From Exiguobacterium acetylicum DSM 20416 (lineage in GTDB: Bacteria; Bacillota; Bacilli; Exiguobacteriales; Exiguobacteriaceae): 64,000 nucleotides of DNA. Shown here piece by piece: positions 1 to 64,000 of the stretch. The notes under the pieces are model-generated. The model saw only the letters and a list, made by a program, of their open reading frames with translations, did no database searches and was not told the DNA's origin. The stretch covers positions 362,501 to 426,500 of the forward strand of contig NZ_JNIR01000001.1 of assembly GCF_000702605.1 (NCBI RefSeq), in the 5' to 3' direction. The position numbers were made by a program, and so were the translations under genes. How positions within the stretch are numbered: position 1 is the first letter of the stretch; the number at the start of each line of letters is the position of its first letter.

Positions 1-1
1 T

Positions 2-721
2 GTTTATGCCATCTATACATTTTGCCGATTCCTCGATGATACCGTCGATGAATCAGAGACACCAAAAGAGAGCTTAATGGCTTTCTTGAATGAATTCAAA
101 CGATTCCGTGATGGCGAAGTACTAGATAAACCGTTATGGATTGCTTTAGCAGATGTATTTGAACGTTATGAAATGGATGAGACACCATTTCTTGAGCTCG
201 CAGAAGGGATGCGTTGGGATATCGAGAAAAATCGTTATCAAACGCTTGAGGAGACAGAGCAATACAGCTACTACGTAGCGAGTACTGTCGGTTTGATGCT
301 GTTACCCATCCTTGCACCGCAACAGCCTGATCTCCGTAAATCAGCTATCGATCTTGGAATCGCGATGCAACTGACGAACATTTTGCGCGATGTCGGTGAA
401 GATGCAAAACGCGGCCGCATCTACTTGCCCCATTCATGGATGGAGACATACGGTGTCACAGCGGAGTCGTTACTCGCTGGTCGTCCTTCAGGAGACTTCA
501 TCGGTCTCTGGGAAGAGGTTGCCCTTCGAGCAGAGCATCTATATGACGCGGCGATTCCATCGTTTGAACGATATCCACGTGAGAGTCGGCGTGCTCTAAA
601 AGCTGCTGCCTTCCTATACCGCGGTATTCTTGATGCAGCGCGGGATAATCACTATGACGTCTTTACGAAACGCGCGTACGTCAGCCGTTGGCAAAAAATG
701 AAGTTACTTGCTACGATTTAA
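2..721 (+). CDS. crtM: Squalene/phytoene synthase family protein, probably dehydrosqualene synthase (5' end outside window)
   Basis: This enzyme condenses two prenyl diphosphates head to head, the first committed step of carotenoid synthesis. The reading frame is open from the first bases of the window, so about 240 residues are visible and roughly 40 are missing compared with the family. Both aspartate-rich Mg-diphosphate-binding motifs are present: DDTVD near the visible N terminus, and DVGED followed by AKRGRIYLP. The nearby CrtN/CrtP-type flavoprotein and CrtQ-like glycosyltransferase favour a C30 (farnesyl) substrate, but C40 phytoene synthase cannot be excluded from sequence alone. It converges on the carotenoid operon encoded on the other strand and ends just before a strong hairpin. 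Confidence 0.88.
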   Translation, partial: VYAIYTFCRFLDDTVDESETPKESLMAFLNEFKRFRDGEVLDKPLWIALADVFERYEMDETPFLELAEGMRWDIEKNRYQTLEETEQYSYYVASTVGLMLLPILAPQQPDLRKSAIDLGIAMQLTNILRDVGEDAKRGRIYLPHSWMETYGVTAESLLAGRPSGDFIGLWEEVALRAEHLYDAAIPSFERYPRESRRALKAAAFLYRGILDAARDNHYDVFTKRAYVSRWQKMKLLATI

Positions 722-726
722 TACAT

Positions 727-776
727 GACCATAGAAAAAAGACCTTGGCGGGGACCAAGGTCTTTTTTCTATGGTC
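727..776. terminator. Strong bidirectional terminator between convergent carotenoid genes
   Basis: Two perfect 22-base inverted arms (727-748 and 755-776) enclose a 6-base loop. Each arm carries an internal A6 or T6 run, so a U-rich stem side arises on both strands. It would end transcription of the synthase gene on the plus strand and of the carotenoid operon arriving from the right on the minus strand. Confidence 0.85.
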
Positions 777-1142
777 TGAGACCGGGGAGTCTCAGATTAC
801 TTCTACACCAGAGCGAACATCTGGACTACGAGATAGGTCTGTTTCGACCACGGGGATGGTCTTTTCTTTATCGAGCTATCTGTGGACCATTCGGATGAGA
901 CGATCTAAGGGGGAACGTCGTAAGTCATGCGAATGGACACACGATGAGTCACGTGATGAAATGGGTGGGTCCCATTTGATTTCGCTGGTTAGAAAAAGTA
1001 AGTTCTTCAACGCTCTTGACTCGGGGAAGTCACCTTGCGCTTGATTGAGGATGTGGGGTCAATCACTACCTCTTGAACTCGAAGTAATCGTATCAAATCT
1101 TAGTTGTCCGTACAAGTGATTGATATGCAATTCACATAACGT
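777..1142. other. Gene-free, hairpin-rich stretch between convergent genes (unexplained)
   Basis: No convincing protein is encoded in these 366 bases. Several perfect short hairpins are visible: 8 bp at 775-782/789-796, 5 bp at 808-812/820-824, 4 bp at 836-839/846-849, 6 bp at 856-861/885-890 with an alternative 831-836/876-881, and 7 bp at 1042-1048/1059-1065. It could be a long 3' untranslated region of the minus-strand carotenoid operon, a small RNA, or the non-coding remnant of a mobile element. I do not recognise a known RNA family. Confidence 0.4.
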
Positions 1143-2615
1143 TCACAGGGTAGTGGCGACAGCAGAGACGATTCGTTCACTTGCTAGTTTTCCTGAAAGC
1201 GTCACCATTGGACTACCGCCACCAGGATGCGTTGATCCACCGGCAAAAAACAAATTGTGAACATTCTTTGAACGGTTGCTCGGACGGAGGAAAGACGACC
1301 GGATGCCATTGGATGACAAGCCATATAACGAGCCGTGATAAGCAAAGAAGGTTTGTTCGATATCCTGTGGTGTGATCCGTTGTTCGAAGACGACATCAGA
1401 TGAAATATCAATTCCAAATGACTGCAATCGTTGATTGATCAGTTGATCATACGTATCAAAATCAATCGCATGTCCAATATCCGTTGCGGGTGCATTGACG
1501 AGCACGAATAAGTTGTCACCCGCTTGTCCCATTTCTGGTGCTGTGACGGAAGAATTCGAGATATAGATCGTCGGCTCCTCAGCGTAACGTTTTTCATCAA
1601 AGAGTGCCTTGAACTCAGCTTCGTAATCCGAAGAGAAGAAGACGTTATGATGAGCCAGTCCTTCGATCCGACGTGAGAGACCGATACATCGGACGTAGGC
1701 AGAAATTGATGGTTCGACTTGAGCAGGTGTCGGATTTTTAAAATCAGGTCGTGCCGTTTCTGAGATCAGGCGTGGATATTGTGTCAATAAATCGCCGTTC
1801 ATGACGACGAAGTCGACCGGTAGATATTCCAAATGATTCAATTCGATTTCCGTTGCTTGTCCATCTACGACTTCGATCTGTGTCACCTCATCGCCAAGAC
1901 GGAAGACGACACCTAGTTCTTTTGCACGTCGAGCGAATCCTTCTGCGATTGCCGTATTGCCGCCATTCGTGAAGTAGACGCCGTCATTTAGTTCTAAATG
2001 AGCGATGAGACTGAAGGTAGCGGGTGTTTGATAAGGACTACTCCCGATATAGGTCGCATAACGATCGAGTGCCTGAATCAACCCTTTATCCTTAAAGTAG
2101 TGCTTATGCAGCCCATGAAGGTTTTGGAAGGGATGCACTTTCAACATGTCTCGCCAGAGGGAAGGGCGGATGAATGAATCTATATTCGTAAAGAATTGTT
2201 GTTTTGCAATCGTATGCAACTTCGCCACTTCTTCTTGATAACCTGTAATATCGTTTTTTGCCAACTGACCGTTCGTGAAACGATCTACTTCTGTCCGCAT
2301 CGCTTCACGTCCAGACGAGAACGTTAAGGTGCGTCCGTCAGAAAAGTGATTGACCGTGTGACGCTCAAGTTTCGTGAATGTAAAGTATTCATCAGGATCC
2401 GCACCAGATTCAAGAATGACAGATTGAAAAACTTCCGGCATCGTGATCGTGTTCGGACCAAAGTCGAAGCGATGTCCTTCTGTGATGATCGGCATCATTT
2501 TGCCACCGATATGTGTATTGCGCTCGATGACCGTGACACGAAATCCTTTTGCAGCTAATGAGATGGCAGCGCTTAGTCCTCCAAGACCAGCTCCGATGAC
2601 AGCTATATGTTTCAT
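1143..2615 (-). CDS. Carotenoid desaturase/oxygenase, phytoene desaturase family FAD flavoprotein (CrtN/CrtP type)
   Basis: This flavoprotein should desaturate or terminally oxidise the C30 carotene backbone. An N-terminal Rossmann FAD/NAD-binding motif (GAGLGGLSAA, residues about 8-17) is followed by HIGGK. The C-terminal FAD-binding signature GGSTHPGGGSPMVTLSG lies near residue 459. At 490 residues it has full family length. From memory, its central and C-terminal parts resemble staphylococcal CrtP (4,4'-diaponeurosporene oxygenase) at least as much as CrtN, so oxidase activity on the terminal methyl group is plausible. It is the last gene of a four-gene minus-strand operon with a good AGGAGG-type site upstream. 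A glycosyltransferase and an acyltransferase precede it, consistent with a glycosylated, acylated carotenoid acid as end product. Confidence 0.85.
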   Translation of the reverse strand: MKHIAVIGAGLGGLSAAISLAAKGFRVTVIERNTHIGGKMMPIITEGHRFDFGPNTITMPEVFQSVILESGADPDEYFTFTKLERHTVNHFSDGRTLTFSSGREAMRTEVDRFTNGQLAKNDITGYQEEVAKLHTIAKQQFFTNIDSFIRPSLWRDMLKVHPFQNLHGLHKHYFKDKGLIQALDRYATYIGSSPYQTPATFSLIAHLELNDGVYFTNGGNTAIAEGFARRAKELGVVFRLGDEVTQIEVVDGQATEIELNHLEYLPVDFVVMNGDLLTQYPRLISETARPDFKNPTPAQVEPSISAYVRCIGLSRRIEGLAHHNVFFSSDYEAEFKALFDEKRYAEEPTIYISNSSVTAPEMGQAGDNLFVLVNAPATDIGHAIDFDTYDQLINQRLQSFGIDISSDVVFEQRITPQDIEQTFFAYHGSLYGLSSNGIRSSFLRPSNRSKNVHNLFFAGGSTHPGGGSPMVTLSGKLASERIVSAVATTL

Positions 2616-2630
2616 GATACTGATTCCTCC

Positions 2631-3707
2631 TTATGAATAGGTCCTACCCTTCCATGTGATTTCCCGTTTCCTAAAGCTTCGAATCATCGCACTTGCTAGC
2701 AAGATGACATAAAAGAATACAGCTAGTGGATGGAGCCACCAAACATGTCGGATTCGTGCCGCACGATCAATCCGGAATCGTGCTAAGTAAAGAAGAATCA
2801 GTGCACCACCCATCTGCCAGGATGGGTGAAGGATGAGATAAGGTAGGACACTTGCTTGAACCAAGTAAAAGAGTAGAAAGTATGATCCGACAACATAAGA
2901 ATCGTTCATCCCACGAAAGACATTCTTTAGAAAACCTTGCCAGACCTCTTCATTCGTGGCGTACATATCACAAGAGACTGCTGGAGCGACTTCGACGAGC
3001 GTCGTCGTCCATCCGTATTTTTTAAATGTGCGACAAAGTTCTAAATCGTCAACGAGAGCCGATTGAATACTTTCATGTCCACCGACTTGATCATACGCAC
3101 GTCGTTCGACGAGAACGACCATTCCGTTGGCTGCAGCAAACGCTGGATGCTTCACCTTGCGAAAAGGAATCGGAAGATGTTGTGCAATAAGAACATGTTG
3201 CATTGGAATCAAACACTTTCCGAGAAACGTCGGTACAGGAAAGGACGGGAAACCGGAAAGGAAAACGGCTCGTTCTGTTCGTAACGTTCCGTATAAGCGA
3301 CAAATTGCATCAGGTGTCAGTGTCACATCAGCGTCGAGAAATAACAAGTAGTCCTCTGTCGTTCGTTTCGCGAGTTGATGACACGCATGGACCTTTCCTG
3401 CCCAGCCTGTTGGTAAGGGAAGACCATCAATCACTGTAAAACGGTCGTCTTGACCAATCCGATCGAGCAATAACTCGCGCGTCCGATCGGTCGAGCGGTC
3501 TTCATATAAGTAAACGTGCATCCCAGTTGTCAGAGCATGTTCTAGTGCGTCTAATAATTTTCGTACATTACGCTCCTCATTACGTAAAGGGATGCAGATT
3601 GCTAGACTATCTGGTTGAACGGGATCCGTTAATCGTGGTAAAAAAGCTAAATTGATCCATGTATAGAGACAGACAGCTAGAGCGAAGAAGAGAAAGAACC
3701 AACTCAT
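2631..3707 (-). CDS. crtQ: Family 2 glycosyltransferase, CrtQ-like (carotenoid glycosyltransferase)
   Basis: It is predicted to glycosylate a carotenoid carboxylic acid at the membrane. An N-terminal hydrophobic anchor (residues about 2-22) is followed by a GT-A fold with AICIPLRNEERN, the DADVT metal-binding motif at residues 125-129, and several C-terminal membrane segments. The protein ends in WKGRTYS, like staphylococcal CrtQ as I recall it. I chose the internal ATG because it overlaps the stop codon of the preceding acyltransferase gene as ATGA, which suggests translational coupling. A longer in-frame start 22 codons upstream would lie inside that gene. The sugar donor cannot be read from the sequence. 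Confidence 0.78.
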   Translation of the reverse strand: MSWFFLFFALAVCLYTWINLAFLPRLTDPVQPDSLAICIPLRNEERNVRKLLDALEHALTTGMHVYLYEDRSTDRTRELLLDRIGQDDRFTVIDGLPLPTGWAGKVHACHQLAKRTTEDYLLFLDADVTLTPDAICRLYGTLRTERAVFLSGFPSFPVPTFLGKCLIPMQHVLIAQHLPIPFRKVKHPAFAAANGMVVLVERRAYDQVGGHESIQSALVDDLELCRTFKKYGWTTTLVEVAPAVSCDMYATNEEVWQGFLKNVFRGMNDSYVVGSYFLLFYLVQASVLPYLILHPSWQMGGALILLYLARFRIDRAARIRHVWWLHPLAVFFYVILLASAMIRSFRKREITWKGRTYS

Positions 3708-4405
3708 GACCGAAATGCCCGTAACCAGCGCTCCGTTCGCGCAGGAAGTGGTTCCCTTCGTGTAGAGATACAACGATATAAATCAATACGTTCCGCAATT
3801 GCATCTGCTCGAATGTCGTCGTATAAGGCGGTTAGTTCTGCCGTCAGTCGTTTTGCCTGGGCACTTGAACGTTCCTCAGGTAATGGATGAAAGCGACGCG
3901 TCCGGATATAGATGTCCGGTTGCTGTTCATGGCCATATGAATAATAAAAGGCGACGAGAGACACGTGATCCGTATGACGCGTCAAATGTGTGGCACCACT
4001 TGCTAAGCGAAGCGGACGGTCCTCTTGATGACGTTCCTCGCCTTGAGGAAACATCCAGACGCTGCTGCCATTTTGAAGTCGTTCTTTGGCATAATGAAGA
4101 CTTGTCTTGATATCCGCGAATGATGTCCGATCAACAGAGAAAGCTCCAAGACGAGAGAAGAACGGGAAGCGAGCAAGCCCTGCTTGGTCAATCATGACGT
4201 AAGGATCGTGATGGAAACAGGTCTGATCCAAATGAAAAAGAATCATACCATCCCACCAAGAACTGTGCGTAGCAAGCATGAGACCAGGGACAGGTAGATC
4301 GTCTGCTCGATATAAGACACGGTGGAAATGACGTCGGATCAAAGCATGATCAACATACGTATGAAATACGGATTCAGCTAATTTGCTTTTGTTTGCTTCT
4401 TTCAA
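3704..4405 (-). CDS. PlsC/LPLAT-type acyltransferase in the carotenoid operon
   Basis: A 233-residue protein of the lysophospholipid acyltransferase superfamily. The catalytic HX4D motif is present as HSSWWD (His47, Asp52), and the acceptor-binding block as FPQGEE near residue 120. The family moves fatty acyl groups from acyl-ACP or acyl-CoA to a hydroxyl. The gene sits between a CruF-like gene and the CrtQ-like glycosyltransferase, which it overlaps by four bases. Its likely substrate is therefore the sugar of the glycosylated carotenoid, the role that CrtO plays in Staphylococcus, although staphylococcal CrtO is a different, integral membrane protein. An ordinary phospholipid acyltransferase role remains possible. 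Confidence 0.75.
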   Translation of the reverse strand: MKEANKSKLAESVFHTYVDHALIRRHFHRVLYRADDLPVPGLMLATHSSWWDGMILFHLDQTCFHHDPYVMIDQAGLARFPFFSRLGAFSVDRTSFADIKTSLHYAKERLQNGSSVWMFPQGEERHQEDRPLRLASGATHLTRHTDHVSLVAFYYSYGHEQQPDIYIRTRRFHPLPEERSSAQAKRLTAELTALYDDIRADAIAERIDLYRCISTRREPLPARTERWLRAFRS

Positions 4406-5129
4406 CGATAACCCCTCGTTTCACAATGAAATAGACGATGAATGCACTTAAGCTGACCAAAGTGACGCCATAGAGACCAGCAACTCCTGCTGTTACACCG
4501 AATAAAGTGTGCAACATCAAAAAGAGATACTGATTGTTTTGTTCGAGTGCGGCATCCGTCGCTTTGACTTGATAGCGATTGATGAAAAGGGAAAAGACGA
4601 GCGCCGTTCCATACCAGCCGAAGAAGTTCTGTGTCGGAATATCGTAATACCAGCCACCGTCTTGCCAAAGCCAATACGATTTCACGTTAGCAGCAACAGG
4701 ATCAATCGCTAAATCGAGCCAGACGGCAAACAATGGAACGAGGATCAATGTACTATAGCGAAACGAAAACAAACGGGAGAAAGCGAGACTCGCCCCCATG
4801 ACCGACAGCCATGCAGCCCCGATCGTAATCGGCACACCTAATAATTGAACACCGAAATCCGACTCATAACGATATGTTCCAAACGGCCAACCGGTATGGA
4901 CCCCAATCGACTCGATGATGATCGAACCAAAGAAGATGAAGGGGATGACAAGACGACCCTTCGGTAAGATATGCCAAAAATAGAGTGCTGCGTATAAGCC
5001 GGAAGCGAATAAAAAGACGGCATTGGCCCACTCGAGCCAAGGGGGGAGTAACGAAAAACCAACTAAGATCAAGCCGATGGTGAACCAAATTGAAAAGAAA
5101 ATCCAAAGACGTTTATGAAACTGCTCCAT
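4374..5129 (-). CDS. Carotenoid biosynthesis membrane protein, CruF/DUF422-like
   Basis: A protein of about 251 residues with some seven hydrophobic segments, resembling the Caroten_synth family that includes CruF carotenoid 1',2'-hydratases. Recognisable pieces are the IESIGVHTGWPFGTYRY block and the conserved WLDLAIDPVAA stretch. I chose the ATG with a GGAGGA site about nine bases upstream. Another ATG nine bases earlier sits almost on top of that site, and the longer reading frame runs back through a terminator. It is the first gene of the operon, and its 3' end overlaps the acyltransferase start by about 32 bases. The exact reaction on a C30 chain is unknown to me. Confidence 0.72.
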   Translation of the reverse strand: MEQFHKRLWIFFSIWFTIGLILVGFSLLPPWLEWANAVFLFASGLYAALYFWHILPKGRLVIPFIFFGSIIIESIGVHTGWPFGTYRYESDFGVQLLGVPITIGAAWLSVMGASLAFSRLFSFRYSTLILVPLFAVWLDLAIDPVAANVKSYWLWQDGGWYYDIPTQNFFGWYGTALVFSLFINRYQVKATDAALEQNNQYLFLMLHTLFGVTAGVAGLYGVTLVSLSAFIVYFIVKRGVIVERSKQKQIS

Positions 5130-5168
5130 GCGTGACATTCCTCCATTTCCAAAATAGCTTCTGTCATA

Positions 5169-5192
5169 AGTATACCCATATATCTTGAAAAC
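5169..5192 (-). promoter_or_regulatory. Candidate carotenoid operon promoter with GGGTAT element
   Basis: Reading leftwards, a GTTTTC element (5187-5192) is followed nine bases later by GGGTAT (5172-5177), which overlaps TATACT (5169-5174). GGGTAT is the -10 consensus of SigB promoters, and GTTT is the -35 core. The spacing is shorter than the usual 12-15 bases, so the assignment is weak. A sigma-A promoter using TATACT has no good -35 box. Confidence 0.3.
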
Positions 5193-5220
5193 GAGCGAGG
5201 GAGAAGCGGTCCTATAAAAA

Positions 5221-5258
5221 AAGTGGTCCGGCTTCTCGCAAGAGAAACCGGACCACTT
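5221..5258 (-). terminator. Rho-independent terminator downstream of pssA
   Basis: Eleven-base perfect outer arms extend inwards to a 21-base stem with one G-U pair and a four-base loop. On the minus strand a T7 run follows. It separates pssA from the carotenoid operon. Confidence 0.85.
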
Positions 5259-5265
5259 CCTACCA

Positions 5266-5973
5266 TCATCCGTTTGAATGTTGCTTTTGCTTCTTCTTTT
5301 TGATGAACGAGAAAAGGAGAAACGCGATATACAACGGAACAGCAACGAACCAAAACGTCGACCATTCATTGCTACGAGCAATCATGACATACGTCACGTA
5401 TAGCAATGTAAAGGTGATGACGAACGTATGGCGCGGAACGGGAATGTCTTTAAAACTTGGAATCTTGACACGACTGACCATCAAGAAGGCAAGACCTGTG
5501 AAGACAAGTGGAACCATCAAGTCGTTCATTCGTCCACTAAACAACGTAACAACGGCCAAAATACCACCTGCCGCCGTAATCGGTACACCTGAAAAATAAG
5601 CAGATGCCACATTCGTTGCCGATAAATTAAACCGGGCAAGACGGAATGCGCCGAACAACGGGAACAGAGCAGAAATTAGTAAACCAACTTCTCCGAATTC
5701 ATAGAAATACGTATAGTAGGCCATCATTGCAGGTGCGACACCGAATGTCACGATATCTGCTAATGAGTCCAGTTCTTTTCCGAAGTCGCCTGCTACACCA
5801 AGCATCCGAGCAAGACGTCCGTCCAGACTATCAAGCATCATCGCGATGACGATTAGTAAGGTGGCATTTTGAAAATCACCTTTTGCCGCCATGACGATGG
5901 CTAAAAAACCACAATACAGATTTCCGAACGTAAATAGGTTGGGTATTGAATTACGAACACGATCTTTCCACAA
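5266..5973 (-). CDS. pssA: CDP-diacylglycerol--serine O-phosphatidyltransferase
   Basis: It makes phosphatidylserine from CDP-diacylglycerol and serine at the membrane. The complete CDP-alcohol phosphotransferase signature DGX2ARX8GX3DX3D is present, starting at Asp51. Several hydrophobic helices cover the rest of the 235 residues. I chose the TTG start because an AGGAGG site ends eight bases upstream; the GTG six codons earlier lies in front of that site. The product would be decarboxylated by the Psd encoded 9 kb away, completing phosphatidylethanolamine synthesis. In Bacillus subtilis pssA and psd are close neighbours, whereas here they are split. Confidence 0.93.
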   Translation of the reverse strand: MWKDRVRNSIPNLFTFGNLYCGFLAIVMAAKGDFQNATLLIVIAMMLDSLDGRLARMLGVAGDFGKELDSLADIVTFGVAPAMMAYYTYFYEFGEVGLLISALFPLFGAFRLARFNLSATNVASAYFSGVPITAAGGILAVVTLFSGRMNDLMVPLVFTGLAFLMVSRVKIPSFKDIPVPRHTFVITFTLLYVTYVMIARSNEWSTFWFVAVPLYIAFLLFSFIKKKKQKQHSNG

Positions 5974-6033
5974 AATGATTCCTCCTGCCACTTAATCGAT
6001 ACTACTCATCATACCATAATTAGGAGATGGAAT

Positions 6034-6501
6034 TCAGCCGTTCGTAAAGAGAATCCCCTGAGTGAAAGATAAAAAATCATGAGGATTCAACCGAACTTGA
6101 TGTCCACGTTTTCCGGCGGATACGATGATGAATGGTTCATGGATAGCACGATCCGATAAAAGAACCGGAAAGTTCTTCTTAGCACCGATGGCAGAGACAC
6201 CACCTCGAATATAGCCAGTCAGGTCTTCTAACTCCTTCATCGGAACAAGCGCGACTTTTTTCGAATGCAATGCTTTAGCTGCTGCCTTAAGAGAGAGTTC
6301 TTCTTCCCCCGAAATGACGACAAAGACATATTTATTTTCGACCATTTTCAAAACAAGGGTTTTAAAAATGGTCGAAAGGGGGTAATTAATCTTTCTACCG
6401 ACGACTTCAGCAGATAAATCATCAAGATCAACAGGATAAGTGAGGGATTCGAAGTCAATCTTAGACTGCTTCAGAAGCCTCTCGACGTTCGTTTTGCTCA
6501 T
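6034..6501 (-). CDS. ybaK: YbaK/EbsC-type aminoacyl-tRNA deacylase (Cys-tRNA(Pro) deacylase)
   Basis: A 155-residue single-domain editing factor that hydrolyses mischarged aminoacyl-tRNA, most likely Cys-tRNA(Pro). Family features include the central FVVISGEEELSLKAAAKAL stretch with its conserved lysine, and the RGGVSAIGAKK block near residue 98. Its start lies 41 bases inside the upstream MATE gene, so the two are probably cotranscribed and translationally linked, although their functions are unrelated. Trans-editing of other tRNAs is possible. Confidence 0.85.
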   Translation of the reverse strand: MSKTNVERLLKQSKIDFESLTYPVDLDDLSAEVVGRKINYPLSTIFKTLVLKMVENKYVFVVISGEEELSLKAAAKALHSKKVALVPMKELEDLTGYIRGGVSAIGAKKNFPVLLSDRAIHEPFIIVSAGKRGHQVRLNPHDFLSFTQGILFTNG

Positions 6502-7843
6502 GTGTTTCTCCTTTGACGAGTGAGTATTGGACCCATTTCCGTCCGTGCCAACGTTTCATGGCGAAAATGCCACGGAACCATTCGTCAGCAGAGAAGGCAA
6601 TCCAGATTCCAAGTAAACCAAGACCGAAACCAAGACCAAGTGTATAACTGAGGACGACCGCAATTCCCCACATCGATAGAATACCGATGGCGACAGGGAA
6701 ACGGACATCTCCTGCCGATTTAAGAGTTCCCATGAGTACGATGTTCATCGCGCGACCTGGTTCAAGAATGACGCTTGCCCAGAGTAGTGGGATACCGATT
6801 GCAATGATTTCAGGACTCGATGTGAACACTGATAGAATCGATGAACCGAATGAAGCGAGAGCGACAGCTGAGATGAAGCTTGCGAAGACGGCAATTTTCA
6901 ATGTTTTCACAGCACGTCCATATGCTTGTTCAAATTGTTGAGCGCCAACTTGGCGTGCGACGAGAAGTTGCGTCCCTTGCGCGATCGCAAGTGTAAATAG
7001 GAAACAAAGCATTGTGATGTTCGATACATACACACGAGCGGACAATGCTGCTTCACCAATCGTTGCGATGAATCCTGTGATGATGAGTTGTGAAAATTGA
7101 TATGAGATTCCTTCACCGGCAGATGGGATTCCGATGTTCATGATCCGTTTCACATCTTCCCGGTCGAAATGAATCAAGTCTTTTACTTTAAAACGTAATG
7201 AGAGTTTCCGGTAAACGACGAAGAATAAGACAAGGACAGCGATTGTCCGAGCGATGACGATCGACCAGGCGACACCGGCAACACCGAGAACGGGAATGCC
7301 GAAGAGTCCAAGAACAGCGATGACGTTACCAAAAGCACTAACGAAATTCATGAGTAGCGTGACATACATAGCATTTTTCGTGAATCCATGACTCCGGAGA
7401 ATCGCACCGAGTGTCAGAGAGATGGCTTCTAAGAAAAGGAATAGACCAACGATCTTAATGAACGTTTCGCCATAGACGAGCGTCTCTCCTTCTAATGAGA
7501 AAAATCCAAGGAGTTGTCTTCCGAACAATACGACGGTCAGAGAAACGATGAGACCGGTATACAAGTTAATCGCAAAAGCAGAACGAGCAGTTTGACGAGC
7601 GTTTTGTGTTTTTCTTGCACCGAGGTACTGACCAATGATGATCGTTGCACCGACCGAGGTAATGTTAAAGAGAATAATGAAGATGTTCAAAATTTGATTG
7701 GATACACCGACTGCCGCAGCAGCGCTATCTGAGTAATAACTTAAAATCAACGTTGCAATGATCCCAAGGCTCATATGCAATGCAATCTCGATGAATAATG
7801 GCCACGTGATGTGGAATAAGCTTGGTTGCTTGACTGTTTTCAT
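6461..7843 (-). CDS. MATE family efflux transporter
   Basis: A 460-residue membrane protein with about twelve hydrophobic helices in two similar halves, as in Na+ or H+ coupled multidrug and toxin extrusion pumps. Recognisable features are the N-terminal PLFIEIALHMSLG helix, the GATIIIGQYLGARK loop, the RSHGFTKNAMYVTLLMNF segment typical of the family, and an internally repeated RQVGAQQFEQA in the second half. Substrate is not predictable. The promoter region is AT-rich and carries an imperfect inverted repeat (ATAGTGTTTC ... GAAACTAT, about 7874-7902) that could bind a regulator. The 3' end overlaps ybaK. Confidence 0.9.
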   Translation of the reverse strand: MKTVKQPSLFHITWPLFIEIALHMSLGIIATLILSYYSDSAAAAVGVSNQILNIFIILFNITSVGATIIIGQYLGARKTQNARQTARSAFAINLYTGLIVSLTVVLFGRQLLGFFSLEGETLVYGETFIKIVGLFLFLEAISLTLGAILRSHGFTKNAMYVTLLMNFVSAFGNVIAVLGLFGIPVLGVAGVAWSIVIARTIAVLVLFFVVYRKLSLRFKVKDLIHFDREDVKRIMNIGIPSAGEGISYQFSQLIITGFIATIGEAALSARVYVSNITMLCFLFTLAIAQGTQLLVARQVGAQQFEQAYGRAVKTLKIAVFASFISAVALASFGSSILSVFTSSPEIIAIGIPLLWASVILEPGRAMNIVLMGTLKSAGDVRFPVAIGILSMWGIAVVLSYTLGLGFGLGLLGIWIAFSADEWFRGIFAMKRWHGRKWVQYSLVKGETHEQNERREASEAV

Positions 7844-7995
7844 AAAATAAATCCCCTTTGTTTCATAAAACGAATAGTGTTTCTTTATCTTTTTGAAACT
7901 ATACGCCTTCGATTTTCATAATGAAAGAGGGTTTTTTGTGTTTCATTAAAAAAAAGAGATTTAAAAGGATTTTCATAAAATATCACGAATACATC

Positions 7996-8013
7996 ATAAT
8001 GAACAATCATTCA
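7996..8013 (+). promoter_or_regulatory. FadR-like TetR operator upstream of the crotonase gene
   Basis: The 18-base site reads ATAATGA-ACAA-TCATTCA. It matches 12 of the 14 half-site bases of the Bacillus FadR consensus TGAATGA-N4-TCATTCA. It lies 23 bases before the start of the crotonase gene, as expected for a fatty-acid-responsive repressor of beta-oxidation. Binding is inferred, not shown. Confidence 0.6.
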
Positions 8014-8036
8014 TTTTTAAAAGGTAGGGGAATCCG

Positions 8037-8810
8037 ATGAAACGAGAAATGAATTATGCCGTCAAGGATCAGGTTGCGACGTTAACCCTTGCTCGACCGA
8101 AACAACTGAATGCATTAACTTCGAATTTATTGGAGGAGTTAGCAGACGCTCTAGAAGAAGCGAATCAGGATGAGGAAGTACGTGTCATCGTCTTGACAGG
8201 CGAGGGACGTGGGTTTTGTGCAGGTCAAGACTTGAAAACTGTCTCACCTGAGCTCGATCATGGTGAATATTTACAACAGTATTATCATCCTGTCGTTCGT
8301 GCACTCGCTAAATCGAAGAAACCGACGATTGCTGCCATCAATGGTGTAGCGGCAGGGGCTGGGTTATCACTCACGCTCGCTTGTGATTTTCGACTAGTCG
8401 ACAAGGAAGCGAAATTATCGCTTGGGTTCATTAATATCGGACTTGTCCCAGATGCGGGTGCTCCGTATTTCTTGCCTCGGCTAATTGGTGCAGCAAAAGC
8501 AACAGAGCTTGCGTTACTCGGTGACACGATTTCAGCAGACGAAGCTGTTTCGCTCAACCTTGCGACACGAAGCATCGAATCAGAGCAATTTGTAGAAGAG
8601 GTCACAGCGTTTGCTCGTCAACTGGCGGATCGTCCGACGAAAGTAATCGGATATATCAAGCAGCTACAGGCAGCGAGTTATGAAAATAACTTGGAGGAAA
8701 TGCTTGCTCAAGAAATCATCTACCAGTCACGCGCTGGGAAAACGGAAGACCATCTTCATGCTGTTGAATCCTTCATCGAAAAAAAACGCCCTGTTTTTGT
8801 CGGACGATGA
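8037..8810 (+). CDS. Enoyl-CoA hydratase/isomerase family protein (PaaG-like)
   Basis: A 257-residue crotonase-fold enzyme acting on acyl-CoA thioesters. The oxyanion-hole region AGQDLK (residues about 62-67) and the NGVAAGAGLSLTLACD block are typical. The catalytic region reads GLVPDAGAPYFLPRLIG. An aspartate stands where PaaG isomerase has its catalytic Asp, and the two glutamates of classical enoyl-CoA hydratase are not both present. An enoyl-CoA or ring-epoxide isomerase role is therefore more likely than simple hydration, although no other phenylacetate genes are visible. The FadR-like operator ahead of it suggests control by fatty-acid availability. Confidence 0.85.
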   Translation: MKREMNYAVKDQVATLTLARPKQLNALTSNLLEELADALEEANQDEEVRVIVLTGEGRGFCAGQDLKTVSPELDHGEYLQQYYHPVVRALAKSKKPTIAAINGVAAGAGLSLTLACDFRLVDKEAKLSLGFINIGLVPDAGAPYFLPRLIGAAKATELALLGDTISADEAVSLNLATRSIESEQFVEEVTAFARQLADRPTKVIGYIKQLQAASYENNLEEMLAQEIIYQSRAGKTEDHLHAVESFIEKKRPVFVGR

Positions 8811-8830
8811 ATCGAAGACATATATAGAAG

Positions 8831-8866
8831 AAAGACGTCGGAATCGCACGATGCGCCGACGTCTTT
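8831..8866. terminator. Bidirectional terminator between convergent genes
   Basis: Perfect 11-base arms (8831-8841 and 8856-8866) start with AAA and end with TTT, followed by more T. It serves the crotonase gene and the convergent antiporter gene. Confidence 0.8.
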
Positions 8867-8867
8867 T

Positions 8868-10019
8868 TCACTTCAATTTCTTTTTGATTTTTCGTGCGGT
8901 CGCATGTGTACGATCCGTTAAGGCAGTAGAGATACGGAACAATAGGATTCCAAGAAAAGCGGAAACAAAAATATAAATTCCGGTCAACGTCACGAATGCG
9001 CCACTAGCGAGCGTGATGAATAGAATCGAAAATTCACCGCGTGGTCCAAGACAAAAGCCTGATTCGATCGCATGATAATTGGATAGACCGAACGATTTTC
9101 CACCGAGATAACCGACTAAGAATTTCGAGACGACTCCCCAAATGACAAGAGCGAAGAAAAATAGATCAATGGGTAACCCCTCAGTCAACTCGAACGACAT
9201 TCCGAGCGTGATAAAGAACAAGGGTAATAATAAGTCTTGGAACGGAGTGACTAGCCGTTTAAGATAACGCGTCTCATCCAGTTCGGTTAACAGAATACCG
9301 ATGATGAAGGCACCGAGTACTTCGGATAGACCAAATAAGATTCCAATTCCAGAAAACAATAAGATTAAGCCGATGATCCCGATTCCAGCATCCGGGTGTC
9401 GATAGAGGGAATCGACTAACCGTCCACGTCTTCGAATAAACAACGTCATGATCATCAGAGCAATGAAGAAGAAGGCGAACCCGAGAAAGATGATGCTGAT
9501 TTTGGCAACCGAGAACGTCTCAGTCCCTAAAACGAACGGAGCCGTCGTCAGTAAGATTGGTGCCATCAAATCTTCGAAGACGAGTAAGGACAGCACGAAG
9601 CGATTCACGTCTTGGTGTTTATCTGGTTCACGGTCGAGTAGCCGAGCAGAAATCGAAGAACTCGTCGCATACAAGACACAGCCGATCAAAAACGATTCGG
9701 CGACTGAAAAGCCAAACGATAGGGTCAACAGGATTGTTCCACCGAACGAAAGTAGAATATCGATGACTCCTGCTTTCCAAATGGAACGGAGCTGAATCAG
9801 CAAGTCCGCCACTGAAAATTTTAGACCGAGTAAAAAGAATAAGACGATGATGCCCGCTTCTCCTCCGAGTTTCAGCTCTTCGGGAGGGTCGTAATAGAAG
9901 CCAAGGACGATTCCGATCAAGATGAAGGCCAGAATACTTGGGACGTGGAATCGTTCACTCAAGTAACTGATCGTAAACAAGCCGATGAGGATGAGACCGG
10001 CGTAAAAGAAAATTTCCAT
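8868..10019 (-). CDS. Kef-type (CPA2) monovalent cation:proton antiporter
   Basis: A 383-residue membrane protein with about twelve helices, matching the Na+/H+ exchanger domain of the CPA2 family. Conserved segments include the glycine-rich LAFILIGIVLGF helix, the FFLLGLKFS segment, and LVFEDLMAP, which carries the acidic residue of the ion pathway. The basic tail ends soon after the last helix and contains no RCK/TrkA-N domain, so it resembles Bacillus KhtU or GerN-like transporters rather than full KefB. No khtT-like regulatory partner is adjacent. Transported ion (K+ or Na+) cannot be decided. Confidence 0.88.
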   Translation of the reverse strand: MEIFFYAGLILIGLFTISYLSERFHVPSILAFILIGIVLGFYYDPPEELKLGGEAGIIVLFFLLGLKFSVADLLIQLRSIWKAGVIDILLSFGGTILLTLSFGFSVAESFLIGCVLYATSSSISARLLDREPDKHQDVNRFVLSLLVFEDLMAPILLTTAPFVLGTETFSVAKISIIFLGFAFFFIALMIMTLFIRRRGRLVDSLYRHPDAGIGIIGLILLFSGIGILFGLSEVLGAFIIGILLTELDETRYLKRLVTPFQDLLLPLFFITLGMSFELTEGLPIDLFFFALVIWGVVSKFLVGYLGGKSFGLSNYHAIESGFCLGPRGEFSILFITLASGAFVTLTGIYIFVSAFLGILLFRISTALTDRTHATARKIKKKLK

Positions 10020-10106
10020 GGAGGATATCCTCCTTTCTGTACCCTATACCCTAATTCGCAAGCATTCATTAACTCGTTTCTATCCTGGAGAACGGATACA
10101 GAAGAA

Positions 10107-10156
10107 AAAAGCCTGGACACAAAACTTCTTTATAGAAGGTAAGTGTCCAGGCTTTT
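10107..10156 (-). terminator. Terminator downstream of the neopullulanase remnant
   Basis: Perfect 14-base arms (10107-10120 and 10143-10156), with an additional small inner pairing. An A/T run lies on each side, giving T6 on the minus strand. Confidence 0.8.
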
Positions 10157-10162
10157 AGATGG

Positions 10163-11086
10163 TTATAAGACTTGAACGATCGTTCCCGAATACGCAGGGA
10201 GAGAGACATCAAGCGTCTGCTGGTGCGTGTTCGTCAATAAATCAAGCCCCCGACCAGCTTGTGGAGCGGTCAACGAAACAGAAACATCTGAGTTGTTGAA
10301 ATAGATATAATACAATCCTTCCGGACTCATGCGACGCATGATGATCGTATTTGTCTCATCATTCGCGTGAACGAAAGAGATATGTCCTTTGTTCGCAAGT
10401 GTCTTATGTTGTTTTCGAAGCTGCAACAAGTGTCGCGTATAGGCGAATAACTCCTGATCCTGCTCCTCTGGATCCCACGGCATACATTTCCGGCAGCCTG
10501 GATCTTGATCCCCATCAAGACCGATTTCATCTCCATAATAAATGACAGGACTGCCCGAGAACGTCAGCATCGAAAGTAACAAGAGACGTAACTTACTCTT
10601 ATTATTCCCTGCACGCGTCAATGCACGCGGTGTATCGTGAGAACCGATCAAATTAAAGGTTACTTCATTGACATTCATCGTGTTTGAGAACAATACATGC
10701 GACATATCGTTCGCATACGAAGTTGCTTTAGTCTTATCTAAGGCAAAGAAGTTCAAGGCGGCATTCGTAAATGGATAGTTCATGACGGCGTCAAACTGGT
10801 CACCGAGCAACCATTCCTGTGAGTCATGCCAAATTTCACCAAGGATATACGTGTCAGGGTTGACCTCCTTGACGACTTGACGGAAATCACGCCAAAATGC
10901 GTGATCGACTTCGTTGGCGACGTCGAGTCGCCAGCCATCGATTCCGAATTCTTCGACCCAGTAACGAGCGACGTGGAGCAAGTAAGACTTTACTTCATCA
11001 TTCTCGGTATTGAATTTCGGCATCTCAGGTACGAAAGCAAACGTATCGTAGTTCGGCAATGGTTCTGTCACGAGCGGGAAATCACG
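10163..11086 (-). pseudogene. Neopullulanase/cyclomaltodextrinase, C-terminal half only (broken 5' end)
   Basis: A GH13 alpha-glucan hydrolase remnant. Three catalytic carboxylates are visible: the nucleophile in GWRLDVAN, the acid/base in ILGEIWHD, and the stabiliser in LIGSHDTPR. The C-terminal beta domain is complete. The family normally has about 585 residues, with an N-terminal CBM34 domain and the first barrel strands including conserved region I. All of that is missing. Homology stops abruptly near 11,086, just after RDFPL, where sequence from a YitT gene begins on the other strand. A GTG could start translation at 11,071, but without half of the barrel the product should be inactive. 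Confidence 0.8.
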
Positions 11087-11257
11087 CAGATTCCTTCGAT
11101 CGGTACGTATTCACGAGCTGAAAAAGCGACGTTGATGATGGTCATCGAGCGTCACGAATTGCGGGACATTGAACGGATTTGCCGGGAAGCGGACGAGACG
11201 GTCTTCATCAACGTCGTCGCAACGGACTCGGTCGTCGGATACTTCCGAAAAGGATAA
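11087..11257 (+). pseudogene. YitT/DUF2179 family membrane protein, C-terminal fragment only
   Basis: The frame reads QIPSIGTYSRAEKATL followed by a stretch like the cytoplasmic DUF2179 domain that ends YitT-type proteins (about 280 residues with five or six N-terminal helices). It stops in a normal TAA. Only about 56 residues remain, and all membrane helices are missing. The left edge coincides with the break in the divergent neopullulanase gene, so a single deletion seems to have removed the 5' halves of two divergent genes and their shared promoter region. Confidence 0.7.
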
Positions 11258-11260
11258 TGA

Positions 11261-11299
11261 AAAAGGCACTTGCTCTGCAACATGCAGCAAGTGCCTTTT
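11261..11299. terminator. Bidirectional terminator between the YitT remnant and the Cof phosphatase gene
   Basis: Perfect 14-base arms (11261-11274 and 11286-11299) with A4 and T4 ends around an 11-base loop. It would have ended the former yitT gene and ends the convergent HAD gene. Confidence 0.8.
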
Positions 11300-11307
11300 A
11301 TCTGTTT

Positions 11308-12117
11308 TCATGCGAGCCCGAGGACGTGTCTCAAGTAATAGGCGATCCCGTCATCTTCATTTCGCTTCGTCGTGCCGTTTGCCAGGTGCTTCAGCGCGGG
11401 GATGGCATTTCCCATCGCGACACCATGTCCAGCATACTCGATCATCTCTAAATCGTTTTCCTCATCACCGAAAGCAATGATTTGTTTAGAGTCAATACCA
11501 AGGTGATGCGCGATATGGGCAAGACCGACCGCTTTACTTGTACCTTTTCGCATCACTTCGACCATGAATTCAGGCTTCACCCATTGACGATTGAGTACCG
11601 TCTCGGCATGAATACCAGATAATTCGGAGCGGATCTCATCGACGTGTTCTCCTTTGGCATGAATCAAAAGAGAGGTTGGTTCATGCATAAGCACCTTTCG
11701 TAAATCTCCGGTCGTGACGGATAAGGCATGGTCAGTATAGAATTCGTAGATGCCAACCGGATCATATTGAAAATAGACATGATCCGTGACTTCACAGACG
11801 ATGTTCTGTGTCTTCGTCTCAGCGATGGACTCTAAAATATGTTGAACGGTTTTTAATGGAATTGGATGATGCTGGACTTCAAAGTGGGTGTCTTGTGGGT
11901 GATGGACGAGACCACCGTTAAAGTTAACGATTGGTGTCGTTAAACCGAGCTGTTCGTAATATTTCCTGGCGTGACGAAACGGTCGTCCGGTTGCGATGAC
12001 GACTTCGTGACCATTCGCACGCGCGCGTTGCAGCGCATTGATGTTCGTAGCGCTGATTGTCTTATCATCTTTTAAAAGAGTGCCGTCGAGATCGACAGCG
12101 ATTAAGTGACGGGTCAT
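11308..12117 (-). CDS. Cof-type HAD-superfamily phosphatase
   Basis: A 269-residue cytoplasmic phosphatase with a C2-type cap. HAD motif I is DLDGTLLKDD, with the nucleophile Asp near residue 9. Motif II is VIATGRPF, motif III is the lysine in MRKGTSKAVGLA, and motif IV is AFGDEENDLEMI. Such enzymes act on sugar phosphates, flavin nucleotides or pyridoxal phosphate, and the substrate cannot be assigned. It is monocistronic, ended by a shared hairpin. Confidence 0.88.
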   Translation of the reverse strand: MTRHLIAVDLDGTLLKDDKTISATNINALQRARANGHEVVIATGRPFRHARKYYEQLGLTTPIVNFNGGLVHHPQDTHFEVQHHPIPLKTVQHILESIAETKTQNIVCEVTDHVYFQYDPVGIYEFYTDHALSVTTGDLRKVLMHEPTSLLIHAKGEHVDEIRSELSGIHAETVLNRQWVKPEFMVEVMRKGTSKAVGLAHIAHHLGIDSKQIIAFGDEENDLEMIEYAGHGVAMGNAIPALKHLANGTTKRNEDDGIAYYLRHVLGLA

Positions 12118-12256
12118 GATGGAATCCTCCGCTTTCTTTTCGTTAATTCTACTGTAGCATATGAAGCGATTGTCCTTCTTATGAAACGATTAAGTTTTTC
12201 AAGGAAAAGAAAGCGCTTGAAAAAATTAGAGAAAAGCTGTTGCTTGGTTTAAAAAA

Positions 12257-12265
12257 TGGTATACT
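12257..12265 (+). promoter_or_regulatory. Extended -10 promoter of the DUF2929-type gene
   Basis: TGG followed by TATACT gives an extended -10 element. No good -35 box lies at 17 bases, as is common for TGN-type promoters. The start codon is about 50 bases downstream, with GGAGGGG ahead of it. Confidence 0.5.
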
Positions 12266-12315
12266 ACAAATCGTAGGATAACTCTATAGTACGTTATGGA
12301 AACGGAGGGGAAATC

Positions 12316-12510
12316 ATGCGTTTTCTCGTTACATTCTTTTGGTCATTCTTACTCGTGAACACAGCTGTGTTCATCGTATCGGCAGTTGATGCAGTAACGT
12401 ATAGCTTCGGATTCGCGACAGCTATGTCTGTCGTCACTTCACTTGTCGTCTTCGCACTCGATGCCGTCAATGAAGATTTAGGTCTTGGTCAAGGGACTAA
12501 GGCAGAATAA
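12316..12510 (+). CDS. Small membrane protein, DUF2929/YjzD-like
   Basis: A 64-residue protein with two hydrophobic helices (residues about 4-24 and 30-50) separated by a short turn, and an acidic tail (DAVNEDLGLGQGTKAE). The opening MRFLVTFFWSFLL resembles the DUF2929 family, known in Bacillus as YjzD near fatty-acid synthesis genes. No fab genes are adjacent here. Function is unknown. It has its own extended -10 promoter, a strong GGAGGGG site and a terminator. Confidence 0.7.
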   Translation: MRFLVTFFWSFLLVNTAVFIVSAVDAVTYSFGFATAMSVVTSLVVFALDAVNEDLGLGQGTKAE

Positions 12511-12512
12511 GG

Positions 12513-12553
12513 AAAAGCGAGATGTCGTCACATGGGCGATAGGCTCGCTTTTT
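12513..12553 (+). terminator. Terminator after the DUF2929-type gene
   Basis: Nine-base arms (AAAAGCGAG and CTCGCTTTT) enclose a 22-base loop and are followed by T. The long loop makes it moderate in strength. Confidence 0.6.
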
Positions 12554-12573
12554 GTCTTAAGGAGGAATGATCG

Positions 12574-13707
12574 ATGATCGTCATCGAACAGGTTCTGTGG
12601 CAACAGATGCCGCAAAATATCTACATAGCAGGAAATCAGATCATCGGAATCGGTTCCTATACCATAGATGAAGCAATGATTACGCATCGGATCGATGGTC
12701 GCGGCAAACAGCTAGTTCCTGGATTCATCGATGGACACTTACATCCAATCGGTGGGGGAGGAGAAGGCGGATTTGCGACGAGAACAGCATCGCTGACCGT
12801 TCGAGACATATTCGAAGGTGGTGTCACGACGGTCGTTGGATTACTCGGAACGGATGGTTGGACACGAACGGGAATCGATCTACTGGCACATATACGAGGA
12901 TATGCTGCATCTGGTATCCGCCCCTTTCTATTAAGCGGAAGTTATATGGTTCCACCGGTCTTCCTGACGCAATCGACAGGACATGATATCGTCCTCATCA
13001 ATGAAGTGATCGGTATCGGGGAAATTGCCATCAACGATCATCGGTCGACACAACCGACAGCCCATGAACTCGCACGATTAGCGTCAGAAGCCCGAATTGC
13101 CGGCATGGTCAAAGGCGTGTCGGGAACGATGAACGTCCATATCGGAGACGGGAAACAAGGACTCGATCTATTACATGAAGTGATTGACACGACTGATATC
13201 CCCATCGGACAATTCCTTCCGACGCATATCAACCGGAGTGAACGGATTTTTGAAGCGGGACTCGCCTGGGCGAAACAGGGCGGACGAATCGATTTCACGA
13301 CGTGTACGACGGAAAGCTTCATTGCGGAAGGCGAAATTCCGGCAGGACAGGCTGTCGCCCGTGCTTTAGCAGCAGGAATCCCACCTGAACAGATTACGAT
13401 GTCGAGCGATGCTGGTGCCAGTCTTCCGGCATTTGATGATGCAGGTCGTCTAGTTCGGATTGATACAGGAAAGCCTTCTTCTCTGATACAAGCCGTGCGC
13501 GATGCAGTGGCGCATGGTGTTGCTTTTGATCAGGCAATCACGACGATCACGCGACATGTCGCGGATGCATATGGTATACCGGGCGGGCGAATAGCGGTCG
13601 GAGAACGAGCGGATCTGTTACTGATTGATGACGCTTTGCAAATCGATACGATTCTTGCGAATGGTCATGCTATAATGGTTCAGAAAAAATGGCTAATACC
13701 AGAATGA
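12574..13707 (+). CDS. iadA: Isoaspartyl dipeptidase (beta-aspartyl peptidase)
   Basis: A 377-residue amidohydrolase-superfamily metallopeptidase that cleaves isoaspartyl dipeptides released from damaged proteins. The zinc site begins with GFIDGHLHPIGGGGEGG (HXH near residue 50). Later ligands lie in LPTHINRSERIF and the catalytic Asp in TMSSDAGASLP. The GEIAINDHRS segment with its conserved glutamate and tyrosine/serine surroundings is typical of IadA. It has an AAGGAGG site eight bases before the ATG and is followed after 13 bases by the thioredoxin-like gene, so the two may be cotranscribed. Confidence 0.88.
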   Translation: MIVIEQVLWQQMPQNIYIAGNQIIGIGSYTIDEAMITHRIDGRGKQLVPGFIDGHLHPIGGGGEGGFATRTASLTVRDIFEGGVTTVVGLLGTDGWTRTGIDLLAHIRGYAASGIRPFLLSGSYMVPPVFLTQSTGHDIVLINEVIGIGEIAINDHRSTQPTAHELARLASEARIAGMVKGVSGTMNVHIGDGKQGLDLLHEVIDTTDIPIGQFLPTHINRSERIFEAGLAWAKQGGRIDFTTCTTESFIAEGEIPAGQAVARALAAGIPPEQITMSSDAGASLPAFDDAGRLVRIDTGKPSSLIQAVRDAVAHGVAFDQAITTITRHVADAYGIPGGRIAVGERADLLLIDDALQIDTILANGHAIMVQKKWLIPE

Positions 13708-13720
13708 CGGAGGGATAGAC

Positions 13721-14209
13721 GTGTCAAAGAAAACAAAACGTAAAAATACGAAAAAACCGCAATCCAAGGCGAATTGGATTACAGCGGGAGTCATCGCCTT
13801 AATCGTATTGGTGGGAGGATTACTTCTTGTCTTCACGGATCGAGAAGATTCTGCATCGAAGAACGGCAATCTAACGGCTACACAAGTCGCAGATAAAGTA
13901 AAATCCGGTGATGAATTCTATACGTATTTCTATCAAACGGGTTGTTCCCACTGTGAAAAAGTAAAACCATATCTCGTCCCGCTTGGTGAAAAACAAGATA
14001 TCCCATTCGAACAGATCGACCTTGCTGTCGAACAGTCGGCTTGGGATACGTTTGGTATCGAGGGTACACCGACTGTCGTTCACTTTAAGGACGGTAAGGA
14101 AGTTGGACGTGTCGCAGGTGAGCAAACGGAAGACAGCTATAAAGAGTTCTTCGCTGGAAAAGACGTAGAGGACTCAAAAGAAGAATCATCTGGTGATCTC
14201 AATGATTAA
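13721..14209 (+). CDS. Membrane-anchored thioredoxin-like protein
   Basis: A 162-residue protein starting at GTG. A very basic N terminus is followed by one transmembrane helix (residues about 19-41), which places the thioredoxin domain outside the cell. The active site is CSHC near residue 75, with the cis-proline in GTPTV. The tail is acidic. The family reduces or forms disulfides in extracytoplasmic proteins, and this one resembles bacterial thiol-disulfide oxidoreductases of the BdbA/TlpA kind, but its partner is unknown. Its stop overlaps the start of psd, suggesting translational coupling. Confidence 0.82.
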   Translation: MSKKTKRKNTKKPQSKANWITAGVIALIVLVGGLLLVFTDREDSASKNGNLTATQVADKVKSGDEFYTYFYQTGCSHCEKVKPYLVPLGEKQDIPFEQIDLAVEQSAWDTFGIEGTPTVVHFKDGKEVGRVAGEQTEDSYKEFFAGKDVEDSKEESSGDLND

Positions 14210-14981
14210 AAAATGGTTTTACTCTCGTGTGTTCGAATTAAATGGACACCCGCTTGTTGCCAAACAACTGAAACGTTTTGCGATGAGCCGTATCAGTCGT
14301 CCGTTTATCCGTCCGTTCGTTCAGGCATACGATTTAAATATGACAGAAGCGACTCGGAGCCTTGAAGAGTATTCGAGTTTACATGACGTCTTCGTTCGTC
14401 ATGTCAAACGGGAAATGCGACCGATCGATCAAGCAGAAGGCGCATTCGTCAGTCCGTGTGACGGTGTGCTATCCGTCGTTGACGATTTGACGGCTGATAG
14501 CCGCTTTACCGTCAAAGGACAATCGTATACGGTATCCGAGTTACTCGGTTCCCATCATGAAGCACAGCAATATGTCGGTGGACGTGTAATGATCTTTTAC
14601 TTAAGTCCGCAAAACTACCATCGTGTTCATGTACCGATGGATGGAACGGTCCGGACGAGTTATACGCTCGGTCGCGATTCGGCACCAGTAAATGAGATTG
14701 GTCTCACACATGCGCTTCGCCCATTGACTCGGAACTACCGTCGTGTGACACGCATCGTCCAAGGGAAACATGCTCTTGAACATGTCATGGTCGGTGCACT
14801 CAACGTCAACTCGATCGTTCGGACGAACGAGTCGAAGGACCTTCGTCGCGGGGATGAGTTCGGATACTTCTCATTCGGTTCGACGGTCGTCCTGATTTGT
14901 CCGAAAGATGCATTGACGTTAGACAGTCAAGCAATCGGACCAGTTTTAATGGGGCAACGCCTCGGACAATGGCATTCATGA
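14202..14981 (+). CDS. psd: Phosphatidylserine decarboxylase proenzyme
   Basis: It converts phosphatidylserine to phosphatidylethanolamine at the membrane using a pyruvoyl cofactor formed by self-cleavage. The cleavage site is the GST in FSFGSTVV near residue 226, which would give a large beta and a small alpha chain. The catalytic aspartate lies in SPCDGVLS and the histidines in YHRVHVP. Length (259 residues) fits the family. I chose the ATG because a GGTGAT site lies five bases upstream; a GTG three codons earlier is possible. It overlaps the thioredoxin-like gene by eight bases and completes the pathway begun by PssA. Confidence 0.92.
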   Translation: MIKKWFYSRVFELNGHPLVAKQLKRFAMSRISRPFIRPFVQAYDLNMTEATRSLEEYSSLHDVFVRHVKREMRPIDQAEGAFVSPCDGVLSVVDDLTADSRFTVKGQSYTVSELLGSHHEAQQYVGGRVMIFYLSPQNYHRVHVPMDGTVRTSYTLGRDSAPVNEIGLTHALRPLTRNYRRVTRIVQGKHALEHVMVGALNVNSIVRTNESKDLRRGDEFGYFSFGSTVVLICPKDALTLDSQAIGPVLMGQRLGQWHS

Positions 14982-14985
14982 AAGC

Positions 14986-15008
14986 GAGACGCCCGTTTTG
15001 GGCGTCTC
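14986..15008 (+). terminator. Hairpin after psd (weak terminator)
   Basis: Perfect nine-base GC-rich arms (14986-14994 and 15000-15008) with a five-base loop, but only a short T-poor tail (CTTACGTTT). It may only attenuate transcription into the following transporter gene. Confidence 0.5.
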
Positions 15009-15031
15009 CTTACGTTTAGGAGGAATGAATC

Positions 15032-16381
15032 ATGCCGGCACTGGCATTAGCAGAAATCGGAAGTACACAGGTCCAAACCTATATCGCACTCATCATTTTT
15101 TTAGTGACCTATGGCTTCATCATCAGTGAAAAAGTAAGTCGGGCGATCGTCGCCTTGCTTGGAGCGCTCGCGATGGTCATCATCGGCATCGTGGATCTCG
15201 AGACTGCATTATTTGAATACATCGAGTGGGGAACGATCGTCTTATTGATTGGCATGATGATTCTCGTCACGATTGCCAACCAATCTGGCTTGTTCGAATA
15301 CATCGCAATCCGTGCGGCGAAGACGACGAAAGGTGATCCGATCAAGGTGTTGATTCTACTGTCTGCATTGACGGCACTTGGATCTGCCTTTCTTGATAAC
15401 GTCACGACGGTTCTATTGATCGTTCCAATCACGTTTTCGATTACGAAGATACTTAAGATTGCGCCGTTTCCGTTCTTGCTCGCAGAAGTATTGTTTGCAA
15501 ACATCGGTGGGACGGCGACCTTGATCGGCGATCCACCGAACATCATGATTGGTGCTGCGAATCCACACTTAACGTTTAACGCCTTTTTAGTGAATCTCGC
15601 ACCGATTATTCTCGTCATCACGGTTGTAACGATTGGCATTCTGTACTTCATCTTCCGCAAACAACTGCATGTCGAAGCGGAAGATCGACAGAAACTGATG
15701 GAAATCGATGAAAAGAGTTATATTGTCAGTCGCAAATTGGTCACACGGAGTAGTATCGTCCTCGTCAGTACGATTGCGTTGTTCGTGTTGCATCCGGTGC
15801 TTGATCGAATCGGACTCCATCTCGAAGCACCGGCCATCGCGATCCTTGGAGCGACGGTCCTAATGTTGCTGACGATCGAAAACGATCATCAGCTCGAAGG
15901 AATTTTTGCCCGCATCGAATGGACGACGATCTTTTTCTTCGCCGGACTGTTCGTGCTCGTCGGCGGGATTCAGGAGGCGGGTATCATTCGCTACCTTGCG
16001 GAAAAGACGATTGATCTGACAGGCGGTGATATCAAGACGACAGCAACTGCTGTGCTTTGGTTGTCCGGTATCGCCAGTGCGACGATCGATAACATCCCGT
16101 TCGTCGCGACGATGATTCCACTCATCAACGATGTGGCTGCTGGGATCGGATTGTCACCAGCAGATGCGAAAGTGGACGTGTTATGGTGGTCCCTCGCACT
16201 CGGTGCCTGTCTCGGTGGTAACGGAACATTGATTGGTGCGTCGGCGAACGTCATCGTCGCGGGTCTTGCGACACGACAAGGTGAAAAATTCACCTATATG
16301 CGCTTTTTGATTTACGGAGCACCGATCACGATCGTAACGTTGATTCTATCCCAACTCTATCTGTGGATTCGGTATTATTAA
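15032..16381 (+). CDS. ArsB/NhaD family (ion transporter superfamily) permease
   Basis: A 449-residue membrane protein with about eleven helices. Diagnostic segments are SAFLDNVTTVLLIVP and ANIGGTATLIGDPPNIMIG in the first half, with the repeats SATIDNIPFVATMIP and GACLGGNGTLIGASANVI in the second. This two-fold arrangement is that of the ArsB/NhaD/CitM superfamily. No arsenic genes are nearby, so arsenite export is not indicated. Na+/H+ exchange or transport of an organic or inorganic anion is equally possible. An AGGAGGAAT site precedes the ATG. Confidence 0.85.
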   Translation: MPALALAEIGSTQVQTYIALIIFLVTYGFIISEKVSRAIVALLGALAMVIIGIVDLETALFEYIEWGTIVLLIGMMILVTIANQSGLFEYIAIRAAKTTKGDPIKVLILLSALTALGSAFLDNVTTVLLIVPITFSITKILKIAPFPFLLAEVLFANIGGTATLIGDPPNIMIGAANPHLTFNAFLVNLAPIILVITVVTIGILYFIFRKQLHVEAEDRQKLMEIDEKSYIVSRKLVTRSSIVLVSTIALFVLHPVLDRIGLHLEAPAIAILGATVLMLLTIENDHQLEGIFARIEWTTIFFFAGLFVLVGGIQEAGIIRYLAEKTIDLTGGDIKTTATAVLWLSGIASATIDNIPFVATMIPLINDVAAGIGLSPADAKVDVLWWSLALGACLGGNGTLIGASANVIVAGLATRQGEKFTYMRFLIYGAPITIVTLILSQLYLWIRYY

Positions 16382-16382
16382 G

Positions 16383-16410
16383 AAAACGGAAGGTCCGCCT
16401 TCCGTTTTCT
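16383..16410 (+). terminator. Terminator after the ArsB/NhaD gene
   Basis: Perfect 12-base arms (16383-16394 and 16399-16410) with a four-base loop and trailing TTTT. Confidence 0.85.
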
Positions 16411-16438
16411 TTTGTGCGTCGCTCTTACTACCTGATTG

Positions 16439-16447
16439 TGCTATAAT
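16439..16447 (+). promoter_or_regulatory. Extended -10 promoter of the yqeG operon
   Basis: TGC followed by a perfect TATAAT gives an extended -10 element. The -35 region is poor. Transcription would start about 60 bases before yqeG and could run through the conserved ribosome-assembly cluster. Confidence 0.6.
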
Positions 16448-16517
16448 CGAACGATAAGAGCATAACTGTTTCTTAAACTTAACTATAGAGCTAGACCATT
16501 ATCTGGAGGTTTTATTC

Positions 16518-17102
16518 TTGTTCAAACGACTTTATCCGAAACATTTCGTGGCTTCGATCTACGATATCGACCTTGAAATGCTCAAACGAAACGGTGTCAA
16601 AGCTATTTTGACCGATCTTGATAATACACTCGTCGCATGGAATATCGCAGATGCTCCAGACGAATTGGTTGCTTGGCTGGATATGGTGAATAATCAATAT
16701 GGTTTCGACGTCATCATCGTATCGAACAACAATGGAGATCGCGTCAAGAAGTTCGCGGATCCGCTCGGATTGCACTACATTGCGCCTGCTCGAAAACCGC
16801 TTCCTATCGGGTTTAAACGGGCATTGACGGAATTCGGTTATCACGCGAAGGAAGTTGTCTTTTTAGGAGATCAACTCTTTACGGATGTACTCGGTGCAAA
16901 CTCCGTTGGAATCGAAGTCATCCATGTTCAACCCGTCGTTAAGACGGACGGTGTCGTCACGAAATTCAATCGCCTGATGGAACGTGTCATTTTCCGCCGG
17001 ATGAAACGCAAAGGAATCTATAAATTGACACAACGCGTCAAAGAAGATCCTTCTGTGCTGGAACATCCGATCGAAACACTTCGTCAGGATAAGCAACAAT
17101 AA
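16518..17102 (+). CDS. yqeG: YqeG family HAD IIIA-type phosphatase
   Basis: A 194-residue HAD-superfamily protein. Motif I is LTDLDNTLVAW, motif II is IVSNNN, a lysine follows in PARKPLP, and motif IV is VFLGDQLFTDVLGAN. The gene starts at TTG with a TGGAGG site. It heads a gene order (yqeG-yqeH-aroE-yhbY-nadD-yqeK-rsfS-yqeM) conserved across Bacilli. Homologues dephosphorylate phosphatidylglycerophosphate in mitochondria and plants, so a lipid or nucleotide phosphatase role is plausible but unproven here. Confidence 0.92.
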   Translation: MFKRLYPKHFVASIYDIDLEMLKRNGVKAILTDLDNTLVAWNIADAPDELVAWLDMVNNQYGFDVIIVSNNNGDRVKKFADPLGLHYIAPARKPLPIGFKRALTEFGYHAKEVVFLGDQLFTDVLGANSVGIEVIHVQPVVKTDGVVTKFNRLMERVIFRRMKRKGIYKLTQRVKEDPSVLEHPIETLRQDKQQ

Positions 17103-17245
17103 CCCTGTCAGATCGGTAGATGAAAGGGAAGGCAGCAGTCGCAACATGTACGGCGAGAGGTCGGAAGTTACGCTCTTGGAGTAGCGAGCAGGGCGCTACG
17201 GTGAAAAGAGAAGGGATATCGTTCCCGCATGCGGCTCAACATAAT

Positions 17246-18355
17246 ATGATCGAAGAAATCCACTGCGCTGGTTGTGGTGTCGCCATTCAAACGGAAGACA
17301 CAAAAGCACCAGGATACGCACCTAAATCTGCACTTGATCGTGAAATGGTCATTTGCCAACGTTGCTTTAAATTAAAGCACTACAATCAAATTCAAGATGT
17401 ATCGTTATCGGACGATGATTTCGTTAAAATCTTAGACGGAATCGGTCAAAAAGATGCACTTGTCGTTAAAATCGTTGATATCTTCGATTTTAATGGAAGC
17501 TGGTTACCGGGATTACATCGGTTCGTCGGTAAAAACGACGTCTTACTCGTTGGGAACAAAGCCGATTTATTACCGAAGTCACTAAACCCGAATCGTCTCA
17601 TGAACTGGATGCGTCAAGCATCGAAAGAACTCGGATTACGTCCAGTCGACGTTCATCTGATCAGTGCGAAAAAAGGGCACGGAGTTGATGAACTTGCTGA
17701 AAAAATCGATTATTATCGAAAAGGCCGCGACGTCTATGTCGTTGGTTGTACGAACGTCGGGAAATCGACGCTGATCAACCAAGTCATCAAACGCTTCGGT
17801 GAAGAAGATGAGGCCGTCATTACGGTCAGTCACTTCCCAGGTACGACACTTGATTTGATCGATATTCCACTCGATGATAACTGTAACCTGTATGATACAC
17901 CAGGGATCATCAATCACCACCAAATGGCTCACTATGTGGATGCAAAAGACTTGAAGCTGATCACACCGAAAAAAGAGATCAAGCCACAAGTCTTCCAAAT
18001 CCATCCGCAACAGACGCTTTTCTTTGGAGGTCTTGCGCGATTGGACTATATGGAAGGGAACAAGCGTTCATTCGTCATCTACATGTCGAACGAATTGAAA
18101 GTTCACCGGACGAAGCTTGAAAAGGCAGACGATCTATATGCGAACCACAACGGTGAGCTGTTGTCTCCGCCAAACGAAAAGACGCGTGAGATGCTACCGC
18201 CGCTTGTCCGTCATGAATTCAGCCTCCGCGACAACATGAAGACGGATATCGTCTTCAGTGGACTCGGGTGGGTTGCGGTTCACGGAAAAGGTGGACGTGT
18301 CGCTGCTTACGCCCCGAAAGGTGTCGCTGTATCCTTACGTGAGGCGCTCGTCTGA
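17246..18355 (+). CDS. yqeH: Ribosome biogenesis GTPase YqeH
   Basis: A circularly permuted GTPase needed for assembly of the 30S subunit. The N-terminal zinc finger has CAGC and CQRC pairs. The G motifs then come in permuted order: NKADLLPKS (G4), SAKK (G5), VGCTNVGKST (G1) and DTPGI (G3). With this ATG the protein has 369 residues, close to Bacillus YqeH. The frame is open for another 42 codons upstream, with alternative starts at 17,120 and 17,201, but the family begins right at the zinc finger. No good ribosome binding site precedes the ATG. It abuts aroE with one shared base. Confidence 0.9.
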   Translation: MIEEIHCAGCGVAIQTEDTKAPGYAPKSALDREMVICQRCFKLKHYNQIQDVSLSDDDFVKILDGIGQKDALVVKIVDIFDFNGSWLPGLHRFVGKNDVLLVGNKADLLPKSLNPNRLMNWMRQASKELGLRPVDVHLISAKKGHGVDELAEKIDYYRKGRDVYVVGCTNVGKSTLINQVIKRFGEEDEAVITVSHFPGTTLDLIDIPLDDNCNLYDTPGIINHHQMAHYVDAKDLKLITPKKEIKPQVFQIHPQQTLFFGGLARLDYMEGNKRSFVIYMSNELKVHRTKLEKADDLYANHNGELLSPPNEKTREMLPPLVRHEFSLRDNMKTDIVFSGLGWVAVHGKGGRVAAYAPKGVAVSLREALV

Positions 18356-19143
18356 TGCGCTTTGCCGTCATCGGTCATCCGATTGCCCATTCACTTTCAC
18401 CTGAGCTGCATACAGCTTGGCTGGAAGCGGCTGGGCTTTTCGGCTGTTATGACCTCATCGATGTAACGGAGCAGCAATTGCCGCAAATCATTACGAAATT
18501 ACGCATACATCAGCTAGACGGAATCAATGTGACGATTCCGCATAAAACAGCAATCATTCCGTATCTGGATCGGCTAGAGCCGGCAGCTCAAAAAGCAGGC
18601 GCCGTGAACACAGTGTACCGGCAGGATGGGCAGTTGATTGGTGCGAATACAGATGGAATCGGATTCGTCCGCGCGTTGACAGAACGTCGTCCTTCATTTC
18701 AAAAAACGCTCGTTCTTGGTGCGGGCGGTGCGGCGCGAGGTATTATTGCTGCGTTACCCGGAGATGTGACAATCACGAATCGTACAGAAGAACGTTCTAA
18801 GGCAGTTGCCGATGAATTTGGAGCAAACGTTCTACCGTGGCAAGAAACATTTGATTTAACGAGTTACGACGTCATCATCAATACGACTTCTGTCGGGATG
18901 GCTCCACATATCGAGGCACGTCCAATCGAATTGACAGAGACGCACGCCTTGATTTGTGATATTATTTATCGACCGACGCCGACCCGTCTATTGCGTGAAG
19001 CGACTGAAAAAGGTCTCGACACACTTGACGGCGTCCCGATGTTCGTCTTACAAGCGGCTGAAGCATTTGAACGCTTCACCGGACAAGCACCTGACCTCGC
19101 ACTTGGCGAGCAGGTGATACGAAAGCAATTGGAGGAATTTTAA
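18355..19143 (+). CDS. aroE: Shikimate dehydrogenase (NADP+)
   Basis: It reduces 3-dehydroshikimate to shikimate in aromatic amino acid synthesis. The substrate-binding N terminus (GHPIAHSLSPELH) and the catalytic lysine region NVTIPHKTAI are clear. The NADP-binding loop reads VLGAGGAARGI and is followed by TNRTEERS. The length of 262 residues is normal. The start codon overlaps the yqeH stop by one base (TGATG), and yhbY follows after two bases, so it is tightly embedded in the ribosome-assembly operon. Confidence 0.95.
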   Translation: MRFAVIGHPIAHSLSPELHTAWLEAAGLFGCYDLIDVTEQQLPQIITKLRIHQLDGINVTIPHKTAIIPYLDRLEPAAQKAGAVNTVYRQDGQLIGANTDGIGFVRALTERRPSFQKTLVLGAGGAARGIIAALPGDVTITNRTEERSKAVADEFGANVLPWQETFDLTSYDVIINTTSVGMAPHIEARPIELTETHALICDIIYRPTPTRLLREATEKGLDTLDGVPMFVLQAAEAFERFTGQAPDLALGEQVIRKQLEEF

Positions 19144-19145
19144 TC

Positions 19146-19439
19146 ATGTTAACAGGTAAACAAAAACGTTTTTTACGCGCGACAGCTCACGATTTAAACC
19201 CGATTTTCCAAGTCGGTAAAAATGGAGTCGGCGAAGCGATGTGTGCTGATTTGATGGATGCGCTCGAAAAACGGGAACTCTTAAAAGTACAAGTATTACA
19301 AAACTGTGCGGACGCACCGAAGGATGTTGCACAAGAACTCGTCGCAGGAACGAATGCTGAACTCGTTCAAGTCATCGGAAAAGTCATCGTTCTTTATAAA
19401 GAATCAAAAGAGAACAAGACGCTCGAATTACCACGATGA
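19146..19439 (+). CDS. yhbY: YhbY family CRM-domain RNA-binding protein
   Basis: A 97-residue single CRM domain. It opens with LTGKQKRFLRATAHDLNP, and the GXXG-like loop is VGKNGVGE. The family associates with pre-50S ribosomal particles. The last codons overlap the nadD start as ATGA. An internal GGAGG-like sequence at the aroE end serves as its ribosome binding site. Confidence 0.93.
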   Translation: MLTGKQKRFLRATAHDLNPIFQVGKNGVGEAMCADLMDALEKRELLKVQVLQNCADAPKDVAQELVAGTNAELVQVIGKVIVLYKESKENKTLELPR

Positions 19440-20005
19440 AAATCGGACTGATGGGCGGAACGTTCGATCCTCCGCATATCGGTCATCTCCTGATTGCCGA
19501 ACAAGCGCAGGAACAACTCGAACTCGATGCGGTCTGGTTTTTACCGGCGAATGTGCCACCGCATAAACAACGTACTGTCACAGACGCAACCAAACGTCTA
19601 CGTCTTGTTGAAGAAGCGATTGCATTGAATCCTTCCTTCTCCGTCTCAGCGATCGAGTTTGAGCGCGAAGAACCTTCCTATACGTATGATACGATTCGTG
19701 CACTCAAGCACCGGTACCCAGAGCATGAGTTTCTGTTTCTCATTGGAGCGGATTCACTCGTTAGTCTCGATACGTGGTATCAAGCCGAACAGTTATACGA
19801 GGAAGTCGTCTTTGGTGCCGTCGCTCGACCGGGCAGTCGGTATCTGATTCCGCGTGGCGCCCGTGTGAAAGCAGTCGATATGCCATTGCTAGAAATTTCT
19901 TCGACGGATATCCGGCAACGGGTCGCGCGCGGACGGAGCATTCGCTACCTTGTACCGGAAGCCGTTCGACAACGGATTGAGGAGTGGGATCTATATGCGC
20001 CTTGA
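19436..20005 (+). CDS. nadD: Nicotinate-nucleotide adenylyltransferase
   Basis: It adenylates nicotinate mononucleotide to deamido-NAD in the NAD pathway. The nucleotidyltransferase signature GGTFDPPHIGHL (residues about 6-17) and the C-terminal ISSTDIRQR motif are intact, and 189 residues is the usual length. It overlaps yhbY by four bases and the following yqeK gene by eleven, a coupled arrangement seen across Bacilli. Confidence 0.95.
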   Translation: MKIGLMGGTFDPPHIGHLLIAEQAQEQLELDAVWFLPANVPPHKQRTVTDATKRLRLVEEAIALNPSFSVSAIEFEREEPSYTYDTIRALKHRYPEHEFLFLIGADSLVSLDTWYQAEQLYEEVVFGAVARPGSRYLIPRGARVKAVDMPLLEISSTDIRQRVARGRSIRYLVPEAVRQRIEEWDLYAP

Positions 20006-20570
20006 AGAAGCACGTCAAATCATTGAGAACACGTTGCCTGAACGACGCTATGTGCATACATTAGGTGTCGTCGAGACAGCGCGACACTTGGCTCTCAAGT
20101 ATGGAGTCAACGAAGAAGAGGCAGCGCTCGCTGCCATGCTCCATGATTATGCGAAATACCGCGATACGAATGAGATGCGTTCGATTGCTGTTGAGTTGAA
20201 TCAACGTGTTTTACTCGATTATGATGACGAACTGCTTCATGCGCCAGTGGGTGCGGAGCTTGTCCGTCGAGAACTTGGTCTTGATTCAGACGTGATTTAT
20301 CAGGCCATCGCAAATCACACGACGGGGGCACCCGGTATGCCGTTGCTTGATCAAATCATCTTCGTCGCGGATGCGATTGAACCGAATCGCAGTTATCCAG
20401 GTGTCGAAGCGCTTCGTGAAGTAGCGGAGCAGGATTTGACGGACGCCGTCATCGCAACACTCAGTCAAACGATTCATTTTTTATGTAAGAAACAAGCCAT
20501 CATCTTTCCGCGAACGATTGAGACTTATAATGCCTTCGTCGCGGCCAAACGAAAGGGGACCGTCCTATGA
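19995..20570 (+). CDS. yqeK: YqeK HD-domain hydrolase, symmetrical Ap4A-cleaving
   Basis: A 191-residue HD-domain metallohydrolase. Homologues in Bacilli cleave diadenosine tetraphosphate symmetrically to two ADP. The metal ligands are seen as the His in RRYVHTLG, the HDYAK doublet, the His in LLHAPVG and the Asp in IIFVADAIEP. I chose the ATG that begins MRLEEAR, because the longer frame would lie deep inside nadD. It shares four bases with rsfS. Confidence 0.9.
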   Translation: MRLEEARQIIENTLPERRYVHTLGVVETARHLALKYGVNEEEAALAAMLHDYAKYRDTNEMRSIAVELNQRVLLDYDDELLHAPVGAELVRRELGLDSDVIYQAIANHTTGAPGMPLLDQIIFVADAIEPNRSYPGVEALREVAEQDLTDAVIATLSQTIHFLCKKQAIIFPRTIETYNAFVAAKRKGTVL

Positions 20571-20914
20571 CAGTCGAACAAGAATTACAATTAATCGTAA
20601 ATGCCATCGACGATAAACGCGCTGAAGATATCGTCGTCCTGAATATGTCTAGCATCTCACCAGTTGCCGATTATTTCGTCATCTGTGAAGGGAATTCAGA
20701 AAAACAAGTACAGGCGATTGCACGTGAACTCAAAGAAATCGCGCACGAACATAACCTGCCGATCAAACGTCTCGAAGGATTCGATGCGGCACGTTGGGTG
20801 TTAGCGGATCTTGAAAATGTCGTCGTTCATGTCTTCCACCGTGACGATCGTGATTACTATAACCTCGAAAAACTCTGGGCAGATGCTCCAAAGGTTGAAG
20901 TCGAGGTCAACTAA
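20567..20914 (+). CDS. rsfS: Ribosomal silencing factor RsfS
   Basis: A 115-residue protein that binds ribosomal protein uL14 and blocks subunit joining when nutrients are low. Family landmarks are VVLNMSSISPVADYFVI, the GNSEKQVQAIA helix and WVLADLENVVVHVF. It is coupled at both ends, with four bases shared with yqeK and one base with the methyltransferase gene. Confidence 0.95.
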   Translation: MTVEQELQLIVNAIDDKRAEDIVVLNMSSISPVADYFVICEGNSEKQVQAIARELKEIAHEHNLPIKRLEGFDAARWVLADLENVVVHVFHRDDRDYYNLEKLWADAPKVEVEVN

Positions 20915-21642
20915 TGGCATACGAACAGTTCGCCTACATCTATGATGAATTGATGCAAGACGTCCCGTACGATCAATGGGTCGACTGGGTCAAAGCATAT
21001 GTTCCGACTGGAAGTACGATTGCTGATATCGGATGTGGAACGGGTACGGCGACGCTTGCATTAGCGGCACACTATGAAATGCTCGGGATCGATTTATCGG
21101 AAGAGATGCTAGAAGTCGCGCAAGAGAAGGCGATGGAAGAGGGATTACGCATTCAATTCTGGGCGCAAGACATGCGCGAAATCGAATTGCCGACACCTGT
21201 CGATGCTGTGACAATACTATGCGACTCCTTGAACTATCTCCGGACGGAAGAGGATGTCAAACAGACGTTTACACATGTAGCAGCAATCCTCAAAGAGGGT
21301 GGACGTCTCTTATTCGATACACATTCTCCTTACAAGATGGAAACGTTGTTCAATGGAAAGACATACGCGACACATGCCGAGCAAAGTTCGTATATCTGGT
21401 TCGCGGATCCTGGTGAAACACCGCTTTCTGTCGTCCATGAACTGACTTTCTTCATCGAGGAAGAGGACGGTCGCTATGAACGTGTCGATGAGACGCATCA
21501 TCAGCGGACGTATCCTCCGGCACAATACGTGACGTGGTTACGCGAAGCCGGATTCCGTGTCCTTGCCGTCACAGGCGATTTTGGACCGGAAGCTCCTTCC
21601 GAGACAGCTGAGCGGATTTTCTTCGTTGCTGAAAAAATGTAA
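20914..21642 (+). CDS. yqeM: YqeM-like class I SAM-dependent methyltransferase
   Basis: A 242-residue Rossmann-fold methyltransferase. Motif I is IADIGCGTGTATL (residues about 39-51), and the acidic residue after the second strand lies in GIDLSEEML. The DAVTILCDSLNYL segment is the substrate-side loop typical of the YqeM group, and the C-terminal part is a beta-rich insertion. It is the last gene of the conserved cluster. The methyl acceptor is unknown to me. Confidence 0.88.
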   Translation: MAYEQFAYIYDELMQDVPYDQWVDWVKAYVPTGSTIADIGCGTGTATLALAAHYEMLGIDLSEEMLEVAQEKAMEEGLRIQFWAQDMREIELPTPVDAVTILCDSLNYLRTEEDVKQTFTHVAAILKEGGRLLFDTHSPYKMETLFNGKTYATHAEQSSYIWFADPGETPLSVVHELTFFIEEEDGRYERVDETHHQRTYPPAQYVTWLREAGFRVLAVTGDFGPEAPSETAERIFFVAEKM

Positions 21643-21654
21643 AAGTGATCTCAT

Positions 21655-21707
21655 CCGTCTTCTTTAAGCGATACACGTTCGTGTTGCTTGAAGGAGACGG
21701 ATTTTTT
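21655..21707 (+). terminator. Terminator after the yqeG-yqeM operon
   Basis: Fifteen-base arms with two G-U or mismatched positions, enclosing a 16-base loop, followed by ATTTTTT. It separates the ribosome-assembly operon from the competence genes. Confidence 0.8.
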
Positions 21708-21747
21708 GTTCGTCAAACAGATGCTAATTCAAAGTAACGGTATGGAT

Positions 21748-21771
21748 GTTATGACATTCATCCGACATAAC
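21748..21771 (+). promoter_or_regulatory. Inverted repeat in the comEA upstream region
   Basis: GTTATG and CATAAC face each other across 12 bases, about 100 bases before the comEA start. It may be an operator or just part of the promoter. No convincing ComK box (AAAA-N5-TTTT pairs) is visible here. Confidence 0.25.
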
Positions 21772-21870
21772 ACATAGTATCGTGTTGTAAAAGAGTGGTT
21801 AGTGCGTATTCCTTCGTTTCCTGAAGTCCGTAGCGACCTGTTAGAGTCGTGGGAAAAGGAGGGATTCGTC

Positions 21871-22479
21871 TTGACCGTTCCACGTTTGCAACAGATCGCA
21901 GGTCTCGTCGTCGTCCTGCTACTCATCGTTTTATTGTTCGTACCATTACCCTCTTGTTCGAATGAAGCGATGGTCGATCAACCGTCCTTAACGGATAAAC
22001 AACAAGAGGCAAAAGCAGAGCCAGCAGAAAAGGAGCCCTCGATTCGTGACAAACTCATCATGGTCGATGTGAAAGGGGCGGTAGAAGCACCTGGACCCTA
22101 TCAATTCCACCTCGGTGATCGAGTGAAGGATGCAATCGAAAAAGCAAAGACGACTGCGAAAGCGGACATTCGACAAATGAATCTTGCGGCACGTCTCATT
22201 GATGGACAGGAAGTCATCGTGCCGGTAAAAAAGACGAAAGATCAGCCGAAATCAACGAAACGCTCAAAAGCAGAGATACCAAAAGGATTGATTGATCTCA
22301 ATGCGGCAACAGCGGAACAGTTGATGGAGGTTCCGGGAATCGGTCCTGCCAAAGCAGAAGCGATCTTGACCTATCGGGAGGAGAAGGGAGGATTTGCGAC
22401 GTATGAATCACTCGGAGATGTGAAGGGTTTTGGGGAAAAGACGTTAGAGTCGCTTAAATCCTACCTGATCGTCTACTGA
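21871..22479 (+). CDS. comEA: Competence DNA receptor ComEA
   Basis: It is a membrane-anchored protein that binds double-stranded DNA outside the cell and hands it to ComEC. A single helix (residues about 8-27, VVVLLLIVLLFV) anchors it, followed by a lysine/glutamate-rich linker. A SLBB-like beta domain comes next (VDVKGAVEAPGPYQF). The C terminus has two helix-hairpin-helix motifs (IDLNAATAEQLMEVPGIGPAKA ...). I chose TTG because AAAGGAGGG lies eight bases upstream. A GTG start at 21,802 would add 23 residues before the helix and lacks a good site. Confidence 0.92.
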   Translation: MTVPRLQQIAGLVVVLLLIVLLFVPLPSCSNEAMVDQPSLTDKQQEAKAEPAEKEPSIRDKLIMVDVKGAVEAPGPYQFHLGDRVKDAIEKAKTTAKADIRQMNLAARLIDGQEVIVPVKKTKDQPKSTKRSKAEIPKGLIDLNAATAEQLMEVPGIGPAKAEAILTYREEKGGFATYESLGDVKGFGEKTLESLKSYLIVY

Positions 22480-24641
22480 TGCCGCTATATGCCCTGTTTG
22501 TGCTCTTACTCGTTGTTGCCATTAAAGAATCAATCTGGTGGTTAGTAACGTTGATGTTGTTTGCTGTCATGAAATCATGGTCTTTTTCAATCGGTCGTCT
22601 CTTCTGTTTGCTCATTCTGAGTTGCCTTTTCATCGGAATGGGTCATCTGTCACCTGAACCGCATGACGTCTCGTCTGTTGACATTTTATCAGGTAAGCGT
22701 AATGGGGATCGAATTCGCTATGAGGCAGAGAGCAACGATCAATCGGTTCTGTTGACGGCGACGATTGCAGAAGAAGAGACAGGATACGAACGAATCGGGT
22801 ACTCCTGTCGTGTCAATACGGAGCCGCTCGACGTCCGGCAACAATCGAATGCGGGAGGTTTTGACGAACAGCAATTCATGCATACACATCGTTACGCTGG
22901 AAAGTGGGAAGTCCGTTCATTTGATTCCTGTCATCCGACACCTGGGTATGCGGCAGAAGGAAGACGGGTACGTGAAGCATGGTTGAAACGGATTGAAGAA
23001 TTGCTACCAGAAAAGCAAGCCTTCTACGTCGAAGCGCTCATGTTTGGTGAGGATCGACTAATGGATCAAGTGACGCTCGAACGGTTTAAGAAATTCGGCT
23101 TATTACATGCAATCGTCATCTCAGGATCACATATCGCTTTTTTAGTATTTAGTCTGCTGTATGTCTTACGAAAAATCAGAATGACCAAAGAAAAACGACT
23201 TGATATCGTTCTTATCTTACTGCCGATTTACGGATGGTTGACGGAGTGGAGTCCACCAGTCACACGAGCTGTTCTTGTCGCGATCATTCTGTTGCTCGGT
23301 CGTCGTTTCCATAAACCGTTAGATCCGGTGGAGGTCATTGCGGGGGTCGCAGCTTTTCAATTGGCGATTCAACCAACTGTCATTTACGATATCGGATTCC
23401 AATTGACGGTCGGACTGACGCTGTTTCTTGTGCTGTCGAGACGACTCATGGGTTCGGTTCGTCGTCCTTGGAACTGGCTGCTCATCAGTGCTTGGGCACA
23501 GTTTGGAACACTCCTCTTTTTGCAAGGTATTGAACAGACGACTGTTTCAATTTGGTCGCCGTTATTGAACCTATTGATTGGTAGCTGGATTGAATGGGTG
23601 ATTCTTCCGGGATCGTTCATTCTTGCGACACTTCCGTTCTTACCGATTCGTTCAACGTTTCAGATCGCGCATCAGTACGCGATTCAATGGATGGATCAAG
23701 CGTTACGACTGGCGGAGGATCTACCATTGGCGATGGTTGCCGTTCCAGCATTTTCTCCTATCGTCTTGACGATCGTCATTGTCGGAACGGGGATCGCTTG
23801 GTTCATTGCTGAGCGGAGATGGTGGGGGCATGCTCTCCCGTTGATCCTTTTACTTGCGGCATGGGGCTACACGGAGTGGCGCGCACCCGAACAAATCACT
23901 TTTTTAGATGTCGGGCAAGGCGATAGTATCGTGCTTGAGAAAGCAGGAGAGACATTCGTCGTGGATACGGGTGGCGTTTATCAACAAACGACGCATCCAC
24001 TGCTTCGTCCGTTTGATCCAGGTAGTCATATCGTCGCGCCCTTTTTATTCACACGAGGAGAAGCAGAAATCGACGGTCTCATCGTGACACATGCTGATCA
24101 CGATCACGTCGGTGGACTTCTAGGTGTACTGCGTCAAGTTCGCGTGAAAACCATTTATTTAGGTGCGTATGACAACACGGATGAGAAACGAAACGATTTG
24201 ATTCGTTCCATCGAAGCAACTGGGACGCGTGTTGAGTTCGTTCAAAAGGGACAAACGATTCGTCCTTGGTTGCAGGTCCTTGCACCGACTGGACGAGAGG
24301 AAGAAGAGAACGATCGGTCTATCATATTACTTGCACAGATCGCCAAGCAACGTGTTTTGTTGACGGGCGACGCTGGTTTAGCAATCGAGGACGAGTTAAC
24401 GATTGATCCGATCGATATTCTAAAAGCAGGTCATCATGGTTCGAATACGTCGACCGGTGAAGAACTCTTGCGGAAGACGAATCCGAAAATTGTCATCTTG
24501 TCAGTCGGACGGAAAAATCGATACGGGCATCCGCATCCGGACGTGCTTGAGCGAATCGGAACAGATCGAATCGTCTTTCGAACGGATGAGGACGGGAGTG
24601 TAACTTGTTCTTCAGCGGGCTGTGAACCTATGATAAAATAA
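22479..24641 (+). CDS. comEC: Competence channel protein ComEC/Rec2
   Basis: A 720-residue polytopic protein forming the channel that brings single-stranded DNA into the cytoplasm. The N-terminal DUF4131-like extracellular part carries two cysteines (YSCR and DSCH). It is followed by the competence domain (LLHAIVISGSHIAFLVF) with many helices. A C-terminal metallo-beta-lactamase domain includes VGQGDS, VDTGG, the HADHDHVGG metal site and KAGHHGS, and probably degrades one strand. The start codon overlaps the comEA stop by one base. The comEB gene that lies between them in Bacillus subtilis is missing. Confidence 0.95.
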   Translation: MPLYALFVLLLVVAIKESIWWLVTLMLFAVMKSWSFSIGRLFCLLILSCLFIGMGHLSPEPHDVSSVDILSGKRNGDRIRYEAESNDQSVLLTATIAEEETGYERIGYSCRVNTEPLDVRQQSNAGGFDEQQFMHTHRYAGKWEVRSFDSCHPTPGYAAEGRRVREAWLKRIEELLPEKQAFYVEALMFGEDRLMDQVTLERFKKFGLLHAIVISGSHIAFLVFSLLYVLRKIRMTKEKRLDIVLILLPIYGWLTEWSPPVTRAVLVAIILLLGRRFHKPLDPVEVIAGVAAFQLAIQPTVIYDIGFQLTVGLTLFLVLSRRLMGSVRRPWNWLLISAWAQFGTLLFLQGIEQTTVSIWSPLLNLLIGSWIEWVILPGSFILATLPFLPIRSTFQIAHQYAIQWMDQALRLAEDLPLAMVAVPAFSPIVLTIVIVGTGIAWFIAERRWWGHALPLILLLAAWGYTEWRAPEQITFLDVGQGDSIVLEKAGETFVVDTGGVYQQTTHPLLRPFDPGSHIVAPFLFTRGEAEIDGLIVTHADHDHVGGLLGVLRQVRVKTIYLGAYDNTDEKRNDLIRSIEATGTRVEFVQKGQTIRPWLQVLAPTGREEEENDRSIILLAQIAKQRVLLTGDAGLAIEDELTIDPIDILKAGHHGSNTSTGEELLRKTNPKIVILSVGRKNRYGHPHPDVLERIGTDRIVFRTDEDGSVTCSSAGCEPMIK

Positions 24642-24642
24642 A

Positions 24643-24672
24643 AAAACAGCAACCCCCCAAGGTTGCTGTTTT
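24643..24672. terminator. Bidirectional terminator between comEC and yqzM
   Basis: Perfect 12-base arms (24643-24654 and 24661-24672) with A-rich and T-rich ends around a six-base loop. Confidence 0.85.
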
Positions 24673-24677
24673 ACTGA

Positions 24678-24839
24678 TTATAGACTTAAGAACTTAATTG
24701 CGACACCGATGATGAACAAGACTGCGAAGAAGCCGAATGATGCACCAAAACCAACGGCAGAGTCGAGCGCATCGTTGCGTTTTGATTGAATATCGTTCTC
24801 GAACGCGTTTTCACTTGGTGGGCGTACTGAATGTGCCAT
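24678..24839 (-). CDS. yqzM: YqzM-like small membrane protein
   Basis: A 53-residue protein with a hydrophilic N-terminal half (MAHSVRPPSENAFENDIQSK) and one C-terminal helix (FGASFGFFAVLFIIGVAIKF). Its position between comEC and holA, on the opposite strand, is that of yqzM in Bacillus subtilis, and the N-DIQSKRND-like core agrees with that family as I recall it. An AAGGGGG site precedes the ATG. Function is unknown. The promoter appears to be covered by an inverted repeat. Confidence 0.8.
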   Translation of the reverse strand: MAHSVRPPSENAFENDIQSKRNDALDSAVGFGASFGFFAVLFIIGVAIKFLSL

Positions 24840-24859
24840 GCTGCATTCCCCCTTAATAG

Positions 24860-24883
24860 ATTCCGCTTCTAGTATAGCGGAAT
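24860..24883 (-). promoter_or_regulatory. yqzM promoter -10 box inside a perfect inverted repeat
   Basis: Perfect seven-base arms ATTCCGC and GCGGAAT (24860-24866 and 24877-24883) enclose a ten-base spacer that contains the minus-strand -10 box TATACT (24871-24876). The geometry is that of an operator overlapping the promoter. Confidence 0.45.
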
Positions 24884-24939
24884 AAAAGAGGATTATCTAT
24901 GATGAAGTTAAGAACAAACTGTGAAATGTGGTGGGAATG

Positions 24940-25941
24940 ATGAAAACTCCTTGGCTCGTCAACGGAAAATTAGCGAATTTATACTTATTATATGGAACAG
25001 AACGACACCTGTTAGAAGAATGGGAACGGGAAATCGTAAAAGCGGCTCTTCCGGACGGAGAACGCTTTGATTATATGAAAATCGATTTGAACGACCAACC
25101 GCTTGATGCAGTACTCGATGAGGCGGAGACAGTACCCTTTTTAAGTGACTATCGCGTCGTCGTTGCAAAACCTGCAACGTTTCTGACAGGGGCAAAAGAT
25201 AAAAAACAACATAACCTCGAACGGTTAGCAGATTATATCCTACAACCGGCGGACTACGCAGTCGTTGTCTTGATTGTCGAAGCAGAAAAGCTCGATGAAC
25301 GAAAAACCGTCGTCAAACGATTGAAGGAGCGCGCGACGGTGTTAGAAGCGAAGAAACCGACGACTGAAGAGTTGTTCCGCTTCGTCCTGGATGCCGTCAA
25401 TGATAAAGGCTACCGGATGGAACGCCCGGCAATCGAGCGGCTTATTTTCTTGACTGCTGAGATGTGGGGGACATTAGCGCACGAACTTGAGAAGTTGATG
25501 TTGTTTGCAGGAGATCGACCAACGATCGAAATCGAGGATGTCGATTTGCTTGTTCCGCGGACATTAGAGGACAACGTCTTTCAATTAACGGACTACTTGA
25601 TGAAGCGTCAACTCGAACCAGCAATTCGCTTGATTCGCGACCTTGAAAAACAAGGACAAGAAGTGTTGGCCCTTCTTGGACTGATGGCACGCCAATACCG
25701 GATGATGCTGCTGTCGAAACGATTAGCAGAACAAGGATACGGAGAACGACAAATCGCATCAAAAGTCGGAGCTCATCCATATGCGATCAAATTGGCATTA
25801 CAGTCTGCCAAACGGTTTACGTTTGCACAGCTCGAACAAGCACTCATCGCCATCACGACGACAGATGAAGGCATGAAGACGGGGCGCGGCGATAAGAAGA
25901 TTCTATTCGATGCGTTGATCGTTCGCTTAGCGACGCTATAA
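24940..25941 (+). CDS. holA: DNA polymerase III subunit delta
   Basis: A clamp-loader subunit of about 333 residues that opens the sliding clamp. The N-terminal AAA+ fold starts with LYLLYGTERHLLEEWE, without a functional Walker A, as expected for delta. The middle has DYAVVVLIVEAEKLDERK, and the C-terminal collar domain includes QEVLALLGLMARQYR. Two adjacent ATG codons and an upstream GTG are possible starts; I took the ATG spaced best from GGTGGG. It stands alone, opposite to yqzM, as in other Bacilli. Confidence 0.92.
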   Translation: MKTPWLVNGKLANLYLLYGTERHLLEEWEREIVKAALPDGERFDYMKIDLNDQPLDAVLDEAETVPFLSDYRVVVAKPATFLTGAKDKKQHNLERLADYILQPADYAVVVLIVEAEKLDERKTVVKRLKERATVLEAKKPTTEELFRFVLDAVNDKGYRMERPAIERLIFLTAEMWGTLAHELEKLMLFAGDRPTIEIEDVDLLVPRTLEDNVFQLTDYLMKRQLEPAIRLIRDLEKQGQEVLALLGLMARQYRMMLLSKRLAEQGYGERQIASKVGAHPYAIKLALQSAKRFTFAQLEQALIAITTTDEGMKTGRGDKKILFDALIVRLATL

Positions 25942-25951
25942 GAGGAGGAAA

Positions 25952-26398
25952 ATGATGATGGAAGTCCAAATCATTACAGCAGAAGAAGTCATCCCATTAC
26001 GGCATGACGTATTGCGCCCGCATCAACCACGCGAAGCGTGTATCTACCCAGACGATGCCTTGCCATCGACGTTTCATCTCGGCGGGATAAAAGGACAACA
26101 AATCGTCGCAATCGGTAGCTTTTCGGAACAATCGCATGCACAAGCGCCAGGAGCGACATATCAGCTTCGCGGCATGGCATCGAGTGAAGATGTGCGTGGT
26201 GAAGGCTATGGTCGGGCGCTGATTGAAGAAGCCCGTCGTCTCTTGAAAGAACGACAAGTGACAGCTTGGTGGTGTAACGCCCGCGTCACGGCACTTCCTT
26301 TTTATGAGCGTCTCGGACTTGAACGTGTCGGAGAACCCTTCCTTATTGAAGGGATCGGTCTTCACTATGTCATGATCGACCGTCTAGACGACAAATGA
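25952..26398 (+). CDS. GNAT family N-acetyltransferase
   Basis: A 148-residue acetyl-CoA-dependent acetyltransferase. The acetyl-CoA binding loop is RGEGYGRALIEEA (residues about 87-99), with the preceding YQLRGMAS strand. The C-terminal FYERLGLERVGEPF motif is typical of the fold. A GAGGAGG-like site lies before the first of three adjacent ATG-type codons. The acceptor cannot be predicted. It follows holA after ten bases and ends at a strong terminator. Confidence 0.85.
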   Translation: MMMEVQIITAEEVIPLRHDVLRPHQPREACIYPDDALPSTFHLGGIKGQQIVAIGSFSEQSHAQAPGATYQLRGMASSEDVRGEGYGRALIEEARRLLKERQVTAWWCNARVTALPFYERLGLERVGEPFLIEGIGLHYVMIDRLDDK

Positions 26399-26404
26399 AA
26401 CAAC

Positions 26405-26453
26405 AAATGGCGGACGAAGGAATCGTTTCACACGAGTCCTTCGTCCGCCATTT
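26405..26453 (+). terminator. Strong terminator after the GNAT gene
   Basis: Perfect 17-base arms (26405-26421 and 26437-26453) with A3 and T4 ends, so it can act on both strands. Confidence 0.85.
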
Positions 26454-26463
26454 TAGATCATAT

Positions 26464-26498
26464 AAAAAATCGCCACTGGAGATAACTCCTAGTGGCGA
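26464..26498 (-). terminator. Terminator downstream of rpsT
   Basis: Eight-base perfect arms extended by four more pairs after a bulge, followed on the minus strand by T6. Confidence 0.8.
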
Positions 26499-26524
26499 CC
26501 CATCACCGTATTCTTCGGAAAGAA

Positions 26525-26806
26525 TTAAAGTGCGTTTACGAGTTTAGCGAGACGTGATTTGTCACGACCAGCTTTGTTGCTGTGGATGAGACCTTTAGCA
26601 GCAGCTTTGTCGATTTTTTTAGAAGCTGTAGCGAAAGTAAGGACCGCTTGGTCTTTGTTACCTTCAGCTGCGAAAGTTTCGACTGCTTTAATCGCTGAAC
26701 GCATTGCCGATTTACGTTGTACGTTAGCGACGCGGCGTTTTTCAGCTGTTTTAACGCGTTTTTCAGCTGTTTTAACGCGTTTGATTGCTGATTTAATGTT
26801 AGCCAT
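26525..26806 (-). CDS. rpsT: 30S ribosomal protein S20 (bS20)
   Basis: A 93-residue, lysine-rich helical ribosomal protein. The opening [10 protein letters not shown] and the C-terminal [16 protein letters not shown] block are diagnostic. The N-terminal helix contains a perfect tandem duplication of seven residues (VKTAEKR twice), encoded by two identical 21-base copies at 26,735-26,755 and 26,756-26,776. It is therefore about seven residues longer than expected. A GGAGG site precedes the ATG. In Bacillus subtilis rpsT is followed in the neighbourhood by gpr and spoIIP, which are absent here. Confidence 0.97.
26735..26776. repeat. Perfect 21-base tandem duplication inside rpsT
   Basis: Two identical 21-base units lie head to tail, with a further six-base partial copy after them. 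The reading frame is kept, duplicating VKTAEKR in the rRNA-binding N-terminal helix of S20. It probably arose by replication slippage. Confidence 0.95.
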
Positions 26807-26986
26807 GGATGATTCACCTCCAATAAAACTCATTCGAGATTTATATTCGCATATCTGCAGTTATCGTTCAACAGAACAAACACAATTGTAGCAAACGTTT
26901 TTCTTAAAAGCAATACGACGTCTAGGGAATCTTCACATTTTGTTTTTCGGGTAAAACAAAACGAGATAGTACAGTGAAGCGCTTTT

Positions 26987-26995
26987 TGGTATAAT
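26987..26995 (+). promoter_or_regulatory. Extended -10 promoter of lepA
   Basis: TGG followed by a perfect TATAAT lies 44 bases before the lepA ATG. The -35 region is weak, as usual for extended -10 promoters. Confidence 0.6.
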
Positions 26996-27038
26996 GAACC
27001 GTATGTACGTTTGAAAATAAGGTAAGGTGACTCTAAAC

Positions 27039-28862
27039 ATGACGAATGAAGACCGTTTAAAGCGGCAGAAGAGTATTCGTAACTTCTCGATCATTGCCCA
27101 TATCGATCACGGGAAGTCGACACTCGCTGACCGGATTTTAGAAAAAACTGGCGCGCTGACATCGCGCGAAATGAAAGACCAGACACTTGATGCCATGGAT
27201 CTCGAACGTGAGCGTGGAATCACGATTAAACTGAATGCTGTTCAATTGAAGTATACAGCAAAAGATGGGGAAGACTACATTCTTCATCTCATTGATACAC
27301 CGGGACACGTCGACTTCACATATGAAGTCTCGCGTTCACTTGCAGCTTGTGAAGGAGCTGTCCTCGTCGTCGATGCGGCGCAAGGAATCGAAGCGCAGAC
27401 GCTTGCGAACGTTTACTTAGCACTCGACAACGATCTCGAAATCCTTCCGATCATCAACAAAATCGATTTACCTTCTGCGGACGTCGAGCGCGTCCGTCAA
27501 GAAATCGAAGATGTCATCGGACTTGATGCGTCTGAAGCCGTTCCGACTTCTGCGAAGGCAGGGATCGGCATTGAAGAAATTCTCGAACAAATCGTCGAGA
27601 AAGTACCAGCGCCGACGGGTGATCCGTCTGCACCGCTTGAAGCATTGATTTTCGACTCGTACTATGATGCTTATCGTGGTGTCGTTGCATCAATCCGAGT
27701 CGTCAACGGAACAGTTAAGGTTGGCGATAAGATTCGGATGATGTCGACAGGTAAGGATTTTGAAGTTCTGGAACTTGCCGTCGCGACGCCAAAACCATTA
27801 CGTCAGCAAGAATTGACGGTCGGTGATGTTGGGACGTTGTCTGCGTCGATCAAAACGGTCGGCGATGTACGTGTCGGGGATACGATCACGCTCGCAAAAC
27901 AGCCGGCTGCTGAAGCACTACCAGGATACCGGAAGATGAATCCGATGGTGTACTGTGGACTCTATCCAATCGATGCTGCGAAATACAACGATTTACGAGA
28001 AGCGCTTGAAAAATTACAACTCAGTGACGCGGCGCTTGAGTTCGAACCAGAGACATCACAAGCACTCGGATTCGGATTCCGTTGTGGATTCCTCGGAATG
28101 CTCCACATGGAGATCATCCAGGAGCGGATCGAACGAGAGTTCAACATCGATATGATCACGACGGCACCGTCGGTTATCTACCACGTGACGACGACAGCGG
28201 GTGAAGTCTTGCACGTCGATAATCCATCGAAGATGCCGGATCAGCAAAAAGTCGAATTCATCGAAGAGCCGTTCGTTAAGGCTGCTGTCATGACACCGAA
28301 TGATTACGTTGGTGCCATCATGGAGTTGTGCCAGAAGAAGCGCGGAACATTCGTCGATATGCAATACATCGATACGACACGTGTCAAAATCACGTATGAG
28401 TTGCCGTTATCTGAGATCGTCTACGACTTCTTCGATCAGTTGAAATCGAGTACGAAAGGGTATGCGTCACTTGATTATGAATTGATCGGCTACCAACAGT
28501 CGCGTCTCGTCAAGATGGACATCCTCCTCAATAACGAAAACGTCGATGCGCTCAGCTTCATCGTTCACCGTGACTTTGCATACGAACGCGGGAAAGTCAT
28601 CGTTGATAAGTTGAAGGAATTGATTCCACGGATGCAGTTCGAAGTACCGATTCAGGCTGCTGTCGGAACGAAGATTGTCGCGCGTTCGACGATCAAGGCA
28701 TTACGGAAGAACGTTCTTGCGAAATGTTACGGGGGAGATATCTCTCGGAAACGTAAGTTGCTCGAGAAGCAAAAAGAAGGTAAGAAACGCATGAAGATGG
28801 TAGGCTCAGTAGAGGTACCGCAAGAAGCCTTCATGTCCGTTCTATCCATGGACGAAGATTAA
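27039..28862 (+). CDS. lepA: Elongation factor 4 (LepA)
   Basis: A 607-residue translational GTPase that acts on stalled or assembling ribosomes. The G1 motif [10 protein letters not shown]2 region RERGIT, G3 DTPGH and G4 NKIDLP are intact. The LepA-specific C-terminal domain ends in [18 protein letters not shown] chose the ATG ten bases after AAGGTGA over the GTG that lies within that site. A short GC hairpin follows, then hemW. Confidence 0.97.
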
Positions 28863-28870
28863 ACAGGTGG

Positions 28871-28892
28871 GGGGCGCTTGCGTCCCCTTTTT
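28871..28892 (+). terminator. Short terminator between lepA and hemW
   Basis: GGGGCGC pairs with GCG(T)CCCC around a two-base turn with one bulge, followed by TTTTT. The stem is small, so read-through into hemW is likely. Confidence 0.5.
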
Positions 28893-28920
28893 GGTTTTTA
28901 TAGAGAAAGGATGAGGCGAA

Positions 28921-30066
28921 ATGGGAATACGCGCCGCATATGTCCACATCCCTTTTTGTGAACATATTTGTTATTACTGTGATTTCAATAAAGTCTTTTT
29001 AAAGAATCAGCCCGTCGATGAATACCTCGATGCACTCGAACGAGAAATCGAACTGACGCTGAAACAATATCCGACGGATCATCTCGAGACGATCTTCATC
29101 GGGGGCGGCACACCGACCGCTTTGAATGAACCACAGATGCAACGGCTGATGGAAATCATCCAGAAGCACTTGTTGCCACTGACAGGTGATGATTTAGAGT
29201 ATACGGTCGAGTCGAACCCGGACGGTGTATCGGAAGAGAAGCTCGATATCATGAAGGCGGGTGGTGTCAATCGCGTCAGTTTCGGTGTCCAGTCGTTTGA
29301 CGACGGGTTGCTCGAACGCATCGGTCGGACGCACCGCGAAGCGAAAGTCGCGCAGACGCTCGATGCCGCAGCGAAACGGTTTGACAATATCTCGGTCGAC
29401 TTGATGTTCGGATTACCGAACCAAACGCTCGATCAGGTCCGCTACGACGTCACGCGGGCACTTCAATTGCCGATCACGCATATCTCATCCTATTCATTGA
29501 TTTTGGAACCGCACACGGTCTTTGCGATTCAGGAGCGAAAAGGAAAATTACCACTTCCGACGCAAGATCTCGAGGCGGAGATGTATCAAGTGATGATCGA
29601 CACGATTGAAGCAGGCGGATATGCGCAGTATGAGATCTCGAACTTCGCGGAAGCTGGAAAAGAGAGCCGGCATAATCGTGTCTATTGGGAAAACGATGAG
29701 TACTACGGATTCGGTGCAGGCTCACACAGCTACATCAATCAGACACGTCGTGCGAATATCGCACCGATTCCGCGCTATATCAAGGCGGAAGGGTTACCGG
29801 TTCGCAAAGAGACACCACTGACGAACGTCGAGCGGATGGAAGAAGAGATGTTCCTTGGACTTCGAATGAAGGATGGCGTATCACTCGAACGATTCCGGAC
29901 GAAATATGGAGTAGCGTTTGAAGATGTGTTTGGTGACGTCATGAAACGGTTGTTACCAAACGGTCTCGTCGAACAAACGGAGACACATATCCGTTTGACG
30001 CCAGCCGGGGTTCCGCTAGCGAACGAAGTCTTCGCAGAGTTCATCGGTGAAGCGCAGGTTCAATGA
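28921..30066 (+). CDS. hemW: Radical SAM heme chaperone HemW (HemN-like)
   Basis: A 381-residue radical SAM protein that delivers heme to acceptor proteins. Older annotation calls it oxygen-independent coproporphyrinogen III oxidase. The iron-sulfur motif is CEHICYYCDF (CX3CX2C, residues about 13-20), with the GGGTPT glycine-rich SAM-binding block near residue 62. It lacks the N-terminal cysteine extension of true HemN. The HemN C-terminal domain (MEEEMFLGLRMKDGVSL) is present. It sits directly before hrcA as in Bacillus. Confidence 0.92.
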   Translation: MGIRAAYVHIPFCEHICYYCDFNKVFLKNQPVDEYLDALEREIELTLKQYPTDHLETIFIGGGTPTALNEPQMQRLMEIIQKHLLPLTGDDLEYTVESNPDGVSEEKLDIMKAGGVNRVSFGVQSFDDGLLERIGRTHREAKVAQTLDAAAKRFDNISVDLMFGLPNQTLDQVRYDVTRALQLPITHISSYSLILEPHTVFAIQERKGKLPLPTQDLEAEMYQVMIDTIEAGGYAQYEISNFAEAGKESRHNRVYWENDEYYGFGAGSHSYINQTRRANIAPIPRYIKAEGLPVRKETPLTNVERMEEEMFLGLRMKDGVSLERFRTKYGVAFEDVFGDVMKRLLPNGLVEQTETHIRLTPAGVPLANEVFAEFIGEAQVQ

Positions 30067-30079
30067 GTTTTAAATAAAT

Positions 30080-30131
30080 GAAAAGAAGCGGTGTTTCCTT
30101 AAAAGAGGAATACCGCTTCTTTTCATTTTTT
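30080..30131 (+). terminator. Terminator after hemW
   Basis: Arms at 30080-30098 and 30105-30124 pair over most of their length (core GAAAAGAAGCGGT) and are followed by T7. The right arm overlaps the end of the small minus-strand gene. Confidence 0.8.
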
Positions 30132-30227
30132 TGATTTCCTTAAAAAATAGGCAGTCGTTCCGATGACCGCGATGAACAGCCAGACAAAGACTCCTGCCAT
30201 TGCCAATAATTCAATCATCCGATTCAT
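30123..30227 (-). CDS. Very small membrane protein (34 residues), unrecognised
   Basis: The frame encodes MNRMIELLAMAGVFVWLFIA, then a hydrophobic segment with a few polar residues and a basic end (RKSKK). A GGAAAGG site lies five bases before the ATG, and the layout is that of a single-helix membrane peptide with a cytoplasmic positive tail. It lies between hemW and the CIRCE-controlled hrcA promoter on the opposite strand. Length alone cannot prove coding. The ribosome binding site and clean helix support it. Confidence 0.5.
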   Translation of the reverse strand: MNRMIELLAMAGVFVWLFIAVIGTTAYFLRKSKK

Positions 30228-30292
30228 CCTTTCCGTTCTTTGTTTCACTGTATCGCAGAATGGGAAACTGTTCAAAGGGTCACGCAATTCGG

Positions 30293-30321
30293 TTGACATC
30301 GGACGGACAATTCCTTATAGT
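30293..30321 (+). promoter_or_regulatory. Sigma-A promoter of the hrcA-grpE-dnaK operon
   Basis: A perfect TTGACA (30293-30298) is followed after exactly 17 bases by TATAGT (30316-30321). The CIRCE operator begins 11 bases after the -10 box, so bound HrcA would cover the transcription start. Confidence 0.9.
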
Positions 30322-30332
30322 AAAAGATGTAA

Positions 30333-30359
30333 TTAGCACTCATTAAAAGTGAGTGCTAA
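30333..30359 (+). promoter_or_regulatory. CIRCE heat-shock operator (HrcA binding site)
   Basis: TTAGCACTC-N9-GAGTGCTAA is a perfect match to the CIRCE inverted repeat. It lies between the sigma-A promoter and hrcA, giving autoregulation of the class I heat-shock operon. Confidence 0.98.
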
Positions 30360-30380
30360 CAAAATAAGGTGGTGAAGAAG

Positions 30381-31415
30381 GTGCTGACGGATCGTCAATT
30401 GTTGATTTTACGTGCAATCGTCGATGATTACATCAAGACTGCTCAACCCGTCGGCTCACGGACGCTCTCCAAGCGAGACGACGTGACGTTCAGTTCCGCG
30501 ACCATTCGTAACGAGATGGCGGACCTCGAAGAGATGGGTCTGATTGAAAAGCCACACACTTCCGCAGGACGGATTCCTTCCGAACTCGGATATCGTTTTT
30601 ATGTCGACCATCTGATTCGTCCGGAAAGCATCACACCAAAAGAAGCACAGGCATTGAAATCACTCTTTGCCCATTCCGTGAATGAGAATGATCGGTTGAT
30701 TCGGCACACAGCAGACCTGTTGAGCGATTTAACCCATTACACGACGCTTGTACTTGGACCAAAAGAAGACGGACAACGCCTGCATCATTTAGAATTGATT
30801 CCACTTGCCGAGGGTCGTGTCGTCATCGTTCTCGTCACGGAGACGGGGCATGTCGAACACAAGACATTGCAATTGAATCAAGCGTTGTCCCAAGAAGCAG
30901 CGAGCCGCCTGATGGAACGTCTGAATCAGACGTTACGCGGTACGCCGCTCTCAGCCTTACGCAGTCGCCTGCTTGAGGAAATCCGTCGCTTCCGTTCAGA
31001 GCATTCTGAACAGACGGTATTGCTCTCGAAGGCACTTGATCTCGTCTTGACGGATCAAGAGGAGCGCCCGTTCATCTATCTGGGCGGGAAAGCCAACATG
31101 TTCGATCAGCCCGAATTTCAGGACGTTGCCAAACTACGACCTGTTCTCGAGTTGATCGAACAGCAAGAAGCCGTTCTCGATTTCCTCCGACCGAATCTCG
31201 ATAATCAAATCTTGATCACGATCGGGAGTGAGAACAATGTGGATGCATTAAAAGATTGTAGCGTCATCCGGGCCCATTATTCGGTCGACGGTGTCTCGAT
31301 CGGGACACTCGCCTTGATCGGACCGAAACGGATGGATTACAACCGGGGAATCAACTCGATCATCCATCTACTTCAAGCATTCCAAACCGAATTGCATAAG
31401 AACAATTTGGATTGA
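30381..31415 (+). CDS. hrcA: Heat-inducible transcription repressor HrcA
   Basis: A 344-residue repressor that binds CIRCE and needs GroEL for activity. The N-terminal winged helix ([19 protein letters not shown] and [17 protein letters not shown]) is followed by the GAF-like and dimerisation domains, ending with [13 protein letters not shown] chose the GTG eight bases after AGGTGG, because this gives the usual N terminus. A GTG four codons earlier overlaps that site. It is the first gene of the operon with grpE and dnaK. Confidence 0.95.
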
Positions 31416-31439
31416 ATATAGAAAGGGGCTCGATTCAGA

Positions 31440-31997
31440 GTGGAAGAAAAAGAACAGAATCAAAACCTCCAACAAGAAGAAAACGTGACAGAGCCGACTG
31501 AAACCGTCGAAGTCACAGAAGAAGAAGTCATCCAAGCGGATCTCGTCGAAGACGAGAAACCAGACTTCGAAGCACAACTCGCAGAAGCAAAAGCTTCAGA
31601 GTTACGCCTCCGTGCGGACTTTGAGAACTTCAAACGTCGCAACCGTGTCGAAGCGGAGAACCGCGCGAAGTATTCTTCACAAGCGATCGTCGAAAAGCTA
31701 TTGCCGCTCGTCGATAACTTGGACCGTGCGCTCCAAATCGAGACAGAAAACGATGAGACGAAATCCGTCTTGACGGGTGTCGAGATGGTAAAACGTCAAC
31801 TCGTTGAAACGCTTCAAAATGAAGGCGTCGTCGAGATTCCAGCTGTCGGTGAAGCGTTCGATCCGAACTTACACCAAGCAGTCGTTCAAGAAGCGAGCGA
31901 AGAACACGAATCAGGTATCGTCATCGCTGAATTCCAAAAAGGGTACAAATTGCACGATCGTGTGATTCGTCCGAGTATGGTCAAAGTAGCTGAGTAA
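31440..31997 (+). CDS. grpE: Nucleotide exchange factor GrpE
   Basis: A 185-residue cochaperone that releases ADP from DnaK. It has a long acidic, low-complexity N terminus rich in Glu and Gln. The coiled-coil helix follows (ASELRLRADFENFKRRN), then the C-terminal beta domain with VVEIPAVGEAFDPNLHQAV and GYKLHDRVIRPSMV. It starts at GTG with a GAAAGGGG site and follows hrcA closely. Confidence 0.95.
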   Translation: MEEKEQNQNLQQEENVTEPTETVEVTEEEVIQADLVEDEKPDFEAQLAEAKASELRLRADFENFKRRNRVEAENRAKYSSQAIVEKLLPLVDNLDRALQIETENDETKSVLTGVEMVKRQLVETLQNEGVVEIPAVGEAFDPNLHQAVVQEASEEHESGIVIAEFQKGYKLHDRVIRPSMVKVAE

Positions 31998-32042
31998 TCA
32001 GCTTGCACTTTATTATTCCAATCATTGAAAGCGAGGAAATAG

Positions 32043-33872
<1,830 letters not shown>

Positions 33873-33902
33873 TTCATCCGACCGATTTTTCGGGCGCTAG
33901 AG

Positions 33903-33932
33903 AGAGCCAAAGCGTATCCGCGCTTTGGCTCT
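33903..33932 (+). terminator. Hairpin between dnaK and dnaJ
   Basis: Perfect 12-base arms (33903-33914 and 33921-33932) with a six-base loop and TTTCC behind. It should reduce transcription into dnaJ, giving more DnaK than DnaJ. Confidence 0.75.
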
Positions 33933-34004
33933 TTCCATGTCGCACGAAGTTCGGTAAAATCAAACAGTATGAAATGAATCGGAATAGAGAGAGGAAGACT
34001 GCAC

Positions 34005-35111
34005 GTGGAAAAACGCGATTATTATGAAGTACTAGGCGTCGCGCGCGATGCCTCATCAGCGGAAATCAAACGCGCGTACCGTAAGCTTGCCCGGACGTAC
34101 CACCCAGACGTCAATAAGGAAGCCGATGCGGATGCAAAATTTAAGGAACTATCGGAAGCGTATGAAGTGTTATCCGATGACAATAAACGAGCACGTTACG
34201 ATCAATTCGGTCACCAAGATCCATCACAAGGTGGCGGTGGATTCAGTGGAGCAGAAGGATTCGGCGATATCTTTGACATGTTCTTCGGTGGCGGACGTCG
34301 TCAAGATCCAAACGCACCACGTAAAGGACAGGATTTACAATACGTCGAGGAAATCGACTTCATGGAATCGGTCACAGGCGTCGAGAAGACGATCACGATT
34401 CCAGTCGAAGAAGATTGCGGTACTTGTCATGGTTCAGGTGCTAAACCAGGAACACATCCGGAAACATGTAAACGATGCGGTGGTTCGGGGCATATCAACG
34501 TCGAACAAAACACGATGTTCGGTCGTGTCGTCAACCAAACGACATGTTCGACATGTCATGGCCGTGGACAAATCGTCAAGGAGCCATGTGAAACATGTCG
34601 TGGAGCCGGTCGCGTTCGTAAAAACAAAGATGTCCGTGTCAAAATTCCAGCAGGGATCGACAATGGGCAACAAATCCGCTTAGCAGGAAAAGGGGAAGCC
34701 GGTGTCAACGGTGGACCAGCGGGTGACTTGTATGTCGTCGTTCGTGTCGCAGCACATGAATTGTTCGAACGTGTCGACGATCATATCGTCATGGATATGC
34801 CACTGACATTCGCGCAAGCAACACTTGGCGATGAGATCGAAGTGCCAACTGTTCACGGTAAGGTCAGTCTGAAGATTCCAGCCGGAACACAGACAGGATC
34901 ACGATTCCGTCTCCGCGGAAAAGGGATGCCGAACGTTCGGTCCGGTCACCATGGCGACCAGTACGTCAATGTCGTCGTCATTACACCGAAGAATCTGACG
35001 GAACGTCAAAAAGAACTCTTACGGGAATTCAATGAAATTAGCGATGAAAAAGGTGTCGAAGAGCAACACGAAGGTGTCTTCAGCCGGATCAAGACATTCT
35101 TTACAGGGTGA
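34005..35111 (+). CDS. dnaJ: Molecular chaperone DnaJ (Hsp40)
   Basis: A 368-residue class A J-protein that delivers substrates to DnaK. The J domain contains the HPD tripeptide in TYHPDVNKE (near residue 33). A Gly/Phe-rich segment follows ([13 protein letters not shown]). Four CXXCXGXG-type zinc repeats start with CGTCHGSG. The C-terminal peptide-binding domains complete it. The start is GTG with GAGAGGAAG upstream. A terminator hairpin separates it from dnaK, and prmA follows 25 bases later. Confidence 0.97.
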
Positions 35112-35136
35112 TCACTACAGAGGAGCGTGACAAGAA

Positions 35137-36084
35137 ATGAAATGGTCAGAGATCTGTGTCCATACGACACAAGAAGCCATCGAAGCAGTTTCAAACATCT
35201 TACATGAAGCGGGAGCAAGCGGAGTCGTCATCGAGGACGTCGAAGATTTCGAGATGATGTCCCACCGCGAAGATAACTTCGGTGAAATTTGGGATGAGAC
35301 GAAACGAGACGAGTATCCGACACAAGGTGTACTCGTGAAGGCGTATCTTGCAGAAAGCAGCGATTTGACGGACACGATCAAAGGCATCGAACATGATATC
35401 CAGCAGTTGACGAACTTCGGTTTGTCGATTGGCACGGGTGCTGTCACGCTGACTCAAGTAGATGAAGAAGATTGGGCTCATTCATGGAAACAATTCTATA
35501 AGCCGGTCAAAATTAGTCGCCATCTGACCGTCGTCCCAATGTGGGAAGATTATACACCACAACCGGATGAAAAAATCATCGAGCTCGATCCAGGTATGGC
35601 ATTCGGAACGGGAACACACCCGACGACGGTCCTCTGTATTCAAGCGATTGAGAACTACTTGCAAGAGCAAGACCGTGTCGTCGATGTCGGAACGGGATCC
35701 GGTGTCCTAGCGATTGCAGCTGCGAAGCTTGGGGCAAAGGATGTCTTTGCACTCGATTTAGACGAAGTCGCTGTCAAATCAGCGACGGAAAACGTCGCTT
35801 TGAACGAAGTCAGTGAGCAGATCACGGTCCGTCAAGGCGACTTGATGAAGGAATTGAGTGAGCCGGTCGAGTTGATCGTCGCGAACATCTTAGCGGAAGT
35901 CATCCTTCTCTTCGTCAAGGATGCTTATACATTGACGTTACCAGGCGGTCATTTCATCGCTTCCGGTATCATCAGTCAGAAGAAGGATATGGTCGTACAA
36001 GCGATGCAAGAAGCAGGTTTCACAATCGTCGAGACGACGAAGCTTGAGGACTGGGTCGCGATCATCGCGAAACGGGAGGCGTAA
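35137..36084 (+). CDS. prmA: Ribosomal protein L11 methyltransferase
   Basis: A 315-residue SAM-dependent enzyme that trimethylates ribosomal protein L11. The N-terminal L11-binding domain starts MKWSEICVHTTQEAIEAV. The catalytic domain has the FGTGTHPTT substrate loop, motif I VVDVGTGSGVLAIAAAKLG, and the NILAEVI motif. It sits in the dnaJ-prmA-rsmE-mtaB order of Bacilli, with GAGGAGCG upstream. Confidence 0.96.
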   Translation: MKWSEICVHTTQEAIEAVSNILHEAGASGVVIEDVEDFEMMSHREDNFGEIWDETKRDEYPTQGVLVKAYLAESSDLTDTIKGIEHDIQQLTNFGLSIGTGAVTLTQVDEEDWAHSWKQFYKPVKISRHLTVVPMWEDYTPQPDEKIIELDPGMAFGTGTHPTTVLCIQAIENYLQEQDRVVDVGTGSGVLAIAAAKLGAKDVFALDLDEVAVKSATENVALNEVSEQITVRQGDLMKELSEPVELIVANILAEVILLFVKDAYTLTLPGGHFIASGIISQKKDMVVQAMQEAGFTIVETTKLEDWVAIIAKREA

Positions 36085-36088
36085 ACGC

Positions 36089-36835
36089 ATGCAACGGTAT
36101 TTCGTCGAGCCCTCGATGCGTCAGGGAGATGTGTTTCATCTCCCGAAAGACGACGCACACCATATGAAAAACGTCATGCGGATGGAAGTCGGCGGAGAGA
36201 TTCTCGTACTCGACGGGACAGGTCTTTACCGGTGCCGCCTGGAAGCACTCGATAAACAAGTGGCTTCTGCCCGGATCGAAGAGACGCTACCGATTGAGAC
36301 GGAGTTACCGATTCGTGTGACGATCGCCCATGGATTGCCAAAAGGCGATAAAATCGAACTCGTTGCCCAAAAAGCAACGGAACTCGGGATCCATCATCTA
36401 CGGATTTTCGAAGCCGACCGTTCCGTCTCGAAATGGGATCAAAAGAAGGTTCCGAAAAAGATTGAACGACTCGAAAAAATCGTCAAGGAAGCAGCGGAAC
36501 AATCGTACCGTGCCCACTTGCCGACAGTCGACTTCGTGGCGTATGATGAAGTCTTACAGGATGCATCGAACTACACGGCTTGTCTGGTTGCCTATGAAGA
36601 ATCAGCGAAACAAGGGGAGGCCTCCGTCCTCGCTACGACGCTTGCTGGGCTGCAAGAGGGCGATTCCCTTCTTGTCGTCATCGGACCTGAAGGTGGGTTC
36701 GCTGAAGCAGAAATCGCACGTTTGACGGAGGCCGGTTTTAAAAAAGCCGCTCTAGGGCGTCGCATCTTACGGACGGAAACGGCACCATTTTATGTCCTTT
36801 CCGCCGTCTCGTATCATTTTGAATTGAAAGGGTGA
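36089..36835 (+). CDS. rsmE: 16S rRNA (uracil-1498-N3)-methyltransferase
   Basis: A 248-residue SPOUT-class methyltransferase. The N-terminal PUA-like domain starts MQRYFVEPSMRQG and contains DDAHHMKNVMRM. The knotted C-terminal domain has KGDKIELVAQKATELG, IGPEGGF and LGRRILRTETAP. I chose the ATG four bases after the prmA stop, as the longer frame overlaps prmA and has no family support. Its stop overlaps a possible GTG of the next gene. Confidence 0.95.
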   Translation: MQRYFVEPSMRQGDVFHLPKDDAHHMKNVMRMEVGGEILVLDGTGLYRCRLEALDKQVASARIEETLPIETELPIRVTIAHGLPKGDKIELVAQKATELGIHHLRIFEADRSVSKWDQKKVPKKIERLEKIVKEAAEQSYRAHLPTVDFVAYDEVLQDASNYTACLVAYEESAKQGEASVLATTLAGLQEGDSLLVVIGPEGGFAEAEIARLTEAGFKKAALGRRILRTETAPFYVLSAVSYHFELKG

Positions 36836-36840
36836 ACGAA

Positions 36841-38175
36841 ATGGCAACTGTTGCCTTTCAAACGCTTGGCTGTAAAGTCAACCATTACGAAACAGAAGCT
36901 GTCTGGCAACTGTTTAAGGACGCTGGCTACGCACGCGTTGATTTTGCTGATCATGCGGACGTGTATGTCGTCAATACATGTACGGTCACGAATACCGGAG
37001 ATAAGAAAAGTCGCCAAGTCATCCGACGGGCGATTCGCCAAAATCCGGATAGTGTCATCTGCGTAACGGGCTGTTATGCCCAAACGTCTCCTGCTGAGAT
37101 CATGGCGATTCCTGGCGTCGATGTCGTCGTCGGAACGCAAGATCGGCATAAAATGATTGGATACATCGAACAATTCCAAGAAGAGCGCATGCCAATCAAT
37201 GCGGTCGGAAACATCATGAAAGCAAAAGTCTATGAAGAACTAGATGTACCGGCCTTTACGGACCGGACACGGGCTTCGCTGAAAATTCAGGAAGGTTGTA
37301 ATAACTTCTGTACGTTCTGTATCATCCCATGGGCGCGTGGTCTCATGCGGTCTCGTCAACCAGAAGATGTCTTGAAGCAAGCACAACAGCTCGTTGATGC
37401 GGGTTACAAAGAAATCGTCTTGACGGGAATCCATACAGGTGGATACGGAGAAGACTTGAAAGACTACAACTTAGCAAAATTACTTAAAGCACTCGAATCT
37501 GTCAATGGACTTGAACGCTTACGCATTTCGTCGATTGAAGCGAGTCAAATCACGGACGAGGTACTTGATGTCCTGAAGGATTCGCCGATCGTCGTTCGTC
37601 ACTTGCACGTTCCGATCCAGTCGGCATCGGATACGGTCCTTCGCCGGATGCGCCGGAAGTATACGATGGCAGAATTCGGAGAACGGATCACGCGTCTGAA
37701 GGAAGTCCTTCCTGACTGTGCGATCACATCGGATGTCATCGTTGGTTTCCCAGGTGAGACGGAAGAAGAGTTCATGGAAACGTTCAACTTCATCAATGAC
37801 CATAAGTTCAGTGAGTTGCATGTCTTCCCGTACTCGAAACGGACAGGAACACCAGCTGCGATGATGGAGGATCAAGTCGAGGAATCGATCAAAGAAGAAC
37901 GCGTCGCGCGTTTGATCGCTTTATCGGATCAACTCGCGAAGGAATATGCTTCGAAATACGAAGGAGAACTGCTTGAGATCATTCCGGAAGAATTCTCGGA
38001 GGAAGCAGGCGGTCGTCTCGTCGGTTATACGGATAACTATTTGCGTGTCGCAATCGAAGGCGATGAGTCAATGATCGGTCAACTCGTTCGTGTCAAAATC
38101 ACGAAAGCCGGTTATCCGATGAATCACGGTCAATTCGTTCGAATCATGCAGACATTAAAAGACGCTGCGGTCTAA
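36841..38175 (+). CDS. mtaB: tRNA (t6A37) methylthiotransferase MtaB
   Basis: A radical SAM enzyme of about 444 residues that converts t6A37 to ms2t6A37 in tRNA. The N-terminal MTTase domain has three cysteines for a second iron-sulfur cluster (TLGCKVN, NTCTVTN and GCYAQ). The radical SAM motif is CNNFCTFCIIPWARG. A C-terminal TRAM domain ends the protein. I chose the ATG behind AAAGGGTG over the GTG nine bases earlier. In Bacillus subtilis the same gene (yqeV) follows rsmE. Confidence 0.95.
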   Translation: MATVAFQTLGCKVNHYETEAVWQLFKDAGYARVDFADHADVYVVNTCTVTNTGDKKSRQVIRRAIRQNPDSVICVTGCYAQTSPAEIMAIPGVDVVVGTQDRHKMIGYIEQFQEERMPINAVGNIMKAKVYEELDVPAFTDRTRASLKIQEGCNNFCTFCIIPWARGLMRSRQPEDVLKQAQQLVDAGYKEIVLTGIHTGGYGEDLKDYNLAKLLKALESVNGLERLRISSIEASQITDEVLDVLKDSPIVVRHLHVPIQSASDTVLRRMRRKYTMAEFGERITRLKEVLPDCAITSDVIVGFPGETEEEFMETFNFINDHKFSELHVFPYSKRTGTPAAMMEDQVEESIKEERVARLIALSDQLAKEYASKYEGELLEIIPEEFSEEAGGRLVGYTDNYLRVAIEGDESMIGQLVRVKITKAGYPMNHGQFVRIMQTLKDAAV

Positions 38176-38207
38176 TGATTCGTAAAAGCGATCTTGATAT
38201 ACGCATA

Positions 38208-38243
38208 TAAGAAAACAGCCTCGAAATAGGGGCTGTTTTCTTA
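38208..38243 (+). terminator. Terminator after mtaB
   Basis: Perfect 13-base arms (38208-38220 and 38231-38243) around a ten-base loop, with the T run inside the right arm. It closes the conserved heat-shock and RNA-modification block. Confidence 0.85.
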
Positions 38244-38291
38244 CGTTACTATATAAGGTGCTTTAGATTTTTAAAACAACTTGTAATCGAT

Positions 38292-38307
38292 TCATTTTAG
38301 AAAATGA
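38292..38307 (+). promoter_or_regulatory. 16-base palindrome upstream of a small AT-rich gene
   Basis: TCATTTT-AG-AAAATGA is a perfect inverted repeat about 90 bases before the small gene at 38,400. It may be an operator. It does not match the Fur, PerR or CIRCE consensus. Confidence 0.3.
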
Positions 38308-38399
38308 TTTTATGTTATGGTTTTTATAAGTAGATGATTACCAGAAATAAAGCCTTGTAACAGTGGCATATTACTTCACATACAAAGGAATTTTCCAAA

Positions 38400-38564
38400 A
38401 TGAAAACAAACGGATTATCAGTTCTATCAGTCACCTTAACAGTATTGATGTTCATCGTTTTATTTAATCAAGATGCAGTTGCGCATAGTTCAATCATTTT
38501 GGTCGTGCTAATAATAAGTATTACTTGTTTGACGTTTTTAAACATAGATAAGAAAAAACAATGA
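38400..38564 (+). CDS. Small AT-rich membrane protein (54 residues), unrecognised
   Basis: The frame encodes MKTNGLSVLSVTLTVLMFIV, continuing to two hydrophobic helices (residues about 6-22 and 32-47) separated by NQDAVAHS and ending in a basic tail (DKKKQ). An AAAGGAA site lies nine bases before the ATG, and an imperfect hairpin with a T-rich tail follows. The base composition is clearly more AT-rich than the flanking mtaB and rluF genes, hinting at acquisition or weak selection. I recognise no family. Confidence 0.55.
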   Translation: MKTNGLSVLSVTLTVLMFIVLFNQDAVAHSSIILVVLIISITCLTFLNIDKKKQ

Positions 38565-38593
38565 ATCAATCATTGCATTGAAGACTAAGGACG

Positions 38594-38640
38594 ACATGCA
38601 TTGCTTTTCTTACTTAGAGAAGCATCGCATGTTATTTTGT
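38594..38640 (+). terminator. Imperfect terminator hairpin before rluF
   Basis: ACATGC ... GCATGT outer arms and a TGCTT ... AAGCA inner stem with a mismatch between them, followed by TATTTTG. Moderate. Confidence 0.5.
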
Positions 38641-38700
38641 TTTCATTTCAGGAATGCGCTACACTGAATACAGTTCAATTAAGGAAAGAGGATATCATTC

Positions 38701-39396
38701 ATGCGAATCAACAAATTCATTAGTGAAACGGGCTTTTGCTCAAGGCGTGCTGCCGATAAATTAGTCGACGCAGGTCGTGTGACAATCAACGGTCTGACGG
38801 CAGAACTCGGCTCGCAAGCTGAAGAGACGGACGTCGTCGAAATCGACGGTCAACCACTCCAAACGAAACCAAAACCTGTCTACATCGTCTTAAATAAACC
38901 AGTCGGCATCACATGTACGACGGAGCTTGATATCGAAGGAAACATCATCGATTTCGTCAACCATCCGAAGCGGATTTTCCCGATTGGTCGTCTCGATAAG
39001 GATTCAGACGGTTTGATTCTGTTGACGAATGACGGTGATGTTGTCAACCGGATCTTACGAGCGGAAAACAATCACGACAAGGAATATATCGTGACCGTCG
39101 ACGCACCGATTACGGATACGTTCATTCAAGGCATGGCGAGTGGAGTCGACATTCTCGGTACGACGACGAAAGAATGTATCGTTGAGCCGCTCGAGACACG
39201 GACGTTCCGGATCATTTTGACACAAGGGTTAAATCGTCAGATTCGCCGTATGTGTAAAGAGTTCGGCTATCGGGTCAAACGCCTGCAACGCGTCCGAATT
39301 ATGAACATCGAGCTCGGTGATTTACCGATCGGTTCTTGGCGTGATTTGACGGAAGCGGAATTACGCGAATTGTTTACGACGCTTGACGGGCAATAA
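38701..39396 (+). CDS. rluF: 23S rRNA pseudouridine synthase RluF-like
   Basis: A 231-residue RsuA/RluB-family enzyme that isomerises a uridine in rRNA, probably U2604 or a neighbour in 23S rRNA. An N-terminal S4 RNA-binding domain (RINKFISETGFCSRRAADKLV) is followed by VLNKPVGITCTT and the catalytic block PIGRLDKDSDGLILLTNDGD with the active-site Asp. The C terminus has NRQIRRMCKEFGY. The pattern fits RluF rather than RluB or RsuA. It has GAAAGAGG upstream and its own terminator. Confidence 0.88.
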   Translation: MRINKFISETGFCSRRAADKLVDAGRVTINGLTAELGSQAEETDVVEIDGQPLQTKPKPVYIVLNKPVGITCTTELDIEGNIIDFVNHPKRIFPIGRLDKDSDGLILLTNDGDVVNRILRAENNHDKEYIVTVDAPITDTFIQGMASGVDILGTTTKECIVEPLETRTFRIILTQGLNRQIRRMCKEFGYRVKRLQRVRIMNIELGDLPIGSWRDLTEAELRELFTTLDGQ

Positions 39397-39404
39397 GGTT
39401 CAAT

Positions 39405-39427
39405 GAAAGTCGCCATTGGCGGCTTTC
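39405..39427 (+). terminator. Terminator-like hairpin after rluF
   Basis: Ten-base arms (39405-39414 and 39418-39427) with one G-U pair and a three-base loop, but only a short T tail. Confidence 0.55.
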
Positions 39428-39449
39428 TTCATACATAAGGGGGATGACC

Positions 39450-40325
39450 GTGGATAAACGGGGTATGAGTGCGACATTCGTCGCCTACGTAATTGGTGGA
39501 CTATTACCGATCTACAAAGTATTTGCAACTGGTATTCCAGCATGGACGGTCGTTTCAATTCGGATATTGAGTGCGTTCATCTTCGTGACGTTATTACTGC
39601 GACTGACGAAGAAATTCCGATTCGTTCGTCAACTGTGGCAAAACAAACGCCAGCGCTATACCGTGCTTGCAGCAGGGCTTGTACTAGGTGGAAATTGGTC
39701 GCTCTATCTGTACGCCATCGGGGAAGGCTATATCGTTGAGTCGTCACTCGGGTATTACATCAATCCGCTCGTCAGCGTCTTGTTCGGTTTGATCTTTTTT
39801 AAGGAACGTCTGACGCGTCCGCAAATCATCGCCATCTTATCAGCGATCATCGGTGTGATGATTCTAACGCTCGGTTATGGTCAATTTCCGATCATCGCCT
39901 TCTCACTTGCCGTCTCGTTTGCTTTTTACGGTGTACTGAAGAAAAAGGCGGCAGCGGAACCATTATCCGGATTATTTCTAGAGACACTGGTCACGCTCCC
40001 GTTCGCTCTCTTGACGCTTGGTGTGACAGATAGTCAACCGCTTGCGATGCCAATGAGTGCGCTGGTTGCGATCATCATGCTCGGGATCGCAACAGCAGTC
40101 CAATTGATGTTATTCGGATACGGGATGCCGAAAATCCCGTTCGTCTACGTCGGGATTCTCCAATACATTGCTCCGACGTTGACGCTACTACTTGGAATTT
40201 ATCTATTTAATGACGTCTTTACGACGATTCACTTCATCGCCTTCCTGTTCATTTGGATTGCCGTTGCTTTATTTACGATCAGCGGTTTATCGGCAGGAAA
40301 GATGCGAATGAAGAAAGTGTCATAA
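39450..40325 (+). CDS. EamA/RarD-like transporter (first of a tandem pair)
   Basis: A protein of about 291 residues with ten predicted helices. The shared RarD features are the LGYYINPLVSVLFGLIFF helix and the two-fold EamA repeat. It has diverged near the N terminus (GGLLPIYKVFATGIP) from the canonical WGLLPLYWK motif. I chose the GTG because AAGGGGG lies six bases before it; the ATG two codons earlier touches that site. It precedes a second, more typical RarD gene by 16 bases and probably arose by duplication. Substrate unknown. Confidence 0.82.
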   Translation: MDKRGMSATFVAYVIGGLLPIYKVFATGIPAWTVVSIRILSAFIFVTLLLRLTKKFRFVRQLWQNKRQRYTVLAAGLVLGGNWSLYLYAIGEGYIVESSLGYYINPLVSVLFGLIFFKERLTRPQIIAILSAIIGVMILTLGYGQFPIIAFSLAVSFAFYGVLKKKAAAEPLSGLFLETLVTLPFALLTLGVTDSQPLAMPMSALVAIIMLGIATAVQLMLFGYGMPKIPFVYVGILQYIAPTLTLLLGIYLFNDVFTTIHFIAFLFIWIAVALFTISGLSAGKMRMKKVS

Positions 40326-40341
40326 CGAAAGAAGGGAATAC

Positions 40342-41226
40342 ATGAATCTACCTGGATTCTTCGCGACACTTGTCGCGTATATCATTTGGGGACTCTTACC
40401 GCTCTACTGGAAGATGCTCGCCAATGTACCGAGTGAAGAGATACTGGCACACCGGATTATCTGGTCGTTCTTATTTCTGCTCATCTTATTGTCGTTTCAA
40501 AAAGCTCTTGGGAAATGGAAGACGGCGTTACGCGATCCGTTCACACGTCGACTCTTTTTCTTGAACGGACTGATCATCAGTCTAAATTGGTTCATCTATA
40601 TTTGGGCCGTCAATCATCAATTCATCGTTGAGGCATCGCTTGGCTATTACATCAATCCACTCGTCAGTATCGTCTTCGGTGTCTTTTTCTTTCAAGAAAA
40701 GCTCTCACGGATTGAATGGATCTCGATTGTCCTTGCGACAATCGGCGTTTTGATTTTGACGATTGGTTACGGTGAGTTTCCATGGATCTCGATCGCTCTT
40801 GCCTTAAGCTTCGGCTTTTACGGCGTCGTCAAAAAGCGGCGACCGCTGGAATCAACGGTCAGTTTGACGCTAGAAACGATGGCGCCGCTTCCGCTGGCTT
40901 TGATCTTCCTCGGGTATTGGCAAGTACAAGGGTCGTCTTCGATGACCGAATCCGTCGGTACGATGACCGGACTCATCTTGACCGGGATCGTCACCGCCGT
41001 TCCACTTTTGTTATTTGGATTCGGGGCACAACGAATTCCGTTCACATGGGTCGGATTCCTTCAATTCGTCGCACCGACCTTGTCACTTGGACTCGGTGTA
41101 TTGCTCTATCACGAGCCGTTTACTAAAACGCACATGGTGGCGTTTACATGTATTTGGACAGCAGCGATCGTCTTTACGCTCAATGGTGTCTGGATTCGGA
41201 AAAAACAGCTCCGAAAAGTCGCGTAA
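40342..41226 (+). CDS. rarD: RarD-like EamA family transporter (second of a tandem pair)
   Basis: A 294-residue drug/metabolite-superfamily permease with ten helices. It opens with the typical AYIIWGLLPLYWKML and keeps EILAHRIIWSF, FIYIWAVNHQF, SLGYYINPLVS and GFLQFVAPTL. These blocks repeat in the upstream paralogue. RarD proteins are named for chloramphenicol resistance but their natural substrate is uncertain. It has a GAAAGAAGGG site and shares a transcript with the first copy. Confidence 0.88.
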   Translation: MNLPGFFATLVAYIIWGLLPLYWKMLANVPSEEILAHRIIWSFLFLLILLSFQKALGKWKTALRDPFTRRLFFLNGLIISLNWFIYIWAVNHQFIVEASLGYYINPLVSIVFGVFFFQEKLSRIEWISIVLATIGVLILTIGYGEFPWISIALALSFGFYGVVKKRRPLESTVSLTLETMAPLPLALIFLGYWQVQGSSSMTESVGTMTGLILTGIVTAVPLLLFGFGAQRIPFTWVGFLQFVAPTLSLGLGVLLYHEPFTKTHMVAFTCIWTAAIVFTLNGVWIRKKQLRKVA

Positions 41227-41302
41227 AAAGATAGAAGTCTGACCTCTTGCGTGATAGAATAAAAACAGAGTCTAAGGGATACCCTTAAGGAGGACAACAA
41301 AC

Positions 41303-41968
41303 ATGAATTTAGCAGGAATGATCGACCACACGGCACTGAAGCCAGAAACATCACGTGCTCAAATCGAAACACTCTGTAAAGAAGCATTAGAATACAAATT
41401 CGCAAGCGTCTGTGTTAACCCAACTTACGTCGCGTTAGCAGCAGAACTCTTAAAATCAGATGATGACGTCAAAGTCTGTACAGTCATCGGCTTCCCGCTT
41501 GGAGCAAACACTCCAGAAGTGAAAGCATTCGAAACAAAGGATGCGATCCAAAACGGTGCTACAGAAATCGATATGGTTTTGAACATCGGCGCATTAAAAG
41601 ATGGTGATCTTGAGTTAGTAGAACGTGACATTCGTGCGGTTGTCGAAGCGGCAAACGGTACACTCGTTAAAGTCATCTTCGAAAACTGCCTTCTTACAAA
41701 AGAAGAAATCAAAACAGCTGCTGAACTTTCAGTTAAAGCAGGTGCTAACTTCGTGAAGACATCGACTGGTTTCTCAACGGGTGGTGCAACAGTTGAAGAC
41801 ATCCGTCTCATGCGTGAGACAGTTGGTCCTGACATCGGTGTTAAAGCATCTGGTGGTGTTCGCGACTTCGAAGGTGCAAAAGCAATGATCGATGCAGGTG
41901 CATCGCGCATTGGTGCATCAGCAGGAATCGCAATCGTTACAGGCGGTTCGTCTGACAGCGACTACTAA
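41303..41968 (+). CDS. deoC: Deoxyribose-phosphate aldolase
   Basis: A 221-residue class I aldolase that splits 2-deoxyribose 5-phosphate into glyceraldehyde 3-phosphate and acetaldehyde during deoxynucleoside breakdown. The Schiff-base lysine is in [15 protein letters not shown] second key lysine lies in GVKASGGVR and an acidic residue in EIDMVLNIG. Codon bias looks strong, suggesting high expression. A perfect AAGGAGG site is overlapped by a small inverted repeat (TAAGGG ... CCCTTA), which might affect translation. No other deo genes are adjacent. Confidence 0.95.
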
Positions 41969-41978
41969 GAATATCTGG

Positions 41979-42013
41979 CATGCCCCTCTTGTTTAGAGGG
42001 GCATGTTTTTTTT
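41979..42013 (+). terminator. Terminator after deoC
   Basis: Perfect 11-base GC-rich arms (41979-41989 and 41995-42005) with a five-base loop, then T8. Confidence 0.92.
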
Positions 42014-42103
42014 ATGGGACTATTCTGAATTTAAATTTTGTATTAAGAAGTCGGACATCGCTTCCGATAATCAGATGTAGAATGTCGGAAGGATGTGGAA
42101 TGA

Positions 42104-43078
42104 ATGAAACGATGGAGTGGAATCATACTGGCATCGACACTTAGCCTCGCAGGGTGCGGCAGTGTCATCGATGATCCAGAACGGGCAGTCAAGGAGCGGA
42201 AGGAAATGGCAGTCGTCTTGTCGGATGTGGGTCTTGGCGATCAATCATTCAGCGATGCGGCGATGAGTGGTATGGCGTTGTTACGGGAGAAGGAAGGCTG
42301 GTCGATCGATTACCGAGAGTTAAATGAAACAAAGACTTATAAAGCAGCATTCGAAGCGTTAGCGAAAAAGAAACCGACCGTCATCGTCGGGCTTGGCTTT
42401 ATGGGGCAGACGGATCTTGAAACCGTTGCTAAAAAATATCCAAAACAACAATTCGCTTTGATTGATGCTGTATCGACGTTACCGAACGTACTCTCGGTTA
42501 CGTTCAAAGAGGATGAAGGAAGCTACTTAGCGGGTGCGGCTGCAGGGATTCAAACGAAGACGAACACGATTGGTTTCATCGGTGGGATGAAGTCGCCTCT
42601 GATCGAGAAATTTGAAAAAGGATACATAGCTGGCGCTAAAGCAGTCAATCCAAAAACGAAAGTACTCGTCGAGTACGCAGAGGACTTTGCAGCCCCGGAA
42701 AAGGGACGGACGCTCGCAAACGAAATGATGCAGAAAAAGGCAGACGTATTATACGCAGCTGCTGGATTGACGGGAAGCGGTGTCCTGGAGGCAGCGCAAA
42801 CGAAGGGGAAAAAAGCGATCGGTGTCGATAGCGATCAAACTCCGATCGCGCCTGACGCTGTCATGACGTCAATGCTAAAACAAGTTGATCTTGCGATTAC
42901 GAAAATCGGACAAGATGTGGCTGCGAAAGGTCTACAGTCCGGACAAGTCGTCCTGGGTGTCAAAGAAGGGGCAATCCAATTGGCTCCAATCCGAAACACG
43001 AACTTTACGGACGGGGAACGAAAAAAATTAGAGCAGCTACAACAAGACGTGCTCGAAGGTAAGGTGACGATTCAATGA
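42104..43078 (+). CDS. BMP-family (PnrA-like) substrate-binding lipoprotein
   Basis: A 324-residue secreted lipoprotein. The signal peptide ends in the lipobox LAGC (Cys18), so it is anchored to the outer face of the membrane. The basic-membrane-protein fold follows, with motifs [33 protein letters not shown] and FIGGM. Relatives such as PnrA/TmpC bind purine nucleosides, and Bacillus Med is a competence regulator of the same family. No ABC permease is encoded nearby. Its stop overlaps the start of a chemoreceptor gene (ATGA), so it may serve as that receptor's ligand-binding partner. This pairing is inference. Confidence 0.85.
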
Positions 43079-44724
43079 CGTTACGGAAACGATTTTTACT
43101 CTCAACGTTAGTGACGATTTTGAGTGTCGTCATCTTGATGGGATGGACCTTGTTCCAACTCCGTCAAATTCAATCCTATAACGAAGACTACGGGAAACAG
43201 CTCGTTGAGATTTCAGAACTCGAAACGAAGCTCTTATATGAACAGGCAGCATGGAACCGACTGGCAAGCCAGCCGTCTGAGAGTCAAGCGGAGCAAGTAC
43301 AGGCTCTTAGCAAAAAGAACGAACAAGCCTTGAATCAGCTACAAAAGACGTATTTGATTCCTGCATTTCAAGAAGAGTTGAACCGGGCGGATATGAAATA
43401 TAAGACGCTCGCTGCGAAACGGACGGACCTGACGGACGCGATGAATCCGATTGAGATTCGCTCCCATGCCGCACGAATCGAAGGTGTCCTCAGTGATCTC
43501 TACACGTTACATACGAAAAATGGAGAGTTTTATGATGTCTTACAACGTGAAGCAAAAGACGAGACTTTGAATTTGACGAGGACTGTCCTAATCGCGACAT
43601 TCATCCTCCTGATCGGTCTTGCGCTATACAACTGGTACTTCGCCCGTAGCATCACGCGACCGATCAGCCGTGTCGTCCGGACAGCAGAGCAAATCTCGGA
43701 CGGAGACTTGTCACAGGAACTAGTCGTATCCGGTCGAAAAGATGAGATTGGTCGACTCGAGACAGCGGTTGCCCAGATGCAAGGAACCTTGCATGAGGTC
43801 ATCGGAACGATCAGTCGTTCGTCGAATACGATTCGTCAGATGAGTACGGAAGCGACGACAGAGAACGCGAACATCGTTGAAGTTTCTGGCAACATGACCC
43901 ATGCGATCAATGAGATGGCAAGTGGTACTCAAACGGTGTCGGACGATATCCAGACGACAGTCAGTACGATGTCCGATATGCAACAGCTCTTTGAAGAGAG
44001 TGAACAACGCGCACAAACCGCTTATGCAGAAGGACAGGCGGCCGATCACGTGATGGTTCAAAGTAGTTCCGTCATGGAACAGCAAGCACGGTCACTTCGC
44101 GCGTCAACGGAACAAAACCGCGAACTCGGTCAGAAACTGGAAGGTTTCTTAGAACAGACGCAACAAATCGAGCAGATGGCACAACTCGTCGCCGGAGTCT
44201 CCGCACAGACGAACTTATTGTCACTCAATGCGGCAATCGAAGCGGCGCGGGCAGGGGAAGCCGGTCGTGGATTTGCTGTCGTGGCAAGTGAAGTCAAAAA
44301 ATTAGCCGACGAGACACACGAGGCGACGCGCTCAATCTTCTCACTCGTCCGTTCAATTCGTCAGGACGGTGCCGTCTTACAAGAAGCACTCGTACAAGCG
44401 GAGCGGGAGCAGACAAACCAGGTCGAGAACTTCACGCACGTTCAACAAGCATTCGGCGAGACGCGTCAAAAGGTAGCAAACGTGACAGAAACACTTGATT
44501 ATGTAACGAAACAACTCGTTCATTCGAAAGAACAAGCCCGCCATGTCGTTGGTCAAGTCAGCACAGTCAGTGGCGTCATGGAAGAACTTGCAGCTGGAAA
44601 TGAAGAGATTGCTGCTTCGATGCGCGATCAACAGGCATCGTTCGAACAGATTCATCAATTGATGCAAGAACTCGAGTCAACGACGACGTCGCTTGATAGT
44701 CAGACACATCAATTCAAAATTTAA
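43075..44724 (+). CDS. Methyl-accepting chemotaxis protein
   Basis: A 549-residue transmembrane chemoreceptor. An N-terminal helix (residues about 8-25), an extracellular helical domain of some 145 residues of the four-helix-bundle type and a second helix (about 171-189) are followed by HAMP ([20 protein letters not shown]). The long cytoplasmic coiled coil has the invariant hairpin tip [20 protein letters not shown] near residue 380. Such proteins signal through CheW to CheA. Translation is coupled to the upstream BMP lipoprotein by a four-base overlap. The small sensor domain fits sensing through a binding protein. Confidence 0.92.
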
Positions 44725-44734
44725 TGAACACAGC

Positions 44735-44776
44735 AAAAAGTGCACTCCTTCTCGGAAGAGAAGAAGTGCACTTTTT
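44735..44776. terminator. Bidirectional terminator between the chemoreceptor and M23 genes
   Basis: Perfect outer arms AAAAAGTGCACT and AGTGCACTTTTT enclose a further CTTCTC ... GAGAAG stem. Both strands carry a T5 end. Confidence 0.88.
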
Positions 44777-44787
44777 CTTGAATCGAC

Positions 44788-46035
44788 TTAGAAGAAGCTT
44801 TCTGGATCGAGCTCATTCGTCCGTCCATTCGCATCATACTGGTACCCACCATCGTGGATTTCAAAATGCAAGTGTGGACCAGTCGAGTTACCGGTGCTTC
44901 CGAGCACACCGATTTGCTGTCCTTGTTTGACTTGTTGTCCCTGTTTGACGTTCAAGGCATTCATATGGGCATAAACGGTCGTATACGTTTTCCCGTCGAT
45001 ATTATGAGAGATATAGACGTGGTTGCCGTAAGGACCACCTGAACTTGCTAAAATGACTGTTCCACTTGCAGACGCGACGATTGGCGAGTTGAGTGGACCA
45101 GCGAAGTCTGTTCCATTGTGATACGCATAACCATTGCTTCCGCTTGCCGCACCCATTCCTTGCGAGACAGAGCCTTGAGCAGGTTTAATGAATTTACCTT
45201 TTGCTTTTGAGATGACTTTCGTACTAGCCTTACTAACAGATGCTGGAGCTGCTGATTGTTTCGCAGCTTTTGCGGCAGCTGCCTTTGCTGCTCGGGCTGC
45301 TGCTTTTTCAGCTGCTTCCTGTGCCTTCAGTTGGGCCGATGCCTCTTTCAGGCTGAGGATGTTAGATTCGATTTTTTTCTTTTGCGACGTCAGACGCTTC
45401 AAAAGTGCTGTGCGCTTTTGTTTTTCTTGTTTCAGTTCACGTTGTTTCTTTTTTAAAACATTACGATCTTCAATCAAATCTTGGCGTGTCTGCTTTAGTT
45501 CTTCTTTGGCAGCTGCCAGTTCTTTTTTGTTTGATTCGTAATCTTTTAACAAAGAAGCATCGCTTTCCGCGATCGTATTAAAGGCATTGAAGCGGCTGAT
45601 CATATCACCGACATCTTTTGCGCCGAAGACGGCTTCAAGGAGCGGGGCGTTATCAGCTTTAGACTGGCGAACTGCCAAGCGATCACCGAGCATTTTTTCT
45701 TGCTTCTTGATTTTCTTTTGTAACTTCTCGATCTTATCTTCTAATCGAGCGATCTGTTTCGTGTTTTCGTCGATCTTCTTTTGATTCTCGACGACTTGTA
45801 ACGTCAGCCCATTGATCTGTTGATCAAGTGCATAGACTTGTTGCTGTGCTTTAGAGAGCTGATTATTTTTTTGAGACAACGCCTCGCGTTGTTTCGATTG
45901 TTGTTGCTGGTTTTGTTGTTGCTTCTCTTTATATGAACTTGCCGCGTCGACGGGAGTCGTCGTCATGAGCGGACTTGCGAGTAGAGTGAGTGTCATGAGC
46001 GATAGCCCAAGTGACTTTCCGAAAGGTCGTTTCAT
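44788..46035 (-). CDS. Secreted M23 murein hydrolase with N-terminal coiled coil (EnvC/CwlO-like layout)
   Basis: A 415-residue secreted peptidoglycan endopeptidase. A signal peptide ends near VDAASS (residue 33). A long coiled coil (about 35-250) rich in Gln, Lys and Glu follows, then an alanine-rich linker. The M23 domain is at the C terminus. Its zinc ligands are seen in NGTDFAGP (His at YHNGTD) and HLHFEI, and its catalytic histidine in YAHMN. In Bacilli such coiled-coil hydrolases are controlled by FtsEX. The linker AAEKAAARAAKAAAAKAAK is low complexity. It has a long AT-rich upstream region. Confidence 0.9.
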   Translation of the reverse strand: MKRPFGKSLGLSLMTLTLLASPLMTTTPVDAASSYKEKQQQNQQQQSKQREALSQKNNQLSKAQQQVYALDQQINGLTLQVVENQKKIDENTKQIARLEDKIEKLQKKIKKQEKMLGDRLAVRQSKADNAPLLEAVFGAKDVGDMISRFNAFNTIAESDASLLKDYESNKKELAAAKEELKQTRQDLIEDRNVLKKKQRELKQEKQKRTALLKRLTSQKKKIESNILSLKEASAQLKAQEAAEKAAARAAKAAAAKAAKQSAAPASVSKASTKVISKAKGKFIKPAQGSVSQGMGAASGSNGYAYHNGTDFAGPLNSPIVASASGTVILASSGGPYGNHVYISHNIDGKTYTTVYAHMNALNVKQGQQVKQGQQIGVLGSTGNSTGPHLHFEIHDGGYQYDANGRTNELDPESFF

Positions 46036-46342
46036 AAACTAAGCGTCATTCCTTTCCCTTGTGAAGTGTTACCTTTCCCACTCTAACAAGAAAATCGGAA
46101 AATCCACTTTACAATTCTTTTAAAAAAATGCAAGAGAAGCTAGCGAAAAGTATGAAGAATTTATGAAAATAATGATGCGTGAACAGAAGTATAAGTAGAA
46201 AATGTTGATATGAAAGGAAAAATCAATGTGTAATTGATTGATTTCCGAATGATGTCAGAAGATATATTTTTGTAACATCATATAAATAGAAGGTTTATTA
46301 ATGTTTGAAAAAGGTATAAGTATAGTTTTTATAAAATGAAAA
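46036..46342. other. AT-rich intergenic region upstream of the M23 gene
   Basis: These 307 bases hold no convincing gene and are strikingly AT-rich. A perfect seven-base inverted repeat with a five-base spacer (AATCAAT ... ATTGATT, 46,221-46,239) and another with a long spacer (ATGATGT ... ACATCAT, about 46,249-46,280) are visible. They could be operators or parts of a long leader. No ydaO-type riboswitch or clear WalR box was recognised. Confidence 0.35.
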
Positions 46343-46360
46343 AGTGCCCCGAAAGGCACT
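46343..46360 (-). terminator. Terminator after the SDR pseudogene
   Basis: AGTGCC and GGCACT arms around a six-base loop, followed on the minus strand by T5. Confidence 0.7.
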
Positions 46361-46369
46361 CAATACGAA

Positions 46370-47120
46370 TCATTCCTCATAAATCATCTTTCGTGTCATC
46401 CCACCGTCTAAGACTAGTGTTTCGCCGGTCAAGAAATCATTATCTGGATGTGTTAGATAAAGAGCGGCTCGAGCGACATCACTTGGTTTTCCAACACGGC
46501 CGGCTGGATGTTGACTATGATCTTCAGGTGATAATTCTTGATAGTCACCGGTTTCAATCCAACCAGGAGCAATCGCGTTGACGAGTATTCCGTCTTCTCC
46601 GAGTGAGACAGCAAGTGCATGGGTCAGAGCAAAAATACCACCTTTCGTAGATGCATACGATTCTGTATGCGGTTCCGACATGAAGGCACGGGTCGAAGCG
46701 AGATTGACGATCCGACCACCACTTTTACTTTGTTTCAAATAAGGTGTAGCGGCCTTAGTCGTTAAAAAAGATACTACGCAGGTTCGTATGATGAACCCGA
46801 TCCCATTCCTCAAGTGACAATTCGAGTAAGGGTTTTCGAATCATGATACCGGCGTTATTGATGACGATGTCGATGCGACCAGTATGTTCAATCGCTTTTT
46901 CAATCAACAGTTGAACGTCTTTTTCGTGTTGGATATCGAGGTGATAGAAGTAAGCCGTTCCACCATCTTCTTCAATTTGTTGAACTAGTTCGTCTCCTGT
47001 CATCTGATCGATATCAGCAAGAATGACATTTGCGCCATGCGCAGCATATGTGCGGGCGAGTTCTGCTCCAATTCCATTCGCGGCTCCCGTAATGATGACG
47101 GTTTGATTAACATGATTCAT
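46370..47120 (-). pseudogene. Short-chain dehydrogenase/reductase interrupted by one frameshift
   Basis: Together the two frames give a complete classical SDR of about 250 residues. The N-terminal frame has the NAD(P) loop TGAANGIGAE, a DIDQ acidic residue favouring NAD, and NNAG. The second has the catalytic serine (NLAS), YASTK and the C-terminal GETLVLDGGMT. The frames switch at a run of six A on the plus strand (46,764-46,769). With five A the sequence would read RSIFLTTKAA without a break. It is either a recent inactivating mutation, a phase-variable tract or a sequencing error. Similar proteins are annotated as glucose or 3-oxoacyl dehydrogenases. Confidence 0.85.
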
Positions 47121-47257
47121 AAAAAATCATCCTTTCTGTAACGCTTCTCTCCCTTTTTTACCGTTCCATCATATCCTGAAACCTGACAGGATTATCATCC
47201 GTAGGAACAGGGAAATAGAAAAGCGTTGAAGTTACTTTAGAATGGGGGAAAATAGGA

Positions 47258-47692
47258 ATGAAATTCTCAAATCAACAATTAGAAAAACAACAAAATCAAT
47301 ATGCCGAAGATGCAAAAGATTATATCGATCGTCCGAAAAAGACGAACTCGCTGTTACAACGAGCAACTGCAAAGGTAAACGGTAACTCTCGTTTGTCCGT
47401 CGTCTTCTCGCCATTGACGTTGTTCGTCGATATGATTCGCGCGTATCAATCAGGTGAATACCGTAACATTCGTCGTACGACGATCTTAAAAGTAATCGGC
47501 GCGTTGATTTACCTCGTGTCACCGATTGACCTTGTACCTGATTTCGTACTCGGATTCGGTTTCGCAGACGATATCGCGGTCATCCTCTTCGTCACGAAAA
47601 CAGTCTTTGAAGAATTGACACGTTTCAGCGACTGGCAGGATGAACAACAAAAGCGTCGTACGCAACCAGTACAAAGTGAGGATGCGTATTAA
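47258..47692 (+). CDS. YkvA family DUF1232 membrane protein
   Basis: A 144-residue protein with the DUF1232 core IGALIYLVSPIDLVPDFVLGFGFADD, which forms a hydrophobic hairpin. The N-terminal 70 residues are polar and basic, and the C terminus is charged. The family is widespread in Bacilli and has no established function. It is monocistronic and divergent from the SDR pseudogene. Confidence 0.85.
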   Translation: MKFSNQQLEKQQNQYAEDAKDYIDRPKKTNSLLQRATAKVNGNSRLSVVFSPLTLFVDMIRAYQSGEYRNIRRTTILKVIGALIYLVSPIDLVPDFVLGFGFADDIAVILFVTKTVFEELTRFSDWQDEQQKRRTQPVQSEDAY

Positions 47693-47708
47693 TTAAATTA
47701 GATGATCC

Positions 47709-47740
47709 GAGCGACTTCAGACCAGAAGTCGCTCTTCTTT
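47709..47740 (+). terminator. Terminator after the YkvA-type gene
   Basis: Perfect ten-base arms (47709-47718 and 47725-47734) with a six-base loop and TTCTTT. Confidence 0.85.
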
Positions 47741-47823
47741 GTCCACAAAGAGCCGTTTCCTGTACGCCCTCTTGAAATTTCGATACACTAAAAATAGTTG
47801 GTAAAAAGAGAGGGAGGGCGAAG

Positions 47824-48387
47824 ATGGGACACCACTGGATGGAATCATACGGTTATATCGGGATCATGATGACGCTCATGTTTCCATTCATACCGAGCGA
47901 AGTACCGCTCGCGTATGCCGGATATCTCGTGCATACCGCACAGGCGAACCTACTATTCATGTTGTTCCTCGCTGTGTTGAGCTTCGTCATTAGTCAGAAC
48001 CTCTTCTTTACAATTGGTCAGTTCGGGAGTGAACGGTTATTGAATCGTTTATTCAAATGGTTTCGGATTTCAGAAACAAAAATGCTTCAGTTTCAAACAC
48101 AAATGGAGACGAAAGGGCGCTATATCCTTCTTCTGTCTCCGATGTGGCGCATCGGATTTGCGATTGGTGCAGGTCTGACGGGTGTCTCGCGCTGGACATT
48201 TACCGTCGTGACGACGATTTCCTTCCTCCTTTGGTCAACGATATTCATTTGGGGCGGGAAAGCCGTCGGTCATGAATGGCGAAAGTTGCATCACCTTAAT
48301 CATCCTGTGGTCTGGATTGGACTAGGGATGCTCATTACTGTAATCTACTTGATCCAGAAAAAGAAAAAGGCAAAAAAAGAGATCTAG
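47824..48387 (+). CDS. DedA family membrane protein
   Basis: A 187-residue membrane protein of the DedA/VTT superfamily, linked to flipping of lipid carriers such as undecaprenyl phosphate and to membrane homeostasis. The re-entrant segment FIPSEVPLAYAGYL with its conserved Glu, and the SPMWRIGFAIGAGLTGV helix with arginine, are family hallmarks. The basic C terminus (KKKKAKKEI) is cytoplasmic. A GGGAGGGCG site lies before the ATG. A HAD phosphatase gene follows 13 bases later. Confidence 0.85.
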   Translation: MGHHWMESYGYIGIMMTLMFPFIPSEVPLAYAGYLVHTAQANLLFMLFLAVLSFVISQNLFFTIGQFGSERLLNRLFKWFRISETKMLQFQTQMETKGRYILLLSPMWRIGFAIGAGLTGVSRWTFTVVTTISFLLWSTIFIWGGKAVGHEWRKLHHLNHPVVWIGLGMLITVIYLIQKKKKAKKEI

Positions 48388-48400
48388 AAGGAGTGGCATC

Positions 48401-49030
48401 ATGGCAATTATCTTATTCGATATTGACGGTACATTGATTGATTCAACGGAACAGATGACGGAAGCAATCCATCGGGCGATGGAGGACATGCCGCATCTTC
48501 CAAAACCTTCTCAAGCTAGTGTACAAGCAAGTTATGGGTTGGCGGGAAGTGCCTTTTGGCGTAAGGCGATTCCAGAGGCTTCAGAAGAGGATATTCGGTT
48601 AATCCGCAAAAAAAGACATGGTCATCTTGAAGCGACGATGGTGGAACAGAACGTCTTGTTCGACGGAATTCGAACCTTGTTAGAAGCGCTAGTGTCCGCG
48701 GGTCATACCATTTCAACAGCAAGTAATTGTGGCAATCACTATCTAAACCTTGTGCTGGATAGCCAGGATATTCGCTCGTTCTTCACGAGTCCGAAATGCT
48801 TGGAATCCGTCAATGGGAAAGAAAAGGCGGATATCTTGCGAGCGCACCGTGAGGAGTTTGGAGAAGCGACTTACTGGATGATCGGGGATCGGTCTTCCGA
48901 TGTCGAAGCGGCTCGTAAGGAAAACATGCCCGTCGTCTTATGCCAATACGGTTTTGGTACACAATCCGAGTGGGATTCGGCGGACCATGTCATCGAGACA
49001 CCGCTTGACTTACTGACAGTGATCAAATAA
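48401..49030 (+). CDS. HAD family hydrolase (phosphoglycolate-phosphatase-like)
   Basis: A 209-residue HAD phosphatase with a helical C1 cap. Motif I is FDIDGTLIDST, motif II is STASNCG and motif IV is MIGDRSSDVEAARKENM. The serine-rich motif II loop and the lysine in NGKEKADIL complete the site. Substrate unknown, probably a small phosphate ester. It has an AGAAGGAG site and follows dedA in one transcript. Confidence 0.85.
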   Translation: MAIILFDIDGTLIDSTEQMTEAIHRAMEDMPHLPKPSQASVQASYGLAGSAFWRKAIPEASEEDIRLIRKKRHGHLEATMVEQNVLFDGIRTLLEALVSAGHTISTASNCGNHYLNLVLDSQDIRSFFTSPKCLESVNGKEKADILRAHREEFGEATYWMIGDRSSDVEAARKENMPVVLCQYGFGTQSEWDSADHVIETPLDLLTVIK

Positions 49031-49037
49031 GTGCATC

Positions 49038-49089
49038 AAAAAGCCAAGCCGATCCGTCGATCTTTTAGACGGTCGGCTTGGCTTTTTTT
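49038..49089. terminator. Strong terminator between convergent HAD and PTS IIC genes
   Basis: Long arms (about 14 bases plus an inner GATC/CCGTC-GACGG extension) end in A4 on the left and T7 on the right. Confidence 0.88.
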
Positions 49090-49116
49090 GTGATGAAAGA
49101 ATGACTAAAGATGAGC

Positions 49117-50175
49117 TTACTCAAAATCCAGTCGGTATGGTTCTGCACTCATCCATGGACGGAATCTCCGGAAGAGTAGGTGGAACAACAGACAAAGGAT
49201 GACCGGCAAGACGATGAACAGCCCAAGAACGAATGTCATGTTAAACACTGTCCAGCCTCCCGACATCAGATGTAACGCGTTGATCGGACCGATTAGACCA
49301 GACATTCCGAATCCGGCACTGAACGGCGTACCTTGGACGCCGAGCATTCCTGCTAGTGCACCAAGTATTGCGGCACTACACATGACAGGAAGAATCATCA
49401 AGGGATTACGGATAAAGTTCGCCATCTGAATTTTAGGAGAACCAAGAAAGTGAGCAATCGACGTTCCACGTGAATTCGCTTGCCATCCGGCGATCGCAAG
49501 ACCAAATCCAGCGGCACAGACGCCTAGGTTCGCAGCTCCGGCAGCAACACCCGATAAACTGATCGCTGTCGCAATGCCGACCGTTGAAAGTGGAGAGACG
49601 ATGAGCACGGAAAAGGCGACGGCAATCAGAATACCCATTAAGACGGGTTGAAGTGCCGTAAAGTCTGAGATGACATGTCCGATCGCTGTCGTGATCCGTG
49701 TCACGAACGGATATGTCAATACACCGATTCCACCGGCTCCAACAATCAAAATCGTTGGCATGACAAGCACCGTGTACGTTTTGAAACGTTCACCGATCAA
49801 TAAGACGATTGCCGTCGCAACAGCTGCCGTCAGACCAGCATTGATGACGTCTCCTGTACCGACGAAGACGAAGGTTGCATCTGCACGAGTCGCAACACCT
49901 GATCCAACGACTGTCGCGAGTCCAATCGACGTGGTCGCAATCGGTGTCACTTTAAATTGCATGGCTACGGCAACACCAATCACCATCGGCAAGAGGCGCA
50001 TCGCGAGTGTTGTGGCATCTAAAACATGTTGGGCACCAGAGACGTATGGCAACAATGCCTTAGCGAGTTCACCGAGTAGTGCTCCTGGAATAAGGGCAAC
50101 GAGAATTCCGATACTGAGTCCGTTTAAAACATGAACGGCAAATTGACGCGGCTGACGCAAAATAGATGAATCCAT
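49117..50175 (-). CDS. PTS-type sugar transporter subunit IIC (PTS_EIIC_2 family)
   Basis: A 352-residue, glycine- and alanine-rich membrane protein with about ten helices. It matches the stand-alone IIC-like group (PTS_EIIC_2), with FVGTGDVINAGLTAAVA, SLSGVAAGAANLGVCAAGF, and GFGMSGLIGPINAL as conserved blocks. No IIA or IIB gene lies nearby, so phosphorylation partners, if any, are elsewhere and transport might be PTS-independent. Two overlapping palindromes cover its promoter region. Confidence 0.8.
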   Translation of the reverse strand: MDSSILRQPRQFAVHVLNGLSIGILVALIPGALLGELAKALLPYVSGAQHVLDATTLAMRLLPMVIGVAVAMQFKVTPIATTSIGLATVVGSGVATRADATFVFVGTGDVINAGLTAAVATAIVLLIGERFKTYTVLVMPTILIVGAGGIGVLTYPFVTRITTAIGHVISDFTALQPVLMGILIAVAFSVLIVSPLSTVGIATAISLSGVAAGAANLGVCAAGFGLAIAGWQANSRGTSIAHFLGSPKIQMANFIRNPLMILPVMCSAAILGALAGMLGVQGTPFSAGFGMSGLIGPINALHLMSGGWTVFNMTFVLGLFIVLPVILCLLFHLLFRRFRPWMSAEPYRLDFE

Positions 50176-50201
50176 ACAAGTCCTCTCCTTATGTAATGCT
50201 T

Positions 50202-50227
50202 TTATGCATAACAGTATAAAAGTTATG
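50202..50227 (-). promoter_or_regulatory. Operator-like repeats over the PTS IIC promoter
   Basis: CATAAC (50207-50212) and GTTATG (50222-50227) form a perfect inverted repeat whose nine-base spacer contains the minus-strand -10 box TATACT. A ten-base palindrome TTATGCATAA (50202-50211) overlaps the left arm. A repressor bound here would block the promoter. Confidence 0.5.
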
Positions 50228-50363
50228 AATTGTGTTTTATCTTACGGCAAGCAAAGGCAGGCGTCAAGAAAAAGTTAGAAAATTCCAAACAAGCAAAGGA
50301 TTCGTCTTTCAGAAACGGAATTGTTACAGTGAGGAAGTACATTGAAAGAGGAGGTCATGAATC

Positions 50364-51359
50364 ATGTCAGAACAACGTATCGTATTAGCGGCACGACCAA
50401 ACGGAAAACCAACAGGGGAAACATTCCGTTATGAATCATTTGAGTTAGCAGAGTTGAAGGAAGGGCAAGTCGCACTGGAGTCACTCTATATCTCGGTCGA
50501 TCCATACATGCGGGGACGTATGAACGATGCGCGCTCTTACTCGCAACCGTTTGAGATTGATGAACCGATTCACGGTGGTGTCGTGGCGCGAGTCATTGAG
50601 TCTAAAAGTGAGGCACTCAAGTCAGGCGATGTCGTCGTCGGGATGCTCGATTGGGCAACAAAGGCAGTCGTCGATGCGAAAAGTGTCCGTAAAATCGATG
50701 AGCAGATTGCACCGATTTCAACAGCACTCGGTGTTCTCGGAATGACAGGGATGACGGCGTATTTCGGATTGCTTGATATCGGGAATCCACAATCAGGGGA
50801 AACGGTCGTCGTATCGGCAGCAGCAGGGGCTGTTGGATCGATCGTTGGTCAAATTGCTAAAATCAAAGGTGCTCGTGTCGTCGGAATCGCAGGAAGTGAC
50901 GAAAAGCTACAACACTTAAAAGCAGATCTTGGTTTTGATGAAGTCATCAATTATAAAACGGAAGACATCGGGGGAGCGTTAGACCGGACATGTCCAAACG
51001 GCATCGATGTCTATTTTGAAAACGTCGGTGGTGAAATCGGTGATGCAGTCCTTGATCGACTCAATCCATTCGCGCGGGTACCGGTTTGTGGTGCCATTTC
51101 CGGTTATAATGCACAACAGGACATCGGTCCACGTGTTCAATCGAAATTAATCATCGCGCGTGCGCGCATGCAAGGTTTCCTAGTAGGTGACTATGGCAAA
51201 CGATTCAAGGAAGCAGCTGAGCAACTTGGTCAATGGGTTAGTGAAGGGAAGTTACAATACGAAGAGACGATTTTTGAAGGATTCGATCGTGTACCAGATG
51301 CCTTCCTCGGATTATTTGATGGTTCGAACACAGGGAAACTATTAGTAAAAGTGAAGTAA
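50364..51359 (+). CDS. NADP-dependent medium-chain oxidoreductase (CurA/YfmJ-like)
   Basis: A 331-residue zinc-independent MDR-family reductase related to 2-alkenal/curcumin reductases and leukotriene B4 dehydrogenases. The N-terminal catalytic domain has LYISVDPYMRGRM, and the NADP-binding loop reads VVSAAAGAVGSIVGQIAKIKG. The segment GIDVYFENVGGEIGDAVL is typical of the CurA/YfmJ group. It probably detoxifies reactive alkenals or quinones. A GAGGAGG-like site precedes the ATG, and it stands alone between terminators. Confidence 0.9.
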   Translation: MSEQRIVLAARPNGKPTGETFRYESFELAELKEGQVALESLYISVDPYMRGRMNDARSYSQPFEIDEPIHGGVVARVIESKSEALKSGDVVVGMLDWATKAVVDAKSVRKIDEQIAPISTALGVLGMTGMTAYFGLLDIGNPQSGETVVVSAAAGAVGSIVGQIAKIKGARVVGIAGSDEKLQHLKADLGFDEVINYKTEDIGGALDRTCPNGIDVYFENVGGEIGDAVLDRLNPFARVPVCGAISGYNAQQDIGPRVQSKLIIARARMQGFLVGDYGKRFKEAAEQLGQWVSEGKLQYEETIFEGFDRVPDAFLGLFDGSNTGKLLVKVK

Positions 51360-51366
51360 ATATGCC

Positions 51367-51402
51367 AAAAGAGGTTGCGGAATTATTTCCGCAACCTCTT
51401 TT
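51367..51402. terminator. Bidirectional terminator after the MDR gene
   Basis: Perfect 16-base arms (51367-51382 and 51387-51402) with A4 and T5 ends. It also serves the small convergent gene on the minus strand. Confidence 0.9.
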
Positions 51403-51417
51403 TCTATGGCGTGAGAT

Positions 51418-51582
51418 TCATGAATCTTTTCGATCGCGCTCGAGCTCTTCTGGATCAGGATCCGGATGTTGTGTTTCCGCAGGCTTGATTCCGGGATCTG
51501 ATGTCTCAGCTGGATCAGGATCCGGGTGAAGACCAACGTCTGCCTTTTCATCTGGTAAATCATGATTTTTTTCGTTTAACAT
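51418..51582 (-). CDS. Small acidic protein with repeated HPDPDP motif, unrecognised
   Basis: The frame encodes 54 residues starting MLNEKNHDLPDEKADVGL. The segments HPDPDPAET and HPDPDPEEL occur twice, 20 residues apart, in a strongly acidic, proline-rich and probably disordered chain with no hydrophobic helix. A AAAGGAG site lies ten bases before the ATG. The repeat is also visible at DNA level as two copies of a GGATCCTGATCCAG-like block. It converges with the MDR gene. Other frames over this stretch look random. I know no family for it. Confidence 0.6.
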   Translation of the reverse strand: MLNEKNHDLPDEKADVGLHPDPDPAETSDPGIKPAETQHPDPDPEELERDRKDS

Positions 51583-51869
51583 GTCCAGTCATCTCCTTTT
51601 ATCAGTACGTAGTAATGTTTCCCCGTTTTTTAAATCCAAAACAATGAGAGTGCATAGGATTCGTTTTTGAAAACATGTGAATGACTTCCACGGACAAGAA
51701 AGCGAAAGTGGTCGATTTCCTAGGAAATACAGGTTGACTGAAATGGAATGTAAGGAAAATCCAAAAAAGCTTCATGAAGTCTTTACAAAAACCTTGCAAG
51801 TCCTTCAAGTAGCCTTTGAACTGCTTCCGTAGACTAAGAAAGAGTTGAAAAGAGGAAGGGTGTTTACGT
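51583..51869 (+). promoter_or_regulatory. Upstream region of the first polysaccharide operon, with a motif shared with the second operon
   Basis: No gene is seen in these 287 bases. Two blocks recur upstream of the wecC-like gene: TGGAATGTAAGG (51744-51755) and an AAAGCTTCAT ... TTTACAAAAAC block (51766-51792). The second copies (58092-58104 and 58055-58079) are nearly identical but in the reverse order. They are likely promoter or regulator-binding elements common to both operons. No clear -10 box was recognised. Confidence 0.45.
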
Positions 51870-54494
51870 GTGAGTGATCAAAAATGGAAACGACAAATCA
51901 TGCAACAACTGAACTGGGTCCGCGAAGAGAAAAAACGACTAACAAGCGCGACGACCGCAAGTAAAGAGGCACTCGAAAAACTCCGTCAGTTAGAGGTCTT
52001 GCGACTGCCAACGGTTCGAACTTCTAATAAAACGACGACACGTTACCGACAAAATAGCCAAGCATCACTGCTGAATCAATTGGATGTCTCGGAGATTCCG
52101 GTCCGGACGACGACGCGTTATTATGAAAAGCGACCAATCGAGATGGCAATCGTCTGCTCGGAATTCATGTACGCCTATTATGAAGATGCCGTTCATCTCC
52201 ACTACGTCAATGCGCACACATTCGAAGAAGTTTTCGAGCGCGAGATTGATCTCTTTTTAGTCGTCTCTTCATGGAAGGGGTTACGAGGAGACGATTGGAA
52301 AGGTGTCGCCACACCGAATTCAAAAAAACGCCAACGGTTGCTTTCAATGATGCAGGAAGTCAAAGCTAAAGGAATTCCAGTCGTCTTTCAATCGACGGAA
52401 GATCCGAGCAATCATGAACGGTTTCAAGACGTGGCTCAAGCTGCCGATTATGTCCTGACTTCAGATGAGGCAATGATTCCTGAATACCGCGTCTTATGTG
52501 GTCATGATCGGATCATGGCGATGCCGTTTGGTGTCAATCCATTGATTCACAATCCGATCGGAGCAACGCGTAGCCGAAAGAAGGGCGTTTTATTTGCCGG
52601 TAGCTGGATGGCGAAATATCCGGAGCGCGTTAAAGATACGGAGATGTTGTTTGATGGGGTGATGCAGTCTTCGCACGAACTCGATATCGTGGACCGGAAT
52701 TATCATCTCGACTTACCGGCTTATCAGTTTCCGGAACGTTATCAATCACGGGTCGCACCAGCGATTCCTTATGATGCCTTACAACAAGTCAGTAAATGTT
52801 ATGACTGGGTCTTGAACCTGAATAGCATCAAATACAGCAAAACGATGTGTGCCCGTCGCGTCTATGAATCGCAAGCACTCGGGAATCTAATCCTGTCGAA
52901 TTACAGTATCGCCGTCAACAATGAGTTTCCGAACATCTTCACCGTGCATGACGCACAGGAGGCGACGGCAATCGTGGAACGTACGTCGCAAGAAGAAATC
53001 GAACGGTTACGAGCAGAAGGGCTTCGTGCCGTCATGACGGAACACACGGTCTTCGAACGGATAGATCAGATTCTAGCGTTCATTGGGCGAGTACCTGAGA
53101 CACGGAAACATCGCTTATTGATCGTCGTTGCCCAAGACGGGGAAGCCATCCGTGACGTGATCAATCGCCAAAGTCTCACACCGGACGAAATCGTCTCTGC
53201 GGATGCGCTGACGGAGCAAACTTACAATCAAGCCGATCTCGTGGCTTGGATGGATGGGCAGGAATCCTACGGCGAATATTATCTTGAGGACCTCGTGAAC
53301 GGTTTTAAATACAGTGATGCGAGCATCGTCCGAAAAGGAAGCGAGCATCCGTATCATCTACAAGAGATGAGCGGTAGCCGAAACGGTGCAATCGTCTGGC
53401 GGTCAGCTATCGGATATGACATGTTCCAGGCAGATGAACTGAACGGAAAAACGCTGTTGCTCGATCAATTTGAGTGGAACGAGCAGGCGGTAGCTCCGAC
53501 GAATCAGACCCCGCAACTATCGGTCGTCGTTCCAATCTATAACAATGGAAAACACCTCACGTATAAATGTTTCGCTAGTCTTACACGGATGGATCGATTC
53601 ATGGAGTCAGAGATTTTACTCGTAGATGATGGATCGACGGATATAGCGACACGTCAAGCGGTAGAGCGTCTCGCACGACGCCACGGAAATGTCAGAACCT
53701 ATTTCTTCGAGACAGGTGGAAGCGGTAGTGCTTCACGTCCGCGTAACAAAGGTGTCGAGATGGCACGCGCTGACTACGTGACGTTCCTTGATCCGGATAA
53801 CGAGGTACTCAGTGATCGCTATGCTTTTTTGCTTCAGGAACTAGAAAAAGATCCATCACTTGATTTTGTGGCAGGGCATATGAAAAAGCTGGCCGAGAAG
53901 ACGAGTATCATCGCCTTACCGACGATTCGTAAACAGGGACGAACCGTTTGTGAGGATCCGAAAGCTTTTCTATTGAAACATCGGTTTGCGGTACAAAGCA
54001 TTCAAGCACTCGTCGTCCGTCGTACTTTCCTGCTCGAACATCAATTGGAGCAGGTAGTCGGTGCAGTCGGACAGGACTCCTTGTTCTTCCAAGAATTGAT
54101 GCTCCGTGCGAACCGTGTCTTACTCGTCAATCGGGTCATTCATTATTATTATGCGGCGGTTGCCGGATCGACCGTGAATGCCTTGACGGTGAAATTTTTT
54201 GAACGAAGTGTCGTCCGAGAGCGGGCACGAGCAGAAAAGTTCGCCCGTTATGGAGTGCTAGAGGAATATAAGCAAACACGATTCGAGCATTTCTTCGAGC
54301 ATTGGTATCTCGTTAAATTGCGCTACTGCAGTGATAAGGATTTCGCACCGAGTGTCGCATTGTTACGTACGATCATTAGTTTCTATGAACCGATCACGTT
54401 GACGAATCCGTTGATCCGTCAATTCATGGAGCTTGCGGATCGACAGGAGACAGATCGGCTTCAACATCTATTACTCGAGGAGGTGCAGAAATGA
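51870..54494 (+). CDS. Two-domain glycosyltransferase (CgeB-like GT-B plus GT2), surface polysaccharide
   Basis: An 874-residue cytoplasmic protein. After a coiled-coil N terminus comes a CgeB/DUF3880-like GT-B half (residues about 90-400, with VLFAGSWMAKYPER, NLNSIKYSKTMCARRVYE and SQALGNLILSN). A family 2 GT-A domain starts near residue 548 (LSVVVPIYNNGKH, VDDGSTD, and the FLDPDNE metal motif near 640). The closest layout I know is that of teichoic or teichuronic acid chain glycosyltransferases. It starts at GTG with GAGGAAGGG, opens a four-gene operon with ATGA overlaps, and likely adds sugars to a wall polymer. Confidence 0.82.
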   Translation: MSDQKWKRQIMQQLNWVREEKKRLTSATTASKEALEKLRQLEVLRLPTVRTSNKTTTRYRQNSQASLLNQLDVSEIPVRTTTRYYEKRPIEMAIVCSEFMYAYYEDAVHLHYVNAHTFEEVFEREIDLFLVVSSWKGLRGDDWKGVATPNSKKRQRLLSMMQEVKAKGIPVVFQSTEDPSNHERFQDVAQAADYVLTSDEAMIPEYRVLCGHDRIMAMPFGVNPLIHNPIGATRSRKKGVLFAGSWMAKYPERVKDTEMLFDGVMQSSHELDIVDRNYHLDLPAYQFPERYQSRVAPAIPYDALQQVSKCYDWVLNLNSIKYSKTMCARRVYESQALGNLILSNYSIAVNNEFPNIFTVHDAQEATAIVERTSQEEIERLRAEGLRAVMTEHTVFERIDQILAFIGRVPETRKHRLLIVVAQDGEAIRDVINRQSLTPDEIVSADALTEQTYNQADLVAWMDGQESYGEYYLEDLVNGFKYSDASIVRKGSEHPYHLQEMSGSRNGAIVWRSAIGYDMFQADELNGKTLLLDQFEWNEQAVAPTNQTPQLSVVVPIYNNGKHLTYKCFASLTRMDRFMESEILLVDDGSTDIATRQAVERLARRHGNVRTYFFETGGSGSASRPRNKGVEMARADYVTFLDPDNEVLSDRYAFLLQELEKDPSLDFVAGHMKKLAEKTSIIALPTIRKQGRTVCEDPKAFLLKHRFAVQSIQALVVRRTFLLEHQLEQVVGAVGQDSLFFQELMLRANRVLLVNRVIHYYYAAVAGSTVNALTVKFFERSVVRERARAEKFARYGVLEEYKQTRFEHFFEHWYLVKLRYCSDKDFAPSVALLRTIISFYEPITLTNPLIRQFMELADRQETDRLQHLLLEEVQK

Positions 54495-55495
54495 CGGCAT
54501 CGATGAAAACAGCACGACCAAAAGATCAAATCCGGGCGGCCTATTACGATCAGTTAGGCGGTGGATTCGGTAAAAAAGTCCGCGCGCGTGTTCACTGGAT
54601 CGTACGACAAGCAAAAGGGGAGCACATTTTAGATATCGGTTGTTCAGGCGGAGTCGTTCCAATTTTGCTTGGACGCGAAGGGAAACATGTCGTTGGGATC
54701 GATGTATTACCAGAAGCGATCATCGAAGCCAAACAAGCGTTGCTCGAGGAACCGACATCCGTTAAAGAAAAGGTGGAATTACATGAAGCGAATGTCATGA
54801 CATACACACCTGATATTCAATTCGATACAGTCTTAATGACGGAAGTACTGGAACATATCGGGGAGCCGGAACGCTTCATCGCTCGTGCCGTCTCGTTCAT
54901 CGCACCAGAAGGCCGACTTGTCATCACAGTCCCATTCGGAGTGAACGATTATGCAGATCATAAACGGACGTATTATTTAAATCGACTGCTTGAGCAATTG
55001 ACACCTTTCGGTAAAATCGAAACGGTCGAGCGGATCGATAAGTGGCTTGGAATCACGATTCAAGTCTATCCGGAACTTCAATCTGGTCGATCGATTTTAC
55101 CGGAGGAAGTTGAATGGCTAGAAGACGCCTTTGAAGAGGTGGAGCGATTGCATCTCGCAACGATCATTGACTTAAAACGCAAGCAACAGACTCTAGAACG
55201 AAAAGTTCAGCGGTTAGGGGAACAAACAGATGTATTAGAGCAGGCACAAGCAGAATCGTTACGTCAGGAACAGCAACTACAGGAACAGCGTGAACAATAC
55301 AAGGTGCTTGAAGAACAATATGCCGCACTACTTGATCGATTCGAAGGGGCATTGGTAGCAAATCTGGAACTGCTGGAGGCGAATGCATCATGGAAATCAA
55401 AATACCGCTCACTCGCGCGATCAAAGCTCGGAAAAATCGTCGTCCGCTACTGGAAGTTCCGACGTCAACTCAAGCAGCGCCGGAGTCATCGATGA
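54491..55495 (+). CDS. SAM-dependent methyltransferase with C-terminal coiled coil
   Basis: A 334-residue protein. The class I methyltransferase domain has HILDIGCSGGVVPILLG (residues about 44-60), GIDVLPEAI, and DTVLMTEVLEHIGEPERFI. A glutamine- and glutamate-rich coiled coil (about 220-290) and a basic tail (RRQLKQRRSHR) follow. It overlaps the genes on both sides by four bases, so it is translated with glycosyltransferases. A role in methylating a glycan or capping its growing end, with the coiled coil acting as ruler or docking element as in O-antigen WbdD, is possible but speculative. Confidence 0.8.
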   Translation: MTASMKTARPKDQIRAAYYDQLGGGFGKKVRARVHWIVRQAKGEHILDIGCSGGVVPILLGREGKHVVGIDVLPEAIIEAKQALLEEPTSVKEKVELHEANVMTYTPDIQFDTVLMTEVLEHIGEPERFIARAVSFIAPEGRLVITVPFGVNDYADHKRTYYLNRLLEQLTPFGKIETVERIDKWLGITIQVYPELQSGRSILPEEVEWLEDAFEEVERLHLATIIDLKRKQQTLERKVQRLGEQTDVLEQAQAESLRQEQQLQEQREQYKVLEEQYAALLDRFEGALVANLELLEANASWKSKYRSLARSKLGKIVVRYWKFRRQLKQRRSHR

Positions 55496-56706
55496 ACGTC
55501 TTGATGATTTGTCAAAATTTTTATCCGGAAATCGGGAGTGCGGCAAACCGAATGAAGAATATCTTCAAGCGGATGGAACAAGCGGGAAGTGACGTCCATG
55601 TGCTGACATCAGAACCGCTCTATCCGACGGCAGAACTTTATACGGACTCAATGTTCTGGGATGAACCGAGCTTGGATACGGCACATGTAACCCGTATCCA
55701 ACCGCGTGACATCCGGGCGACGAACAATTTATGGCGGCGCCTCCGCTTGTTTGTAGAACAATTCGTACTCGCTGTAAAAGAGGTGCGACACGATCCAAAA
55801 TCCTACGCCTACATCTATGCGACGACACCATCCATCTTCATGGGACTCGTCGGGGTCGTCGCGAAACATGTCAAAAAAGCGCCATTGATTCTCGATGTAC
55901 GCGATTTATGGCCGGAGTCGCTGATTGGCGTCGGCATCACGAATTCGCGTTTGTTATTGACTCCGCTCTACTGGCTTGAAAAGTGGATGTATCGTCAGGC
56001 GGATCAATTGGTCATTAATAGTGAAGGGTTTCGATCGTACATTGAAGGGCGTGGTATCGCACCGGAAAAAATTCATTACATTCCGAACTCGATCGAGGAA
56101 AACGAGTGGTTGATTAAACGGCGAAAAGTGTCGGAACAAGTGCGTGTCGTATATACAGGGAATATCGGACTCGCGCAAGATGTGTTCTTGTTGCTGGACG
56201 TCGCACAGGAACTTCAACAAGAGCAGGATATCTGCTTTCAAGTCGTCGGTTACGGTTATCACAAGCAAACGTTCGAACGACTCGTCAAGGAACGTGGATT
56301 GACGAACATCGAGTTTCTTGACGCGATGCCGCGTTGGGATGCGTTGAAACAACTGGCAAAGAGTGACATCGCCTTTGCGACACTCGTCGAAAGTACAGCA
56401 TTCGATACGGTGACACCCGGTAAAATCATTGACTACATGGCAATGGGGTGTGCCATCGTCGGAGCGGTATCCGGACACGCAGCGCATGTCATTGAAGAGG
56501 CAGGAGCTGGTTATGTGTCTGTCCAGCGGAAAAAAGAGGAGATCGTCGATCATATTCTCGAGTTATCACGAAATCCAGAAAAACGTGCAGCGATGGGACG
56601 CGCAGGTGTGGCATACGTCCAACACCATTTTGATTGGGAACAAAATGAACAGCGCTTGTTCGACGCCATCGAACGAACACAGGCGCGAAAGGCGGTCGCA
56701 GAATGA
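55492..56706 (+). CDS. Family 4 glycosyltransferase (WbuB/FnlA-cluster-like)
   Basis: A 404-residue GT-B glycosyltransferase. The N-terminal acceptor domain starts MNVLMICQNFYPEIGSAANR, with LILDVRDLWPESL in the middle. The C-terminal donor domain has VVYTGNIGLAQ and the EX7E-type region around TPGKIIDYMAMGCAIVG. The LWPES and GNIG motifs are typical of GT4 enzymes that transfer HexNAc residues such as L-FucNAc. I chose the ATG that overlaps the methyltransferase stop (ATGA). The following GT4 gene is coupled in the same way. Confidence 0.85.
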   Translation: MNVLMICQNFYPEIGSAANRMKNIFKRMEQAGSDVHVLTSEPLYPTAELYTDSMFWDEPSLDTAHVTRIQPRDIRATNNLWRRLRLFVEQFVLAVKEVRHDPKSYAYIYATTPSIFMGLVGVVAKHVKKAPLILDVRDLWPESLIGVGITNSRLLLTPLYWLEKWMYRQADQLVINSEGFRSYIEGRGIAPEKIHYIPNSIEENEWLIKRRKVSEQVRVVYTGNIGLAQDVFLLLDVAQELQQEQDICFQVVGYGYHKQTFERLVKERGLTNIEFLDAMPRWDALKQLAKSDIAFATLVESTAFDTVTPGKIIDYMAMGCAIVGAVSGHAAHVIEEAGAGYVSVQRKKEEIVDHILELSRNPEKRAAMGRAGVAYVQHHFDWEQNEQRLFDAIERTQARKAVAE

Positions 56707-57956
56707 AGCGCATTGGAATGTTTGTTTGGAATCCCTTTACGAATGACGCCCGAGTCTTACGTGAATGTACGGCACTCGTCGAAGCAGGGCACCGCGTGGA
56801 CCTATACTGCCTAAATGACGGCACACTTCCAGAAGTCGAATACCCGATGTCAGGGTTTCGCGTCATTCGAATTGACCGGACGCCACCTTTTGCGAGGTGG
56901 CTCCCGTTCTTTCGTAAACGGAAAAAACGGACACTTGCTGTCGGTTTGATGGGTGCGCTTCTTGCGCCATGGCTCATTCCCGTGATGCTCGTGCTCTTTT
57001 TCCTCATGCGAAGTCGGTTCATCCGGTACGCCCTTTACAACAGTTTCGGCATTCTGCGTATGACACGAGCTGCTAGGAAGCACGATTATGACGTCATGCA
57101 TGCGAACGATGTCAATACGTTACCACAAGCGATTGGGGCGGCCCGTGGGACGAAAATCGTCTATGATTCGCATGAAGTCCAGACCGATCGGACAGGATAC
57201 GGCAGCATGCAAGGGAAATTAGAACGCTGGTTGCTTCACTTCGTCGACCAGACAATCGTTGAAAATGACACGCGTGCGGATTACCACCAGAAGTTATACG
57301 GAACACGACCGTCTGTCTTGCACAATTATCCGTTTTACGAACCGATTGTTCCGCAACCGCGACCGTTACGCGAAGAGTTAGCACTTGCTCAAGATGAGCC
57401 GATTTTGTTGTATCAAGGCGGAATCCAAGAAGGACGCGGACTGGAGCGACTCATTGAAGCGATGCCGTTCATCGATCGAGGAACATTGATTTTCGTCGGG
57501 GACGGAAAATTAAAAGGAAAACTGATGCAACTGGCTGCCCGATCATCGGAAAAGTCTCGCATTCGCTTCATTGAGAAGGTTCCGCTTGCTGAACTACCAA
57601 GTTACACGGCAGCGGCAACGGTCGGCTTTCAAGTCCTTCAGAACGTCTGTTTCAATCATTATTCTGCTTCTTCGAACAAACTATTCGAATACATGGCGGC
57701 GTTGATTCCTGTCATCGCAGCTGACTTACCAGAAATCCGTCGTGTCGTCGAAACAGAAGGAGTTGGATTAATCGTTGATGTCGAATCGCCGCAGAGTATT
57801 GCTACAGCAGTCAACCGTCTAGTGAAGGATGAGAGCTTGCGACGGGCGATGCAGGAACGAGCAAGCGTAGCAAGGACACAATACAACTGGGAGCAAGAAA
57901 AAGGTCGACTTCTTGCTGTCTATGACTCGATTTTCATGGAATCTGACGCAAAATAA
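56703..57956 (+). CDS. Family 4 glycosyltransferase, membrane-associated
   Basis: A 417-residue GT-B protein. The N-terminal domain (MFVWNPFTNDARVLRECTAL) contains a hydrophobic insertion (residues about 80-105) that may dip into the membrane. It is followed by HDYDVMHANDVNTLP and YDSHEV. The donor domain has LLYQGGIQEGRGLERLI and SSNKLFEYMAALIPVIAAD. It is the last gene of the first polysaccharide operon and is followed by a terminator. Sugar specificity is not predictable. Confidence 0.82.
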   Translation: MKRIGMFVWNPFTNDARVLRECTALVEAGHRVDLYCLNDGTLPEVEYPMSGFRVIRIDRTPPFARWLPFFRKRKKRTLAVGLMGALLAPWLIPVMLVLFFLMRSRFIRYALYNSFGILRMTRAARKHDYDVMHANDVNTLPQAIGAARGTKIVYDSHEVQTDRTGYGSMQGKLERWLLHFVDQTIVENDTRADYHQKLYGTRPSVLHNYPFYEPIVPQPRPLREELALAQDEPILLYQGGIQEGRGLERLIEAMPFIDRGTLIFVGDGKLKGKLMQLAARSSEKSRIRFIEKVPLAELPSYTAAATVGFQVLQNVCFNHYSASSNKLFEYMAALIPVIAADLPEIRRVVETEGVGLIVDVESPQSIATAVNRLVKDESLRRAMQERASVARTQYNWEQEKGRLLAVYDSIFMESDAK

Positions 57957-57968
57957 GAGAAATAGTCA

Positions 57969-58023
57969 ACGACTCGAAGGGAAATCCACGTGCAATGAAG
58001 GTGGATTCCTGACGAGTCGTTTT
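57969..58023 (+). terminator. Terminator after the first polysaccharide operon
   Basis: Outer arms ACGACTCG (57969-57976) and CGAGTCGT (58013-58020) and an inner AATCCAC ... GTGGATT stem, followed by TTTGTTT. Confidence 0.8.
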
Positions 58024-58054
58024 GTTTCATTCAAATAGATACGAAGGATTCGCG

Positions 58055-58104
58055 AAAGCTTCATAAGATTTACAAAAACAATAGAAAACGCTGGAAATGT
58101 AAGG
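58055..58104 (+). promoter_or_regulatory. Shared motif copy upstream of the wecC-like operon
   Basis: AAAGCTTCAT followed by AAGATTTACAAAAAC (58055-58079), then TGGAAATGTAAGG (58092-58104), repeat the two blocks seen before the first polysaccharide operon in inverted order. A further GGAAATGT copy follows near 58,153. The start codon lies about 130 bases downstream. Confidence 0.45.
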
Positions 58105-58234
58105 TCTGTGAAGAATGGTTTAAGAGATGGTTAGAAGCATTGGAAAGCAAAGGAAATGTCGTTATGGTCTAGTTACAGCCAAGCCACAGACCGTTCGTTG
58201 GCTAGTATGACTAACTCGATGGAGGAATGACAAA

Positions 58235-59527
58235 ATGAAACTTTGCACAATCGGACTAGGATATATTGGATTACCTTCTTCTGCGATGTTCGCGGATCAT
58301 GGCACGGAAGTCGTAGGTGTCGACATCGATCCACAAATCGTCAATCTTCTGAACACGGGAACGATTCATATTGAAGAACCAGGACTCGAGGATGTCATCA
58401 AACGGGTCGTCGCAAACGGAAAATTCCGGGCGACACTTACACCAGAACGGGCAGATGTTTTCCTAATCGCCGTTCCGACACCGAACTTAAACGATACGTA
58501 TAAATCATGTGATTTGAAATATGTTATTTCAGCGGTTAACAATATGCTACCATTCCTTGAAAAAGGGAATGTCGTCATCGTCGAATCGACGATTGCGCCA
58601 CGTACGATGGATGACCATGTTCGTCCATTGATTGAAGAAGCCGGCTTTACGATCGGTGAAGACGTCTATGTCGTCCATTGCCCAGAACGTGTCTTGCCAG
58701 GACAAATCTTACATGAACTTATTCATAATAACCGCATCGTCGGTGGATTGACGCCAGCGTGTGCAGAGGCGGGCGCAGCCGTCTATGAAACATTCGTTCA
58801 AGGTGAAATCGTTCGGACAGACGCGAAGACAGCCGAAATGTCGAAGTTGATGGAGAATACGTTCCGCGATGTCAACATTGCTCTCGCAAATGAATTGACG
58901 CAGGTATGTCATCAGCTAGAGATCAACGTCTTAGATGTTATCGAGATGGCGAACATGCATCCACGGGTGAACTTACATCATCCAGGACCGGGCGTTGGTG
59001 GTCATTGTCTTGCGGTTGACCCTTACTTCATCGTCGCAAAAGCTCCATCGCTTGCACGCATCATTCATACAGCACGACAAACGAACGTTCAGATGCCACA
59101 ATTCGTCGCTGAACAAGCAGCGCGTCTTGTTGGTTCACGTGTCCGTCCGAAGATCGCCGTCTTTGGTGTCACGTATAAAGGAAACGTCGACGACATGCGC
59201 GAGAGTCCAGCTGTCGAAGTCATTGAACAATTACTCGACCGTGGACTTGACGTCGCTGTCTGTGATCCGCACGTCGAACGCTCGATTTCGACACGTTTCG
59301 AACTCGTCGATGAGCTGGAAGCGATTCAAGGCGCTGATCTCGCACTCGTCCTAGTCGACCACGATGAATTCAAACAATTCGATTCACGTCGTCTCGCAAA
59401 CTACATGCGGACACCGTTACTCTTTGATACGAAAGGGATCGTCAATGAGCTCGACGCTGTCAAAGTCCTGAACTTCGGTAATTTGCATACGCACCGCGTG
59501 ACGGAAGTGGATGCGAAAGCGATATGA
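58235..59527 (+). CDS. wecC: UDP-N-acetyl-D-mannosamine dehydrogenase (WecC-like)
   Basis: A 430-residue UDP-sugar dehydrogenase that oxidises UDP-ManNAc to UDP-ManNAcA in two NAD steps. The Rossmann motif is GLGYIGLPSSAMFADHG. The catalytic cysteine lies in PGPGVGGHCLAVDPYF, and the central KLMENTFRDVNIALANEL helix is typical. The paired UDP-GlcNAc 2-epimerase encoded 3 kb downstream favours ManNAc over glucose as substrate. A GATGGAGGAATGAC leader precedes the ATG. It overlaps the exporter permease gene by four bases. Confidence 0.9.
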   Translation: MKLCTIGLGYIGLPSSAMFADHGTEVVGVDIDPQIVNLLNTGTIHIEEPGLEDVIKRVVANGKFRATLTPERADVFLIAVPTPNLNDTYKSCDLKYVISAVNNMLPFLEKGNVVIVESTIAPRTMDDHVRPLIEEAGFTIGEDVYVVHCPERVLPGQILHELIHNNRIVGGLTPACAEAGAAVYETFVQGEIVRTDAKTAEMSKLMENTFRDVNIALANELTQVCHQLEINVLDVIEMANMHPRVNLHHPGPGVGGHCLAVDPYFIVAKAPSLARIIHTARQTNVQMPQFVAEQAARLVGSRVRPKIAVFGVTYKGNVDDMRESPAVEVIEQLLDRGLDVAVCDPHVERSISTRFELVDELEAIQGADLALVLVDHDEFKQFDSRRLANYMRTPLLFDTKGIVNELDAVKVLNFGNLHTHRVTEVDAKAI

Positions 59528-60324
59528 ACGCGTTACGAACGATTGGGGGAGAGTTGAAGGATCATCTATATCTGATCTTTCGACTCTCGCTTTATGAAAC
59601 AAAGAGTCAATATAGCATGCAATACCTTGGTTGGTTTTGGGAGATCATGACGCCGCTTCTCCAAATCGGTGTCTACTGGGTCGTATTCGGCTTCGGGATT
59701 CGTGGTGGGCATCCAGTCGATGGAATTCCGTTCGTCTTTTGGCTCGTCAGCGGATTGATTGCTTGGTTCTTTATCGGCAGTACGATTCCAAGTGGTTCCC
59801 GGTCGATTTATGGTCGAGTCGCGCTCGTCTCAAAGATGCATTTTCCATTGAGTACGATTCCAGCGTACGTCATCTTGGCGCAATTCTATCGCCACTTAGC
59901 GATGATTGCCTTAACGATCATTTTAGGATGTGCCTTCGGTTACTTTCCGGGATGGCATACGCTTGAACTCTTGTATATCGTACCGGCGGGTGTCGTGTTC
60001 CTCTATGCGGTCTCCTTATTGTTGTCCGCGCTTGCAACGATGATTCGAGACGTGCAAAACATGGTGACATCTGCCATTCGGATGTTGATGTATTTAACGC
60101 CAATCATGTGGATTCCGCCAGATCACTCGTTATTCAAGATGTTGTTGATGCTAAACCCACTCGTTTATTTGATTGAGGGGTATCGCTCAGCACTCATCGG
60201 AACGGGCTATCTGCTCGATCATATGTGGTATGGCGTGTACTTCTGGTGTATGACGCTCGCAATCTTACTTGTTGGAGCATCGATTCACATTCGATTCCGA
60301 CGCTATTTCATCGATTACGTATAG
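59524..60324 (+). CDS. tagG: ABC-2 type polysaccharide export permease (TagG/Wzm-like)
   Basis: A 266-residue membrane protein with six helices, the permease half of a wall-polymer exporter. Typical segments are YETKSQYSMQYLGWFWEIMTPLLQI, WLVSGLIAWFFI, and LNPLVYLIEGYRSALIG near the C terminus. The matching ATPase gene follows after a GGAGGGAG site. It would move the lipid-linked polymer across the membrane. Whether it serves teichoic acid itself or a separate ManNAcA polymer is open. Confidence 0.85.
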   Translation: MNALRTIGGELKDHLYLIFRLSLYETKSQYSMQYLGWFWEIMTPLLQIGVYWVVFGFGIRGGHPVDGIPFVFWLVSGLIAWFFIGSTIPSGSRSIYGRVALVSKMHFPLSTIPAYVILAQFYRHLAMIALTIILGCAFGYFPGWHTLELLYIVPAGVVFLYAVSLLLSALATMIRDVQNMVTSAIRMLMYLTPIMWIPPDHSLFKMLLMLNPLVYLIEGYRSALIGTGYLLDHMWYGVYFWCMTLAILLVGASIHIRFRRYFIDYV

Positions 60325-60335
60325 GAGGGAGAACG

Positions 60336-61166
60336 ATGGGTCATGTCGTGTTTGAGAATGTATCGAAACGGCACATGCTCTATGCCCGACCGATCGACAA
60401 GCTAAAAGAAGTGTTGTTCGGTAAGGTGAATGGAAAATCGTTTTATGCTCTGAAGAACGTCTCCTTTTCTGTGGAAGAGGGAGAAATCGTCGGTGTCGTT
60501 GGCATTAACGGAAGTGGGAAATCGACACTATCGCATCTGCTTGCTAACGTGACACCACCGACGTACGGTCGGGTCACGTTGGGTGGGAAGTCAGCCTTGA
60601 TTGCCATCTCTAGTGGATTGAATAGTCAACTGACAGGGCGAGATAACATTGAATTAAAAGGGCTGATGATGGGCTTGACGAAACGCCAAATCGAGACGAT
60701 TACTCCAGAAATTTTAGAGTTCGCTGATATTGGGGAGTTCATCGATCAGCCAGTCAAGACATACTCGAGCGGCATGCGAGCTCGGATTGGTTTTGCCATC
60801 TCGATTCATATTAATCCAGATATCTTGATCATCGACGAAGCGCTCTCAGTCGGAGACCAAACGTTTACTGAAAAGTGTCTCGATAAGATGCGTGAATTCC
60901 GCGATCAAGGGAAAACGATTTTTTTCGTCAGTCATTCGCTCAGTCAGGTAAAGAGTTTCTGTACAAAAATCCTTTGGTTGGAATACGGGGAAGTACGTCT
61001 ATTTGGTCCGACGAACGAAACGTTGGCTGAATACAATAAATATCTATATTGGTACAAACAGTTATCAAAAAAGCAAGCCTCCCATTACGTAGCTAAGAAA
61101 CGAACGGAACGGATCGGTTCCGTGGATCAACAGATGATGGGCGAGACGATTGAACGATCGTCATGA
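60336..61166 (+). CDS. tagH: Teichoic acid/polysaccharide export ATP-binding protein (TagH/Wzt-like)
   Basis: A 276-residue ABC ATPase. Walker A is GINGSGKST, the signature motif is KTYSSGMRARI, Walker B is ILIIDEALSVGD, and the switch histidine lies in FFVSHS. The MLYARPIDKLKEVLF start is typical of TagH. It ends soon after the ATPase domain, so it lacks the large C-terminal domain of Bacillus subtilis TagH (about 527 residues) and of O-antigen Wzt proteins. I chose the ATG after GGAGGGAG. Confidence 0.88.
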   Translation: MGHVVFENVSKRHMLYARPIDKLKEVLFGKVNGKSFYALKNVSFSVEEGEIVGVVGINGSGKSTLSHLLANVTPPTYGRVTLGGKSALIAISSGLNSQLTGRDNIELKGLMMGLTKRQIETITPEILEFADIGEFIDQPVKTYSSGMRARIGFAISIHINPDILIIDEALSVGDQTFTEKCLDKMREFRDQGKTIFFVSHSLSQVKSFCTKILWLEYGEVRLFGPTNETLAEYNKYLYWYKQLSKKQASHYVAKKRTERIGSVDQQMMGETIERSS

Positions 61167-61188
61167 AATGAGATAGGGGATGAAGTAA

Positions 61189-62289
61189 ATGAAACGTGTC
61201 ATGCTTGTATTCGGAACACGACCAGAGGCGATCAAAATGGCGCCGGTCGTTAAAGCACTTGAAAATCGTCAGGACGTCGAACCAATCGTCGTCGTTACAG
61301 CACAACACCGAGAAATGCTCGATCAGGTCCTTGAACTATTCGAAATCACTCCGGACCATGACTTGGATTTGATGCGTCCGCGTCAGACGTTAGAGGAAAT
61401 GACAGCGCGTATCCTAAACGCGATGCGTCGTGTCCTCGAAAAGGAACAGCCGGATCTCGTCCTTGTCCATGGGGATACGACGACGACGTTCGCTGCTTCT
61501 TTAGCGGCGTTCTATCAACAGATTCCAGTCGGTCATGTGGAAGCAGGACTACGGACATATGAAAAGTATGCGCCGTTCCCAGAAGAGATGAATCGTCAAT
61601 TGACAGGTGTGCTGGCGGATTATCATTTTGCACCGACTGAACAGGCTGCCATGAACTTACGTGCTGAGAACAAGCAGACACCGATCATCGTAACCGGCAA
61701 TACGGTCATCGATGCGTTGAAGACGACTGTATCATCGACATATACGCATCCTGTCCTAACACGCCTCGAGAAGTCGGGACGAAAACTTGTCTTGCTGACC
61801 GTTCATCGCCGTGAGAATCATTTACAACTGGCAACGATTTTTGATGCGATTGAACGGTTAGCAAATGATCATCCGGAAATCGAAATCGTCTATCCGGTTC
61901 ATCCGAATCCGGTCGTACTAGAAGCGGCGGCTCGCCTGAAACATCATCCGCGGATTCAATTGATCGAACCACTTGATGTCTTTGATTTCCATAACCTTGC
62001 AGCGCGCGCTTCCTTCATCCTGACAGATTCAGGCGGGATTCAAGAAGAAGCACCTTCACTCGGTGTTCCCGTTCTTGTCTTACGGGAGACGACGGAACGA
62101 CCTGAAGGCGTCGAAGCAGGAACCTTGAAACTGGTTGGTACGAATCCAGAGCGCATCTATGCGATGAGCCATCAATTATTGACGGACGAAGTGTTCTATC
62201 AATCGATGGCACAAGCGGCGAATCCTTATGGCGATGGACAGGCAGCAGAGCGAATCGTCGATGCGATCATGAGTGAGGTACCCGTATGA
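61189..62289 (+). CDS. wecB: UDP-N-acetylglucosamine 2-epimerase (non-hydrolysing)
   Basis: A 366-residue cytoplasmic enzyme that interconverts UDP-GlcNAc and UDP-ManNAc. Key segments are FGTRPEAIKMAPVVKAL, VHGDTTTTFAASLAAFY, HVEAGLRTY, NTVIDAL, TVHRRENH, and TDSGGIQEEAPSLGVPVLVLRE. It supplies the substrate of the WecC-like dehydrogenase in the same operon, so the polymer should contain ManNAc, ManNAcA or both. It shares four bases with the next gene. The name mnaA is used for the same enzyme in Bacillus. Confidence 0.93.
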   Translation: MKRVMLVFGTRPEAIKMAPVVKALENRQDVEPIVVVTAQHREMLDQVLELFEITPDHDLDLMRPRQTLEEMTARILNAMRRVLEKEQPDLVLVHGDTTTTFAASLAAFYQQIPVGHVEAGLRTYEKYAPFPEEMNRQLTGVLADYHFAPTEQAAMNLRAENKQTPIIVTGNTVIDALKTTVSSTYTHPVLTRLEKSGRKLVLLTVHRRENHLQLATIFDAIERLANDHPEIEIVYPVHPNPVVLEAAARLKHHPRIQLIEPLDVFDFHNLAARASFILTDSGGIQEEAPSLGVPVLVLRETTERPEGVEAGTLKLVGTNPERIYAMSHQLLTDEVFYQSMAQAANPYGDGQAAERIVDAIMSEVPV

Positions 62290-62771
62290 GTCAACGTATT
62301 CCTCCAGCGATTTATCAATTCTTTCCATTCGGAACGCAGGAAAAAATCTTGCTTGAGGATGCTACAGATGGTGTCTATTTTGATTTTCAAGAAGCGACGG
62401 CAGACGACAAATTGTACATTCAGTTGTTTGATCAAGGATTTCAACATCCGCCTTCAAAGTTATACCGAACAGACGCCACGATTACAGGAGATCTCATCGA
62501 GGTGACCTGTCATTTCGAAGTCGATGCACCGTGTGTCGTTCAGTTATTCAAGATGCAGTATGGACAGAAGAAACGGATGGGGTCGGAAACGGAAACCGTC
62601 ACACTGATGAATGAAACAGTCGTTCAGGTACAGATGAAACGAGTACCAGGAGCGAAGTATTTCAAAGTGGCATGGAAGTTCTTGCAAGAGGGGAGCTTCC
62701 GGGTCCATCTCCGGGACATTCAGATTGTGCAGCATGTCACGGCAGGGGAGGAAGCGACGTATGCTATTTAG
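62286..62771 (+). CDS. Unrecognised 161-residue protein in the polysaccharide operon
   Basis: No family is recognised. The sequence lacks a signal peptide or membrane helix and is rich in predicted beta strands (for example GVYFDFQEATADDKLYIQLF and KYFKVAWKFLQEGSFRVHL), suggesting a beta-sandwich of about 150 residues. It begins inside the epimerase gene by an ATGA overlap, and its end overlaps the O-acetyltransferase gene by 11 bases. It is therefore translated with both. It may be a cytoplasmic accessory factor for glycan assembly or acetylation, but this rests on context only. Confidence 0.6.
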   Translation: MSQRIPPAIYQFFPFGTQEKILLEDATDGVYFDFQEATADDKLYIQLFDQGFQHPPSKLYRTDATITGDLIEVTCHFEVDAPCVVQLFKMQYGQKKRMGSETETVTLMNETVVQVQMKRVPGAKYFKVAWKFLQEGSFRVHLRDIQIVQHVTAGEEATYAI

Positions 62772-64000
62772 TTCGACGATATTCTTATTTCTGTTCTTAC
62801 CGACTGTCTTGATCGTCTATTACCTACTACCACGTAGCTTCCGAAATGGTTGGCTGCTAGTGACGAGTCTATTCTTTTATGCATTCGGAGAACCGCGTTT
62901 TGCATTGCTGATGCTACTGAGCGTCACGATCAACTACTTCTTCGCCTTGTTCGTCGATCTGTATCGACAGCGAATCGGCGTCAAATGGATCATGTTTAGT
63001 ATGATTGCAGTCAATTTAGGATTACTCGGCTGGTTCAAGTACAGCGGATTTTTCGTTCGTTCGGTCAACGAGACATTCGGATTAGGATGGTTCGTACCAG
63101 AAGTCGTCTTGCCACTCGGTATCTCGTTCTATACGTTTCATGCGATGAGTTATGTCATCGACATCTATAAAGGGAAGGAAGCGGTGCAAAAGAATCCGCT
63201 TGACCTCGCCCTTTATATCGCGTTCTTCCCCCAACTCGTCGCGGGTCCGATCGTTCGTTATAACACGATTGCGAGTCAAATCGAATCACGAGAAGAGACA
63301 GTTTCCGATTTTGCCCGAGGGGTTCGTCGGTTTACGATCGGCTTAGCTAAAAAACTGATTCTTGCCAATGGATGTGGTCAGGTCGCGGATGCCATCTTCA
63401 ATATGAAAGATCTCTCGATGGGGCTTGCTTGGATTGGCATTATCGCCTACGCCTTACAAATCTATTTCGATTTTTCAGGATATAGTGATATGGCGATTGG
63501 ACTAGCTTTGATGTTTGGATTTCATTTTCTTGAGAATTTTAACTATCCCTACATTTCAAAGTCCGTTTCTGAATTTTGGCGTCGTTGGCATATTTCGCTC
63601 GGATCGTGGTTCCGGGATTATGTCTACATCCCGCTTGGTGGAAATCGTGTCTCACCGTGGTTACAGTATCGCAACTTAGCAATTGTCTGGATGCTGACGG
63701 GTCTTTGGCATGGTGCTAGTTGGACGTTCGTCGCGTGGGGAGCGTATTACGGAATCTGGATCATGCTCGAGAAAGCATTTCTCGGGAAATGGTTGGAGAA
63801 AACGCCAGTCTTCTCGACCGTTTGGACACTCGTACTCGTGTTGGTCGGTTGGGTATTCTTCCGTTCCGAGACGTTCCCGGAAGCCGTTACGTACATTCAA
63901 GCGATGTTCGTACCAGATGTGATCTGGGATGAACGCGCGAGCTACCAGCTTGTCCAAAATGGTGTTCTACTGCTTGTCGCGTGCATCGCAGCGACACCGA
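62761..64000 (+). CDS. MBOAT family O-acyltransferase, AlgI-like (3' end outside window)
   Basis: At least 413 residues of a polytopic membrane-bound O-acyltransferase are visible, and the frame is open to the window end. AlgI-type motifs are LPLGISFYTFHAMSYVIDIY, FFPQLVAGPIVRY, FDFSGYSDMAIGLALM, EFWRRWHISLGSWFRDYVYIPLGG and the catalytic-histidine segment TGLWHGASWTFVAWG. These proteins pass acetyl groups across the membrane to extracellular glycans, usually with an AlgX/DltD/PatB-type partner, which would be expected just outside the window. Context points to O-acetylation of the polymer made by this operon. Confidence 0.92.
   Translation, partial: MLFSSTIFLFLFLPTVLIVYYLLPRSFRNGWLLVTSLFFYAFGEPRFALLMLLSVTINYFFALFVDLYRQRIGVKWIMFSMIAVNLGLLGWFKYSGFFVRSVNETFGLGWFVPEVVLPLGISFYTFHAMSYVIDIYKGKEAVQKNPLDLALYIAFFPQLVAGPIVRYNTIASQIESREETVSDFARGVRRFTIGLAKKLILANGCGQVADAIFNMKDLSMGLAWIGIIAYALQIYFDFSGYSDMAIGLALMFGFHFLENFNYPYISKSVSEFWRRWHISLGSWFRDYVYIPLGGNRVSPWLQYRNLAIVWMLTGLWHGASWTFVAWGAYYGIWIMLEKAFLGKWLEKTPVFSTVWTLVLVLVGWVFFRSETFPEAVTYIQAMFVPDVIWDERASYQLVQNGVLLLVACIAATP

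Follow-up and report, generated by a model that had tools for sequence, protein, structure and literature searches.

The gene pair and its surroundings

Two overlapping genes on the plus strand were examined in the window, by which we mean the whole 64,000-nucleotide stretch of Exiguobacterium acetylicum DNA that was analysed. The first (42104..43078) encodes a solute-binding lipoprotein of 324 residues, which belongs to the BMP/PnrA family with 217.6 bits against PF02608 (Bmp; curated cut-off 24.1) and whose AlphaFold2 model has a pLDDT of 91.5. Its lipobox, L-A-G-C, is located at 42146..42157, and Cys18, the predicted lipidated residue, is invariant in the aligned sequences (23/23). The second gene (43075..44724) encodes a methyl-accepting chemotaxis protein (MCP) of 549 residues. 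Its layout comprises TM1, a helical ectodomain (residues ~31-165), TM2, a HAMP domain (189-241) and an MCPsignal domain (314-475), with the transmembrane segments assigned by eye; Pfam recognises the HAMP and MCP signalling domains both here and in 22/22 relatives. Neither protein is named by NCBIfam at its cut-off. The lipoprotein stop codon (TGA, 43076-43078) overlaps the receptor start codon (ATG, 43075-43077) as ATGA, so the sequence-only reading of the locus as a BMP lipoprotein gene overlapping a chemoreceptor gene was correct in both reading frames and domains. The sequence AAGGTG (43061..43066, plus strand), within the 3' end of the lipoprotein gene, may be the ribosome-binding site of the receptor, and purine-rich stretches that may play the same role are also found at other pair junctions.

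No ABC transporter gene was found among the open reading frames of at least 80 residues between 36.8 and 48.4 kb, several of whose functions were read from sequence, in agreement with the earlier remark that importer genes are absent here. Two further BMP genes are located elsewhere in the window genome (3.28 Mb). At locus L116 of this genome (C1:1473404-1484390), two importer-type BMP genes lie ~1 kb apart, and one of them is followed immediately by reading frames for an ABC ATPase and two permeases (functions read from sequence). The genome contains 13 MCP-domain genes in all. Among the other genes around the pair are two tandem EamA-type permease genes (39444-41226) and, on the minus strand, a short-chain dehydrogenase split over two frames (46755-47120 and 46370-46813, within 46370-47120) in a frameshift-like manner.

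Upstream of the pair, deoC is followed by an intrinsic terminator (41977..42007, plus strand; consensus match) with a 13-pair stem containing 7 G-C pairs and a T-rich tail. The proposal that deoC is a functional partner does not survive, as this terminator stands between them and the sister genus has another gene upstream. Across the pair loci described below, a deoC match was found in 9/80 named loci, all of them genus-1 Exiguobacterium, and in 0/44 loci outside the family. Which genes recur beside the pair differs between lineages, and reading their sequences by eye revealed none for nucleoside metabolism.

A putative sigma-D-like promoter, TAAG-N15-TCCGATAA, was identified by eye at 42044..42070 (plus strand) and matches 9/12 positions of TAAA-N15-GCCGATAT, which we take to be the sigma-D consensus. 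In the scans, another register upstream of the window pair also scores 9/12, and a sigma-70-like match (42043-42071, 9/12) overlaps the site. By eye, the 42044..42070 stretch is also conserved upstream of the genus-1 pairs that were read on the plus strand. Across the pairs, sigma-D-like sites are mostly 60-75 bases upstream, and a score of at least 10/12 was reached at 66/133 loci, a set that includes near-copies, versus 3.8% of shuffles that preserve base composition only, with gene starts guessed from the lipobox. With a single locus per genus, the first one, and the same kind of shuffles and start assignment, 8/17 genera reached this score versus 1.4% of shuffles, and 6/17 scored 8 or less. 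For the other receptor genes of the window genome, 12 regions were collected, one without a reading frame, and 7 of the 11 scored reach at least 9/12, versus 14.6% of random window stretches.

Conservation of the pair and a receptor-linked BMP branch

The lipoprotein was present in 38/38 genomes from the two genera of its own family, and the receptor begins at the end of the lipoprotein gene in 19/19 cases in genus 1 and 19/19 (11 + 8) in genus 2. The E. indicum lipoprotein is 99% identical to that of the window. We then used the lipoprotein as a query against 398 Bacilli genomes. All loci of the 44 best non-family matches (E <= 1.5e-64, 39-51% identity) were read, and an MCP gene on the same strand was found directly downstream in 44/44, so the pair is conserved well beyond this strain. 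The next 29 matches outside the family (E 2.0e-63 to 3.9e-58) had an MCP gene in 0/29 within the ~10 kb read, and BMP-type ABC ATPase and permease homologues were found beside 28/29. Therefore, the sequence class of a BMP protein tracks its gene partner, and the two match almost without exception. For one BMP gene (L250, G157:C21:42154-53110), the stretch read contains no chemoreceptor gene and no importer genes.

BMP-type permeases were found in 0/44 outside pair loci, and 5/44 have only a remote ABC ATPase match of ~32% identity, kilobases away. The window lipoprotein likewise has none of the adjoining importer genes that would mark it as a component of a BMP-type importer. The ATGA junction, read earlier as translational coupling, is real in Exiguobacterium, with ATGA in 29/30 junctions and TAATG in 1/30, but it is not general: a 4-base overlap occurs in 6/44 outside pair loci, and the others mostly have gaps of 9-40 bases.

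A scan of named genomes, which have species in common with the 398-genome set and are not independent of it, kept 80 loci of 402 relatives. MCP sequence is directly downstream in 80/80; the script counted 78/80, and L157, whose downstream MCP reading frame opens early, and L159 were added on reading. The genera with the pair include Metabacillus, Mesobacillus, Neobacillus, Fictibacillus, Priestia (with Priestia megaterium among the species), Anoxybacillus, Parageobacillus, Psychrobacillus, Solibacillus, Brevibacillus and Paenibacillus. A few members are broken or short, with a broken MCP frame in L159, a short MCP reading frame in L173 and a broken BMP frame in L229, which reflects decay or assembly error.

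The linkage was also examined in the reverse direction, from ectodomain to lipoprotein. A profile of the receptor ectodomain gave strong matches (E <= 1.1e-39) in 83/398 Bacilli genomes, followed by a drop to 1e-8. Of these, 82/83 are pairs already found via the lipoprotein, and the remaining one (G178) has a 30% identical BMP gene directly upstream with an ATGA overlap. All 83 strong matches thus adjoin a BMP lipoprotein gene. Four weak matches (7.6e-9 to 5.8e-8) showed no BMP gene in the stretches read, one of which is a contig of 4.4 kb. In 100 genomes of the family of G178, the ectodomain was found in 28 (3 counted before); a BMP frame precedes the ectodomain gene in 27/28, and the 28th has a broken BMP gene. 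A phylum-wide draw of 398 genomes contained the ectodomain in 9, all from the same class. CheA was present in 45/45 pair genomes tested, including that of the window.

The association is far above chance, and the two genes form a conserved unit across several Bacilli families. The gene linkage in both directions supports the earlier suggestion that the lipoprotein and receptor may be a dedicated sensing pair.

Phylogenetic analysis separates MCP-linked from importer-type BMP proteins with a support of 100/100 (IQ-TREE, 45 of the 123 linked plus 18 importer-type sequences), and FastTree gives the same split at 0.92 with all 123 linked and 18 importer-type sequences. Removal of duplicates had reduced the linked set from 133 to 123 and the importer-type set from 20 to 18. 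Neighbouring genes were used to verify the importer label of the 29 weaker matches (28 confirmed) and of one L116 gene of the window genome, and 11 Exiguobacterium sequences (L036-L046) were labelled importer-type from sequence alone. Residues L44, G45, D51 and R61 are each present in 123/123 proteins of the MCP-linked branch and in less than 20% of the 18 importer-type proteins; D46 is common to both. In the window, the stretch L44 G45 D46 ... D51 ... R61 (42233..42286, plus strand) is a candidate receptor-contact or structural signature.

Nucleoside-type pocket and receptor ectodomain

According to PMC13325309, the nucleoside site of BmpA consists of Asp19, Asp24, Phe27, Asp98, Phe151, Phe176, Val224, Asp225 and Lys242, and that of BmpD adds Asn28. 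The corresponding residues of the window lipoprotein are D41, D46, F49, D121, F170, F195, V241, D242 and K259, with S50 at the position of BmpD Asn28, so that all the nucleoside contacts are retained with this single exception. Among the 123 unique linked sequences, D46, D121, F170, V241, D242 and K259 are kept in 123 each, F195 in 122 and F49 in 121; the weaker positions are D41 (108) and S50 (103, with Asn in 19). Importer-type BMP proteins hold the same set, position 41 excepted, and the pocket therefore does not separate sensing from transport.

The closest solved structure by both sequence (E 1.4e-51) and fold is Lbp, and the Lbp-guanosine structure 7x0r is the best PDB match of the AlphaFold2 model. 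According to PMC9601137, guanosine was fitted to unassigned density in the Lbp structure. Since the pocket residues are nearly invariant and Lbp is the best match, a nucleoside is the likely ligand of the window lipoprotein, and a nucleoside-type pocket, in line with the earlier suggestion, is supported at the level of sequence. The further preference for purines has to be dropped: close BMP relatives take purines, pyrimidines or both as ligands (PMC13325309), so this cannot be told from sequence.

The pocket is not kept everywhere. In five genomes of genus g82, F49 is replaced by L or W, D121 by G or E, F195 by P or I, D242 by G and K259 by L, while L44, G45, D46, D51, R61 and the receptor are all retained. 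Nucleoside sensing of the known type is therefore not possible for every member. Because L44, G45, D46, D51 and R61 are kept in g82 despite the pocket loss, their retention suggests that they serve receptor contact or branch structure rather than the ligand. L240 is intermediate in this respect.

These observations bear on one alternative, in which the pair is dedicated but senses something other than a nucleoside (a flavin-like or another ribosyl compound, for example) or has a ligand that depends on the lineage. It would account for the g82 pockets, for Ser at the BmpD Asn28 position in the majority of linked proteins, and for the loop GLGDQSFSD of the linked branch, which is unlike the importer type; a relative of the BMP proteins, RfuA (4iil), contains riboflavin. 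However, the two aromatic residues and the D and K residues that contact the sugar hardly vary, and the closest solved structure was modelled with guanosine, and we regard this alternative as unlikely.

The ectodomain of the receptor had been described as a small helical bundle. Consistent with this description, receptor residues 1-190 are predicted by AlphaFold2 (57 sequences) to form a four-helix bundle with a mean pLDDT of 90.3. No Pfam ectodomain family, such as 4HB_MCP_1 or TarH, matched in any of 22/22 relatives (E <= 0.01), in which hits to other families were sporadic and weak. The ectodomain profile found no credible relative in the PDB (best E 0.015), and the model had no Foldseek match below 1e-3. 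The leading Foldseek matches include the sensor bundles Adeh_2942, NarQ, QseE with lipoprotein QseG, MCP2201, Vc1313 and Tar. When aligned with VIA-align, the ectodomain resembles LytS of the XylFII-LytS complex (5xsj; Z 13.5, rmsd 2.1 over 114 residues) and QseE (9m08; Z 12.6, rmsd 3.0 over 156). Designed and unrelated bundles score equally high, and the structural matches therefore show the fold only, not docking.

In the 57 ectodomain sequences, K108, G137 and D141 are conserved in 57/57, R134 in 51, N140 in 53 and Y153 in 55; the window receptor has Ser at the N140 position. The conserved residues are mostly in helices 3 and 4. K108, R134, G137, N140, D141 and Y153 could equally form a direct ligand site. 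This leads to a second alternative, in which the receptor senses directly at the bundle, as the direct sensors Vc1313 and MCP2201 with the same fold might suggest, and the lipoprotein is an accessory (a chaperone or ligand concentrator) or feeds an importer elsewhere, such as the BMP-type ABC importer found in the window genome. The two-way linkage over many families speaks against an accessory role, as does the rarity or absence of the branch-specific residues in importer-type BMP proteins, and we consider this second alternative quite improbable.

A candidate nucleoside-sensing module and related systems

It is well established that chemoreceptors and kinases can be stimulated by binding proteins (PMC9602780 and PMC6321045). 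XylFII-LytS is similar to the scheme proposed for the window pair, as a binding protein is read out via the helical-bundle ectodomain of a membrane receptor; according to PMC6321045, the two proteins are in contact in both the apo and the loaded state. It differs in its histidine kinase output and its sugar ligand, D-xylose. XylFII is presumably of Gram-positive origin and from a binding-protein family other than BMP. Tar, which responds to MBP, and other E. coli receptors are four-helix bundles that can be stimulated by binding proteins (PMC6321045 and PMC9602780). Unlike the MBP-Tar case, the window lipoprotein falls in a receptor-linked branch without adjoining importer genes. The E. coli binding proteins also serve an ABC importer and are not encoded with the receptor. 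PnrA, BmpA, BmpD and Lbp share the family, the fold and the nucleoside-contacting residues with the window lipoprotein. These proteins are regarded as importer components (PMC13325309), whereas the window branch is receptor-linked and is marked by a signature of its own (G45, D51, R61).

The comK activator Med has a homologue in Bacillus halodurans (structure 2hqb) that is distantly related to the BMP family. A 2011 study by Banse reportedly found that the sensor kinase KinD depends on Bacillus subtilis Med. Med/KinD thus resembles the window pair in that a BMP relative is tied to a sensor protein and not to an importer. It differs in that Med is only a distant relative and KinD, which carries a dCache domain (PMC11210211), is a kinase. 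The window lipoprotein is not a Med orthologue, with E 1.4e-51 to Lbp versus 1.9e-13 to 2hqb. A Med-like signalling lipoprotein that has lost ligand binding and only tunes receptor activity is very improbable, as the pocket is intact in nearly all members read and the protein is far closer to Lbp, even though Med, on which KinD reportedly depends, is related to BMP proteins and pocket-less pair members exist.

The earlier view that no BMP-chemoreceptor system had been described needs qualification: none was found in the open-licence literature, which is no proof of absence, but Med/KinD qualifies a broader claim for BMP proteins and receptors. The window pair differs from the known systems in its BMP family, its receptor-linked branch and an ectodomain without a Pfam family.

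As the pair is kept together across several Bacilli families, it is probably a dedicated sensor. We think it likely that the lipoprotein is a binding protein dedicated to the receptor, which reports a nucleoside to the chemotaxis machinery. The lipoprotein would be tethered to the outer side of the membrane and close around a small molecule, most likely a nucleoside, and may then dock on the four-helix-bundle ectodomain of the neighbouring receptor. The receptor would in turn alter CheA activity and hence swimming, presumably as an attractant response, and the pair may be controlled by the motility sigma factor.

We also propose, tentatively and with reservations, that a BMP branch left importer service and became a co-receptor for chemotaxis only. 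The result would be a two-gene, motility-controlled module for nucleoside taxis, in which the contact face (L44-G45-D46, D51 and R61) is fixed and the pocket is swappable, as in g82. According to PMC11120975, chemotaxis to nucleosides occurs in Bacillus and its receptors are not characterised; the pair is a concrete receptor candidate found across a wide range of Bacilli. If the proposal is right, the BMP-receptor module would fill the place of the missing nucleoside chemoreceptor in many soil Bacilli. It would also be a clear example of a binding protein that evolved for a receptor alone, in which pocket and branch residues come apart.

The genus g82 lipoproteins (L241-L245 and L198), whose nucleoside pocket is destroyed and whose receptor is still paired, are candidates for a new ligand or for ligand-free signalling.
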